A stretch of 46,405 nt of DNA from Bacteroidales bacterium (lineage in GTDB: Bacteria > Bacteroidota > Bacteroidia > Bacteroidales > P3): positions 1-46,405 of the forward strand of contig JAFXAD010000037.1 in NCBI GenBank assembly GCA_017522065.1, written 5' to 3'. The notes beneath the pieces were generated by a model that saw only the letters and a list, made by a program, of their open reading frames with translations, did no database searches and was not told the DNA's origin. Below, one piece after another: positions 1 through 46,405 of this stretch; within the stretch, counting starts at the first letter, position 1, and each line of letters opens with the position of its first letter. Made by a program: the position numbers and the translations under genes.

Positions 1-1
1 A

Positions 2-916
2 TTGAAGACTCCAGCCGACATATCGCCCCGACAATGCACCACCACCCTCCACACCACCGTGGATGGTAAAAAGCAGTATTTGCAATGCGCTGATTTTCAA
101 CACTTGTTTTGCTGCAAAAACACCTCGTCTTTCACCGGCAAAGAAAAAGACTCAGAAACAGGGCTTTACTACTTCGGTGCGAGGTATTATGACCCCTCTC
201 TCTCGGGCCTGTTCTTGAGTGTCGACCCGATGGCGGACAAATATCCGAGCCTGAGTCCTTATGCCTACTGCGCTTGGAATCCAGTGAAGCTGGTGGATCC
301 TGATGGAAGAGAAATCCATCTAACATTTACATCGAAGAATGCGATCAAAGCCTTTAATAAGATAATAAACGGTGGCTTAGGTGGGCAATTTAAGGCGGCA
401 TATTCCAAAAATAAGGATGGAAGTTATACATTGTCACTAAAACCCACAGAGGGAGGAGGAAATAAAGATAAACTAACAGAGAGACAACAGGCTTTTTATG
501 AAAAGCTGTCACAGTGCATTGAAGACAAAGAAACGATTGCAAATATTAGTGTTGTATATGGAAGTAGTAAAGCTCATGTCGGGAATTATATAACAAATAC
601 AATCGATGTGGCAGACATGCTGCAGTTTGATGATTTAGGGAAGGGGCCATGCACAAAGCAAGGCAAACTAATCCATGAGTTTGTTGAGCAGTATGAAAAG
701 GCCTCCTGTGGAAGGGCTAAAGGAGAGTATGAGAATTACACGGAATGTCATCAAATTGCCATTTCTGCAGAAGACTATGTTAATGGGTCTTCAAGAAAAG
801 ATTTGTTTTACAGCAGAGGCGTTTATGGCCAAAGTTATACAGACAAATCGGGGAAAGTGACCAATTACTACTACTCCACTCATGAGGCTATTATAAAAGT
901 CAGAAAGGGTTCGTGA
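2..916 (+). CDS. Orphan RHS-repeat core tip with C-terminal toxin-like domain (5' end probably outside window)
   Basis: The reading frame is open from the window edge; the first possible start is TTG at 2, so the true start may lie upstream. Residues 44-104 are the RHS-repeat-associated core: FTGKEKDSETG, YYFGARYYDP, SVDP and the closing DPDGRE. In this family the core ends the YD-repeat shell and everything after it is a variable toxin. The C-terminal 200 residues (about 105-304) are unlike any domain I can name; they contain H225-E226 (LIHEFVEQY) and H250 (ECHQIAISAED), which could form a divergent zinc-hydrolase site. The roughly 40 residues before the core are not YD repeats, so this is a displaced tip, not a full RHS protein. 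The toxin part is clearly more AT-rich than downstream housekeeping genes, which suggests transfer. The stop overlaps the next gene by one base (TGATG), typical of a toxin-immunity pair. Confidence 0.8.
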   Translation: MKTPADISPRQCTTTLHTTVDGKKQYLQCADFQHLFCCKNTSSFTGKEKDSETGLYYFGARYYDPSLSGLFLSVDPMADKYPSLSPYAYCAWNPVKLVDPDGREIHLTFTSKNAIKAFNKIINGGLGGQFKAAYSKNKDGSYTLSLKPTEGGGNKDKLTERQQAFYEKLSQCIEDKETIANISVVYGSSKAHVGNYITNTIDVADMLQFDDLGKGPCTKQGKLIHEFVEQYEKASCGRAKGEYENYTECHQIAISAEDYVNGSSRKDLFYSRGVYGQSYTDKSGKVTNYYYSTHEAIIKVRKGS

Positions 917-1419
917 TGAAAAGATTCTTTCTATTTTTATACATTCTGCTTTTTTTTAGTTGCAGCCACAAGATGTTAGATAATGATTTTGCCCATACCT
1001 ATATGAAATGCATATCCATCATCGAAGAATATGGGTATGACTATATAGTAGACAATTATTTTGAAATTGATTTAGAAAAGGTAGGACTATTTTGCGATGC
1101 ATCTGATTATATGGAATCGCTGACTGGAATAAAGTACCATCGTACAGATGTCGGCATACCTATATATGAGAGTGCTTATGAATTACAAAAAGATGTTCAA
1201 TACTTAAAATGGTGGTATGAAAAATATGGGGAAAAAATAACAAAAGAGGAAGCAGATTCAATAGTTGAAAAGAATTATGAAAATCCTAAGGTTATTCCAC
1301 CAAACATAGATAGCGTAATTGTAAGATGGGATAGACTTCAAGAAAAATATGAAATAAATATAACAAAAGAGGAAGCAGATTCAATGGTTGAAAAATATTA
1401 CAGGCGCGTTAATTTTTAG
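916..1419 (+). CDS. Small lipoprotein, candidate immunity protein of the RHS tip
   Basis: A 167-residue protein starting at ATG 916, inside the stop codon of the RHS tip; GTG 913 is possible but adds only one residue. It begins MKRFFLFLYILLFFSC, a short signal peptide with a lipobox and Cys16, so it should be a lipoprotein exported to the envelope. The rest is acidic and Tyr-rich with no recognised family. A segment ITKEEADS[IM]VEK is present twice, 41 residues apart, and the DNA copies are almost identical, so the duplication is recent. Position, overlap, low GC and small size fit an immunity gene. An envelope location would fit a toxin acting in the periplasm or on membranes, but that is inference. 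Alternative: an unrelated lipoprotein carried by the cassette. Confidence 0.7.
   Translation: MKRFFLFLYILLFFSCSHKMLDNDFAHTYMKCISIIEEYGYDYIVDNYFEIDLEKVGLFCDASDYMESLTGIKYHRTDVGIPIYESAYELQKDVQYLKWWYEKYGEKITKEEADSIVEKNYENPKVIPPNIDSVIVRWDRLQEKYEINITKEEADSMVEKYYRRVNF
1238..1394 (+). repeat. Internal direct repeat in the candidate immunity gene
   Basis: The segment beginning TAACAAAAGAGGAAGC at 1238 recurs at 1361 and runs on through the codons for EEADS(I/M)VEK with about one change in 33 bases. The 123-nt offset keeps the reading frame, giving a 41-residue periodicity. Confidence 0.85.
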
Positions 1420-1622
1420 TTCGTTTAATAGATTATTACCCGTCGCGGCGGATGTTCCCTCCGTTGCGGCGGATTTGCAATCCGACGCTGCTTGATATAA
1501 GGATTTTCAATCTGCAAACACGATTCAATTATATATGCTTCAATCTGAAGGTTGAAGACCCGTCGCAACAGGCTGCCAGCAAAACCACCACTTTTGCGTT
1601 AACTCCATAAAGACACACCATT
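1420..1622. repeat. Intergenic palindromic repeat cluster downstream of the RHS tip
   Basis: No gene is seen here. The segment carries related short palindromes: CGGATTTGCAATCCG at 1470-1484 (6-bp stem), a variant GGATTTTCAATCTG at 1501, and further TTCAATCTGAAGGTTGAAG-type pieces to about 1560. A GCGGCGGAT motif occurs twice (1446 and 1466). This looks like decayed REP-like intergenic repeats next to a recombination-prone RHS locus. No promoter or terminator is evident. Confidence 0.5.
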
Positions 1623-1853
1623 TTGCATCAAAGCACCAACATAACAGGCAATCCAATCAGCACTTTCCACAATGCCGGAATTCTCAATTTTGGGCATTTG
1701 CAACATATTGATTTTCAACGCCTGTTTTCCTGCAAAAATGCTCTCACCTTCAGCAGAAAAAGGAAAAAGACTCCCTTCGCCTTAATCCGCAAAGTGGGGG
1801 ACTTTGCGGAAATGTTTGGATTGTCTATTAAGAAATCGTCAAAAAAAAAGTAA
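1623..1853 (+). pseudogene. Broken second RHS tip start
   Basis: The stretch 1693-1775 matches bases 73-153 of the window: TTGCAA, GATTTTCAAC, CTGTTTT and CTGCAAAAA recur in the same order, ending in the core start (FTGKEKDS in copy 1). In this copy the reading frame gives FSRKRKKTP, while the next frame gives EKDS, so a frameshift sits inside the core motif and similarity stops right after it. The open frame (76 codons) is therefore a remnant. Both copies share the non-RHS bases before the core, which implies both tips came from the same cassette structure. It is followed by a perfect hairpin at 1786-1810. Confidence 0.65.
1786..1810. repeat. Perfect 10-bp palindrome with G5 loop
   Basis: TCCGCAAAGT, then GGGGG, then the exact reverse complement ACTTTGCGGA. 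There is no U-tract directly after it, so it is more like a REP-type element than a standard terminator. A second small palindrome, GCTCGCAAGCGAGC, lies at 1866-1879. The rest of 1854-2070 shows no gene. Confidence 0.7.
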
Positions 1854-2070
1854 AATAATCCGCCTGCTCGCAAGCGAGCGAAATCTCGTAGATCTTGTAT
1901 GCGGCGGTAATGCTGACGCAGTTATTATTTTTATCGTCAACTGATACTGTTATGTAAGTCCGTGAACACTAACCCAGATACTGAATGACACCATTTTACT
2001 TTTTTTACAATTACTAAGTATTTTATACAATCATTGCCCTTTTATCGGGATTGTCTTAGTATTACTTTTT

Positions 2071-2108
2071 TATCTTTGCGTTTAAACCAAAAGATTTGTG
2101 TAATTTTG
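2071..2108 (+). promoter_or_regulatory. Two Bacteroidota -7 elements for the queC leader
   Basis: TATCTTTG at 2071-2078 (with TTG at 2051-2053, 17 nt upstream) and TAATTTTG at 2101-2108 (with TTTG at 2075-2078, 22 nt upstream) match the TAnnTTTG consensus. The second would start a transcript near 2115, giving a leader of about 110 nt before ATG 2227 that contains the whole aptamer-like structure. Confidence 0.5.
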
Positions 2109-2129
2109 CAAAAATTTTCGTAGACAAAC

Positions 2130-2219
2130 AGGGGTATTCTTGAACTTGCAAAATGCAGACCTCCACCATACTAACAAGGTGCAAGCCCATGCGGAGGGAA
2201 CCCCCTTTAACAAAACAAG
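2130..2219 (+). promoter_or_regulatory. preQ1 riboswitch-like leader with inserted three-way-junction domain
   Basis: The 3' part, AACCCCCTTTAACAAAACAA followed by G (2199-2219), closely parallels the 3' half of class I preQ1 aptamers: AAC, P1 3' strand CCCCT (2202-2206), A-rich loop TTAACAAAA (2207-2215) and P2 3' strand CAAG (2216-2219). The partners lie upstream: AGGGG (2130-2134) for P1, followed by a U, and CTTG (2139-2142) for P2, so an H-type pseudoknot can form. Instead of the usual few-nucleotide loop, the segment between P2 5' and P1 3' is about 58 nt and holds TGCA/TGCA (2147/2154) and CCTCC (2160-2164) with GGAGG (2193-2197), enclosing ACC/GGT and GCA/TGC stems. P2 ends 7 nt before ATG 2227, which suggests control of translation. 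The downstream genes make preQ1, the expected ligand. Confidence 0.65.
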
Positions 2220-2226
2220 AAAAAAT

Positions 2227-2901
2227 ATGCAAGACCCTAAAACAGCCGGGCGTAACTCGGCAATCATCTATTCCGGAGGACTCGATTCCACCACGCTCCT
2301 TTACGAGTATTCCAACCGCATTGCGCTGGCCATCACTTTCGACTACGGCAGCAACCATGCAGAACGCGAAATCGAATGTGCCCGATACCACTGCCAGAAA
2401 CTTGGCATAGAGCACCATGTCCTGAAACTCGACTTCTTCAAACAGTTCATGTCCTCTTCCCTCCTGTCAGGAGCCGAAGCCGTTCCAGAAGACGACTATG
2501 ACGAGGACAATATGCACTCCACCGTTGTGCCCTTCCGCAACGGCATCATGCTTGCCATCGCGTGCGGCATTGCCGAAGACCGCGGACTCGACAGCGTCCT
2601 TATCGCCAACCATGGCGGCGACCACGCCATCTACCCCGACTGCAGGCCCGATTTCATCAACTCAATGGACAAAGCCATGCGCGCCGGGACATACATACAC
2701 GTCGGTATTGAAGCTCCCTACACAAACATCTCGAAAGCCGACATCGTCGCACGTGGCGCCAAACTGGGCATCGACTATAGCCATACCTACTCCTGCTACA
2801 AGGGCACTGCGCTCCACTGCGGACGCTGCGCCACATGCCGCGAACGGCAAGAAGCATTCAGGGCAGCCCATGTTGACGACCCGACAAAATATCAATCCTA
2901 A
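2227..2901 (+). CDS. queC: 7-cyano-7-deazaguanine synthase QueC
   Basis: Converts 7-carboxy-7-deazaguanine to preQ0 with ATP and ammonia in the queuosine pathway. From ATG 2227 the protein has 224 residues, the normal family size. The PP-loop motif SGGLDS is at 16-21, and four zinc-binding cysteines lie at 190, 198, 201 and 204 (CYKGTALHC, then GRCATC). The frame is open further up to TTG 2140, but that start would place 29 non-conserved residues inside the riboswitch-like leader, so I reject it. It is the first gene of queC-queD-queE, with queD 15 nt downstream. Cytoplasmic enzyme. Confidence 0.95.
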   Translation: MQDPKTAGRNSAIIYSGGLDSTTLLYEYSNRIALAITFDYGSNHAEREIECARYHCQKLGIEHHVLKLDFFKQFMSSSLLSGAEAVPEDDYDEDNMHSTVVPFRNGIMLAIACGIAEDRGLDSVLIANHGGDHAIYPDCRPDFINSMDKAMRAGTYIHVGIEAPYTNISKADIVARGAKLGIDYSHTYSCYKGTALHCGRCATCRERQEAFRAAHVDDPTKYQS

Positions 2902-2916
2902 CTTTAATCCCCAACC

Positions 2917-3252
2917 ATGTATTACCTCAAGAAAACCATAGAAATAGCTGGTGCCCACAGACTTGAACTCGACTACCCAAGCAAATGCACCGCCCTTCAC
3001 GGTCACAACTGGACCATCACCATACACTGCAAATCCGAACAGCTCGACAGCAACGGTATGATTATCGATTTCTCGGAAATCAAACGACTGATCGCCGACC
3101 CTCTCGACCACAAAGTGCTGAACGATGTTCTGCCATGCAACCCGACCGCCGAGAACCTTGCTCGCTGGTGCCAGGAACGCATACCTTTCTGCTACCGCGT
3201 CGACGTGCAGGAAAGCAACGGGAACATGGCAAGCTACGAAGTTGAACAATGA
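2917..3252 (+). CDS. queD: 6-carboxytetrahydropterin synthase QueD
   Basis: Turns dihydroneopterin triphosphate into 6-carboxy-5,6,7,8-tetrahydropterin, the step before QueE. The protein has 111 residues. The zinc histidines are H14 (GAHRL), H28 and H30 (HGHNW); the catalytic Cys24 precedes them; D64-H65 (LDHKVLND) completes the relay, and E99 near the C-terminus is the likely substrate anchor. The short form without extra domains is usual for QueD. The last four bases overlap the start of queE (ATGA), a sign of translational coupling. Confidence 0.95.
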   Translation: MYYLKKTIEIAGAHRLELDYPSKCTALHGHNWTITIHCKSEQLDSNGMIIDFSEIKRLIADPLDHKVLNDVLPCNPTAENLARWCQERIPFCYRVDVQESNGNMASYEVEQ

Positions 3253-3830
3253 AAGTCAACGAGATATTCTACTCCTTACAGGGCGAAGGATTCCATACCG
3301 GACGCCCCGCCGTCTTCGTCCGCCTCAGCGGATGCAACCTGCGCTGCCCGTTCTGCGACACGAAGCACGACACGGGACTGGAGATGAGCGAGGAAGCAAT
3401 TGTTGCTGAGGTGATGAAATACCCGGCCACACATGTTGTTGTCACTGGAGGCGAACCGTCCTTGCAACTCACCGAATCGCTTGTCGACGCACTCCACCGC
3501 AACGGTCGCTACGTGGCCGTGGAGACAAATGGAACTCACAGCCTTCCTGCCAATATCGACTGGATCACCCTCTCGCCAAAAGACGGCTATTGCAGCAACG
3601 CTGCCGTGATATTGGATCACGCCGACGAGCTCAAGGCTGTCTATGACGGAGTTACGGAGCCGAAAACTTACGACAATATCAAAATATCACACGATTATTT
3701 CCTTCAGCCTTGCGACACGGGGGACCCAAAACGCAATCGTGACATAGTGCAACAGACTATTGAATACATCAAGGCCCATCCCCTGTGGAGGCTTTCGCTT
3801 CAGGTTCACAAATTAGTGAACATTCCATAG
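3249..3830 (+). CDS. queE: 7-carboxy-7-deazaguanine synthase QueE (radical SAM)
   Basis: Radical-SAM ring contraction of 6-carboxytetrahydropterin to 7-carboxy-7-deazaguanine. The cluster motif is C29-x3-C33-x2-C36 (CNLRCPFC), preceded by the family signature EIFYSLQGEG and followed by TGGEPS, the SAM-binding GGE motif. At 193 residues it is a compact QueE. The start ATG 3249 overlaps queD by 4 nt. Together queC, queD and queE cover GTP-derived pterin to preQ0. queF and tgt are not in the window. It closes the operon; 109 nt separate it from smpB with no obvious terminator. Confidence 0.95.
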   Translation: MKVNEIFYSLQGEGFHTGRPAVFVRLSGCNLRCPFCDTKHDTGLEMSEEAIVAEVMKYPATHVVVTGGEPSLQLTESLVDALHRNGRYVAVETNGTHSLPANIDWITLSPKDGYCSNAAVILDHADELKAVYDGVTEPKTYDNIKISHDYFLQPCDTGDPKRNRDIVQQTIEYIKAHPLWRLSLQVHKLVNIP

Positions 3831-3939
3831 ACCCTCCATTGAGGCAGATATTTTTCATACTCATTTGCCTCCATCCCAAATCGGAACGTATTACACATCT
3901 CACAGACAATAAAAAAAGGACTTTTGCGTAATAGGAAAT

Positions 3940-4392
3940 ATGGAAGAAAAAAACATAATCGAAATAAAGAACAAAAAGGCCGAATACCAATACTTCCTCA
4001 TAGACTCATACAGTGCTGGGCTGGTGCTGACAGGAACGGAGATAAAAAGCATTCGCGAAGGCAGGGCAAACCTTGCCGATGCCTATTGCGTTTTCATCGG
4101 AAACGAACTGTACGTAAGACAGATGCATATAAGCGAATATCGATTTGGAAGCTGGCTTAACCACCCCGCCAAGCGCGACAGAAAACTCCTGCTCAACCGC
4201 AAAGAACTACGCAAACTGCAAAACAAAATCAAAGAACGCGGCTACACCATCATACCTACCCTTCTCTACGTCAATCCAAAAGGATACGCCAAAATCGACA
4301 TCGCTCTGGCGCGAGGCAAGAAATTCTTCGACAAACGCGAAAGCATCAAAGCAAAAGACACTCGCCGCGATATGGAACGGCAATTGTCGTAA
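3940..4392 (+). CDS. smpB: SsrA-binding protein SmpB
   Basis: Partner of tmRNA in rescue of stalled ribosomes. The 150-residue protein carries the family signatures: LVLTGTEIKSIREGRANL (about 28-45), DAYC, ELYVRQMHISEY and, near the end, IALARGKKFFDKRE with a basic C-terminal tail. The N-terminal extension MEEKNIIEIKNKKA is normal. A weak -7-like element GACTTTTG (3919-3926) precedes the ATG. No tmRNA gene was recognised in this window. Confidence 0.95.
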   Translation: MEEKNIIEIKNKKAEYQYFLIDSYSAGLVLTGTEIKSIREGRANLADAYCVFIGNELYVRQMHISEYRFGSWLNHPAKRDRKLLLNRKELRKLQNKIKERGYTIIPTLLYVNPKGYAKIDIALARGKKFFDKRESIKAKDTRRDMERQLS

Positions 4393-4451
4393 AAGACATA
4401 TAGGAACCCTCAATTCCATTCTCAGTCAAGGTTTTAGTCAAAGTTCAATAC

Positions 4452-5717
4452 ATGAAAGTATTCAAATTCGGAGGAGCATCCGTCAACAGCGCCGATGCCA
4501 TTCGCAACATGGCCGAAATTGTCAGGCAAAACCTACACGAGCCTCTCGTCGTAGTCGTTTCAGCCATGGGCAAAACAACCAATCTGTTAGAAAAACTGAT
4601 ACCTGGCATTCCGGCATCAGACGACGAACGCCAAAGTCTTCTAAAACAGACAAAGAAATATCACTACGACATTGCTACAAGTCTGATGGATAGTGACGAC
4701 CCGACGTTCCGAAAACTCGAAAACCTTTTCGCACAGCTCGACAAAGCGACCTCGCAACCTGCAACAAACTATAACTATGACTACGACCAGACGGTGTCGT
4801 TTGGCGAACTGATTTCGACCACGCTTATCTCCGGATTCCTTAACAGCATAGGAATCAACAGCCAATGGATTGACATTCGGCAAGTGATACGCACCAACGA
4901 AAACTATCGAGAAGGCATTGTCGACTTCGAAACCACACGCTGGCAGGCACAAAAAATCATTAATTCTACATTCAACAACCTGAATTTAAAATTAATAATC
5001 ACGCAGGGCTTTATTGCCGGAACAGGTTCAGGAACCACGACAACCCTCGGACGCGAAGGCAGCGACTACAGCGCATCGATCCTCTCCTATTGTCTCGATG
5101 CAGATTACATGACAATCTGGAAAGACGTCCCCGGATTTCTCAATGCCGACCCAAAGTTTTTCCCAAACACAATAAAAATAAACCAGATACCTTACAACGA
5201 AGCCATAGAACTCGCCTACTATGGCGCTTCGGTCATACACCCCAAAACAGTCAAACCAATACAGAACAAGGGTATCCGACTGCACATCAAATCGTTTATA
5301 AATCCATCTGCAGAAGGTTCAACAATAGGTCCCTACGACGGCATCGAGCCGCTGACACCTCTTTACATATTCAAAAACAACCAGGTACTCATTTCCATAC
5401 AGCCAAAAGACTTTTCCTTTATAGCCGAGGAAAATCTGCAAAACATTTTTGCTGTTCTGGCAAAACTGAATATCAGAGTCAACCTTATGCAAAACTCAGC
5501 ACTGAGTTTCTCTCTGTGCATAGACTACAACGAGATACTACTACATCAGCTGCGCGAAGCACTTGAAAACGACTTCCGTCTGGTATACAATACAGGTCTG
5601 CAGCTGATTACAATCCGATACTACAACCAACAAATCATCGACCAAATTGTCGCCGGACGACGCATACTGCTGCAACAACGTTCCCGCACCACTACACAAC
5701 TGCTTGTTGAAGCCTGA
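4452..5717 (+). CDS. lysC: Monofunctional aspartate kinase
   Basis: Phosphorylates aspartate at the entry of lysine, threonine and methionine synthesis. The 421-residue protein starts MKVFKFGGASV, the kinase nucleotide motif, and contains VVVVSAMGKTTNLLE, a GFIAG segment, GREGSDYSA (substrate and ATP binding) and a C-terminal ACT-type part with LNIRVNLMQNSA. There is no homoserine dehydrogenase domain. It follows smpB by 59 nt, too short for a lysine riboswitch. The next gene starts 8 nt after its stop, so the two may be co-transcribed. Confidence 0.92.
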   Translation: MKVFKFGGASVNSADAIRNMAEIVRQNLHEPLVVVVSAMGKTTNLLEKLIPGIPASDDERQSLLKQTKKYHYDIATSLMDSDDPTFRKLENLFAQLDKATSQPATNYNYDYDQTVSFGELISTTLISGFLNSIGINSQWIDIRQVIRTNENYREGIVDFETTRWQAQKIINSTFNNLNLKLIITQGFIAGTGSGTTTTLGREGSDYSASILSYCLDADYMTIWKDVPGFLNADPKFFPNTIKINQIPYNEAIELAYYGASVIHPKTVKPIQNKGIRLHIKSFINPSAEGSTIGPYDGIEPLTPLYIFKNNQVLISIQPKDFSFIAEENLQNIFAVLAKLNIRVNLMQNSALSFSLCIDYNEILLHQLREALENDFRLVYNTGLQLITIRYYNQQIIDQIVAGRRILLQQRSRTTTQLLVEA

Positions 5718-5725
5718 AAGAGAAA

Positions 5726-6433
5726 ATGATATACCGACTGACTAAGAGCAAGTTCATTTTAGGGCTTCAGTGCGAGAAAGCATTATATCTTGATGTCTAC
5801 AGACCACAATTGGCCCGTTTTACTCCTGAGACGCTGGCACGCTTCCGCAAAGGACGCGACTTTGAGGCCTCTGTGAAAGCAACATTCACTAACGGACTCG
5901 ATGTCAGCAAAATTCTCGGCAAGCAAATCTCAAAATACCCTGAATATACAACTGCCATACTCACTCAACCCGGCGAACAGACCCTCTTTGAAGCAGGATT
6001 TGTATTCGACGAAGTTCTAATCCTGGCCGACGTGGTACATAAAGACAACGACGGGAACGTGTCGATTTTTGAAATCAAAAACTCTACATCGGTCAAGGAT
6101 GTATTCCGACGTGATGTCTGTATCCAGAACTATGTTATTGGAAACAGCATAGAAAAGATGTGCGAAAACAAAGCTATACCTCTTAGAATGAAATCGTTCT
6201 CGATACTATACAACAACGGAGACAACTCTGCGGCACAATATGACATGACCGCCGAAGCAGAAGAGGCCAAAGGGATGATAGCAAAGCAAGTAGCCCGATT
6301 CAAAGAGGTCCTGCAAAACCTTGAACCCACCATGGACATAGGAGAACAATGCACCAAGCCCTACGAATGTCCATATATTCTATACTGCAAAGGTAAACAG
6401 ACAGTTCAGTTAGAACTTGGCGATTTGCAATAG
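5726..6433 (+). CDS. Stand-alone PD-(D/E)XK nuclease with Cas4-like Fe-S cysteines
   Basis: A 235-residue protein resembling the N-terminal nuclease part of DUF2779/RecB-like proteins: it opens LTKSKFILGLQCEKALYLDV with Cys16. An acidic site follows (ILADVV, then IFEIKNST, matching D and ExK of the fold). Three cysteines end it, spaced C-x5-C-x5-C (CTKPYECPYILYC). One Cys before and three after the nuclease core is the arrangement that holds a 4Fe-4S cluster in Cas4 and AddB. No CRISPR array or helicase is near, so a DNA repair or processing role is more likely than adaptation. Its last 24 nt overlap the end of aroB, which is convergent. Confidence 0.75.
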   Translation: MIYRLTKSKFILGLQCEKALYLDVYRPQLARFTPETLARFRKGRDFEASVKATFTNGLDVSKILGKQISKYPEYTTAILTQPGEQTLFEAGFVFDEVLILADVVHKDNDGNVSIFEIKNSTSVKDVFRRDVCIQNYVIGNSIEKMCENKAIPLRMKSFSILYNNGDNSAAQYDMTAEAEEAKGMIAKQVARFKEVLQNLEPTMDIGEQCTKPYECPYILYCKGKQTVQLELGDLQ

Positions 6434-7480
6434 AGCATCGCGGACCTCGTTCTCATCGATGGGTACATCGATCACAGGCTCCGCAAAATCGCGCAGCAAA
6501 ACACATAGAATCAAACCATCGCGGTTTTTCTTATCAGCTCGCATATACGAAAGAATCTTCTCAGCGTCACGCAATTTGTATTTTGGAATGCCTACAAGGT
6601 GTGTCAGTATTTTGCAATAGTCTTCCAAGACTTCACGGCTGATTCCAAGCTTTTTATGCGACAGATACAATTCGCAGGCCATGCCCACCCCGATTGCAAT
6701 GCCATGGGATAAGGGTTTGCCGATTTCAGAACTATAGCTTTCTATACCGTGTCCAAATGTATGACCAAAGTTAAGAATCTTGCGTACAGACTTTTCAGTT
6801 GGATCACTATCCACTACCGATGTTTTGAATCCTGCGCAATGCTCAATAAAAAGCTTCAATGTATCCATATCCAAATCCGCATCAGAAACAATTGTGTCCG
6901 ATAGAGACTTATACATATCCTTATCACTAAGCGCCAGAGTCTTAAACATCTCGAACAACCCTGAAACAAGTTCTTCGTCAGGAAGTGTCTCAAGGAAATC
7001 CGGACATATACATACAGATTGAGGGCTGTGGAAGAATCCCACCTGATTCTTCACCCCATTCAGGTTTACCGCGGTCTTGCCACCTATGGCGGCATCAACC
7101 ATCGCAAGCAATGTTGTCGGCACATTTATGTATCTGATTCCGCGCTTGAAACCGGCAGCCACAAAGCCTCCGATATCACAGACCGTGCCTCCGCCAAGAT
7201 TGACAATAACACTATCGCGGTCCGCACCACTCTCCAACAGGGCTTGCCAAAGTTGGCCTGCGACTTCAATGCTTTTAGCCTCCTCTCCTACCGGCACTTC
7301 GAAAAAGGAGGCACCTTCCAATGCCTCTACCCTGCTTATCAACAACGGAATACAGTTCTCGTATGTATTGGCATCGACAATTATGAATTTCTGCGCATCT
7401 CTGTACGACACACCACTCAGCAGCCTGTTCAATTTGGCAAAAGCGGAGACCCTGGAAGAAGTCAAAATCTTTGTTTTCAT
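6410..7480 (-). CDS. aroB: 3-dehydroquinate synthase AroB
   Basis: Second step of the shikimate pathway, DAHP to 3-dehydroquinate, NAD- and metal-dependent. The 356-residue protein shows GGGTVCDIGGFVA (97-109, NAD binding), PTTLLAMVDAAIGGKTAVN (121-139), the metal-region motif SGLFEMFKT, then FGHTFGHGIES and LSHGIAIGVGM with the two metal histidines. It is the last gene of a minus-strand series mazG, small protein, aroB, with 23 nt between the small gene and its start. Its 3' end overlaps the nuclease gene by 24 nt. Confidence 0.95.
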   Translation of the reverse strand: MKTKILTSSRVSAFAKLNRLLSGVSYRDAQKFIIVDANTYENCIPLLISRVEALEGASFFEVPVGEEAKSIEVAGQLWQALLESGADRDSVIVNLGGGTVCDIGGFVAAGFKRGIRYINVPTTLLAMVDAAIGGKTAVNLNGVKNQVGFFHSPQSVCICPDFLETLPDEELVSGLFEMFKTLALSDKDMYKSLSDTIVSDADLDMDTLKLFIEHCAGFKTSVVDSDPTEKSVRKILNFGHTFGHGIESYSSEIGKPLSHGIAIGVGMACELYLSHKKLGISREVLEDYCKILTHLVGIPKYKLRDAEKILSYMRADKKNRDGLILCVLLRDFAEPVIDVPIDENEVRDALLQIAKF

Positions 7481-7503
7481 CCTACTGATATATTAATCGA
7501 TGA

Positions 7504-7689
7504 TTACCAGGTCCAGTCCTGTTCATTTTCATAGCTCCCGGCCTTGTTGAGGTCTTCACTTCCGCCGCCACTGATTAGAAACAGATCGAAAAGTACATTC
7601 CTCGGCGATCCTTGAACTGATCCCACAAAACCCTGTTCAACAACAAAAGAAACAGAGGTTAATTCTGGAGCGATGTATTTCTCTTTCAT
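7504..7689 (-). CDS. Small uncharacterised protein between mazG and aroB
   Basis: A 61-residue protein starting at ATG 7689 (MKEKYIAPELTSVSF); a start at 7719 would run back into the mazG coding end and adds 10 basic residues, so I prefer the shorter form. It resembles a recurring Bacteroidales type of tiny protein: an N-terminal K-Y-x-x-P-E-L-x-x-V-x-F motif, a VEQGFVGS turn, a Gly-rich middle (LISGGGS) and an acidic aromatic end (YENEQDWTW). There is no signal peptide. It sits within the operon, 10 nt after mazG and 23 nt before aroB. Function unknown; the layout of conserved leader plus variable Gly/aromatic tail is reminiscent of modified-peptide precursors, but no maturase is nearby. Confidence 0.6.
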   Translation of the reverse strand: MKEKYIAPELTSVSFVVEQGFVGSVQGSPRNVLFDLFLISGGGSEDLNKAGSYENEQDWTW

Positions 7690-7699
7690 ATTGAGTAGA

Positions 7700-8527
7700 T
7701 TATTTCGTTTTAGCTTCATTCCAAAGTTTTTCCATTTCCTCGAGCGTCATTTCTGACAACGAGCGTCCCGACAGACGTGACTGGTCTTCGACATACGAGA
7801 AGCGCTTGAAAAACTTCTGATTTGCACGAACCATTGCAGTATCGGCATTCAGGCCTTCCATACGCGCCCATTTTACGATAGCAAAAAGCAAGTCACCCAA
7901 TTCTTCCTCGGCGTGGGATTTGGGACTTGTTCCATGAGAGTTAGCCACCGTTTCTTGTCCTTTGCTTTCTTCATGCATTTCGACAAGAGCCTCTTCAAAT
8001 TCGTGGTACTCTTCCAACACTTTGTTCTTGGCACCTTCCACATCCGGAAACTCAAATCCGACCCCTGCCGCTTTCTCCTGCATCCGTATAGCCTTCACAA
8101 TGGGTGGCAGCGACTGCGGAACGCCTTCAAGAACCGACTTGCGGCCCTCTTTCATCTTCACCTGTTCCCACCGGGGCGTATCATGCTGGGTCACCGGCTG
8201 CATATTACCAGCCTTATCGGGAAGTGAAATATGGGGATGCCTTGCTATCAGTTTCTTACATATCCCATCGAGAACATCCGCCACACCGAACCGACCCTCG
8301 TCTTCTGCAATCTTTGAATAGAACATCAAATGCATAAACAAGTCGCCCAATTCCTTGCGCATTTCATCATAATTGCCGGCAACAATGGCTTCTGACAATT
8401 CGTGCACCTCTTCGATTGTCAAATAACGCAAAGAATCAATCGTTTGTACACTATCCCAGGGGCATTCTTTGCGTAGAACATCAAGTATAGAGCTTAACCA
8501 ATGAATGGACTTTTGTTCCTCTGTCAT
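7700..8527 (-). CDS. mazG: Nucleoside triphosphate pyrophosphohydrolase MazG
   Basis: Hydrolyses NTPs to NMP and pyrophosphate, clearing non-canonical nucleotides. The 275-residue protein has two MazG halves: the N-terminal metal motif EEVHELSEA with EELGDLFMHLMFYSKIA-like helices (actual start KELGDLF), and a second EEYHEFEEA with EEELGDLLFAIV. Between them a linker of about 20 residues (ESKGQETVANSHGTSPKSHA) is longer than usual. The C-terminus ends in the family-typical LEEMEKLWNEAK. It heads the minus-strand series with the small protein and aroB and is divergent from cutC. Confidence 0.93.
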   Translation of the reverse strand: MTEEQKSIHWLSSILDVLRKECPWDSVQTIDSLRYLTIEEVHELSEAIVAGNYDEMRKELGDLFMHLMFYSKIAEDEGRFGVADVLDGICKKLIARHPHISLPDKAGNMQPVTQHDTPRWEQVKMKEGRKSVLEGVPQSLPPIVKAIRMQEKAAGVGFEFPDVEGAKNKVLEEYHEFEEALVEMHEESKGQETVANSHGTSPKSHAEEELGDLLFAIVKWARMEGLNADTAMVRANQKFFKRFSYVEDQSRLSGRSLSEMTLEEMEKLWNEAKTK

Positions 8528-8644
8528 TCTTTTGAAAATATATACACTTGTTTATTACACTAAATAACAGAATGTTATCATCAGAGTTAATAATCTTCAA
8601 ATCCATGCAAAATTACAAAAAATATATTTAAATCTAAAATTTAG

Positions 8645-8652
8645 TATTTTTG
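8645..8652 (+). promoter_or_regulatory. -7 element upstream of cutC
   Basis: TATTTTTG at 8645-8652, 42 nt before ATG 8694, fits TAnnTTTG. The -33 region is AT-rich with no clear TTTG at the right spacing. Confidence 0.4.
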
Positions 8653-8693
8653 CATATAAACACATAAAGCAAACAACACTTCAAAACATTGAT

Positions 8694-9371
8694 ATGCAAG
8701 TAGAAATCTGTTGCAACTCCACTCTCTCGGCACGCAACGCAAAACGCGGCGGCGCCTACCGAATCGAACTATGCCAGGCCCTTGGTGAAGGCGGCACAAC
8801 ACCATCAGCTGCAGCCATTGAATACTGCGTAAAAGAATTAGGGCTTCACACCAGGGTGCTGATTCGTCCTCGAGGTGGTAATTTCCATTATGACAAAGAA
8901 GATATGCGCCTTATTCTAAGAGACATAGAACTTGCACATAAACTCGGAGCCCATGCCGTAGTGGTGGGCTTCCTTACCGCTGAAGCCGACATCGACACAA
9001 CACAGACACGCGAAGCTGTAAAAGCGGCGGAAGGACTTAGCGTCACTTTCCACCGTGCATTTGACGAATGCCGTAATCCACATGATGCTCTGGAACAAGT
9101 CATTGACTGTGGGTGCAACAAACTGCTGACTTCCGGCTGCGCGCCAACGGCTATGGAAGGCAAAGAGATGCTCAGACAACTCGTCCTACAGGCAGACGGA
9201 CGTATAGACATAATCGGAGCTGCTGGCATCACGACTGTCAACGTGAAACAAATCGTCTTGGAATCAGGCTTGTACGAAGTCCACGGTTCTCTGAAACACA
9301 CCATCGATGGACTAACCTGCACCGACGCCAACCAAGTACGTGAATTCATGAGAATTACAGATACTTTATAA
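8694..9371 (+). CDS. cutC: CutC family protein
   Basis: A 225-residue TIM-barrel protein of the CutC family, historically linked to copper homeostasis; its biochemical reaction is not established. It has the family hallmarks MQVEICCNS, GAYRIELCQAL-GGTTPS, VLIRPRGGNFHY, TFHRAFDEC, LLTSGC and GAAGI. It is followed after 28 nt by the transglutaminase lipoprotein on the same strand, but their roles are not obviously linked. Gene symbol follows the family name, not demonstrated copper function. Confidence 0.9.
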   Translation: MQVEICCNSTLSARNAKRGGAYRIELCQALGEGGTTPSAAAIEYCVKELGLHTRVLIRPRGGNFHYDKEDMRLILRDIELAHKLGAHAVVVGFLTAEADIDTTQTREAVKAAEGLSVTFHRAFDECRNPHDALEQVIDCGCNKLLTSGCAPTAMEGKEMLRQLVLQADGRIDIIGAAGITTVNVKQIVLESGLYEVHGSLKHTIDGLTCTDANQVREFMRITDTL

Positions 9372-9399
9372 GATCATTCAATCAGCAAAACATCTAACA

Positions 9400-12093
9400 A
9401 TGAAAAAACTTAAACCGTTTGTTTTTACACTTCTATTTGCATTAGTAGCGACTTCCTGCAATAAGGACAAGCACTTCATCTCCGACAAAAGCTACCGCGA
9501 ACAGGTACACGCCGACTTCATGGCCCGACAGCAGCTTGCCTCTGGACGCGCCGACGTCTTGTTCGACGGAATGGACACTTTGGACACCGAGACACGCGAG
9601 GCCTTGGAGTTCCTCTACGCCTATATGCCCTACAGCGATCTTGCCGATTATGACCAAACATTTTACTTGCAGCAGATTAGAGCCGCTTTCAAAGCACGCC
9701 AGGAGTTCAGCTGGGGCGAAAAGATTCCTGAAGACATCTTTCGCCACTTCGTTCTCGTATATCGTGTTAATAACGAAAATCTTGACACCGCACGGTTATT
9801 GATGCAGCACGAACTGAAACCACGCCTCGAAGGCCTTTCGATGTACGATGCAGCCCTCGAGGTCAACCACTGGTGCCACGAGTATGTTGCCTACCGCGCC
9901 AGCGACGGCCGCACATCGGCACCATTGGCCACAATGCGCACATCATTAGGACGTTGCGGCGAGGAATCGACCTTCGCCGTCACAGCCCTGCGCAGCGTCG
10001 GTATCCCCGCACGTCAGTGCTATACACCACGCTGGGCACACTGCGACGACAACCACGCCTGGGTAGAAGTCTACATTCCCGACAGCAACCGCTGGTACTT
10101 CCTCGGTGCTTGCGAACCTGACCCCGAACTGGATATGGGCTGGTTTGCAGTACCTTCCACTCGTTGTATGATGGTCCACAGCAAAGCCTTTGGGCGCTAC
10201 AAAGGCGATGAAGAAGTGGTGAAACAGACCGCGCTGTACAGCGAGCTTAACTTGCTGAGCCACTACGCCCCGACAAAGAAAGCCACCGTGCGCGTTTTCG
10301 ACGACAACAACAAGTCCGTCGAGGGTGCCAGTGTCAAGTTTAAATTATACAACTACAGCGAGTTCTATACCCTCGCAACAATAAAGACCGACAAGAACGG
10401 TATCGCTCAGCTAAGCACAGGACTCGGTGACCTGCAGATATGGGCCACCGACGGGCAGAATTACAATTACGTGATGATGGATGTCCGCAAGCAAGACACT
10501 GTAGACATATATCTTACGCGCGAAGCTGGAACAGAATACACCGAAATGGCCGACGTTGTTCCCCCTGTTGCCGGCGAAGCCAAGGTGACACCCACCAAAG
10601 AGAAAGCCGACCGCAACGTAAAACGCTTGGAATATGAGGATTCCGTCCGCGGAGCATACGTTGCAACTTTCCCGACAAAAGAAAACTACAAAAACCTGCT
10701 GAAACCCTACAACAACCTGACCGACGAGCAGGCTTGGGAACTGATCCACAAGGCCGAAGGAAACTATGAAGAAATAGCTAAATTCATAAATGATCACGCA
10801 GACGAAAACATCGCCGTAAACACAACAATAATAGCAGGAGAACGCGAGGGTAACATCGCTTGTAACTACATCTACGACTACCTCAAAACTTTCAGTGATA
10901 AGGATATGCGCGATATTTCGGCCGAAACTCTCGGGTCGCATTGGCGTGAGCCAAAAATATCTTGCGTTATGGAAACCTACGATGAATTCTACATCAAAGG
11001 CTTGATGCCTGCACGCATTAGCAACGAGATGGTGCGTCCATGGAGGCAATTCCTTGCAGAAAAACTTGCAGAGGTTAAAGATGCAAATTCATTGATAACA
11101 TGGACAAAAGAGAATATCATAATAGACGATACCGGCAACTACTACAATTGTCCCATTTCGCCCCGTGGCGTCTATGAACTGCGCCATAGCGACCGCCACA
11201 GTCGCGACATCTTCTTTGTTGCCGCCTGCCGTTCGCTGAATATTCCGGCCTATCTCGACAACGCCACCAACACCATATACGTATGTGATGGTGATGCTGA
11301 AAAGCTCTGGAAGAAAGGCAAATGGGTAAAAGTGTCGTTCGAAGAGGACACCGAAGTGCAACCAACCGCCAAACTGACGCTGACCTACAAACCGACCAAA
11401 GAGCTGGCCAAACCCGTCTACTGGCCACACTTCACGATAGCAAAATACGAGAACGGCGACTTTGTCACCTTCGACTTCGAAAACGACAGTCGCATGGACA
11501 AATTTCCAGCAACAATAAGCTTGGAACCAGGCTACTACCGCCTAATGACCGGCAATCGCTATCCTGAAGGCGACGTACTGACACGTGCCGAATATTTCAC
11601 CGTAAAAGAAGGTCAAAAAATCACTAAAGAAATCATTCTAAGGCCTTTGGTTGACCGCAGCGAAAAAACAACCGCAAGCATCGATCCCACACAGGAAATC
11701 ATTGCCGATATGGCCACTTTGGCCGACTATGCCGGCAGCACGGGAATGCTATTCATCTTCGTTGGCGACTACAAAGAGCCCAGCAAGCACCTTATCAAAG
11801 AAATACAAGCCCTTGACAAGGAATACAAAGCGTGGGGAGGAATGATTTACCTCGTAGCACCAGCATCTGCGAAACCTATCAGCTTCGGTCTGCCCAACAC
11901 CGACTGCATCATCCGCGAAGCAAGCGACAAAGATCCGTTCGAGAAACAAATTGTCGAGGCGCTGAAACTCGACCTCAAAAACGACTATCCGCTTGTTGCT
12001 CTGGTAGATAAAAGAGGTGAAATACTACTACACAGCCATGGATATTCAATCGGACTGGCGGAACAAATTCTGAAAAGAACCAAAATAGAATAA
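9400..12093 (+). CDS. Large lipoprotein with transglutaminase-like and thioredoxin-like domains
   Basis: The 897-residue protein starts with a lipoprotein signal (MKKLKPFVFTLLFALVATSC, Cys20). A transglutaminase-like core lies at about 150-245: C186 (LGRCGEES), H219 (DDNHAW) and an acidic residue in GACEPD supply a Cys-His-Asp/Glu triad. Residues about 275-370 look like a carboxypeptidase-regulatory-type beta domain. A second region at about 570-650 (RHSDRHSRDIFFVAACRS, LNIPAYL) imitates the transglutaminase core but has no nucleophile Cys in the expected place. The last 140 residues resemble a thioredoxin fold (GMLFIFVGDY...YPLVALVDKRGEILLHSHGYS) without a CxxC. Probably attached to the envelope, acting on peptides or proteins; substrate unknown. 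Confidence 0.8.
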   Translation: MKKLKPFVFTLLFALVATSCNKDKHFISDKSYREQVHADFMARQQLASGRADVLFDGMDTLDTETREALEFLYAYMPYSDLADYDQTFYLQQIRAAFKARQEFSWGEKIPEDIFRHFVLVYRVNNENLDTARLLMQHELKPRLEGLSMYDAALEVNHWCHEYVAYRASDGRTSAPLATMRTSLGRCGEESTFAVTALRSVGIPARQCYTPRWAHCDDNHAWVEVYIPDSNRWYFLGACEPDPELDMGWFAVPSTRCMMVHSKAFGRYKGDEEVVKQTALYSELNLLSHYAPTKKATVRVFDDNNKSVEGASVKFKLYNYSEFYTLATIKTDKNGIAQLSTGLGDLQIWATDGQNYNYVMMDVRKQDTVDIYLTREAGTEYTEMADVVPPVAGEAKVTPTKEKADRNVKRLEYEDSVRGAYVATFPTKENYKNLLKPYNNLTDEQAWELIHKAEGNYEEIAKFINDHADENIAVNTTIIAGEREGNIACNYIYDYLKTFSDKDMRDISAETLGSHWREPKISCVMETYDEFYIKGLMPARISNEMVRPWRQFLAEKLAEVKDANSLITWTKENIIIDDTGNYYNCPISPRGVYELRHSDRHSRDIFFVAACRSLNIPAYLDNATNTIYVCDGDAEKLWKKGKWVKVSFEEDTEVQPTAKLTLTYKPTKELAKPVYWPHFTIAKYENGDFVTFDFENDSRMDKFPATISLEPGYYRLMTGNRYPEGDVLTRAEYFTVKEGQKITKEIILRPLVDRSEKTTASIDPTQEIIADMATLADYAGSTGMLFIFVGDYKEPSKHLIKEIQALDKEYKAWGGMIYLVAPASAKPISFGLPNTDCIIREASDKDPFEKQIVEALKLDLKNDYPLVALVDKRGEILLHSHGYSIGLAEQILKRTKIE

Positions 12094-12106
12094 CTGCTAT
12101 ATTATA

Positions 12107-12122
12107 TATTTTTGTATTTTTG
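12107..12122 (+). promoter_or_regulatory. Tandem -7 elements upstream of glmS
   Basis: TATTTTTG occurs twice back to back (12107-12114 and 12115-12122), each matching TAnnTTTG, about 100 nt before the glmS ATG. Good -33 boxes are not obvious. No glmS-ribozyme-like fold is apparent in the A-rich leader. Confidence 0.45.
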
Positions 12123-12220
12123 CAGACACTATTATCAAGGCAAACTATATATATAGATTGTCTTAAATGCGCGTACTCAATAATTTACAAAACAAAAACA
12201 AATTCAAAAAAAAGAAAATT

Positions 12221-14089
12221 ATGTGTGGAATTGTAGGATACATCGGGGAACAGGAAGCATACCCCATCTTGATTAAAGGACTTCATCGTTTGGAATACAG
12301 AGGTTACGACAGTGCCGGAGTCTCGATGATTAATAGCGAAGGCGTACTGTCTGTCTACAAAGCAAAAGGAAAAGTGTCTGTCCTTGAAGACTCTGTGGCC
12401 GATAAAGACACGAGTGGAACAATAGGAATCGCCCACACCCGCTGGGCCACACACGGCGAACCTAACGCAACCAACGCCCATCCACATTTCTCACAGTCAA
12501 AGAACCTGTCGCTTGTCCATAACGGAATCATAGAGAACTACAAACCCCTCCGTATCGAGATGGAGAAGCACGGAATGACATTCTGTAGCGAAACCGACAC
12601 CGAGGTACTTGTACAGTTGGTAGAATACACACAAAATACCCACAATTGCGACCTTTACACCGCTGTTCAGCTGGCACTTAAAAGCGTTATCGGCGCCTAC
12701 GCCATCGCCATCCTGGACCGTCGCAATCCAGACCAATTGATATGTGCCAGAAAAGGTAGCCCGCTGATCATCGGCGTAGGCAAAAACAACGACAAAAAAG
12801 ACTGCAAAGCAGAGTTCTTCCTCGGAAGCGACGCCACCCCTATCATAGAATACACAAACAAAGTCATTTACCTCCAAGACGAAGAGATTGCCATCATGGA
12901 CCGCAAAGGCAATCTAAAAATAACCAACCTCAGCAATGTCAAACAGACTCCTCAACTCGTGACATTGCAGATGAACCTTGACGAACTGGAGAAAGGCGGA
13001 TTCCCGCATTTCATGCTTAAAGAGATTTTTGAGCAGCCTTCCGCATTGCGTATATGCACAAAAGGCCGCTTGAATATTGTCGACAAAGACATTCTGCTTA
13101 GCGGCATCATCGACCACAAGGAGAAGTTCATCAATGCTCGCCGAATAATCATCTGCGCCTGCGGAACATCGTGGCACTCAGCCCTTATCGGAAAATACTT
13201 CATCGAAGAAGCCGCACAGATTCCCGTCGAGGTGGAATACGCCTCCGAATTTCGCTACCGTAACCCCGTCATCTTCCCCGACGACGTGGTCATAGCCGTC
13301 TCTCAGTCGGGCGAAACAGCCGATACACTTGCTGCCATTCAGCTGGCCAAGAGCAAGGGTGCCTTCCTTTACGGAATTTGCAACGTAATTGGCTCCTCAA
13401 TCCCTCGCGCCACCGACAGCGGCACATACCTCCACGTAGGCCCAGAAATCGGCGTAGCGTCGACAAAAGCCTTCACAGGACAGGTCATAACTCTTTTCAT
13501 GCTCGGCCTTGCTATTGCAAAAGAAAAGAAAACCCTCAGCGAGGAAATGTTCCACATGCTCGTTGACGAGCTGCAGAAGATTCCAGAAAAAATGCAGTGG
13601 ACTCTCGACAACAACAAAGGCATCGACCAGTTTGCACAGATGTTCACCTATGCACGCAACTTCATTTATCTGGGACGCGGCTACAACTATCCCGTAGCCC
13701 TCGAAGGAGCATTGAAACTGAAAGAGATAAGCTACATCCATGCCGAAGGTTATCCTGCTGCCGAAATGAAGCACGGACCTATTGCTCTTATCGATGAGGA
13801 GATGCCCGTCGTCGTCATAGCCCCCAAACGAGGCATGTACGACAAAATCGTCAGCAACATCCAGGAAATCAAGTCAAGAAAAGGAAAAATCATCAGTGTG
13901 GTTACGGAGGGAGACACCATTGTCAAAGGCATGTCGGACTACTGCTTCGAGATACCCGACACACGCGACTGCTACGTGCCTCTTCTGGCCATCCTGCCCC
14001 TGCAGCTCCTCTCCTACTATGTAGCCATCGCCAAAGGACGCAATGTCGACCAACCACGCAACCTGGCCAAATCCGTCACAGTAGAATAA
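12221..14089 (+). CDS. glmS: Glutamine-fructose-6-phosphate aminotransferase GlmS
   Basis: Makes glucosamine-6-phosphate from fructose-6-phosphate and glutamine for peptidoglycan and LPS. The start must be ATG 12221, because the mature enzyme needs Cys immediately after Met (MCGIVGYIG); the frame is open 18 codons further upstream. From there it has 622 residues. Glutaminase motifs: RGYDSAG, HTRWATHG, NGIIENY. Isomerase half: two SIS domains with ACGTSWHSALIGKYF, SQSGETADTLAA, VASTKAFTGQ and the C-terminal LAKSVTVE. A shared hairpin terminator lies just beyond the stop. Confidence 0.97.
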   Translation: MCGIVGYIGEQEAYPILIKGLHRLEYRGYDSAGVSMINSEGVLSVYKAKGKVSVLEDSVADKDTSGTIGIAHTRWATHGEPNATNAHPHFSQSKNLSLVHNGIIENYKPLRIEMEKHGMTFCSETDTEVLVQLVEYTQNTHNCDLYTAVQLALKSVIGAYAIAILDRRNPDQLICARKGSPLIIGVGKNNDKKDCKAEFFLGSDATPIIEYTNKVIYLQDEEIAIMDRKGNLKITNLSNVKQTPQLVTLQMNLDELEKGGFPHFMLKEIFEQPSALRICTKGRLNIVDKDILLSGIIDHKEKFINARRIIICACGTSWHSALIGKYFIEEAAQIPVEVEYASEFRYRNPVIFPDDVVIAVSQSGETADTLAAIQLAKSKGAFLYGICNVIGSSIPRATDSGTYLHVGPEIGVASTKAFTGQVITLFMLGLAIAKEKKTLSEEMFHMLVDELQKIPEKMQWTLDNNKGIDQFAQMFTYARNFIYLGRGYNYPVALEGALKLKEISYIHAEGYPAAEMKHGPIALIDEEMPVVVIAPKRGMYDKIVSNIQEIKSRKGKIISVVTEGDTIVKGMSDYCFEIPDTRDCYVPLLAILPLQLLSYYVAIAKGRNVDQPRNLAKSVTVE

Positions 14090-14107
14090 CCTTAACAATC
14101 AGATAAT

Positions 14108-14142
14108 AAAAAAGCCGTAGAATCACATCTACGGCTTTTTTT
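14108..14142. terminator. Bidirectional terminator between glmS and tRNA-Lys
   Basis: AAAAAAGCCGTAG (14108-14120), an 8-nt loop and CTACGGCTTTTTTT form a strong stem with A and T tracts on both sides, so it can stop glmS from the left and the two tRNA genes from the right. Confidence 0.9.
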
Positions 14143-14143
14143 G

Positions 14144-14216
14144 TGACCACGCTGGGGCTCGAACCCAGGACCCCATCCTTAAAAGGGATGTGCTCTACCT
14201 GCTGAGCTACGTAGTC
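14144..14216 (-). tRNA. tRNA-Lys (UUU), copy 2
   Basis: 73 nt on the minus strand. Acceptor stem GACTACG pairs with CGTGGTC (one G-U), discriminator A, D arm GCTC-AGCAGGTA-GAGC, anticodon stem CATCC/GGATG around CTTTTAA giving anticodon UUU, and T arm CTGGG-TTCGAGC-CCCAG. CCA is not encoded. Identical in sequence to the copy 99 nt upstream. Confidence 0.97.
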
Positions 14217-14242
14217 AACAACATTATGTCCTTTTTCCTTTG

Positions 14243-14315
14243 TGACCACGCTGGGGCTCGAACCCAGGACCCCATCCTTAAAAGGGATGTGCTCTACCTG
14301 CTGAGCTACGTAGTC
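14243..14315 (-). tRNA. tRNA-Lys (UUU), copy 1
   Basis: Same 73-nt sequence and fold as the neighbouring copy, anticodon UUU, no encoded CCA. It is the promoter-proximal copy; only 26 nt separate the two genes, so they are probably one transcript cut by tRNA-processing enzymes. Confidence 0.97.
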
Positions 14316-14347
14316 AACGTATCGTTTAACCCTCAAATTTGAGTTTG

Positions 14348-14378
14348 CAAAAGTACTACTTTTTTATTTAACGACAAA
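14348..14378 (-). promoter_or_regulatory. Promoter of the tRNA-Lys pair
   Basis: Read on the minus strand: TTTG (14378-14375), 19 nt, TACTTTTG (14355-14348), an exact fit to the Bacteroidota consensus, ending 32 nt before the first tRNA. Confidence 0.75.
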
Positions 14379-14578
14379 ATAAATTTCAACAATCACACCA
14401 CTAAAAATATACAAACATTTAACTAACAACATATTATACAAACAATACTATTCACAGCGACGGTCTTTTATTTATCCCTGTTTTCATATTTCTTTTTGAA
14501 AAATAACAATTTTTGCGATTAAAAACAGATACTTTTCTACCGTATCGAACCCATTTTCTTCGACTCAAAATAAAAAAT
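14379..14578. other. AT-rich intergenic region between divergent promoters
   Basis: Between the minus-strand tRNA promoter and the plus-strand promoter at 14579 I see only very AT-rich sequence. There is no convincing open frame, hairpin or repeat. Confidence 0.6.
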
Positions 14579-14609
14579 TTTGCCGTTTTGAATTAAATCC
14601 GTATCTTTG
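14579..14609 (+). promoter_or_regulatory. Promoter of the small acidic protein-wbqC pair
   Basis: TTTG (14579-14582), 19 nt, TATCTTTG (14602-14609): a full Bacteroidota -33/-7 match, 41 nt before ATG 14651. Confidence 0.75.
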
Positions 14610-14650
14610 TAAAATAATTTGAACAATACAAACCATAACACACATACCTA

Positions 14651-15064
14651 ATGGAACAAGTAATCAAAATAAAAGAAGGACTCGGAAACATTCGGTTTGA
14701 CATGCCCGTCGAAGAGGTCGTAAGCATACTCGGCGAGGCCGAAGAGGTCGAAAGCGTGGAAAACGCATTGGACGAACCCACGACGATACTACATTACAAC
14801 GACGGACTGTTAACATTGTTTTTCGAAGGCGAAAACCCGGTACTAAGTTGCATCGACACATCCGACGAAAACTGCACACTGTTTGGGGCGGACATTTTTG
14901 AAATGGACGAGAAAAGCATCGTAAGCCTTATGGTCAAAAACGAATACTTTGAGCAGGACATAGAAGAAGAGGCCTGGGGCGAACGCAGAATAACCTTCGG
15001 CGAAGGTAATATCGATTTCTTTTTTGAAAAAGACGAACTGTTGGCAGTTGTATACGGAAAATAA
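14651..15064 (+). CDS. Uncharacterised small acidic protein
   Basis: 137 residues, rich in Glu and Asp (EEAWGER, DENCTLFGADIFEMDE), with no signal peptide. The start KIKEGLGNIRFDMPVEEVVSI then LGEAEEVE follows a pattern seen in many small two-layer proteins where FxMxxxEVxxxLGxP marks an alpha-beta hairpin (BamE-like or ankyrin-unrelated bacterial families); I cannot assign the family. It sits 3 nt before the WbqC gene behind a clear promoter, so the two are surely co-expressed. Confidence 0.75.
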   Translation: MEQVIKIKEGLGNIRFDMPVEEVVSILGEAEEVESVENALDEPTTILHYNDGLLTLFFEGENPVLSCIDTSDENCTLFGADIFEMDEKSIVSLMVKNEYFEQDIEEEAWGERRITFGEGNIDFFFEKDELLAVVYGK

Positions 15065-15067
15065 ACG

Positions 15068-15706
15068 ATGAACGACAGAACAACCATTTTCCCATCGTCA
15101 TTTCTACCGCCCATTGCCATCATGTCGGCAATGAGCAAACAAGCCTTAAAAACCGGCACAATACGCATAGAACGCCACGAAACCTTCCCAAAACAGACAC
15201 ATCGGAACAGGACGGTTATAATCACCGCAGGAGGACCCATGGCCATGAGCGTGCCCATCACACGGCCAAACGGCAACCACACATGCATCTCTGATATCGA
15301 AATAAGCTACACCGAACGCTGGGACATCCATTTCGAACGAACAATCGACGCGGCGTACAACGCTTCGCCATATTACATGTACTACCGGGACGACATATAC
15401 AGAATCATTGGAGGCCGTTTCAAAAAGCTGACAGAACTGAACGAAGCTTTATTAAACTTCCTGTTTGCAAAACTGAATATCGGCACGACAATCGAGTATA
15501 CCGACGAATATATAGGTACAGAACTGTACGAAAAAGACTATCGCAACATGTACTCCTACAAACATCCCGAAGAGCTACCGGCAATACCCGAATACACGCA
15601 GGTATTCCGAGACCGCATGCCATTCTATGGGAATGTCGGCATACTCGACGCTCTGTTCAACTTAGGGCCGGAAACAAGGAACTATCTCACGAAAATAGAC
15701 AGCTAA
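15068..15706 (+). CDS. WbqC family protein
   Basis: 212 residues matching the WbqC pattern: an N-terminal FPSSFLPPIA segment, HETFPKQTHRNRTVI, GGPMAMSVPI, then ISYTERWDIHFERTIDAAYNASPYY and YRDDI. WbqC-like proteins occur in O-antigen and other polysaccharide loci and are suspected cysteine-dependent or glycan-related enzymes, but their reaction is not known. Here it is outside any glycan cluster, 3 nt after a small acidic gene and convergent with mnmG. In many Bacteroidota it is a single-copy housekeeping-like gene. Confidence 0.8.
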   Translation: MNDRTTIFPSSFLPPIAIMSAMSKQALKTGTIRIERHETFPKQTHRNRTVIITAGGPMAMSVPITRPNGNHTCISDIEISYTERWDIHFERTIDAAYNASPYYMYYRDDIYRIIGGRFKKLTELNEALLNFLFAKLNIGTTIEYTDEYIGTELYEKDYRNMYSYKHPEELPAIPEYTQVFRDRMPFYGNVGILDALFNLGPETRNYLTKIDS

Positions 15707-15735
15707 AACACATAGACCATGTGGTTTAGACGCAA

Positions 15736-15751
15736 TGTTTCACGAGAAACA
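15736..15751. other. parS-like site 1
   Basis: TGTTTCACGAGAAACA differs at one base from the near-universal centromere 16-mer TGTTTCACGTGAAACA bound by ParB. It lies in the gap between convergent wbqC and mnmG. Confidence 0.65.
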
Positions 15752-15777
15752 TCAAAATAAGCACCGAATACACACAA

Positions 15778-15820
15778 CAAGCACCGTAATTATCATGGTC
15801 CATGACTTTTACGGTGCTTG
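15778..15820. terminator. Long hairpin between convergent wbqC and mnmG
   Basis: CAAGCACCGTAA (15778-15789) pairs perfectly with TTACGGTGCTTG (15809-15820) over 12 bp. The 19-nt loop contains CATGGTCCATG, which can fold on itself. AAGCACCG also occurs just upstream at 15759. It may stop transcription from both sides, although it lacks a long T-tract, and its right arm touches parS-like site 2. Confidence 0.6.
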
Positions 15821-15834
15821 TTTCACATGAAACA
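15819..15834. other. parS-like site 2
   Basis: TGTTTCACATGAAACA, one mismatch from TGTTTCACGTGAAACA, 68 bp from site 1 and 10 bp before the mnmG stop codon. Confidence 0.65.
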
Positions 15835-15843
15835 CTCCTACAT

Positions 15844-17724
15844 TTATTCATTCATCAGAATCAACAGAACCGAAATATCGGCTGGAGAAACTCCACTGAT
15901 TCTACTCGCCTGCCCTATTGTCTTAGGACGCATGGCGGAGAGTTTTTCACGCGCCTCAAACGACAAGGCCTCTATCGTGCGATAGTCCAAGTCTGGTTTT
16001 ATCGGAAGGTTTTCATACTTTAAAATCCGAGAAACAACCTCTCGCTCCTTCTCGATATAACGACTGTACTTAATGAGAATCTCCGACGATTCGCACACCT
16101 CTTCACGTATATCCTCCGGTATGGTTTCAATAAAAGAGGAAAGAGGCGCAGACATTTTCTTCAAGTCAGCAAGCGACAATTCCGGGCGCAACAACAAGGA
16201 CTGAAGCTTGACCTTTTGTTGTATTTGTGCCGACTGCCGATCCGACAGAGCGTCATTAACATCAGAAGGAGAAACAGACACGTCAGATATTACAGAGGAC
16301 AGCTTATCCTCCCACGACATCTTGCGTTCAACCCTTCTCATACGCTCTTCCGATGCCATGCCAATAGAATAAGCCAACGGCGTAAGTCTGACATCAGCAT
16401 TATCCTGACGCAGAAGGATTCTGTATTCCGCACGCGATGTGAACATACGATACGGCTCATCCGTGCCTTTCGTCACCAGATCGTCAATCAACACTCCTAT
16501 ATAGGCCTGCGTACGGCCCAAAATAAACGGATCCTTGCCTTTAATTTTCAAGGCTGCATTTATTCCGGCAACAAGCCCTTGGCATGCAGCCTCCTCATAT
16601 CCCGTCGTGCCATTGATCTGGCCAGCAAAAAAGAGATTTTCGACACGCTTGGTTTCCATCGTGTACTTGAGCTGTGTCGGCGGAAAAAAATCGTACTCTA
16701 TAGCATACCCCGGCTTGAAAATCCTTGCCTTTTCAAAGCCAGGAATAGAATGAAGAGCATCGAGCTGGACATCGAGAGGAAGTGACGACGAAAAACCGTT
16801 CAGATAGTAAGAATTTGTGTTAATACCCTCAGGTTCAACAAACAACTGATGCCTGTCTTTTCCGGCAAATCGTTCAATCTTATCCTCAATCGAAGGACAA
16901 TATCGAGGTCCACGACCCTGAATACGGCCCGTAAAAAGCGGTGACTTTTCAAAACCTTTTCGTAGTATATCGTGTGTTTCAATATTCGTATATGCCAGAA
17001 AACACGACTTCTGTTTCTCTAACGAATGCGTCTCGGGAGAAAAGGAGAACTTTTGCGGACAATCATCTCCCGGCTGTTCGACGAGCACACTGAAATCTAT
17101 AGAACGTCCATCAATACGCACAGGTGTACCCGTTTTAAACTTTTTCACTTCAAATCCATACTCTTTCAACCTGTCCGAGAGTCCGACAGAGGGCAACTCC
17201 CCTATCCTACCACCCGAAAAAGAAGTCTCACCGATAAAAATCCTCCCGTTCAGAAAAGTTCCGTTTGTGAGCACAACAGCCTTACATGGCACCTCGACCT
17301 GCATCCTTGTTACAACCCCACGCACCGTGCCATTATCAATAATGACATCTACGACCTCGTCCTGCCACAAATCCAAGTCTGGAGTATTCTCAAGTATACG
17401 CTTCCAAGTTAAAGAAAACATGGTTTTGTCGCACTGGGCACGTGGACTCCACATAGCAGGGCCTTTTGATCGATTAAGCATCCTGAACTGAATCATCGAA
17501 CGGTCAGTAACAATACCGGACCAGCCACCCAAAGCATCTATTTCTCGTACGATTTGCCCCTTCGCAACACCACCCATAGCAGGATTGCACGACATCTGGC
17601 AAATCGTGTCAAGATTACTTGTAATCAGCAACGTTTTTGCACCCAACTTCGCTGACGAAGTGGCCGCTTCTGCACCTGCATGTCCAGCGCCAACCACAAC
17701 AACATCATACTCCTCAAATCTCAT
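15844..17724 (-). CDS. mnmG: tRNA uridine-5-carboxymethylaminomethyl modification enzyme MnmG (GidA)
   Basis: With MnmE it installs the cmnm5 group on U34 of tRNAs such as tRNA-Lys(UUU). The 626-residue protein has the FAD-binding VVVVGAGHAGAEAA near the N-terminus, CNPAMGGVAKGQ, GPAMWSPRAQCDK, GTFLNGRIFIG, YCPSIEDKI, GTTGYEEAAAQG-like motif (here GTTGYEEAACQG) and a C-terminal GidA-associated helical domain ending in GVSPADISVLLI. mnmG (gidA) is a classic origin-proximal gene, and here it is flanked on both sides by parS-like sites. It is downstream of ybeY on the same strand. Confidence 0.96.
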   Translation of the reverse strand: MRFEEYDVVVVGAGHAGAEAATSSAKLGAKTLLITSNLDTICQMSCNPAMGGVAKGQIVREIDALGGWSGIVTDRSMIQFRMLNRSKGPAMWSPRAQCDKTMFSLTWKRILENTPDLDLWQDEVVDVIIDNGTVRGVVTRMQVEVPCKAVVLTNGTFLNGRIFIGETSFSGGRIGELPSVGLSDRLKEYGFEVKKFKTGTPVRIDGRSIDFSVLVEQPGDDCPQKFSFSPETHSLEKQKSCFLAYTNIETHDILRKGFEKSPLFTGRIQGRGPRYCPSIEDKIERFAGKDRHQLFVEPEGINTNSYYLNGFSSSLPLDVQLDALHSIPGFEKARIFKPGYAIEYDFFPPTQLKYTMETKRVENLFFAGQINGTTGYEEAACQGLVAGINAALKIKGKDPFILGRTQAYIGVLIDDLVTKGTDEPYRMFTSRAEYRILLRQDNADVRLTPLAYSIGMASEERMRRVERKMSWEDKLSSVISDVSVSPSDVNDALSDRQSAQIQQKVKLQSLLLRPELSLADLKKMSAPLSSFIETIPEDIREEVCESSEILIKYSRYIEKEREVVSRILKYENLPIKPDLDYRTIEALSFEAREKLSAMRPKTIGQASRISGVSPADISVLLILMNE

Positions 17725-17759
17725 AATTATAATAGTAATTTACAACAACATGGATTGAT

Positions 17760-17775
17760 AGTTTCACGTGAAACA
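17760..17775. other. parS-like site 3
   Basis: AGTTTCACGTGAAACA contains the perfect 14-bp palindrome GTTTCACGTGAAAC and differs from the consensus only at the first base. It lies in the 55-nt gap between ybeY and mnmG. Confidence 0.75.
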
Positions 17776-17779
17776 GCCA

Positions 17780-18205
17780 TCACGACAACGAGTCATATAT
17801 CATCAGAGACTCCTCTTCTTTCTGTCTCATTACAGATGCTTCTTTCTCAGATTTGTCTTTAAAACCTATGAGATGAAGCACCCCATGAATTATTACACGA
17901 CGAAGCTCACGCTCAAAAGAGGTTGAAAACTTACTCGCATTATCCCCCACCCTATCAACACTTATAAGAATATCGCCAGACAACAGAATACCTTCGACGT
18001 AGTCAAAAGTAATGATGTCTGTATACGTGTCGTGATTCAAAAACCGGACATTTGCATCATAGATATATTCGTCGGAACAAAAAAGGTAATTTATCTTACC
18101 TACAGACTTCCCATGATTTTTTACAATCACCGAAATCCATTTTTTTATACGATCTACATCAGGAAGAGTAAAATCAACATCAGCATTTGAAAAAAATATC
18201 GACAT
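17780..18205 (-). CDS. ybeY: Endoribonuclease YbeY (rRNA maturation factor)
   Basis: Metal-dependent RNase for 16S rRNA 3'-end maturation and ribosome quality control. The 141-residue protein shows the family fold with FLNHDTYTDIITFDY and GDILIS. The metal motif reads HGVLHLIGFKDKSEKE: the first two histidines are present, but the third ligand of HGxLHLxGxDH is not where it is in E. coli, having K-D instead; I recall this from other Bacteroidota YbeY proteins. It lies between the ATPase gene (193 nt upstream) and mnmG. Confidence 0.9.
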   Translation of the reverse strand: MSIFFSNADVDFTLPDVDRIKKWISVIVKNHGKSVGKINYLFCSDEYIYDANVRFLNHDTYTDIITFDYVEGILLSGDILISVDRVGDNASKFSTSFERELRRVIIHGVLHLIGFKDKSEKEASVMRQKEEESLMIYDSLS

Positions 18206-18398
18206 ATATAAAATTTCAGTTCAAATGATTTTTTGCAACCTTTCGGCAAACACTCGAAACTCACACACAACAATCTGAATAGCAATAAAATAAATTCAAA
18301 ATAATCAAATTATTCGTCATTCTCCATCGAATATTTCTTCAATGGCAAATAACTTGCCCGTAAAAAAGCAAGAATTCGGGGAATGAAGAAAAATGAAA

Positions 18399-18857
18399 TC
18401 AAGCATGGACCACGGCATGCTGCGAATAATAATTACGCAATGTTACTATTCGCTCAAGAGCATGGGAAGCGTCGATGCCATTCACGACATATTCCATTCT
18501 AACCTTACGACCATTATCCGAAAAGATAATTTTGTCAGAAAGCGATTTCATCAAGTACAGACCCATACCCTTGTCATCATGTTCGGGCATTTTACCATAC
18601 GAACAATAATCGAATCCTTGACCTTGGTCAGTGACAGAAAAATAAACCCCTCCCCTGCACCGGTCACATTCAATGACAACCATCTTGGAACTGTCGGACT
18701 TGTTACCATGAATTATGGCATTTTCCACAGCCTGAAGGAGCGACATAGAGATTGTAGCTGCATAGTTGTGAATGTTGTAAGTGTCGCACATGACACTTAC
18801 AAAGCGCTCAACCTCTATAATATTATTCATATCAGACTGAATAGCAAGTTGTTCCAT
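18399..18857 (-). CDS. Anti-sigma-factor-type ATP-binding protein (RsbW-like GHKL)
   Basis: 152 residues with the compact histidine-kinase-like ATPase fold of serine-kinase anti-sigma factors. Motifs: N box LLQAVENAIIHGN, G1 box VTDQGQGFD and G2 box KGMGLYLMKSLSD. No sensor or transmembrane region is present, so it is cytoplasmic. RsbW-type proteins phosphorylate an anti-anti-sigma partner, but no STAS gene or sigma gene is next to it, so the target is unknown. It has its own strong promoter. Confidence 0.88.
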   Translation of the reverse strand: MEQLAIQSDMNNIIEVERFVSVMCDTYNIHNYAATISMSLLQAVENAIIHGNKSDSSKMVVIECDRCRGGVYFSVTDQGQGFDYCSYGKMPEHDDKGMGLYLMKSLSDKIIFSDNGRKVRMEYVVNGIDASHALERIVTLRNYYSQHAVVHA

Positions 18858-18884
18858 GTTGAATATCTATTACTAACTCTGATA

Positions 18885-18915
18885 CAAAGATACGATGTTT
18901 TTTTAATAAAACAAA
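18885..18915 (-). promoter_or_regulatory. Promoter of the ATPase-ybeY-mnmG series
   Basis: Minus strand: TTTG (18915-18912), 19 nt, TATCTTTG (18892-18885), a full consensus match 27 nt before the ATPase start. Confidence 0.75.
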
Positions 18916-18936
18916 AAAGCAATTATTTTTTCCTAT

Positions 18937-21900
18937 TTAAAACTTGAAAAAGTAGCTGTTCACCTTTTCCTTATAGTAGTTGTTCAGCGATGGAGGTGTT
19001 GTATGGAACTGCTCCATGTTGTTTTCCTGGATTTTTTTGAACTTTTCGAGATCGCCTTGCGATGGCTGATACAGGTCTTTACCCTCGGTGCTTTCACGTC
19101 GGTCATCTTTTTCTCGCTGCATTTCAGCCTTTTCGTGTTGCAACAGACGAGTCATAATCTGTTGTTGGCGTTGTATGGTCTGACGTGTGATAGTCTTATT
19201 GACAAGGTCTGTCTCCGTCTGCTCCATCTGTTTTATAATCTCGTCGATTTCGCGTGCCAACTTGCCGTTCCCGCCACTTTGCTGCTTCATTTCCTGGCCG
19301 TACTCTTGCATCATCCGACGAATCATCTCTTGCTTGGCAGCCATTTTAGCAAACTCCGAACTCATTGAGTTCCTTTCACCTATCTTTGTTCTGCCCGGTT
19401 TGCCACCTTGTTTCTCAAGTTCACTTTTAAGTTGCTGAAGTTGTTTGTTCAGCTCATCCTGCATTTGCCGCATGGATTTGGGTGAAGGTTTGCTGTTCCC
19501 CGGATTTTCACACTGTCCCGACTTCATCTTCATGCCCTGACGTTTGCAGCTACCTTGCTTCTTTTGTTGCTGATTCTGACGCATTTGATTTTGCATCTGG
19601 TCTAACGATTCAGCAAGGAGCAAAGACAAATTATTAAGAGAAGTCATCGAGTATTGCATCGGTTTGGATGGCGCGGTGTTCCTGAAATTACCATATATCG
19701 ACTGGTTGTATTGCAGCAATCCAGAAAGTGACTGAGCGATATTTGTATTGACAGAAACGAGTTCTTTGTTCACAACCGTTGCAATCGTAATCTGGCGTTT
19801 AGCCATTGCCCGCAAAGAGTCTTCCACATTTCTGAAATCGTCCTTCAGCCTGTTCTGATCCGCAATGATTTGCTGATATTTGGGGTCTTGGATACTGATG
19901 GAAGACAGCGTGTTGATCAGCGACTCCTGGTTGAACGAGAGATGAACAAGCGTTTTGAGTAGACGGCGCACCTGTTCTGAATCTTCAGCAAGATCTTCCT
20001 GTTCCATATCCATCTGGGCTTCTGCCAGTTGTTCCGAAAGTTTCTGAAGTTCCTCGGCAGCAGATTTCTGCGACTTCTGTGCATCCTTTTTCTTGCCGTT
20101 CGAGAGCTTGTTTTCGGCCTCCTGCTGGTGTTGTTCTATCTGGTTCTGCAACTCTTTGTCGACCTTGAAATCCTCTGGACAATCAAGTTTTTTGTAGTCT
20201 TTCTGAATCTGGTCGATATCCTTCTGCAGTTGTTTGAATTCCTCGGACAATTTACGCTGCTGCTGCAGGTTTTCCTGAGAATCTGCATTCTTATTCTGCG
20301 ACAGCTCGTTCTGCTTCTTCGACAGTTCATCGGCTTTGTTTACAGCCTGTTCAACCTTTTTCTCTATTTCAAGCCGTTTGAGCAGTTCGATATTCTGATC
20401 CAGCTGTTTCTCCAAATCTTCGTTTTTGAGTTTCAAGGACTCCAGTTCGTCCTGGACCTTCTTTTTGTCCATCTCGTTCATCAGCCGGTCCATCTCTTTC
20501 ATCATCTCCTTAATTTCCTCATTCATAACCTCATCGAAGAGTTTGTCAAGTTCCTTCTGCTTTTCCATCAGTTGCTGGCTTTGGTCACGGAACTTCTCCT
20601 CCATCTGTTTGTTTTCATTCATCTGCTGACGCATCTGCTGGAGTTGGTTCTTTATTTCTGCCTGCTTGTTTTTAAGCTCTTCGAGCTGCTTTTTATCCTG
20701 CCACGACAACTCTTTTTTGTCTACAAGTTTACGCATCATTTCATTGATTTCATCCTGTAGTTTCTTCAGCTCGCTGATAGACATTTCGCCTTGCTGCTGT
20801 ATGGCAGAAGAAGATGTGCGCAGTATGTCGTTGATTTCTTTCTCGGTTGGAACAAGAATTTCAAATACTTGTGACTTTGTTGATTTTAAACCATTTACTC
20901 CATCATTATCCCACACCTCGAAATAGTATTTGACTTGGTCGCCCGGGTGTGATACCAACTGGTTGAAGTCGATAGAATAATAGAAATCCTGCGAAGCGTC
21001 GGCTGTAACCGGCACAACAATGTGTTGGTTTTCGTGGACTGAGGAATCCTCCGCATTGGTTTTATCTATAATCAGTTCGAGCTTGGAGATACCATAATCG
21101 TCCTTTACCTGACCTTTGAAATAGCGGCGGTCGGGCATTAACGAGTCTGTCATCTCCACAACGGCAATCATTGGATATGCGTCGTCAATAACGGTAACAG
21201 CATAGGAGAGTGTGTCTGAGGCGACAAACTGGTTGTCGACATGGAACGAGTAAGTGAAAGCATTTATTGCCCGCACAGAAACACGTGTGCGCCCGTTATC
21301 GCCAGTCGAAATGTCCGTACCTGAGCCATCGTATGCAAAGTGGAGCATATCGGCATCTTTTGTCTGGAAAAGCCATTCTATGCGTGTACCCTTGGGAACA
21401 GAAAAATCGCCTTCGTTTACAATGGTTTCGGGCGAAATACCTGTGTACGAAGGGTAGGAGAGGAGCGCCTGGAAGTGCATGACAGCAGGCCGAGGAAGCA
21501 CTTCAAGACTATAAATACGCGACATAATGCCCACTGCCTGGAATTGGAACTCATGCGAACGCTGCAAGTGACTGAACTTGTGCGTAAAATGAGTGTTGTC
21601 GACCTTTTGCATCCGGTATCCGACACCATCAACGAGAATGGAAACCTCGTTGGGTATTTCATCGCCTTCGACATGTACCCTGACCTGAAAATCAGCCTGC
21701 TGAGGTACAGAGAGAGAATCATTGTCCAATACAAAAGCAAAAGGAGCGGGCTTCTCGTAGAATGTATTGTGGTTGATGATTCGCTTTGACGGTTCGGTAA
21801 TCAAAGAAGGGGCGATGATGAGCGCCAAAACGATAAAACCTAACGGAATTGCAGCGAACTTGATGTATTTTATATTCTTGCGGAGGTCGATAGCGTTGAG

Positions 21901-22383
21901 AAATGGGATAGGCGACAGGAGGGCTGTTTTCTGTTCTATGGACGCCTGAAGCAGTTCGCTGTCCGAATTGTTCGACATTTGCTGCAGCTGCAACAGATTC
22001 AGCAACTTGTCGCTAACCTCGGGAAAATGGTTGCCAACTATTTCTGCTGCTTCTTCATAGCTGATACGCTTACCCATCTTAAACATCTTGAAAACAGGCA
22101 CTGCGACGTACATGGATAAGATAACCGCCATCGCCACTATGAACAACCAGAAAAGCACCGTGCGGACTGTGACACTGAAATATCCGAAATGTTCAAGCAG
22201 CACTACTGCAATGTACAGCATCAAAATGAGTGCTACGGAGTATATCAGTCCTTTAAACAGCTTGTTCTTGTAGTATTTGCGAATAAAAGCATCAAGCTTG
22301 TCAATTATGTTATTCTGTGCGGACACGAGTATGTTCTTTTTTAAAGACGTTTTAGAATAAAAAGACAATATATCATAACGCAT
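18937..22383 (-). CDS. DUF4175-type membrane protein with giant Gln/Glu/Lys coiled coil
   Basis: 1148 residues. The N-terminal part has IIDKLDAFIRKYYKNKL followed by two transmembrane helices (about 45-105) and a third near 175, then a beta-rich outer region (about 210-500) resembling DUF4175 proteins. From about 520 to 1110 it is an almost continuous coiled coil rich in Gln, Glu, Lys and Met (for example EMMKEMDRLMNEMDKKK). Start uncertain: ATG 22383 gives MRYDILSFYS, while GTG 22326 would begin just before the conserved segment. Such proteins are conserved in Bacteroidota, often near the MoxR/BatA-type genes, with unknown role; a structural or scaffolding function at the inner membrane is likely. 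Confidence 0.8.
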   Translation of the reverse strand: MRYDILSFYSKTSLKKNILVSAQNNIIDKLDAFIRKYYKNKLFKGLIYSVALILMLYIAVVLLEHFGYFSVTVRTVLFWLFIVAMAVILSMYVAVPVFKMFKMGKRISYEEAAEIVGNHFPEVSDKLLNLLQLQQMSNNSDSELLQASIEQKTALLSPIPFLNAIDLRKNIKYIKFAAIPLGFIVLALIIAPSLITEPSKRIINHNTFYEKPAPFAFVLDNDSLSVPQQADFQVRVHVEGDEIPNEVSILVDGVGYRMQKVDNTHFTHKFSHLQRSHEFQFQAVGIMSRIYSLEVLPRPAVMHFQALLSYPSYTGISPETIVNEGDFSVPKGTRIEWLFQTKDADMLHFAYDGSGTDISTGDNGRTRVSVRAINAFTYSFHVDNQFVASDTLSYAVTVIDDAYPMIAVVEMTDSLMPDRRYFKGQVKDDYGISKLELIIDKTNAEDSSVHENQHIVVPVTADASQDFYYSIDFNQLVSHPGDQVKYYFEVWDNDGVNGLKSTKSQVFEILVPTEKEINDILRTSSSAIQQQGEMSISELKKLQDEINEMMRKLVDKKELSWQDKKQLEELKNKQAEIKNQLQQMRQQMNENKQMEEKFRDQSQQLMEKQKELDKLFDEVMNEEIKEMMKEMDRLMNEMDKKKVQDELESLKLKNEDLEKQLDQNIELLKRLEIEKKVEQAVNKADELSKKQNELSQNKNADSQENLQQQRKLSEEFKQLQKDIDQIQKDYKKLDCPEDFKVDKELQNQIEQHQQEAENKLSNGKKKDAQKSQKSAAEELQKLSEQLAEAQMDMEQEDLAEDSEQVRRLLKTLVHLSFNQESLINTLSSISIQDPKYQQIIADQNRLKDDFRNVEDSLRAMAKRQITIATVVNKELVSVNTNIAQSLSGLLQYNQSIYGNFRNTAPSKPMQYSMTSLNNLSLLLAESLDQMQNQMRQNQQQKKQGSCKRQGMKMKSGQCENPGNSKPSPKSMRQMQDELNKQLQQLKSELEKQGGKPGRTKIGERNSMSSEFAKMAAKQEMIRRMMQEYGQEMKQQSGGNGKLAREIDEIIKQMEQTETDLVNKTITRQTIQRQQQIMTRLLQHEKAEMQREKDDRRESTEGKDLYQPSQGDLEKFKKIQENNMEQFHTTPPSLNNYYKEKVNSYFFKF

Positions 22384-22530
22384 ATTCTCGATAATTATTG
22401 TAATACAACATGACGACGTAATTCGAAATCAAAGGGTATTAATAGCCATATCAGCACAGTTATGTGTATTCTTGAATATACTCAAACCGTCATTGCCCTA
22501 AAATTTTTAAATCTATTTGGAAATTATATG

Positions 22531-22538
22531 TATTTTTG
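22531..22538 (+). promoter_or_regulatory. -7 element of the dehydrogenase gene
   Basis: TATTTTTG at 22531-22538, 19 nt before ATG 22558, implies a very short leader and excludes the longer upstream start at 22462. Confidence 0.5.
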
Positions 22539-22557
22539 CAAAACGAAAAGTAATGAT

Positions 22558-23358
22558 ATGAGCAAAGTCGTATTTATATCCGGAGCCTCGTCAGGTTTTG
22601 GCAAGGCGATAGCAGAACTACTGGTCTCGAAAGGCTACATCGTCTATGGCACCAGCCGCAAGAACATCACGCACAGCCAAATTCATTTTCTGTATATGGA
22701 TTTACAGGAGCGGGAATCTGTCAAAAAAGCCATCGATCACGTTGTCGAGGAGCAGGGGCGTATAGACGTGGTTATCAACAATGCCGGTATGGGAATCGGT
22801 GGGTCGCTGGAATTGGCCACCGACGACGAGATAGAAAAGCAGATGGGTACCAACTTCCGCGGATGCGTGAGTGTGTGCCAAAATGTGCTGCCACTGATGC
22901 GAAAGCAGGGTGGGGGACAAATAATAAACCTTAGCTCCATTGGCGGCATTATGGGTCTGCCGTACCAAGGCTACTATTCAGCCTCGAAGTTTGCCATCGA
23001 GGGATTCACCGAGGCACTGGCGGCAGAAGTCCGTGGCTTTGGAATAAAAGTATCGATGGTTGAGCCTGGCGATTTCGCCACCAATTTCACAGCCCGGCGC
23101 AAGATATCGGAAGCGACGCTGAATAGCGCAGCCTACGGCGACAGTTTTGCACGATCCCTGTCGCTCATCGAGAAAGAAGAGAACGGCGGCCTGAAGCCCG
23201 AAAAACTGGCCAAAACGGTGGAGAAAATCATCCGCAGCCGTCACCCGCGCCTGCGCTATGTCGTCGCCAACCTCGAACAGAAACTTTCAGTCCTGATAAA
23301 ACGCATCATCCCAGGCAACTGGATGGTGTCGATACTGAGAAACTATTACAAGGTTTAA
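22558..23358 (+). CDS. Short-chain dehydrogenase/reductase
   Basis: 266 residues from ATG 22558 (MSKVVFISGASSGFGKA). The frame is open back to 22462, but that part contains the -7 element and looks non-coding. Classical SDR motifs: GASSGFG (9-15, cofactor), NNAG, then LSSIGG and the YYSASK active site with Tyr and Lys. After the catalytic helix there is VEPGDFATNF. The 3' portion carries KIIRSRHPRLRYVV and IKRIIPGNW, seen in SDRs acting on lipid-like substrates. Substrate unknown; it lies close to the sphingolipid gene spt, but on the other strand. Confidence 0.88.
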   Translation: MSKVVFISGASSGFGKAIAELLVSKGYIVYGTSRKNITHSQIHFLYMDLQERESVKKAIDHVVEEQGRIDVVINNAGMGIGGSLELATDDEIEKQMGTNFRGCVSVCQNVLPLMRKQGGGQIINLSSIGGIMGLPYQGYYSASKFAIEGFTEALAAEVRGFGIKVSMVEPGDFATNFTARRKISEATLNSAAYGDSFARSLSLIEKEENGGLKPEKLAKTVEKIIRSRHPRLRYVVANLEQKLSVLIKRIIPGNWMVSILRNYYKV

Positions 23359-23376
23359 CCATTAACAATCAGCAAC

Positions 23377-23745
23377 ATGAGCAACAAAGGCAAGGACATC
23401 TGCAACCAGCTTAAAGAAATCCGCAAACAGATAGCATCCGAAAACGACATCCCACTCGAGGAACACGAGTGCCACTATGACGGACCCTGCAAAGGAACCT
23501 GTCCGCGATGCGACGCCGAGCTGCAATATCTTGAAAAAGAGCTCGGCCGTCGCGGTAAACTGAGCAAGGCTGCAATAATGGCCGGTGTGACCCTGAGCCT
23601 TGCCGCCAGCGCATGCACAACGGAAGGCGACCCTGCGCCCGACCCACTTATGGGCGACATATACTTTCCAGAGGACACGACGCAATGTCAGAACAATGAA
23701 AAAACCCCATCAGACGATGAGGTTAATACAATCATTTTCGAATAA
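23377..23745 (+). CDS. Small Cys-motif membrane-anchored protein
   Basis: 122 residues. The first half, ICNQLKEIRKQIASEN then ECHYDGPCKGTCPRCDAELQ, carries four cysteines (C-x6-C-x3-C-x2-C) and then YLEKEL, a likely zinc-binding helix-turn unit that recurs in Bacteroidales, sometimes in front of TonB-type C-terminal domains. A hydrophobic segment follows (AAIMAGVTLSLAASAC), probably a membrane helix, then an acidic tail. It has no TonB domain of its own. It starts 18 nt after the SDR stop and is probably co-transcribed. Confidence 0.75.
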   Translation: MSNKGKDICNQLKEIRKQIASENDIPLEEHECHYDGPCKGTCPRCDAELQYLEKELGRRGKLSKAAIMAGVTLSLAASACTTEGDPAPDPLMGDIYFPEDTTQCQNNEKTPSDDEVNTIIFE

Positions 23746-23751
23746 AAAATA

Positions 23752-24873
23752 TCATATCTCCTTGCCGAAGACAGCGCGTTTCATCAGTTCTTCGGTATGG
23801 TAGGTGGTGCCCCAAATCTTCTCGGCTTCGTTGCCGATAATCTGTGGGTTGGTATAGGCCCAAATGACGTTATTTTTTATGGCGTTGCGGTTCATTTCAG
23901 CATAGTAGATGGAATGCACGCCGCGCTTCTGCCAATCGGGATGCACGCCGTTGAGCAGAAGGTCGATAGTGTCGTATTTGCGCAGAGCTTTCAGCAGGTG
24001 GTACCATCCGAAGGGGAAGAGGCGTCCGTTGGCCTTCTGATAAGCCTCGGTGAGGCTGGGAATACTGAGACCAAAGGCCACCAGGTTGTCGTCCTGATCG
24101 ACGACGAAATTGACGAAATCGAGGTTCACAAAGGGGAAATATTCTTTTATATAGACCTCTATTTCCTTCTCAGTCATCGGTACAAAGTCGTAAAGGTCCT
24201 TGAACGAGTCGTTGAGCGTATGGAAAAACTTGTGAGCATAAGGGTATACCTCGCTGCGTTTCTTGAATTTCAGAAGTTTCAGGTTGTATCGCTCAAGTAT
24301 GAGCTGGTTGATACGGGCCACCTTGTCGGGGATGGGCTGGCTTGCCGGCATCTTGTACTGCTGCCAGCGGCAAAGCACCTTGCAGTCAAGGCGTTCGATG
24401 AAGTCGATGTAATACTTGGGATTGTAGAGCGTGCTGAGGTTCTGGCGAGCATCGAAACCTTCGATGACCCAGCATTCCTTGTCCATATCAGTGAATCCGA
24501 AGGGACCTTCTATTTCGGTCATCCCCTTGCTGCGTCCGTACTCGACCACCTTGTCAAACAGAGCCTTACAGACATCGAAATCTTCGACGAAATCGAACCA
24601 TCCGAAGCGGACGGCCTTCTTGTTCCAGTGCTCGTTGACAGTATGGTTGATGATGGCTGCCACGCGACCCACGACCTTGCCATCGACAGTGGCGAGGTAC
24701 ATCTGCAGGTCGCTGTGCTCGAGCGAGGGATTCTTGTCGGTCAGCAGAGCGCGCTCGTCGCGGTTCAGCGGCGGCACGTAAGTCGGCACGCCTTTGAAAA
24801 GTTTGTTGGGAAAAGCAATGAACTTGTTAAGGTCGCGACGACCTTTAACCTCGCTGATGACAATGTTTTTCAT
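23752..24873 (-). CDS. GNAT-like protein downstream of serine palmitoyltransferase
   Basis: 373 residues related to the acyl-CoA N-acyltransferase (GNAT) superfamily: the N-terminal YLATVDGKVVGRVAAIIN strand-helix and GPFGFTDMDKECWVIEGFD segments recall this fold, and LLLNGVHPDWQKRGVHSIYY supplies the CoA-binding Q/RxxGxx-like loop in the C-terminal half, so it may hold two GNAT units. It follows spt by 12 nt on the same strand, and a role in acylating or shaping sphingolipids is a reasonable guess, not shown. The opposite strand is also open for 360 codons, which I treat as a shadow. Confidence 0.7.
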   Translation of the reverse strand: MKNIVISEVKGRRDLNKFIAFPNKLFKGVPTYVPPLNRDERALLTDKNPSLEHSDLQMYLATVDGKVVGRVAAIINHTVNEHWNKKAVRFGWFDFVEDFDVCKALFDKVVEYGRSKGMTEIEGPFGFTDMDKECWVIEGFDARQNLSTLYNPKYYIDFIERLDCKVLCRWQQYKMPASQPIPDKVARINQLILERYNLKLLKFKKRSEVYPYAHKFFHTLNDSFKDLYDFVPMTEKEIEVYIKEYFPFVNLDFVNFVVDQDDNLVAFGLSIPSLTEAYQKANGRLFPFGWYHLLKALRKYDTIDLLLNGVHPDWQKRGVHSIYYAEMNRNAIKNNVIWAYTNPQIIGNEAEKIWGTTYHTEELMKRAVFGKEI

Positions 24874-24885
24874 ATATGAACTATT

Positions 24886-26070
24886 TTACAAAAGACCAAG
24901 TTTTTTGAAACATTTGACCGTCTTGTCGACGGCAAAGTCAACCTGCTCGATAGTATGAGTGGCCATCCACGCCAAACGGATAAGAGTATCTTCGGGCGGT
25001 ACGGCTGGCGATATGACAGGATTGACAAAAACCCCCTCGTCCAGCAGCATACGAGTGACCATAAAGGTCTTCTCGTTGTCGCGCACATAAAGAGGAATGA
25101 TGGGAGTCTCTGTGTCGCCTATCTCAAAACCGGCTTCGCGGAACGATTTGAGCGCATAGTTGGCCACCTTCCAAAGGTTTTCCTGACGTTCGGGCTCCGA
25201 GCGCATAACTTCAATTGCAGCAATCACCGATGCTGTTGCCGACGGTGGAATGCTGGCAGTGAAGATGTAAGGACGCACATTGTGGCGCATCCAGTTGATG
25301 GTCTCCTTGTCGGCAGCGATGAAACCACCTATGGAAGCCAGCGACTTGGAGAAGGTTCCCATAATGAGTTCAGTTTTGTCGAGCAAATCGAAGTGGTCGG
25401 TAACTCCGCGTCCTTCGCGACCGAAAACGCCTAAGCCATGAGCCTCGTCGACCATGAGCGTAGCCTGGTACTTGTCGCACAATTGCTGCATTTCGGGCAA
25501 TTTTGCCACATCGCCTTCCATACTGAAGACGCCATCGGTGACAACCAATTTTGGAGCCTCGATAGGGCAGCGTTGCAGAACGCGTTCGAGGTCTTCCATG
25601 TTGTTGTGTTTGTATTTCAGAGTATTGGCAAAAGTAAGACGTTTGCCTTCAATGATGGAAGCGTGGTCCATCTCGTCAAAAATGACGTAGTCGCCACGTC
25701 CCGTAACGCACGGAATAACACCCGAATTGGCTTGAAATCCGGCCGAGAAGAGCATCACTCCGTCCTTGTGCAAAAAATCGGCAAGTATGTCTTCAAGTTG
25801 ATGATGAATATCGAGGGTGCCGTTCAAAAACGGGGAGCCGGCGCATCCTGTGCCATACTTGTCGATGGCGGCTTTGGCTGCCTCTTTGATTTTAGGATGG
25901 TTTGTCAAACCCAAATAGCTATTAGAACCAAGCATGAGGATTTTTCTGCCATTCATCAACACCTCGGTATCCTGGTCGCTCGATATCTCTCTGAAATATG
26001 GATACACTCCCTTGGCCTTGGCCTCCTGAGGGGCAGTATATCTGGAGAGTTTTTGTTGGAGTGGTTTCAT
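24886..26070 (-). CDS. spt: Serine palmitoyltransferase (PLP alpha-oxoamine synthase)
   Basis: Condenses serine with an acyl-CoA to 3-ketosphinganine, the first step of sphingolipid synthesis in Bacteroidetes. 394 residues with the AOS motifs: GSNSYLGLT (48-56), GSPFLNGTLD, DEAHGLGVFG (208-217) and the PLP lysine K242 in GTFSKSLASIGGF. The C-terminal PLYVRDNEKTFMVT and AWMATHT match Bacteroides Spt closely as I remember it. The alternative, 2-amino-3-ketobutyrate CoA ligase (Kbl) or BioF, is less likely because those lack the N-terminal GVYPYFREI segment. Followed by the GNAT-like gene. Confidence 0.85.
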   Translation of the reverse strand: MKPLQQKLSRYTAPQEAKAKGVYPYFREISSDQDTEVLMNGRKILMLGSNSYLGLTNHPKIKEAAKAAIDKYGTGCAGSPFLNGTLDIHHQLEDILADFLHKDGVMLFSAGFQANSGVIPCVTGRGDYVIFDEMDHASIIEGKRLTFANTLKYKHNNMEDLERVLQRCPIEAPKLVVTDGVFSMEGDVAKLPEMQQLCDKYQATLMVDEAHGLGVFGREGRGVTDHFDLLDKTELIMGTFSKSLASIGGFIAADKETINWMRHNVRPYIFTASIPPSATASVIAAIEVMRSEPERQENLWKVANYALKSFREAGFEIGDTETPIIPLYVRDNEKTFMVTRMLLDEGVFVNPVISPAVPPEDTLIRLAWMATHTIEQVDFAVDKTVKCFKKLGLL

Positions 26071-26199
26071 TTAATGAATTCTACGTTTACCGTTTTTTTG
26101 CTCAAAAAAACAAATTATTACTATTCTACACCTCTTACTCTTCTCACAAAGAATTAAAGATGCAAAATAACAAAAAAAAAATAAATAATAAGGTCTTTT

Positions 26200-27024
26200 T
26201 TATGTTAAAATTTTAAATAATTGGTTGGTTAATCTACTTGTTCCTATTCTAAAAATATGTTTATCAATATTTTCTAAATCTAACATATTCTTTGTTAAAA
26301 CATAATGGAACAGTGCATCGTCTACTGTTGCAATGCCTCCAGCTGCTTTGTAAGCTATTCGACGACGCGTGATTTTTGAAAAATCTGCTATTGCAGACAG
26401 TATTGCATAACCGCTTTCGGGTGTTGCTCCGACCGATATCTTTCCTGTAGATGTCTTCACAAAATCCGCCCCCGCCTGCATCGAAAGCATTGCTGCAGCG
26501 TATATCCTTTCAGGGGTAGACAATTCGCCGGTTTCCAGTATGACCTTAAGAGGAATTGACCTGCCGCAAATCTCTTTGGCGAGTGATATTTCGTCGAAAA
26601 CCTTGTTTGTTTCTCCATCCAAGAAGAGACCGCGGTTGATGACAAAATCCACTTCGTCGGCTCCCTGATCCACTACATAGCGCACTTCGTCGGCTTTCAG
26701 TTTCGTGGGTATCTGACCTGAAGGGAACCCGCCGGCAACCGATGCGACACCGATGCAACTGCCTTGCAACGAGCGTTTGGCTTCGGCTACGAACACCGGA
26801 TACACACACACTGATGCGGTATGGACACCGTCAGGCTGCATAGACATTGTGGCACGGCAAAAATCACGCACCGATTGTTTTGTGTCGCTTCCGTTGAGCG
26901 TGGTGTTGTCTATGCATGAAAACAGGCTTTTGAACAACGATTCCCTCTGTGAGGCTATTTGAGCCTTCACTCTCATTACCATATCCTCAAATTCAGCTTT
27001 GTTGAAGACAAAATCATTTTTCAT
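26200..27024 (-). CDS. deoC: Deoxyribose-phosphate aldolase
   Basis: Splits 2-deoxyribose-5-phosphate to acetaldehyde and glyceraldehyde-3-phosphate. 274 residues of the class I aldolase fold: IDNTTLNGSDT, VDFVINRG (Asp of the proton relay), KVILETGEL, the Schiff-base lysine in ADFVKTSTGK and the second lysine in AYKAAGGI. Slightly longer than E. coli DeoC because of the N-terminal helix. Its start overlaps the previous gene by 11 nt, so it is tightly coupled to the Fe-S protein and rpiB. Confidence 0.95.
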   Translation of the reverse strand: MKNDFVFNKAEFEDMVMRVKAQIASQRESLFKSLFSCIDNTTLNGSDTKQSVRDFCRATMSMQPDGVHTASVCVYPVFVAEAKRSLQGSCIGVASVAGGFPSGQIPTKLKADEVRYVVDQGADEVDFVINRGLFLDGETNKVFDEISLAKEICGRSIPLKVILETGELSTPERIYAAAMLSMQAGADFVKTSTGKISVGATPESGYAILSAIADFSKITRRRIAYKAAGGIATVDDALFHYVLTKNMLDLENIDKHIFRIGTSRLTNQLFKILT

Positions 27025-28168
27025 TGTTCTCGGAAACTTTATATAACTTGTTGAATGTTTCTTGACTCAGAGGCGGTATTACTCTGGATTTTTTGATGTC
27101 TGAAGACAGTAATGACGACAGATGCTGGCCCCTGATGAATTTTGAGGAGTTCATTTTCGAACGATTGGAGAGAATTTTCTGAAGAATATTCTGTTTTCGA
27201 CGGTCTTTTTTGTCAATTACTCCATCAGATAAGAACGACTGGCGAATATCGATTATCATGTCTCTTATCGGCAGCGAAATAGGGCATACGCTTTCGCATG
27301 CTCCACACAGAGTGCACGCATAGGGCAGATGCATATAGGATTCAAATGTCTCGAGGAATGGAAGGGTAATATGTGCCACTGGACCCGTAAACACATTGTT
27401 GTATGGTTCATCACCAATAGTCTGGTAGACAGGGCATACGTCTTTACACTTCCCACAATCTATGCACGTCATCACTTTGCGGATGTTCTTCTTTGAAAGG
27501 ATGTTTGTCCGCTGGTTGTCGATAATGAATAGATAGTTCTGACAATTGGGAGACCCTTTGAATACAATCATATCCTGCATGCCGCATCCTTTGCCGTATG
27601 ATGTGAGCTGTTGGATGACTTCGGCCCATTCGCTGCTTCCTACAATAGAGTCTATTGTGGTGAACATGACATTTGTCCGGCTGTTCGAGAGTTTCGAGAG
27701 AGTGGTGTTGGTCTGATTGAGCATGAGCATACTTCCGTTGTCAGAAAACATCATGTCAACAACGAAAAACTGAATATCGGCATCTTCTCTGAGTTCTATT
27801 TTCTGGTCGCTTAAGAAATACTTGATGCCCAGCTCTCTGAAAATGGTTGAAGAGTTGATGTTAGGGAGACGTACAGACTTTGTCTTCTCCGATTTGAAGA
27901 TTTTCTTCAGTCCTTCGAAAACATCATTGAAGTCATTTGCCCAATAGACAGAATTATGCTTGTTCGAAAACTGCATTTCGAAACGGTTCAGTTCATCGTC
28001 GAGGCTATCTATTGCACGCATCCTTGCATTGTAAAGACGTGCACATATAGAATCTGCATCGTTGAAGACTTCGCGGCAGTTTTTGAGAGCAAAATTTCCT
28101 TGAGAATCACCTTTTTTTATTGATGCTTCCGAACTCTCTTGAAAATTTATATAAAAGTCGTTGTCCAT
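27014..28168 (-). CDS. LutB-like protein with two 4Fe-4S clusters
   Basis: 384 residues. The N-terminal two-thirds fit the LUD domain of lactate-utilisation LutB proteins (NSVYWANDFNDVFEGLKK, a TTIDSIVG segment and SYGKGCGMQD). The C-terminal part holds two ferredoxin-type motifs: CIDCGKCKDVCP (C235, 238, 241, 245) and CTLCGACESVCP (C285, 288, 291, 295). It is shorter than typical LutB (about 470 residues), and the usual partners LutA and LutC are not nearby. It lies between rpiB (8 nt) and deoC (11-nt overlap), so it may serve electron transfer in a sugar-phosphate or aldehyde pathway; the acceptor is unknown. Confidence 0.82.
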   Translation of the reverse strand: MDNDFYINFQESSEASIKKGDSQGNFALKNCREVFNDADSICARLYNARMRAIDSLDDELNRFEMQFSNKHNSVYWANDFNDVFEGLKKIFKSEKTKSVRLPNINSSTIFRELGIKYFLSDQKIELREDADIQFFVVDMMFSDNGSMLMLNQTNTTLSKLSNSRTNVMFTTIDSIVGSSEWAEVIQQLTSYGKGCGMQDMIVFKGSPNCQNYLFIIDNQRTNILSKKNIRKVMTCIDCGKCKDVCPVYQTIGDEPYNNVFTGPVAHITLPFLETFESYMHLPYACTLCGACESVCPISLPIRDMIIDIRQSFLSDGVIDKKDRRKQNILQKILSNRSKMNSSKFIRGQHLSSLLSSDIKKSRVIPPLSQETFNKLYKVSENNEK

Positions 28169-28176
28169 AAAGGATT

Positions 28177-28620
28177 CTAACTTTGAAGCTTATTGATTTT
28201 TTCGACACGGCGTTGGTGGCGACCACCTTCAAAATCAGTATTTAAGAATATATCAACAATTTTCAGTGCCAATTCTTCCGGAATGAATCTTGCCGGCAGC
28301 GAAAGAATATTTGCATCATTATGTTGACGCGCCAACGATGCTATCTCCTCGTTCCAGCAAAGTGCACATCTCACGCCAGGATATTTATTGACAGTCATCT
28401 GGACACCGTTGCCGGAACCACATATAACGATACCCCTTTTATATTCACCTTTGTTGATTGCAGAACCAACCTTGTGAGCAAAGTCAGGATAGTCTACACT
28501 GTCACTTGAATAGGTTCCAAAATCTTTTGTATCAATATTTTTTGACGAAAGGAATTTTATGACCTTTTCCTTTAATTCAAAGCCAGCATGGTCAGAGGCT
28601 ATAGGTATTATTTCATTCAT
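28177..28620 (-). CDS. rpiB: Ribose-5-phosphate isomerase B
   Basis: Interconverts ribose-5-phosphate and ribulose-5-phosphate. 147 residues with the RpiB signature SDHAGFELK (9-17), DYPDFAHKV, the catalytic Cys67 in ICGSGNGVQM and NKYPGVRCALC. It heads a three-gene minus-strand operon with the LutB-like gene and deoC. A -7-like element, TAAATTTG on the minus strand (28649-28642), precedes it, just at the left edge of the AT-rich candidate origin. Confidence 0.95.
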   Translation of the reverse strand: MNEIIPIASDHAGFELKEKVIKFLSSKNIDTKDFGTYSSDSVDYPDFAHKVGSAINKGEYKRGIVICGSGNGVQMTVNKYPGVRCALCWNEEIASLARQHNDANILSLPARFIPEELALKIVDIFLNTDFEGGRHQRRVEKINKLQS

Positions 28621-28641
28621 TTCTCTGTATTTTTATTTTTG

Positions 28642-28649
28642 CAAATTTA
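28642..28649 (-). promoter_or_regulatory. -7 element of rpiB
   Basis: CAAATTTA on the plus strand reads TAAATTTG on the minus strand, matching TAnnTTTG, 21 nt before the rpiB start. No clear -33 box. Confidence 0.4.
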
Positions 28650-28741
28650 CAATAAATCTTCACTTCCGTGAACTCATATATATAAAAAAAGTGATTAAAA
28701 TATCACCATAATATCATATCTTACATAAATACATGTAATTA

Positions 28742-29100
28742 TATTGTTTATAAACAATACTGACATTATCGAGTTTGATAAGTTGTTTATAATTGGTTTA
28801 TCAAAATTTTTGTGTTGAAATATGTGGACAAAATGACGACTTATCACATATTATCCGTCAAAAAATGCACATATATTTTTTATCAACTTTGGCCTGTTTA
28901 CAGAAGTTTTAACAGGTTGTTTAAAAATCTGCACATTTCTATTCTTTAGAAAGATAAAAGTTGATAAGTGAAAAAACAGAAGTTTAAAGAAAAACTGCAA
29001 AAAATCGAATTTTCCGATTTATAAACATATTAACACCCCTAAAAAAATAAAAAGAAAAAAAATATTAAAGAATTATTTTTTTATCCGTTTGTAGAAAAAT
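28742..29100. other. Candidate replication origin (AT-rich, DnaA-box-like cluster)
   Basis: The 562-bp gap 28621-29182 holds no gene. It contains an exact 18-bp palindrome TATTGTTTATAAACAATA (28742-28759) and DnaA-box-like 9-mers: TTATCAAAA 28798, TGTGGACAA 28823 (reverse of TTGTCCACA, one change from TTATCCACA), TTATCACAT 28841, TTATCCGTC 28851, TTATCAACT 28880, its reverse complement AGTTGATAA 28959 and TTATCCGTT 29081. A pure A/T-rich stretch of about 40 nt follows at 29041-29080 and could be the unwinding element. Genes diverge around it: minus to the left, plus to the right. The genes mnmG and four parS-like sites are within 13 kb. No dnaA gene is in the window. Confidence 0.55.
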
Positions 29101-29102
29101 CG

Positions 29103-29110
29103 TATTTTTG
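29103..29110 (+). promoter_or_regulatory. -7 element of nadA
   Basis: TATTTTTG at 29103-29110, 73 nt before ATG 29183. TTTG at 29088-29091 is too close to be its -33 box. Confidence 0.4.
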
Positions 29111-29182
29111 CAAATGATAATACAAATAAATAATTATCAATAATATGATAATCATAACAGTAAAATAATAATCTGACAATAT

Positions 29183-30130
29183 ATGACTACCGAAGAATTA
29201 AAAAAAGAGATCATTAGCTTAAAAAACAAGAAAAATGCTGTCATTTTGGGCCATTACTACCAAATTGACGAAATCCAGTCCTTGTCGGACTATATCGGCG
29301 ACAGTCTTGCCCTCGCTCAAGAAGCGCAGCGTACAGATGCTCCAATCATTGTTTTTTGCGGTGTGCACTTTATGGCCGAAACTGCTAAGATACTCAATCC
29401 TTCAAGGAAGGTTCTTCTGCCGGATGTTAATGCAAGCTGTTCATTGGCTGAATCGTGTAGTGGTGAGGATTTGAGGGAGTTCAAAAAGCAGCATCCGGAT
29501 CATATTGTTGTCTCTTATGTCAACTGTTCGGCAGAGGTAAAAGCCGAGTCCGACCTCATTTGCACGTCTGGAAATGCAGAAAAACTAATCAATTCACTCC
29601 CTAAGGATCAAAAGATTATTTTTGCTCCTGATAAGAATCTTGGAGGATACATCAATAGGCAGACTGGACGTAATATGCTGCTATGGAATGGTGTGTGCAC
29701 TGTTCACGATGCTCTCGAAGCTGAAAGCATTCTAAAACTCAAGTCTCAAAATCCCGATGCTCCTGTGGTGGCTCATCCAGAGTGCAATTCTGCTGTGCTT
29801 GCTGTGTCTGAATTCATCGGTTCAACGAAGGCTATGCTTGGATACATTAAATCTTCTGATAAAAAGAAGTTTATCGTTGCTACCGAGTCTGGAATCCTTT
29901 ATGAGATGAAGAAAAACAATCCCGACAAGGAGTTTATTTCGGTACCGAGCGGCGATAGTTGTGCATGTACTGATTGTGCATATATGAAGATGAATACACT
30001 GGAAAAGTTATACAAATGTCTGCGCGACGAGCAGCCTGAAATAATTTTGGACAATGACCTTATAGAGCGTGCTGCACGTCCCATCGTGAGAATGCTTGAT
30101 ATGTCGCGGGATTTGGGATTGATAAAATAG
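29183..30130 (+). CDS. nadA: Quinolinate synthase NadA
   Basis: Condenses iminoaspartate with dihydroxyacetone phosphate to quinolinate for NAD synthesis, using one 4Fe-4S cluster. 315 residues: ILGHYYQIDEIQ, FCGVHFMAETAKIL, LPDVNASCSLAESC and the C-terminal DSCACTDCAYMKMNTL. Probable cluster ligands are C86, C172 (NGVCTVHD) and C265. nadB and nadC are not adjacent. It is the first gene to the right of the candidate origin, and the YbaK-type gene starts 7 nt after it. Confidence 0.95.
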   Translation: MTTEELKKEIISLKNKKNAVILGHYYQIDEIQSLSDYIGDSLALAQEAQRTDAPIIVFCGVHFMAETAKILNPSRKVLLPDVNASCSLAESCSGEDLREFKKQHPDHIVVSYVNCSAEVKAESDLICTSGNAEKLINSLPKDQKIIFAPDKNLGGYINRQTGRNMLLWNGVCTVHDALEAESILKLKSQNPDAPVVAHPECNSAVLAVSEFIGSTKAMLGYIKSSDKKKFIVATESGILYEMKKNNPDKEFISVPSGDSCACTDCAYMKMNTLEKLYKCLRDEQPEIILDNDLIERAARPIVRMLDMSRDLGLIK

Positions 30131-30137
30131 TTTTCAG

Positions 30138-30632
30138 ATGATAGGACAGCCACAAGTGTACGAATGCCTCGACAAGATGGGCATCGAATATGAATACTAC
30201 GAACATCCAGAAGCTCCAACTATTGAGATTGCAGCACAGTTCTACAGAGGCGAGGATACAACTCTTTGTAAAAATCTCTTCTTCCGAAATCACAAAGGCA
30301 ACCGGCACTACCTTGTCATAATGGATAGCCGGCATCAAATGGATATCCATTCTATCGAAAAAATGCTCAGACAAGGTAAACTTTCGTTTGCATCGTCCGA
30401 GAGGATGATGAAATACCTTGGTCTCCGTCCTGGCTCGGTCAGCCTTTTCGGTCTTGTAAACGACAAAGACCATGAGGTTACTTTGTTTGTTGACAAAGGT
30501 CTCGTGAATGTCAAAAAAGTTAGTTTCCATCCCAACGACAACCGTGCTTCGTTGGTTATAAGTTCCTCTGATATGTTCAAATTCATCGAAAATATTGGAA
30601 ACGAATGGCAAGTGGTGGATCTCTACGAATGA
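30138..30632 (+). CDS. YbaK/ProX-type aminoacyl-tRNA deacylase
   Basis: 164 residues of the YbaK/ProRS-associated domain family, which hydrolyses misacylated tRNAs, typically Ala-tRNA-Pro. Visible features are the EYEYYEHPEAPT start, the conserved lysine in TLCKNLFFRNHKG, HYLVIMD, the GLRPGSVSLFGL motif (substrate pocket Gly-x-x-Pro) and DKGLVNVKKVSFHPNDN. Closest in pattern to PrdX/ProXp-ala stand-alone proteins; exact tRNA specificity cannot be read from sequence. Co-directional and tightly spaced with nadA. Confidence 0.85.
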   Translation: MIGQPQVYECLDKMGIEYEYYEHPEAPTIEIAAQFYRGEDTTLCKNLFFRNHKGNRHYLVIMDSRHQMDIHSIEKMLRQGKLSFASSERMMKYLGLRPGSVSLFGLVNDKDHEVTLFVDKGLVNVKKVSFHPNDNRASLVISSSDMFKFIENIGNEWQVVDLYE

Positions 30633-30728
30633 ATATGTTGATAAAAGCATGATATATTGTTAATTGTTGAAAATTTTCAAAAATATAATAAGTATAATAT
30701 ATTGTTGATTATTAATAAATTATTAATA

Positions 30729-30744
30729 TGTTTCACGTGTAACA
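30729..30744. other. parS-like site 4
   Basis: TGTTTCACGTGTAACA, one mismatch from TGTTTCACGTGAAACA, in the 150-nt gap before the pseudouridine synthase gene. It lies on the other side of the candidate origin from sites 1-3. Confidence 0.6.
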
Positions 30745-30782
30745 TTTGTGTTTGCTTTTGATTTATACTTTATTTAGTAATT

Positions 30783-31652
30783 ATGAAGACTCTTGAGGTA
30801 AATATAAAGGAATCGAAAAAGCTGTATGAATTAATAGATGAGTTATATCCCGACAGTAGTAAAACTAAGCGGAAGGAGATTTTAGCGCGACGTGTGGTTA
30901 TTGATTCGAGAAGAATTACTCAATATGATTTTCCTCTTCATGCGGGCATGACAGTGATTATAGAGGGTGATGAGAATAAGAGAAAACTGATGATGGGAAA
31001 AATGCCAATTGTATATGAAGACCATTATCTCTTGGTAGTCGACAAACCCGCTGGTCTCCTCAGTAACAGTACCCATCCTAACGATATTACGGTGATAAGC
31101 GAACTGAATAATTATTTTATAAGTCGCCGCTCCCGTCAGAGGGCGCATATCGTACATCGGCTCGACCGCGACACTTCTGGACTTCTGCTTGTCGCAAAAA
31201 CCAAAGATATTGCGCGCGAATTTGAAAAGGATTGGAAAGAACGCGTCTATGACAGGGCCTATGTCGCCGTGACATGGGGAACACCTGTCCCTTCGTCGGG
31301 AACTGTAAAGTCGTGGCTGACGGAAAATGAATATGGCGTCGTATCATCGCCGGTCGACAATGGTGGAAAAATCGCGATAACACATTATAAAACCCTAAGG
31401 AGAAATAAGCAATACGCTTTGGTGCAAATGAATCTCGAAACAGGCCGCCGTAATCAGATCAGAGTCCACATGAGAGAACTTAAACATCCGTTGCTCAAAG
31501 ACCCTATCTACGGATACAGGGATGATAAATCCCCACTGAAAAGGCTTGCGCTTCATGCATTCAGACTCTGCTTCTATCATCCGGTGACGGGCAAGGAAAT
31601 CAGATTGGAAACCCCATTTCCGGAAGAATTCACAGAACTGTTTGCCGATTAA
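30783..31652 (+). CDS. RluD-family 23S rRNA pseudouridine synthase
   Basis: Isomerises uridines in structured RNA. 289 residues: an N-terminal S4-like RNA-binding part (about 1-65; ELIDELYPDSSKTKRKEILA), then the RluA/RluD catalytic domain with DKPAGLL, the active-site motif HRLDRDTSG (125-133, catalytic Asp128), KTYxA-like strand DRAYVAVTWG and TGRRNQIRVHM. Bacteroidota often encode several RluA-family members, so the target position cannot be given. Stand-alone promoter region contains parS-like site 4. Confidence 0.9.
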   Translation: MKTLEVNIKESKKLYELIDELYPDSSKTKRKEILARRVVIDSRRITQYDFPLHAGMTVIIEGDENKRKLMMGKMPIVYEDHYLLVVDKPAGLLSNSTHPNDITVISELNNYFISRRSRQRAHIVHRLDRDTSGLLLVAKTKDIAREFEKDWKERVYDRAYVAVTWGTPVPSSGTVKSWLTENEYGVVSSPVDNGGKIAITHYKTLRRNKQYALVQMNLETGRRNQIRVHMRELKHPLLKDPIYGYRDDKSPLKRLALHAFRLCFYHPVTGKEIRLETPFPEEFTELFAD

Positions 31653-31716
31653 TAAAAACAGACCACAATAAAACAGGCCGATGTTTCGTTATATAAATTA
31701 TTATAGATAAAAACAG

Positions 31717-32340
31717 ATGGAATACAATACAAAGAGAGGCGATATGATGTATCGCGAATATGGAAGAACTATTAAAAAACTGATAGATAAAGTTTGCGAT
31801 TTGACAGAAGACGACAAGCGCGACGAGGCTGCCAAATCGCTGGTTTATGTAATGGGACAGGTAGGCGGAATGTCTGTCAAAGACGAAGTGCAGTATAGAA
31901 AACTGTGGGACCATCTGATGATCATGTCTGAATTCAGACTGGCTAAGTCATGGCCATTTGGCGAAGAGGAACTGGAACAACTGAGGAAACGTGCTGACGA
32001 GGAATCGTCGAAGCCAAAAACTCGGCTGCAATATAAAAACGTGAAGATAGAAAACCGTCAGTACGGAGAATATTTGGAGAAAATGATGAAAAAACTCAAT
32101 GAGGTACCTGACGGAGAAGAGTACGATGCATTGTCGGCATTGATGGCTCAGCAAGCCAAAAGAGACTACCTCGTATGGAACGGCGAATTGGCTGAAGACA
32201 ATATTGTGATAGACCAGATGACCCGTATGAGCGGCGACGCAAGGGTAGGGGAGAGACTAAGAGACAAAGCAATCGACGTTCCGCTCAACACGTTGCCGAC
32301 CGACATAACTCCAACCAAAAAGAAAAAGAAGAAAAAATGA
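31717..32340 (+). CDS. DUF4290 family protein
   Basis: 207 residues of a Bacteroidota-restricted family of unknown function. It begins MEYNTKRGDMMYREYGR, has a helical body with WDHLMIMSEFRLAKSWPFG, LEKMMKKLNEVPDGEEYDAL and NIVIDQMTRMSGD, and ends in a run of seven lysines. The ATGA overlap with murA (4 nt) matches a conserved gene pairing, so a role connected with cell-wall synthesis or its regulation is plausible but unproven. The basic tail could bind RNA, nucleic acid or membrane phospholipid. Confidence 0.88.
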   Translation: MEYNTKRGDMMYREYGRTIKKLIDKVCDLTEDDKRDEAAKSLVYVMGQVGGMSVKDEVQYRKLWDHLMIMSEFRLAKSWPFGEEELEQLRKRADEESSKPKTRLQYKNVKIENRQYGEYLEKMMKKLNEVPDGEEYDALSALMAQQAKRDYLVWNGELAEDNIVIDQMTRMSGDARVGERLRDKAIDVPLNTLPTDITPTKKKKKKK

Positions 32341-33707
32341 GTACTTTTGAAATTGAAGGCGGACACAAACTTAAAGGAACCATATATCCTCAAGGGGCAA
32401 AAAACGAAGCCCTTCAGGTTATATGCGCTGTGCTGCTCACAAGCGAAAGAGTGGTGATAGAAAATATTCCCAACATCAGGGACGTCAACCACCTCATCTC
32501 CTTGCTCAAACTTATCGGCGTAAAGGTTGAAGAATTACATCCGGAGGACGGAAAGAAACCTGAAACAGGCCGCACCTTCGCTTTCCAAGCCGACAATGTC
32601 GACCTGGAAAAAGTTGGCGGCTCGGAATTTTGCGCCCTCGCGTCACGGCTCAGAGGAAGCATAATGCTTGCAGGCCCTATGCTGGCTCGCTTCGGTAGGG
32701 CTATAGTGCCTCAGCCCGGTGGCGACAAAATAGGTCGTCGCCGTATAGACACACACCTCACCGGCATGGAAAAACTCGGAGCAAGAATCGACAATTTCCT
32801 GCTCCGCTCAGTGGAGCCCAACGGCTATGTGAATATCTATGGCGGCTACGAAATAACATCGTCGTCATGTCTGAAGGGGTGCTATATGCTGCTCGACGAG
32901 GCCAGCGTCACCGGAACGGCCAACATTATAATGGCTGCTGTCAGGGCTCAAGGCACCACGACAATCATGAATGCTGCTTGCGAACCATACATATACCAGC
33001 TTTGCGAAATGCTTAACCGCATGGGAGCACGCATATCTGGTGTGCGCAGCAACAGACTTATCATCGAAGGTGTAGACACTCTGGGTGGAACCACTCACAA
33101 ACTGCTGCCCGACATGATTGAAGTGGGTAGTTTTATAGGAATGGCCGCAATGACACAGAGCGACCTTACCATTGGCGGGGCTGCTATCGAACATCTCGGC
33201 TTGATACCTCAGATTTTCAACAGACTTGGAATAGAAACATGGCAAAAAGGCGATGACCTCTACATCCCCGCAAAGGATGTTTATGAAATAGACCGCTTCA
33301 TGGATGGGTCTATCCTTACCATCTCCGATGCACCATGGCCAGGATTCACCCCCGACCTCATAAGTATTGCTCTCGTTACAGCAATTCAGGCACGCGGCAG
33401 CGTCCTCATACACCAGAAGATGTTTGAAAGCCGACTCTTCTTTGTCGACAAACTTATTGATATGGGAGCGCAGATAATACTGTGCGATCCGCACCGTGCT
33501 ACGGTGATTGGACTGGCTCGCGAGCACCCGTTGAGGGCTACCCACATGACTTCGCCCGATATACGTGCGGGTGTTGCCCTGCTGATTGCTGCAATGGCAG
33601 CCCAGGGAGTGAGCCATATTGACAATATCGAGCAGATTGACCGCGGATATGAAAACATCGATGGCCGCCTGAACGCTCTCGGAGCAAAAATCAAACGCCT
33701 CGAATAA
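32337..33707 (+). CDS. murA: UDP-N-acetylglucosamine 1-carboxyvinyltransferase MurA
   Basis: First committed step of peptidoglycan synthesis. 456 residues with K22-N23 in the substrate-binding GAKNEALQ, RLRGSIMLAGPMLARFG and the C-terminal IRAGVALLIAAMAAQG. The loop that carries the catalytic Cys115 in E. coli (PGGC) reads PGGDKIGRRR here, with Asp130. In mycobacteria and others Asp at this place keeps activity and makes the enzyme insensitive to fosfomycin. Overlaps the DUF4290 gene by 4 nt. Confidence 0.96.
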   Translation: MSTFEIEGGHKLKGTIYPQGAKNEALQVICAVLLTSERVVIENIPNIRDVNHLISLLKLIGVKVEELHPEDGKKPETGRTFAFQADNVDLEKVGGSEFCALASRLRGSIMLAGPMLARFGRAIVPQPGGDKIGRRRIDTHLTGMEKLGARIDNFLLRSVEPNGYVNIYGGYEITSSSCLKGCYMLLDEASVTGTANIIMAAVRAQGTTTIMNAACEPYIYQLCEMLNRMGARISGVRSNRLIIEGVDTLGGTTHKLLPDMIEVGSFIGMAAMTQSDLTIGGAAIEHLGLIPQIFNRLGIETWQKGDDLYIPAKDVYEIDRFMDGSILTISDAPWPGFTPDLISIALVTAIQARGSVLIHQKMFESRLFFVDKLIDMGAQIILCDPHRATVIGLAREHPLRATHMTSPDIRAGVALLIAAMAAQGVSHIDNIEQIDRGYENIDGRLNALGAKIKRLE

Positions 33708-33753
33708 AAAAAGAACATCAATACTACACACATAATCGTTTAAACCAAAATAT

Positions 33754-34560
33754 ATGTTTGGCCTGTTCAAAAAGAAAACACCTTTGCCTACTTTCGCGCC
33801 GTTGGTAACCGACATGCACTGTCATTTGCTTCCGCTTGTGGACGATGGCAGCAAGAGCTTGGAGGAGTCATTGACAGTAATGGAGGCAATGAAAGAAACA
33901 GGATTCGAAGAAATACGCCTCACCCCCCATTTTGCCACACCGCGCTATCCAAACGACGTGAACAAAATAAAGAATCTATACCAGAAATTTTGCGACGACG
34001 TCGAAGCCAACAAAGGCGAACGCAACTTGCCGAGAATAGTGAGTCTGACGGGCGAATTCCGCATCGACGACGGTTTTAAGGGCTATGCAGACCGCAACGA
34101 ATTGCTGACCTACCATTTCGCTGATCCTAAACGAGGCTCGGAAAAGGGATTGTTACTTATCGAGTTCTCTCTAAACCAACGGCGGATGGGACTTGAGGAT
34201 ATTGTGTACCAGTGCCAACTGGACGGCTACGATATCATCCTCGCACACCCTGAGAGGTATCCGTATTTCGGCAGCCACAGCAAGCTCCTCGAGCAATTCA
34301 AGGAACAAGGCGTGTATTTCCAGTCCAACATTCTGTCGCTCGACGGATTCTATGGCGAAGAGGCTCAACACAAGGCCTTCGAGTACCTGGAAAACGGATG
34401 GGTCGAATTCCTTGGCACCGATATGCACAATGTCGTATACGGTGAGGCACTCCGTCGGGCATCGACCAACAAGAAGATTATAAAACTGTTAGAGACAACG
34501 GAGTTCGAAAACCGCAACCTTGCAACTTCGATTAATAATGTCTCGAACGACAATCAGTAA
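33754..34560 (+). CDS. CpsB/YwqE-like PHP-family phosphatase
   Basis: 268 residues of the PHP metal-dependent hydrolase fold. Metal motifs: D20-M-H22-C-H24 with LPLVDDG, TPH(F) at 57-60, TGEF, LLIEFS, AHPERYPYF and GTDMHN near the end. The closest relatives I know are CpsB/YwqE tyrosine phosphatases that regulate capsule synthesis; in Bacteroidota such genes are common near and away from polysaccharide loci. The partner tyrosine kinase is not in the window. It starts 46 nt after murA on the same strand. Confidence 0.85.
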   Translation: MFGLFKKKTPLPTFAPLVTDMHCHLLPLVDDGSKSLEESLTVMEAMKETGFEEIRLTPHFATPRYPNDVNKIKNLYQKFCDDVEANKGERNLPRIVSLTGEFRIDDGFKGYADRNELLTYHFADPKRGSEKGLLLIEFSLNQRRMGLEDIVYQCQLDGYDIILAHPERYPYFGSHSKLLEQFKEQGVYFQSNILSLDGFYGEEAQHKAFEYLENGWVEFLGTDMHNVVYGEALRRASTNKKIIKLLETTEFENRNLATSINNVSNDNQ

Positions 34561-34615
34561 AAAACTGGATTTCTCCATCCAGAATACCGAATGAATAAAT
34601 AAAGATCAATAAGAT

Positions 34616-35956
34616 ATGGATATTTTAGATGCTATTTCTCCTGTCGATGGCCGCTATCGTGGCAAGACAGAACCCCTGGCCGGATATTTTTCAGAGTCGG
34701 CTCTTATCCGCTACCGTGTAAAGGTGGAAATTGAATACTATATTGCTCTGCTCAAGGAACTCAAAGCAGCAGACGGCAATATCCCCGAAGATGCGCTCCG
34801 CGACATCTACCGCAACTGGAGCCTCGATTCGGCACGTCGCGTCAAGGACATAGAGAAGACAACCAACCACGACGTGAAAGCCGTTGAATACTTCATCAAG
34901 GAACGGCTGGATGCAATGCACTCCACTCTTCCTCACGAACTGGTCCACTTCGGCCTTACCTCGCAGGACATCAACAACACATCTTTCCCGATGATGATTA
35001 AGGAAGCCCACATGGAAGTTGTGCGCCCGATGTATGTCGAGCTGACAGACAAATTGCAAAGTCTTGCCATGGAATGGCGCAATATACCAATGCTGGCGCA
35101 TACACATGGCCAGCCGGCATCCCCAACAGCGTTGGGAAAAGAAATCATGGTGTTCGTCTATCGCCTTCGCGAACAGCTTAAGACCATCGATGCCACCCCC
35201 TTTACCGGCAAATTTGGTGGAGCTACAGGCAATTTCAACGCCCATCGTGTTGCCTATCCCGACCGCGACTGGCGTAAGTTTGGCGACCAGTTTCTGAAGG
35301 AAAATCTGGGCATAGAAAGGCAGCAGTTGACAACACAGATAGAAAACTATGACTATCTGGCAGCCTATATGGACGGTATTCGCCGCATGAACACTATCCT
35401 CATCGACCTCTGCCGCGACATCTGGACCTACATCTCGATGAACTATTTCCGCCAGCGTATCAAGGCCGGCGAGGTCGGAAGTTCGGCCATGCCCCACAAG
35501 GTCAACCCCATTGATTTTGAGAATGCGGAAGGAAACTTCGGCGTTGCCGATGCTCTGTTGACGCATTTTTCTATGAAACTGCCCATATCACGCATGCAGC
35601 GCGACCTCACCGACAGCACTGTAATCCGTAATCTTGGAATGCCTCTGGCTCATACGCTCGTGGCTCTTCAGTCGCTGCAAAAGGGATTAGGTAAACTGCT
35701 CCTGAACGAATCGAAGCTCCACGACGACCTCGAAGACAACTGGGCCGTGACCGCCGAAGCAATACAGACCGTTCTGCGTAGCGTCGACTACCCCAACCCT
35801 TACGAGGCGTTGAAGCAGTTGACAAGAACCAACGAGAAGGTCACTGCCGAGAGCATGAAGGCTTTCATCGAAGGCTTGGATGTCGCAGACGATGTCAAGC
35901 AGCGCCTGCTTGCCATTACACCTCACAACTATCTCGGATACGCTACTGAGTGGTAA
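34616..35956 (+). CDS. purB: Adenylosuccinate lyase
   Basis: Catalyses two purine steps (SAICAR to AICAR and adenylosuccinate to AMP). 446 residues of the fumarase/aspartase superfamily: ISPVDGRYRGKT at the N-terminus, TNHDVKAVEYF, HFGLTSQDINNT, LAHTHGQPASPT with the catalytic His, and the signature loop GSSAMPHKVNPIDFENAEGN (contains the catalytic Ser region). Length and motifs are as in E. coli PurB. Next gene starts 20 nt after its stop. Confidence 0.96.
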   Translation: MDILDAISPVDGRYRGKTEPLAGYFSESALIRYRVKVEIEYYIALLKELKAADGNIPEDALRDIYRNWSLDSARRVKDIEKTTNHDVKAVEYFIKERLDAMHSTLPHELVHFGLTSQDINNTSFPMMIKEAHMEVVRPMYVELTDKLQSLAMEWRNIPMLAHTHGQPASPTALGKEIMVFVYRLREQLKTIDATPFTGKFGGATGNFNAHRVAYPDRDWRKFGDQFLKENLGIERQQLTTQIENYDYLAAYMDGIRRMNTILIDLCRDIWTYISMNYFRQRIKAGEVGSSAMPHKVNPIDFENAEGNFGVADALLTHFSMKLPISRMQRDLTDSTVIRNLGMPLAHTLVALQSLQKGLGKLLLNESKLHDDLEDNWAVTAEAIQTVLRSVDYPNPYEALKQLTRTNEKVTAESMKAFIEGLDVADDVKQRLLAITPHNYLGYATEW

Positions 35957-35976
35957 CGTCATGTGCATAAAGAAAG

Positions 35977-37701
35977 ATGAAATCGCTCACAGCCATACAC
36001 CTTCGTCGACGCAAGACACTGTTCGCAGCCTTTGTTGTGGCAGCGTCCTTGTCTGCGCTTATGACGATGGCTACGGCTCTCAGCGTGACCGACTTTCTGC
36101 AACTCATTTTCCCCTCTTCCGAAGGAGGCCTCAACATAGGAGCCGGGGCTACAAAGGATTTGAACCCCGTTATGCGCCTGTTGGACAGGCTGTACCTCCT
36201 GTTGGCCTCGATGGAAATAAAGAGGGCGCTTTTCCTCTATGCTCTGTTGCTGCTGGTCTTGTATGGCACGAAAAACTTGTTCTCATATCTGTCGGCCGTA
36301 AGTTTCGCCAGAATAAAGACTGGCGTACTTCGCGACATCCGAAACGATATTCATAAAAGCGTACTCGACCAGGACTTTTCGAAGTGGTCGTCGCAGCAGC
36401 AGGGACAATGGCTGTCGCGCATGAGCAACGACGTCGCCGAATACGAAGCCAATGTCCTTGACAGCATACAAATGATTGTTTCTGCGGTGCTGACGATGTT
36501 GATATACATCCTCATGCTGCTATACCTCGACTGGAGGCTGACTGCTCTCGTTGTTGCGGTGATGGCTGTCGGGACCTTGCTACTCTCAGCACCCCGACGG
36601 CTGAAAAGACAGTCGCGCCAGCTGCAGACACTCAATGGCGAACTGGTGACAACAACTCAGGAGACTATCGATTCGTTAAAAGAAATCAAAGCAGCAACGG
36701 CCATTGACTATGTCAACGGACGTCAGAGGGAACAGAACCGCCGTTTCACCCGTCGTCGAATCGGCCTGTACCGCCGCATCTATGCCGCATCTCCCATAAG
36801 CGATTTTGTCGGGAATGTCATAGTGGTTGCAATCCTCATTATTGGAGCCACGCATGTTTTGGCTGTCGACTCGTCAATGCCGGCGGCAATGTTCGTATCT
36901 TACATAATGATATATGTGCTAATGCTGACCCCCATAAAGGATTTCAGCAATGCCATTGCCCAGCTGAAGAAAGGTCGTGGCGTCGAGGAACGTATGGACT
37001 TTGTGTCGAACCGGAAAGATGAGAGCCCTTTGTCACAAGCAAAACCGGATGAGGCAATACAATCTGTCGATTTCAAAAACGTGTCGTTCCGATACGGAAA
37101 TCAGAATGTTATAGAGAATCTGACATTCTCTTTGCCGATGCATTGCCACACGGCTATTGTTGGTGAAAGCGGATCGGGCAAGACGACGCTCGGACGTCTG
37201 CTCGCCGGCCTGCTGCAGCCAACCGAAGGCGAAGTGCTTGTCAACGGAGCCCCAACAACAGCCGACCAGCGGGCTGGCAGGATTGCTTATATCCCTCAAG
37301 AACCGATGCTTTTCAATGACACTATTGAGTCCAACATAAGGTTCGGTCGCGGCTGGCTCAGTCGTCAAGATGTTGAAAAGGCGGCACAAATGGCACAGCT
37401 GGGCCCGTTGCTTAGCTCAATGCCCGACGGACTCGACACGATGATAGGCGACGGAGGCGGACGCCTCAGTGGAGGAGAACGCCAGCGAATAAACATCGCA
37501 CGCGCCTTGGCTGGCAATCCCGAGGTGGTCGTCATGGACGAGGCAACAGCGGCCCTCGATGCAGCTACCGAACAGCGGCTGACGGAGGAGATGCACCACA
37601 GTATGGAGAATCGCACCATGGTCGTCATAGCCCACCGTGCTTCTACAATAGCATCATGCCACGGTGTATTCAACATCCAGACTCGCGAGTTCAGAAAAAA
37701 A
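35977..37701 (+). CDS. ABC exporter (membrane plus ATPase), 5' half of an in-frame fusion
   Basis: Residues 1-575 of an uninterrupted 1135-codon frame. A type IV-like ABC membrane domain with about six helices (roughly 12-330) precedes an ATPase domain: Walker A GESGSGKTT, Q-loop YIPQEP, signature LSGGERQR, Walker B VVVMDEAT, H-loop IAHRAS. The ABC part should end right after the H-loop region at FRKK; instead the frame continues through an A8 run (37695-37702) into a secreted protein. With seven A residues, TGA at 37703 would come into frame directly after FRKK, so this gene normally ends there. Likely a lipid, peptide or polysaccharide exporter; substrate unknown. Confidence 0.85.
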
Positions 37702-39384
37702 ATGATGCTAATAGGTTTCCTTGCCCTCTCCGGTACCGCGCTGGCCGATACAATACCCCTTCAGGCTCAACAGGAGTCGACGCGCGTGGTTGCCCTGTCA
37801 TGGAGTGGAACGACAGGAGAAAGCACATTGGAGCGACGCTATCCGGGAGAATCCGAGTGGCGAACCATCGCGACAACAGCATCGACATCGTGGACTGACC
37901 GACATGGACGTGCGGTATGCGATGACACGGTATTCTATCGCGTTGGTAATGGCGCTGATAGTGGTTATGCTGCGGTCTTCGTCTCTGACAACGACCCGAC
38001 TATGCCGGCCGAGTGGGGCATGGTGTCTGTCGATATGGCCAGTCAGCACATCATTCTCTCGTGGGAACCCAGTGTCGACACCGACATCATGGGTTATCTC
38101 ATCTGTGAGGGAACGCCGAGTATAGCCATCGACACTGTCTTCGGACGCACCAATACCGAATATGCCTATATGCGCGACAGTTGTCTGGATGCGCACATAT
38201 TCCGCATCTGCGCTTTCGATTCGTGTCGTCAGGCCTCGGCACTCACTCAGTCGTGCAACAACATAGTATTGATACTCAACGCTCCGCCCTGTACGGGTAC
38301 AGCCACGGCATCGTGGAACCATTATCAGAATATGCCTTCGGGCGTGGGTGGCTATGAGGTTTGGGTAAGCCGCGACGGCGGGGCGTATGCGCGAGTTGCA
38401 CAGCTCGACGCACAGACTTCCGACTACACGCTCAGTGTTGATGATGATGTCGCAGACATGAGCCTTTACGTGAAGGCCATATCCGCCGATGGTCGCTATG
38501 TGGCTCTGTCGAATGTCGTTACGGAACATTTCAGTACGGCCGACCAGCCAGCTTACTTCTATCTGCGCAAGGTCTCGGTCAACGGCGAGGAGAAGGATGT
38601 CTGCGTTGTCGGACAGACCGACCCGGACTTCCCAGTCAGCGACTATCGGGTCTATCGCTCGTCGGCAGGAGGTGCCTATTCGGAAGTCGGACACTGCAGC
38701 CCCGACATTTCCGGACGGTTGGAATGGCACGACAACAGTGTGCTGCCTGCCAACGGCGTTTATTCCTATTGTTTCGGGGTGACCGATGCATGTGGCCGCA
38801 ACGAGATACGCACCCAATCGGGCAACACCATCAGGCCGCGGATAGACCTCTCGACCAATTCTGCTGCTGCTGTCATCAGATGGAACAGATACAGAGGCTG
38901 GACGGGTACGACGACGTATCAGATCGCTTCGGCCGCACAGGATGGAGTATCGTGGCAGAGCGTAGGAAGCACTACCGATACAACTTATACCCTTGAGGAT
39001 TCCGACGGTGGCCTGTTGACCTACAGGATTATGGCATTCGAGGGTGGCGATTCCGAACACCGTCAGTTCGACAGCCTGCAAAGTGTGGTCGTCAGCCATC
39101 AGCCATATACCACTTTCTGGATGCCCAATGCGTTCACTCCGTTGGAAAGTACAAATAACACAGTGAGCCCTAAATGTTCGTCAAAAAAGCCAGAGAATTA
39201 TAGCTTTACGATATTCAATCGTAAGGGTCTCGTGGTCTTTTCCACAACCGACATAGAGGAATCGTGGGACGGCACCTTCCAAGGGCGCCTGCAGCCTATG
39301 GGGGCGTATGTATACAAAATCAACTATCGTCAGAACGACGGCAGCGACCACTATACTGTTGGAACCATAATGCTTATCTACTGA
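37702..39384 (+). CDS. Secreted type IX secretion cargo with gliding-motility C-terminal domain (3' half of fusion)
   Basis: About 560 residues. If started at ATG 37702 it has a signal-like stretch MMLIGFLALSGTALADT but no basic n-region. If the A-run were seven long, ATG 37656 would also join it and supply RVQKK before the hydrophobic core. The middle is a series of fibronectin-III-like repeats (VVALSWSG, IILSWEP, AASWNHYQ-like, AVIRWNRYRGW). The last 90 residues are a type B CTD as in gliding-motility-associated proteins: WMPNAFTP, FTIFNRKGLVVFST, SWDGTFQG, GAYVYKINYR. Such domains direct export by the type IX system and surface attachment. The system itself is not in the window. Confidence 0.8.
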   Translation: MMLIGFLALSGTALADTIPLQAQQESTRVVALSWSGTTGESTLERRYPGESEWRTIATTASTSWTDRHGRAVCDDTVFYRVGNGADSGYAAVFVSDNDPTMPAEWGMVSVDMASQHIILSWEPSVDTDIMGYLICEGTPSIAIDTVFGRTNTEYAYMRDSCLDAHIFRICAFDSCRQASALTQSCNNIVLILNAPPCTGTATASWNHYQNMPSGVGGYEVWVSRDGGAYARVAQLDAQTSDYTLSVDDDVADMSLYVKAISADGRYVALSNVVTEHFSTADQPAYFYLRKVSVNGEEKDVCVVGQTDPDFPVSDYRVYRSSAGGAYSEVGHCSPDISGRLEWHDNSVLPANGVYSYCFGVTDACGRNEIRTQSGNTIRPRIDLSTNSAAAVIRWNRYRGWTGTTTYQIASAAQDGVSWQSVGSTTDTTYTLEDSDGGLLTYRIMAFEGGDSEHRQFDSLQSVVVSHQPYTTFWMPNAFTPLESTNNTVSPKCSSKKPENYSFTIFNRKGLVVFSTTDIEESWDGTFQGRLQPMGAYVYKINYRQNDGSDHYTVGTIMLIY

Positions 39385-39401
39385 CGTTTAACATTGTTTA
39401 T

Positions 39402-40238
39402 ATGAAAGTCGCAATATATACCAAGAATAATACCAGCGAACACAATAGCGGTCGCATCGCACTCATCGAAGCTCTGCAACGCAACGGAATCGAGGTCCTC
39501 GACAATTGGAATGCTGAGACCTCTATCGACATAATGATTTCTATTGGAGGTGACGGTACGCTCCTCAGCGCTGTCCACCAGATAGGTAGCCGTTCGATAC
39601 CGGTTGTGGGCATCAATTTCGGACATTTGGGTTTCCTCACCACAGCTGGTCGCGACGATATTGACAAACTGGCCCTCTGTCTCAAGGAACACCGATATAC
39701 CATCGAGCGCCGTACTATGCTCGAAGTCAGCATCGAAAACGGGCAGTTGCCTTCTGTCGACCTCGATGGACGAAAGGTAGAAGAGGGTGCCGGAACATTT
39801 TTTGCCCTCAACGAGGTATACCTGCATCGCCTCGACAAGTCTCCGTTGCTCCACACCCAGGTGCAGGTCGATGGCGATATGGTGGCTACCTATGCGGCCG
39901 ACGGCCTCATTATTGCCACTCCCACCGGCTCCACGGCATATTCGCTCAGTTGCGGTGGCCCCATTCTCGCACCCGAGTCGGGCTGCCTGGTCGTCACGCC
40001 CATTGCCGCGCACACCCTCACCCAGCGTCCGGTAATACTCTCCGACAACGTACATTTGCGACTGCGCGACGAAGACCCCAATGTCAAATACACACTCGGG
40101 GTCGACTCGTTCGTCTGCACCCTTACCGGTAGCAGCATCGTCGATATTCGCAAGGCAGACTATCAGACGCATCTTGTGCGTATCGAGCACCAGAATTTCT
40201 TCTCTGCCATACGCGACAAACTCATGTGGGGAATGTAA
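39402..40238 (+). CDS. nadK: NAD kinase
   Basis: Phosphorylates NAD to NADP. From ATG 39402 the protein has 278 residues; the longer open frame to 39264 overlaps the CTD of the cargo gene and is rejected. The ATP motif GGDGTLL is at 49-55, followed by GINFGHLGFLTT, an ALNEVYLHRLDKSPLL strand, the NAD-binding YAADGLIIATPTGSTAYSLS and GGPI. It starts 17 nt after the preceding stop and may be co-transcribed with it. Confidence 0.95.
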   Translation: MKVAIYTKNNTSEHNSGRIALIEALQRNGIEVLDNWNAETSIDIMISIGGDGTLLSAVHQIGSRSIPVVGINFGHLGFLTTAGRDDIDKLALCLKEHRYTIERRTMLEVSIENGQLPSVDLDGRKVEEGAGTFFALNEVYLHRLDKSPLLHTQVQVDGDMVATYAADGLIIATPTGSTAYSLSCGGPILAPESGCLVVTPIAAHTLTQRPVILSDNVHLRLRDEDPNVKYTLGVDSFVCTLTGSSIVDIRKADYQTHLVRIEHQNFFSAIRDKLMWGM

Positions 40239-40262
40239 AGTTAAAAAAATAAAAAAAATGTG

Positions 40263-40270
40263 TATCTTTA
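40263..40270 (+). promoter_or_regulatory. -7-like element upstream of the arginase-like gene
   Basis: TATCTTTA at 40263-40270 matches TAnnTTTG at seven of eight positions, 23 nt before ATG 40294. Confidence 0.35.
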
Positions 40271-40293
40271 CATTTTCAAAGATTTGACTAATA

Positions 40294-41451
40294 ATGGACT
40301 TAAGTGCATATTTTCAGCCTGTTAATGTTGATTGTCTCCATCAGGACGACGGCGATTTCTATATGAACATCGGTTCGGTTGCGTCTATTTACATGCACGA
40401 AGGTGATTTCCCTTCGATAGAAAATGCATCTTTGTGCATTGTGGGAATAAATGCCGACGGCGAAGACACGGATGATGCCGACGAGGTGCGCCGCTTCTTT
40501 TATCCGCTGGCCAAACCAATGGAGGATATGCACATTGTCGATTTGGGCAACCTTGTGCCGGGTGATACGCCCGAGAACACTCGGTTTGCCATCACCGAAG
40601 TGTTGTACAAGTTGCTTGACAAGAATATTACGGTGATAATCCTTGGCGGTAGTCAGGACATATCGTTTTCTAACTACAAGGCCTATGAGGTTTTGGGCCG
40701 TGTGGTTAATATTTCCAGCATCGACTCGAGGTTCGACTTGGGCAGCGACACCAAGCCGCTCTCTGCCAGCAACTGGCTGAGTCATATCGTGGCGCAGCAA
40801 CCCAATTTCCTGTTCAATTTTTCCAACATCGGATTCCAGACCTACTTCAATGGCAGCTCGCAGGTGCGACTGCTTGGCGAGTTGGGCTTTGATGCCTATC
40901 GGTTGGGAGAGATACAGGCCGATATGGTACGGTCGGAAACGTTGGTACGGTCGGCCGACATGGTCAGTGTCGACATAGGCAGTGTGCGTATGAGCGATGC
41001 ACCGGGCCAGGTCGACGGCTCGCCACACGGACTATATGGCGAGGAACTGTGCCGCCTGTGCCGCTATGCCGGCATGAGTGACAAGCTTACGTCGATAGGA
41101 TTCTACAACTACAACCATCTGTACGACAACCGCGGACAGACGGCGCATCTTATAGCCCATGCCATTTGGTATTTTGTCGACGGATTCTACAACCGTGTGT
41201 CCGATTTTCCATATCGTGACAAGCAGAACTACAAGCATTACCTGGTACGTCTCAACGACGGCGATTTCGAAATCTCGTTCTACAAAAGCAAGAAGAGCGA
41301 CCGCTGGTGGATGGAAGTGCCTTACAACGGCGAACGGCGTGACCAGTATCAGCGTCACCTGCTTGTGCCGTGCACCTATAGCGACTACCAGCAGGCGCAG
41401 AAGGACGAGATTCCTACATTGTGGATGAAATATTACGAGAGGGTGAACTAA
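40294..41451 (+). CDS. Arginase-fold protein with degraded metal site
   Basis: 385 residues with the ureohydrolase fold of arginase and formimidoylglutamase. The metal motifs are altered: GGDHS is GGSQD (118-122), DAHxDL is DSRFDL (144-149), and SxDxDxxDPxxPG is SVDIGSVRMSDAPG (225-238). Thus both metal histidines and one Asp are missing, while D144, D148 and D227 remain. A catalytic dimanganese centre looks impossible, so this is probably a pseudoenzyme or has a changed function. Related arginase-like genes are widespread in Bacteroidota, some near gliding/type IX genes. It has an extra C-terminal 70 residues (KHYLVRLNDGDFEISFYKSK...). Confidence 0.8.
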   Translation: MDLSAYFQPVNVDCLHQDDGDFYMNIGSVASIYMHEGDFPSIENASLCIVGINADGEDTDDADEVRRFFYPLAKPMEDMHIVDLGNLVPGDTPENTRFAITEVLYKLLDKNITVIILGGSQDISFSNYKAYEVLGRVVNISSIDSRFDLGSDTKPLSASNWLSHIVAQQPNFLFNFSNIGFQTYFNGSSQVRLLGELGFDAYRLGEIQADMVRSETLVRSADMVSVDIGSVRMSDAPGQVDGSPHGLYGEELCRLCRYAGMSDKLTSIGFYNYNHLYDNRGQTAHLIAHAIWYFVDGFYNRVSDFPYRDKQNYKHYLVRLNDGDFEISFYKSKKSDRWWMEVPYNGERRDQYQRHLLVPCTYSDYQQAQKDEIPTLWMKYYERVN

Positions 41452-41491
41452 GAGTGTTTTATTTAATAATCATTTAAACCTTATGTGAATT

Positions 41492-42289
41492 ATGAAAAGA
41501 TTAACTATTCTTGTTGTGATTGCAGCTATGGCTGTTGCTGTTGCCGCTTGTTCGAAGAAGACTTACTATCAGGTCTACCAGACGAAACCCACTGCTGGCT
41601 CGACAGTAGAACTCGCTGATGGCAAAATGGTGCATGAAGGCACCAACTGCATTGTGCGCTACAATTTCTTTGCACAAGACGGCGATGCAGGCTTTTGGTT
41701 CACCAACCTTACCGACTCGGTGATTTATGTCGACCTGGCCGAAACATTCTTTGTCATCAATGGCAACGCCAACGAGTACTATCAGGCTCGCGAGTGGACA
41801 ACCACCAAGTCGTCGACAATCTCGGTTAGCAAGCAAGAACGCAAAAGCAAGGGCAAAAAGAAATCGTACGACAATGTCGAGGGTTCCAGCCAGACCTCTA
41901 CCAAGGCTTCGACCTTTGGCGAGCGTCGCATCATCGCTATCCCTCCGCATGCCACCAAGTACTTCTCTGAATTCCAGATCAACAGCACCGATATGGAAAT
42001 GTGCGGCGTGAAGGATACGCCCAAGCGCAGCAAACCGGAAGGCAACTCGTTCACCGAAGAGAATACTCCTTTCACCTTCGGAAACTTCATCACCTACACC
42101 GTTGGATGCAAAGGCAAGAAGGTGCATGTCAACGACAACTTCTATGTCTCGGAAGTGATCAACGTCAACGGCGAAGCCATGTTTGAGAGCGTACGCCTGA
42201 AAGACGCCTGCGGCCGCGAGAAAGGCGACCGTGTACAGAAGATGCGCTATTCCACTCCCGACCGCTTCTATGTGATTTACAAACGATAA
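41492..42289 (+). CDS. Bacteroidota lipoprotein of unknown function
   Basis: 265 residues starting MKRLTILVVIAAMAVAVAAC, a lipoprotein signal with Cys20 (AVAAC-S-K-K). The mature part is beta-rich: NCIVRYNFFAQDGDAGFWFTN, NLTDSVIYVDLAETFFVING, a basic Ser/Lys linker (KQERKSKGKKKSYDN) and VNDNFYVSEVINV. I do not recognise a family. It lies 40 nt after the arginase-like gene and 187 nt before the TonB receptor; the promoter and riboswitch lie in between, so it is not part of the thiamine operon. Confidence 0.7.
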   Translation: MKRLTILVVIAAMAVAVAACSKKTYYQVYQTKPTAGSTVELADGKMVHEGTNCIVRYNFFAQDGDAGFWFTNLTDSVIYVDLAETFFVINGNANEYYQAREWTTTKSSTISVSKQERKSKGKKKSYDNVEGSSQTSTKASTFGERRIIAIPPHATKYFSEFQINSTDMEMCGVKDTPKRSKPEGNSFTEENTPFTFGNFITYTVGCKGKKVHVNDNFYVSEVINVNGEAMFESVRLKDACGREKGDRVQKMRYSTPDRFYVIYKR

Positions 42290-42330
42290 GTGCTGTCGAT
42301 TTTCAATAGGCAAGGATGCACACAAATCAA

Positions 42331-42361
42331 TTTGAACATTAAACCTTAAAATATAAGTTTC
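42331..42361 (+). promoter_or_regulatory. Promoter of the thiamine receptor operon
   Basis: TTTG (42331-42334), 19 nt, TAAGTTTC (42354-42361), seven of eight at -7. Transcription would begin near 42368, just upstream of the TPP aptamer. Confidence 0.55.
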
Positions 42362-42389
42362 TACTTAATAATAAACTATTCAAACTAAC

Positions 42390-42471
42390 CCAGGGGGTGC
42401 CCCAACTAGGCTTTGCCAATGGCTGAGAACATACCCCAGAACCTGATCCGGACAATACCGGCGGAGGAAAA
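42390..42471 (+). promoter_or_regulatory. TPP (THI-box) riboswitch
   Basis: All conserved blocks are present in order: GGGGGTGCCCC, a P3 hairpin (AGGCTTTGCC), GGCTGAGA, ACATACCCC, GAACCTGATCCGGACAATACC and GGCGGAGGAAA. The last block contains GGAGG, 5-10 nt before ATG 42476, so ligand binding likely hides the ribosome site. Controls the TonB receptor and pnuT. Confidence 0.96.
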
Positions 42472-42475
42472 TTTT

Positions 42476-44716
42476 ATGAAAAAACACCAAATCAGAATGG
42501 GTGCATTGAGCAAAATGCTCTGCACCGCGGCAGTCATGCTTGCCGCAACCAACGTTACCTATGGTCAAACTGACAAACGCGACACAGCACGTGTGCAGCG
42601 CCTCGAGAAAGTTGTCATCTCCGACTCGCGTGTGAGCAACAAGGCCCCACTTACGACGAGTACGGTGAGTCGCAACGAACTGGGCGATGCTCGTGGAAAA
42701 GTGGCGCTGCCTTTCATGCTCGAGACGCAGCCTTCTGTTGTTGCAAGTGGCGAGAACGGCTCGGTAGGTGCCACATCAATCCGCATTCGTGGCGTCGACG
42801 CCAGCCGCATCAACGTCAACATCAATGGTATAACCCTCAATGATGCCGAGAGCCAAGAGGTTTTCTGGTACAATATCCCCAACCTTGGCGGTATGGCGCA
42901 GAATCTTCAGATTCAGCGTGGTGTGGGTGCTTCGACAGGTGGTAGCCCTGCTTTCGGAGCTGCCATTAACATGCAGACGCTCAATGCCAGCAGCCGTCCT
43001 TATGGAGAGGTCGATTTCGGCATCGGCAGCTGGGCTACACGCCAGTACAGCGTCACCGCGGGAACGGGTATCAACAAGAGAGGCTTGTCGTTAGATGTGG
43101 CGGCCAGCGGCCTGAACAGCGACGGCTATCTGCGCGGCGGTCAGACCGAGCAGCGCTCTTTCTTCGGCAACCTCTCGTGGTATGGCGACAACACTATCGT
43201 CAAACTCCTTGCCATTGTTGGCGAACAGCATAGCGGTATCACATGGAACGGTGCCTCTGCCGACGACCTCGATGCCGACCCCACCTACAACGATGCCGGC
43301 ATGTTCCATCTCGACGGCAAAACTCTCTACTACGACAACGAGACCGACAACTACTGGCAGCAGCACTACCAACTCTATGTGTCGCATATTTTTAACGACC
43401 GCTGGAGCATTAACGGTGCTCTCGATTTCACCCACGGCGACGGATATTATGAGCAATACAAAGAGGATAAGAAATTCTCAAAGTATGGATTTTCGTTTGC
43501 CGGTCGCAGCGACTTCATCACTCGCAAGAATCTTGACAACAATGCATATATGGCCAATCTGAACGTCCGTCGCACCGACTCGCGTTCTACACTTTCGTTT
43601 GGCGATAACTTCCTGCTCTACAATGGCCAACACTTTGGCTCGGTGATATGGTGCCGCGATTCGGCTTTTGCTCCTGCCGAATGGTACCGCAACTATGGCG
43701 ACAAAATCGACAATACGGTCTATGTCAAAGGCACATACGATTTCAGCAGTTCCCTCAACGGCTATGCCGACATCCAGATGCGCGCCATCAACTATAAGGT
43801 CTATGGTTTCGCCGACGACCTCTTCGATATGGATTTTGATGAGAACTACTTCTTTTTCAATCCTAAAATTGGCTTGAACTATCGTATCAGTGACGACCAG
43901 CGCACCTATTTTGTGGCTGGTCTTATGGGTCGCGAACCGCGCCGTTCGGATATCAAGGATGCCATCGGAAACGGCGACACCATCAAGGCTGAACACATGC
44001 TCGACATCGAGCTTGGCTATCAAATTCAAAAGAGCCGTTGGAACTTGAGCATCAACGGATACGCCATGCTCTATAAAGATCAGATGACCCCAAGTGGCGA
44101 CATCAGCAGCAGCGGCTATGCCTTGATGGAAAATATCGACAAGAGCTACCGTATCGGTGTCGAACTGGCTGGTGGCGTGAAGGCTACCGACTGGTTCCGC
44201 TTCGATGCCAATGTCACTCTCAGCATGAATCGCGCAATCGACTTCACTTTTGCCGATTTCAACGATGGCGACAGCATCACGATGGTCGTCTCCGGAACGG
44301 ATACCTCATGGACTTCCCTCAATGTCACCAAGAACACTCCGCTCTCCTTCTCGCCCTCGGTCGTCGGCTCGGCTATTGCCACGTTTACGCCTTGCAAGAA
44401 CGCTAAGATTCAGCTTATTGGCAAATACGTGGGTAAACAGTATATCGACAATACAGGCCGTGAGGTCTACGCTGTCGACCCCTACTTCCTTCTCAACCTC
44501 AGAGCTTCCTATACATGGAAACTTAAAGACCACAACGAGATTGAGGCACAGCTGCTTGTCAACAACATCCTCGACCACAACTATCGCCTCGGTGCATGGG
44601 TGGGCGACTGGTATGACGACTGGAGCAGCGCAACGGCTGTGTCCTACTACCACAGTGTTGGCTACCTGCAGCAGCCTGGTCGCAACTATATGTTCCGTCT
44701 GACTTATCGCTTCTGA
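42476..44716 (+). CDS. TonB-dependent receptor for thiamine or its precursors
   Basis: 746 residues from ATG 42476; the frame runs on upstream into the riboswitch, and starts there are not real. Signal peptide: MKKHQIRMGALSKMLCTAAV..., cleaved before QTDKRD or similar. Plug domain at about 35-165 with SIRIRGVDASRINVNINGI and VGASTGGSPAFGAAINM; then an outer-membrane beta-barrel whose last strand ends YMFRLTYRF with terminal Phe. It lacks an N-terminal CarboxypepD-like domain. TPP-riboswitch control plus the adjacent pnuT make it the likely outer-membrane thiamine importer. Confidence 0.9.
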   Translation: MKKHQIRMGALSKMLCTAAVMLAATNVTYGQTDKRDTARVQRLEKVVISDSRVSNKAPLTTSTVSRNELGDARGKVALPFMLETQPSVVASGENGSVGATSIRIRGVDASRINVNINGITLNDAESQEVFWYNIPNLGGMAQNLQIQRGVGASTGGSPAFGAAINMQTLNASSRPYGEVDFGIGSWATRQYSVTAGTGINKRGLSLDVAASGLNSDGYLRGGQTEQRSFFGNLSWYGDNTIVKLLAIVGEQHSGITWNGASADDLDADPTYNDAGMFHLDGKTLYYDNETDNYWQQHYQLYVSHIFNDRWSINGALDFTHGDGYYEQYKEDKKFSKYGFSFAGRSDFITRKNLDNNAYMANLNVRRTDSRSTLSFGDNFLLYNGQHFGSVIWCRDSAFAPAEWYRNYGDKIDNTVYVKGTYDFSSSLNGYADIQMRAINYKVYGFADDLFDMDFDENYFFFNPKIGLNYRISDDQRTYFVAGLMGREPRRSDIKDAIGNGDTIKAEHMLDIELGYQIQKSRWNLSINGYAMLYKDQMTPSGDISSSGYALMENIDKSYRIGVELAGGVKATDWFRFDANVTLSMNRAIDFTFADFNDGDSITMVVSGTDTSWTSLNVTKNTPLSFSPSVVGSAIATFTPCKNAKIQLIGKYVGKQYIDNTGREVYAVDPYFLLNLRASYTWKLKDHNEIEAQLLVNNILDHNYRLGAWVGDWYDDWSSATAVSYYHSVGYLQQPGRNYMFRLTYRF

Positions 44717-45324
44717 TGCTTTCAATTTTCGACTCTCAATTTTCAATTTCTTATATTGACCTCATTGGTGCCGTCATCGGCCTGTTCTATATCGTCAGCG
44801 AATATAGGGCAGGCCGGTGGTTCTGGCCTTTGTGCCTGCTGATGTCGGCATTCTATATCTATATCGACTTCTCGTCGGGCTACTACGCCAACGGCAGCAT
44901 CTGTATCTACAACTTCCTCATGTCGATCTATGGCATACTCGTCTGGCGCGGCATAGTGCAAAGCAAGACCAACGAAGAACGTCCGTTCGGTTCGTGCCCC
45001 AAGCGCTACGCGCCGTGGATTATACTGACGGTTCTGGGCTTCACTGCACTTCTGTGGTGGCTTCTCAGGTTGCTTGGCGAGAGCAGCTATCCGCTCCTCG
45101 ACGGCTTCTCGTCAGCGTTGTCGATTGTAGGCATGTGGATGTTGGCCCAGAAGTGGTGGCAGCAGTGGTTCTGCTGGCTCATTGTCGAACCGATAATGGT
45201 GCTTCTTTTCTGGCTTAGTGGCAACTATGCATCAGCCCTGCTGTATGTGGTGTATGAAGTTTTCTGTGTGCTCGGCATCATATCCTGGCACCGAAAAACA
45301 GCAACAGCTAATGTTGAGAATTAG
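44716..45324 (+). CDS. pnuT: PnuT-type thiamine transporter
   Basis: 202 residues of the PnuC-like family, which moves vitamins by facilitated diffusion and depends on kinase trapping. About six or seven membrane helices are visible (LIGAVIGLFYIVSEYRAGRW, WPLCLLMSAFYIYIDFSSG, WIILTVLGFTALLWWLL, WLIVEPIMVLLFWLSG). The WPL and WxVEP motifs are family hallmarks. The start overlaps the receptor stop by one base (TGATG). Co-location with a TPP riboswitch, TonB receptor and thiamine pyrophosphokinase favours the thiamine subtype over nicotinamide riboside. Confidence 0.9.
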   Translation: MLSIFDSQFSISYIDLIGAVIGLFYIVSEYRAGRWFWPLCLLMSAFYIYIDFSSGYYANGSICIYNFLMSIYGILVWRGIVQSKTNEERPFGSCPKRYAPWIILTVLGFTALLWWLLRLLGESSYPLLDGFSSALSIVGMWMLAQKWWQQWFCWLIVEPIMVLLFWLSGNYASALLYVVYEVFCVLGIISWHRKTATANVEN

Positions 45325-45338
45325 ATAAGGTAACCCCT

Positions 45339-45423
45339 GTTATTCGTTTAATTCGTGTTTTGTTTGCAAAACAAATTCGTTGGTTTGTAGAAATTTATTT
45401 GTGTTATTCGTGTAATTCGTGTT
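45339..45423. repeat. Direct repeat pair, TATTCGTGTAATTCGTG type
   Basis: Two 21-nt units differing by one base, at 45339-45359 (TTATTCGTTTAATTCGTG core) and 45403-45423 (TTATTCGTGTAATTCGTG core), 64 nt apart. Between them lies a small hairpin GTTTTG-TTTG-CAAAAC. Such ATTCGTGTAATTCGTG units recur between genes in Bacteroidota as I recall. The rest of the 252-nt gap shows no gene, aptamer or clear promoter. Confidence 0.7.
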
Positions 45424-45576
45424 CAAAATAATGTTTTTTTAGAGGTAGTCATAATTAATATATTCTGTTCCTCGTTTATGGTAATTAGCGTATTGCTTTT
45501 TTTAAACAGTATTTTTTAACCCTTAATCCCTTCAACTCTCCAACCCTTTAACCTATCCCCACTAATATCGAATATT

Positions 45577-46248
45577 ATGAACAAAGCTATTGTGTTGTCC
45601 AATGGTCAGTTTCCAAGACGTAGAGAGGCTCTCGAAGCCATCTTACAGATACCCTTGCTGGTGTGTTGCGACGGAGCGTACGACAAGCTTGTAAAGAGCG
45701 CCCTGTTCGACGGCGCGGCACATACACCGACAATATTCGTTGTTGGCGATGGCGACTCGCTCGCATCGCGGCGCGTCGTCCTGCCCAACACTACGTTCGT
45801 GGAAGGCTATACCGACCAGGAGAGTAACGATTTGACTAAGGCAGTGCGTTATGCCATCAGCATCGGTGTCGAGAGGCTGCTGATATTGGGCGCCACCGGT
45901 TTGCGCGAGGATCACACCTTGGGCAATATCAGTTTGCTGGCGATGTTTGCCGCAATGCGGACGCAGTCGGGAAAGCTGCTGAGTGTGAGAATGTACACCG
46001 ACTACGGCTTTTTCACGCCGATCCGGTCGTCGCAGGTGATGCCGAGTTTCGCCCGTCAGCAGGTGTCGCTGTTCTCGTTGGACCAAGGCTTGACTGTCAG
46101 CACCGAAGGATTGAAATACCCGATTGTGAACAGGCAATTCCGCTATTGGTGGGAAGCCACGCTAAACGAGGCAACGGGCGACAGCTTCAGTATTACGATT
46201 GACGGCGAAGGAGCATTGCTGGTGTACCAGACCTTCGATGCCAAGTAA
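45577..46248 (+). CDS. thiN: Thiamine pyrophosphokinase
   Basis: Adds pyrophosphate from ATP to thiamine, giving TPP. 223 residues: CDGAYDKL, the DxD-type motif VVGDGDSL (about 56-63), DQESNDLTKAV with the conserved Asn-Asp, GATGLREDHTLGNI (metal and substrate binding), and a C-terminal thiamine-binding part (DYGFFTPI, LKYPI). It follows pnuT by 252 nt with no riboswitch of its own. Completes the salvage route: receptor, inner-membrane transporter, kinase. Confidence 0.92.
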   Translation: MNKAIVLSNGQFPRRREALEAILQIPLLVCCDGAYDKLVKSALFDGAAHTPTIFVVGDGDSLASRRVVLPNTTFVEGYTDQESNDLTKAVRYAISIGVERLLILGATGLREDHTLGNISLLAMFAAMRTQSGKLLSVRMYTDYGFFTPIRSSQVMPSFARQQVSLFSLDQGLTVSTEGLKYPIVNRQFRYWWEATLNEATGDSFSITIDGEGALLVYQTFDAK

Positions 46249-46271
46249 AAGAAAAGCAGCCCGCATTGTAA

Positions 46272-46405
46272 TGAACCCCGAAAGTTGGACAAAAAACTTT
46301 CGGGGTTTTATTATGAGGAAAAGACACACGATTGAGGAACGGATACAAGCCGTCGGGATGTGCCAAAGAGGGCACAGTGCAGATCATGTTTCCAGGGAGT
46401 TAGGC
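46272..46405 (+). mobile_element. Left end of an IS3-family (IS150-like) insertion sequence, truncated by the window
   Basis: Begins at TGAACCCCGAAAGTTGGAC, a typical inverted-repeat end for this group, followed by the start of OrfA. Inside the end is a 13-bp stem (AACCCCGAAAGTT 46274-46286, AACTTTCGGGGTT 46295-46307, 8-nt loop), which can block read-through into the transposase. It lies 24 nt after the thiN stop. The right end and target duplication are outside the window. Confidence 0.85.
46313..46405 (+). CDS. IS3-family transposase OrfA, N-terminal fragment
   Basis: 31 codons are visible before the window ends. The start MRKRHTIEERIQAVGMC then QRGHSADHVSRELG matches the helix-turn-helix N-terminus of IS3/IS150 OrfA proteins. 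ATG 46313 follows the inner hairpin by 5 nt. Confidence 0.85.
   Translation, partial: MRKRHTIEERIQAVGMCQRGHSADHVSRELG

Follow-up and report, generated by a model that had tools for sequence, protein, structure and literature searches.

The window, by which we mean the whole stretch of DNA that was analysed (46,405 nt; contig JAFXAD010000037.1 of assembly GCA_017522065.1, Bacteroidales bacterium), carries a queuosine biosynthesis operon near its 5' end, with a structured leader directly upstream of the first gene (Table 1). NCBIfam and Pfam models assign the three genes as queC, queD and queE, which confirms the prediction that the element stands in front of queCDE. On the 5' side, an ORF at positions 2-916 of the forward strand, with an apparent Rhs-repeat-like core region, leads into a second, small ORF (913-1419). 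A pair of tRNA-Lys (TTT) genes, equal in Rfam score and separated by about 26 nt, occupies positions 14143-14315 of the reverse strand. At the Rfam gathering thresholds, the window yields two tRNAs and no riboswitch.

Table 1. Features of the queC leader and neighbouring genes in the window.
Feature	Position	Strand	Basis or remark
TAnnTTTG, -7-like promoter element	2101..2108	+	21 nt before P1
P1 5' strand AGGGG	2130-2134	+	Sequence; compensatory P1 variants in relatives
L1 (TATT)	2135..2138	+	Begins with the conserved U that follows P1
P2 5' strand CTTG	2139-2142	+	Invariant, no covariation
L2 with structured insertion	2143-2200	+	58 nt (59 including the specificity C); 4-5 nt in compact relatives
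Hairpin A	2146..2158 (2146-2150/2154-2158)	+	Fold of L2 alone; homologous hairpin covaries in relatives
Hairpin B, stem CCTCC/GGAGG	2160..2197 (2160-2164/2193-2197)	+	Stem covariation
Three-way-junction arms widening hairpin B	2165-2167/2178-2180, 2181-2183/2190-2192	+	Folding alone, this copy only
AAC ahead of P1 3' strand	2199-2201	+	Read from sequence
Expected ligand-specificity C	2201	+	Type II consensus AC before P1 3' strand (PMC11625349); placed by alignment
P1 3' strand CCCCT	2202-2206	+	Sequence and alignment of relatives
L3, A-rich loop TTAACAAAA	2207-2215	+	Identical to Tte L3
P2 3' strand CAAG	2216-2219	+	7 nt upstream of the ATG at 2227
queC (7-cyano-7-deazaguanine synthase)	2227..2901	+	TIGR00364, 182.4 bits (cut-off 150.3); PF06508
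queD	2917..3252	+	TIGR03367, 87.1 bits, just below the cut-off of 89.25; PF01242
queE	3249..3830	+	TIGR04508, E 1.1e-48, 165.9 bits, below the cut-off of 240; radical SAM PF04055
smpB	3940-4392	+	Downstream of queE; PF01668

The core of the leader reads as an H-type pseudoknot. The predicted AGGGG/CCCCT and CTTG/CAAG partners agree base by base with the DNA and follow one another in H-type order, the U after the first P1 strand and the AAC before the second are both present, and the length of 58 nt given for the loop holds for the stretch between the P2 5' strand and the specificity C. With respect to the type II consensus of class I preQ1 riboswitches, a U directly follows the P1 5' strand, A2200-C2201 directly precede the P1 3' strand (as defined in section 4 of PMC11625349), and an A-rich L3 leads into the P2 3' strand. 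The original prediction had likened L3 and CAAG to the aptamer of Thermoanaerobacter tengcongensis (Tte). The likeness holds letter for letter against the published Tte constructs, whose sequences in PMC10639078 contain AACCCCAGUUAACAAAACAAGG and CUGGGUCGCAGUAACCCCAGUUAACAAAACAAGG, and L3 plus the P2 3' strand of the window (TTAACAAAACAAG) is identical to Tte. The window departs from the short unstructured L2 of a simple H-type pseudoknot, its L2 being 58 nt long with two hairpins. Folding the whole leader gave a minimum energy no better than that of shuffled sequences (z -1.05; 32/200 shuffles as good), and the fold of L2 by itself is likewise ordinary (z -0.86; 37/200 shuffles fold as well), so the evidence presented here is comparative.

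To collect relatives, a 22-nt pattern of the 3' half was searched with up to three mismatches in 190 genomes of the family. It matched 97 places in 91 genomes, 84 of which belong to the window's genus (120 genomes); with the reversed control pattern, 6 of the 190 were matched. Ninety-one of the 97 places were read; the six left out, all with three mismatches, lie in G003, G091, G095, G023, G165 and G168. After removal of identical contexts, 81 distinct copies parse as P1-U-CTTG-L2-AAC-P1-L3-CAAG with a parser that demanded T after P1 and CTTG. Together with L112, which was added separately as its L2 is too long for the parser, the genus yielded 82 distinct copies: 69 compact ones, which resemble the class I type II preQ1 aptamer and in which L2 is 4-5 nt (N-N-A-A-C), short and unstructured, and 13 in which L2 bears an arm. 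L106 is counted as compact and listed with an L2 of 3 nt owing to a parser slip. The A and C before the P1 3' strand recur in the parsed copies; both bases belonged to the search pattern (mismatches permitted). When the requirement for T and CTTG was dropped, 78 of 90 distinct 3' cores still had a perfect P1, followed by T, with CTTG nearby. Of the other 12, seven are chance-like matches, six from beyond the genus (L031, L116-L120) and one from within it (L039); the rest are a queF copy that has diverged (L043), a copy with a mismatch in P1 (L059), a locus that is truncated (L108), and L005 and L106, which are parsing cases. The central claim of the original prediction, that a preQ1-I-like pseudoknot holding a large structured insertion stands in front of queCDE, is supported by 69 compact and 13 arm-bearing copies of one layout, AGGGG-U..CTTG..AAC-CCCCT-A-rich-CAAG.

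These copies are associated with queuosine genes. By script, the gene downstream of the compact copies is queC in 44 cases, a queuosine-precursor transporter in 20 and queF in 2, with 3 unassigned; all 13 arm-bearing copies precede queC (Fisher p 0.015, with no correction for relatedness and with the 3 unassigned copies left out). The families were checked on examples with NCBIfam and Pfam; NCBIfam confirmed QueC and, from the first 120 residues of each protein, QueF-II and the queuosine precursor transporter. One genome (G017) has an arm-bearing copy before queC and, on contig C133, a compact copy (L176) with P1 AGAGG/CCTCT before a short, early-stopping transporter-like N-terminus, which is followed by a queF-like frame.

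Covariation in homologous queC leaders, one of the points on which the prediction was to stand or fall, is slight for P1, present in the inserted hairpins and absent from the invariant P2. P1 has compensatory variants in L033, L061, L072 and L097, and the divergent L169 leader, read by eye, likewise has an altered P1 (AGTG/CACT). In a compact alignment of 24 distinct sequences (A3), which holds three of these four variants, two-sided P1 changes occur in 3 sequences and at 2 of the 5 pairs, with no broken cells. Alignments A1 and A2 were excluded from all counts because MAFFT had misaligned P1 where the length of L1 differs. Sliding the compact structure by +2 or +3 gives higher covariation scores (0.058 and 0.074) than the structure itself (0.054), with far fewer paired cells and zero two-sided changes, and further pair types in the compact set are not above the control (500/500 shuffles as high). 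P1 is invariant within the 12 aligned arm-bearing copies. P2 is constant in all 24 sequences, which had been selected for CTTG, and covariation is thus uninformative on P2. In the majority of arm-bearing copies, nested folding favours a one-base slip of P1 (GGGGU/ACCCC); as a conserved mechanism this slip was rejected, since by eye the four P1 variants cannot slip.

Both the hairpin and the gap-free three-way junction predicted for L2 appear when L2 is folded alone, and the two 3-bp junction arms of the window are without a homologue among the relatives. The L2 lengths of the 13 arm-bearing copies are 25, 25, 34, 37, 37, 38, 38, 39, 39, 40, 40, 58 (the window) and 135 nt. Eleven of them have both hairpins, with A ahead of B, and two (L012 and L075) have hairpin B alone, where CCTTC or CCTTT pairs with GAAGG. 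Among the arms of 34-40 nt, the L2 of L111, L089 and L102 folds with the lowest energy. Hairpin A has about 5 bp and a loop of a few nucleotides, and the stem of hairpin B is CCTCY/RGAGG in most copies, with one base between it and AAC. The two hairpins are contiguous in 10 of the two-hairpin copies and one base apart in the window. The arm is placed between the two N of the compact L2. This layout is seen in the minimum-energy fold of L2 alone in 13/13 copies (the centroid differs in L023, and hairpin A is mismatched in L096), with z-scores from -4.36 to -0.33. In an alignment of 12 copies, which omits L112 and, being model-fitted, is biased towards the structure used to build it, 95.9% of cells are paired versus 91.2% in shuffles (0/500 as high), the covariation score is 0.177 versus 0.103 (0/500) and at most 0.081 when the structure is slid, and four pairs, two in each hairpin, have two-sided changes versus 2.2 (8/500). 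Further pair types are not above shuffles (194/500 as high). The hairpin loops have no common sequence, and the tip of hairpin B ranges from a few nucleotides to about 100 nt (L112). The longest L2, that of L112 / L126 (135 nt), has hairpin A and a widened hairpin B in the same layout as the rest.

The Infernal comparison with the preQ1-I family (RF00522) turned out mixed: the match in the window (E up to 10) reaches 14.9 bits against a threshold of 39 and is misregistered, pairing the 3' strand of hairpin B with the 3' strand of P1, and the same family is the top Rfam family by E-value, always below threshold, on 13 of 14 compact loci. Among 20 relatives searched, RF00522 gave sub-threshold matches of 17.9-30.5 bits at 14 loci, namely 13 of the 14 compact loci and one of the six arm-bearing loci. 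Genus-wide, in a fast scan with stricter filters that scored 46 candidates per genome, none of the 120 genomes had a match above threshold and 2 had one below it (E up to 0.001); the B. subtilis control passes. As even the compact members escape the threshold, queuosine regulation is under-annotated in these Bacteroidales. No class II or class III preQ1 match was obtained at positions 1850-2400 of the window with all 4227 Rfam families at E up to 10.

In wider searches, model R2 matched 73 of the 190 family genomes, all of the window's genus and most with compact copies, and missed the 135-nt copy in G122. Over the class, its single match among 395 genomes was the window's own (12 candidates scored per genome), and in g112, a genus of another family, it matched 12 of 60 genomes, all with compact spans of 38-39 nt. 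Model R1 matched 4 of 393 genomes of the order (17 candidates scored per genome) and missed the window itself, so that its misses are not evidence; on scanning the fetched locus of its weak match in G314, no copy was confirmed. Exact matching of a pattern of 19 fixed bases retrieved 0 viral contigs. A DNA pattern for the arm, biased to the common P1 sequence and preceded by a QueC scan without matches, retrieved 11 named records, all uncultured Bacteroidales or Bacteroidetes MAGs. Four of their titles name rumen or reticulum, four carry RUG names (presumably rumen uncultured genomes) and three give no source. A literature search of limited scope turned up no description of hairpins in the L2 of a class I riboswitch.

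The position of the element relative to transcription and translation signals was then considered over 80 copies, a set that leaves out L106 and L112. TAnnTTTG, which resembles the -7 motif of Bacteroidota promoters, occurs no more than 60 nt upstream in 56 of the 80 copies, where mononucleotide shuffling predicts 2.15, and 53 of these 56 elements are located 11-22 nt from P1. Thus, the aptamer probably starts the mRNA in most copies. In 78 of the 80 copies the first ATG comes 2-7 nt after CAAG, and the base next to CAAG is G in just 10 of the 80, so that classic burial of a Shine-Dalgarno sequence is mostly absent. A class I pseudoknot can still regulate with the Shine-Dalgarno sequence outside it, according to PMC11625349. 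No terminator-like hairpin was found at positions 1900-2400 of the window. The nearness of CAAG to the start codon (7 nt in the window), the promoter placement and the absence of a terminator together point to translational control by blocking of the start region, as predicted, with the direction of control suggested by analogy.

The history of the arm was examined with a tree of 61 QueC proteins, comprising 13 from arm-bearing loci, 37 from compact loci and 11 without a recognised riboswitch (L168 and L175, two of a set of ten loci, have no parsed QueC and stand outside it). The last label means no match to the core pattern. A divergent compact copy before queC in L169 (G032), read by eye, escaped that pattern; it has P1 AGTG/CACT, CTTG/CAAG, AAC and a shorter L3, and brings the group nearer to 10 than 11. 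The tree requires 7 changes of the arm label, which is clustered relative to shuffles (0/500 as low), and at least three changes are forced by well-supported branches. A single arm clade was rejected (p-AU 0.00018 with all 13 rows and 8e-07 with the 11 that have two hairpins), on a tree in which bootstrap support is unsettled and the QueC of the window and that of L125 form long branches. The arm has therefore been repeatedly gained, lost or exchanged. L015 (compact) and L121 (arm-bearing) are sister rows with support of 100/99, and their 34-nt difference in length is confined to L2. Repeated loss or leader exchange would be a simpler account of this pattern than a CCTC/GAGG hairpin invented several times over.

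Taken together, we consider it very probable (roughly 0.85) that the queCDE mRNA starts with a preQ1 riboswitch of class I, type II-like, whose L2 contains an inserted arm of two hairpins. Since the core features are present, the simple H-type topology and the Rfam threshold are not reached, and P2 is invariant, we class it as a new structural variant of class I type II rather than an ordinary member, and its ligand binding is putative. The suggestion of a new subtype therefore holds for structure and fails for lineage, as the arm does not mark one QueC clade. Most likely, the element works as a preQ1-OFF switch of translation, with the arm peripheral to it. When plentiful, preQ1 would bind between P1 and P2 and, by analogy with Tte, would be expected to contact U2135, C2201 (the expected equivalent of Tte C15) and the final A of L3. 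Binding would lock CAAG (2216-2219) into the pseudoknot, immediately upstream of the start codon, and deny ribosomes access to queC; at low preQ1 the pseudoknot would loosen and the operon would be translated. The arm sits between two unconserved L2 bases and keeps all conserved pocket bases in place. Most likely it is stacked on the P1/P2 junction, where it would prefold or stabilise the junction, tune folding and set the sensitivity of the biosynthesis operon.

The chief rival to such a role is that the arm is neutral, L2 being solvent-facing and tolerant of any insertion. The sister QueC rows L015 and L121 with their compact and arm-bearing leaders, the forced label changes and the spread of the arm beyond one QueC clade all suggest that it may be so; we nevertheless regard neutrality as somewhat unlikely, because arm pairing is maintained by compensatory changes and the two-hairpin layout recurs in 11/13 copies with an A-B gap of zero or, in the window, one base. 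It is rather doubtful that the arm is a plug-in module of two hairpins, exchanged laterally, which sits at the P1/P2 junction, gates closure of the pseudoknot and tunes preQ1 control of queCDE specifically. Under the same doubtful reading, gating would proceed via stacking or via a partner that recognises the conserved CCTC/GAGG stem, and translation would be blocked without Shine-Dalgarno burial; if true, one of the smallest riboswitch aptamers would become a two-domain RNA. The arm might instead be a second sensing or protein-binding domain that passes two signals through one pseudoknot, and both the conserved sequence of the hairpin B stem (CCTC/GAGG in most) and the restriction of the arm to queC leaders would fit this. 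However, hairpin A is missing in 2/13 copies, the tip of hairpin B is highly variable in length, and beyond the AAC of the preQ1 core there are no conserved unpaired bases, which an aptamer needs. As the loops share no sequence, a second aptamer was rejected, and we hold the second-domain reading to be very improbable.

The remaining rivals concern the core. That preQ0 or another 7-deazaguanine is the main ligand would accord with preQ0 being the product of QueC and with the possibility, raised in PMC10622847, that class I aptamers do not discriminate preQ0 from preQ1; it is improbable given that the pocket-defining bases match type II as described in PMC11625349 and that copies also precede queF, named preQ1 synthase. 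Hairpin B might also act as a switch, with GGAGG pairing to the P1 3' strand (CCCCCTTT) in the ligand-free state. This pairing is used by the minimum-energy fold of the whole window leader and by the misregistered RF00522 match, and the probability of pairing between the P1 3' strand and L2 is 0.94 in L048 and 0.30 in L005, but it does not exceed 0.06 in the remaining 11 of the 13 copies (window, 0.04), on which ground a conserved switch was rejected and the reading is judged highly improbable. Finally, the original prediction had entertained a class III relative on account of the extra helical element inside the pseudoknot. The probability of membership in class III (or class II) is close to negligible: these are HLout folds with other cores (PMC11625349), no cmscan match to them was obtained at positions 1850-2400 (E up to 10), the core here is type II-like, and near-identical compact copies without the arm occur in the same genus.

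Among the closest known systems, Tte has the same H-type order, the GGGU 5' side, AAC followed by a C run, and an L3-P2 strand (UUAACAAAACAAG) identical to that of the window. Translation in Tte is controlled by the P2 strand (PMC11625349), as proposed here, whereas the window differs in its 58-nt L2 with two hairpins and in a P2 without a Shine-Dalgarno sequence. The class I type II riboswitch of Bacillus subtilis shares the type II consensus, Watson-Crick P2 and queCDEF linkage (PMC11625349); it acts via a terminator, of which the window has no counterpart at 1900-2400, and its L2, in the sequence given in PMC10639078, is short. Class II and class III are also preQ1-sensing pseudoknots with extra helices, but differ in core and ligand-binding mode (PMC11625349) and have no Rfam match in the window. 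The compact copies of the window's genus and g112 have the same core and, where read (G289 and G472: queC), the same genes, without the arm.

The preQ1-I aptamer is the textbook minimal riboswitch. The natural series of L2 from 4 nt to 135 nt on the same core in one genus offers a ready test of how a peripheral arm affects folding, affinity and control, and the set raises the question of how the pseudoknot represses translation when P2 mostly lacks a Shine-Dalgarno sequence. Within the same genus, queC also occurs without a recognised riboswitch (L003, L008, L010, L016, L027, L029, L167, L170, L171 and L172), in several cases with a start codon that overlaps or directly follows the stop codon of the upstream gene. 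A divergent, possibly degenerate copy precedes queF in L178 (G054), with P1 of about AGTG/CACT and without the CTTG/CAAG P2.
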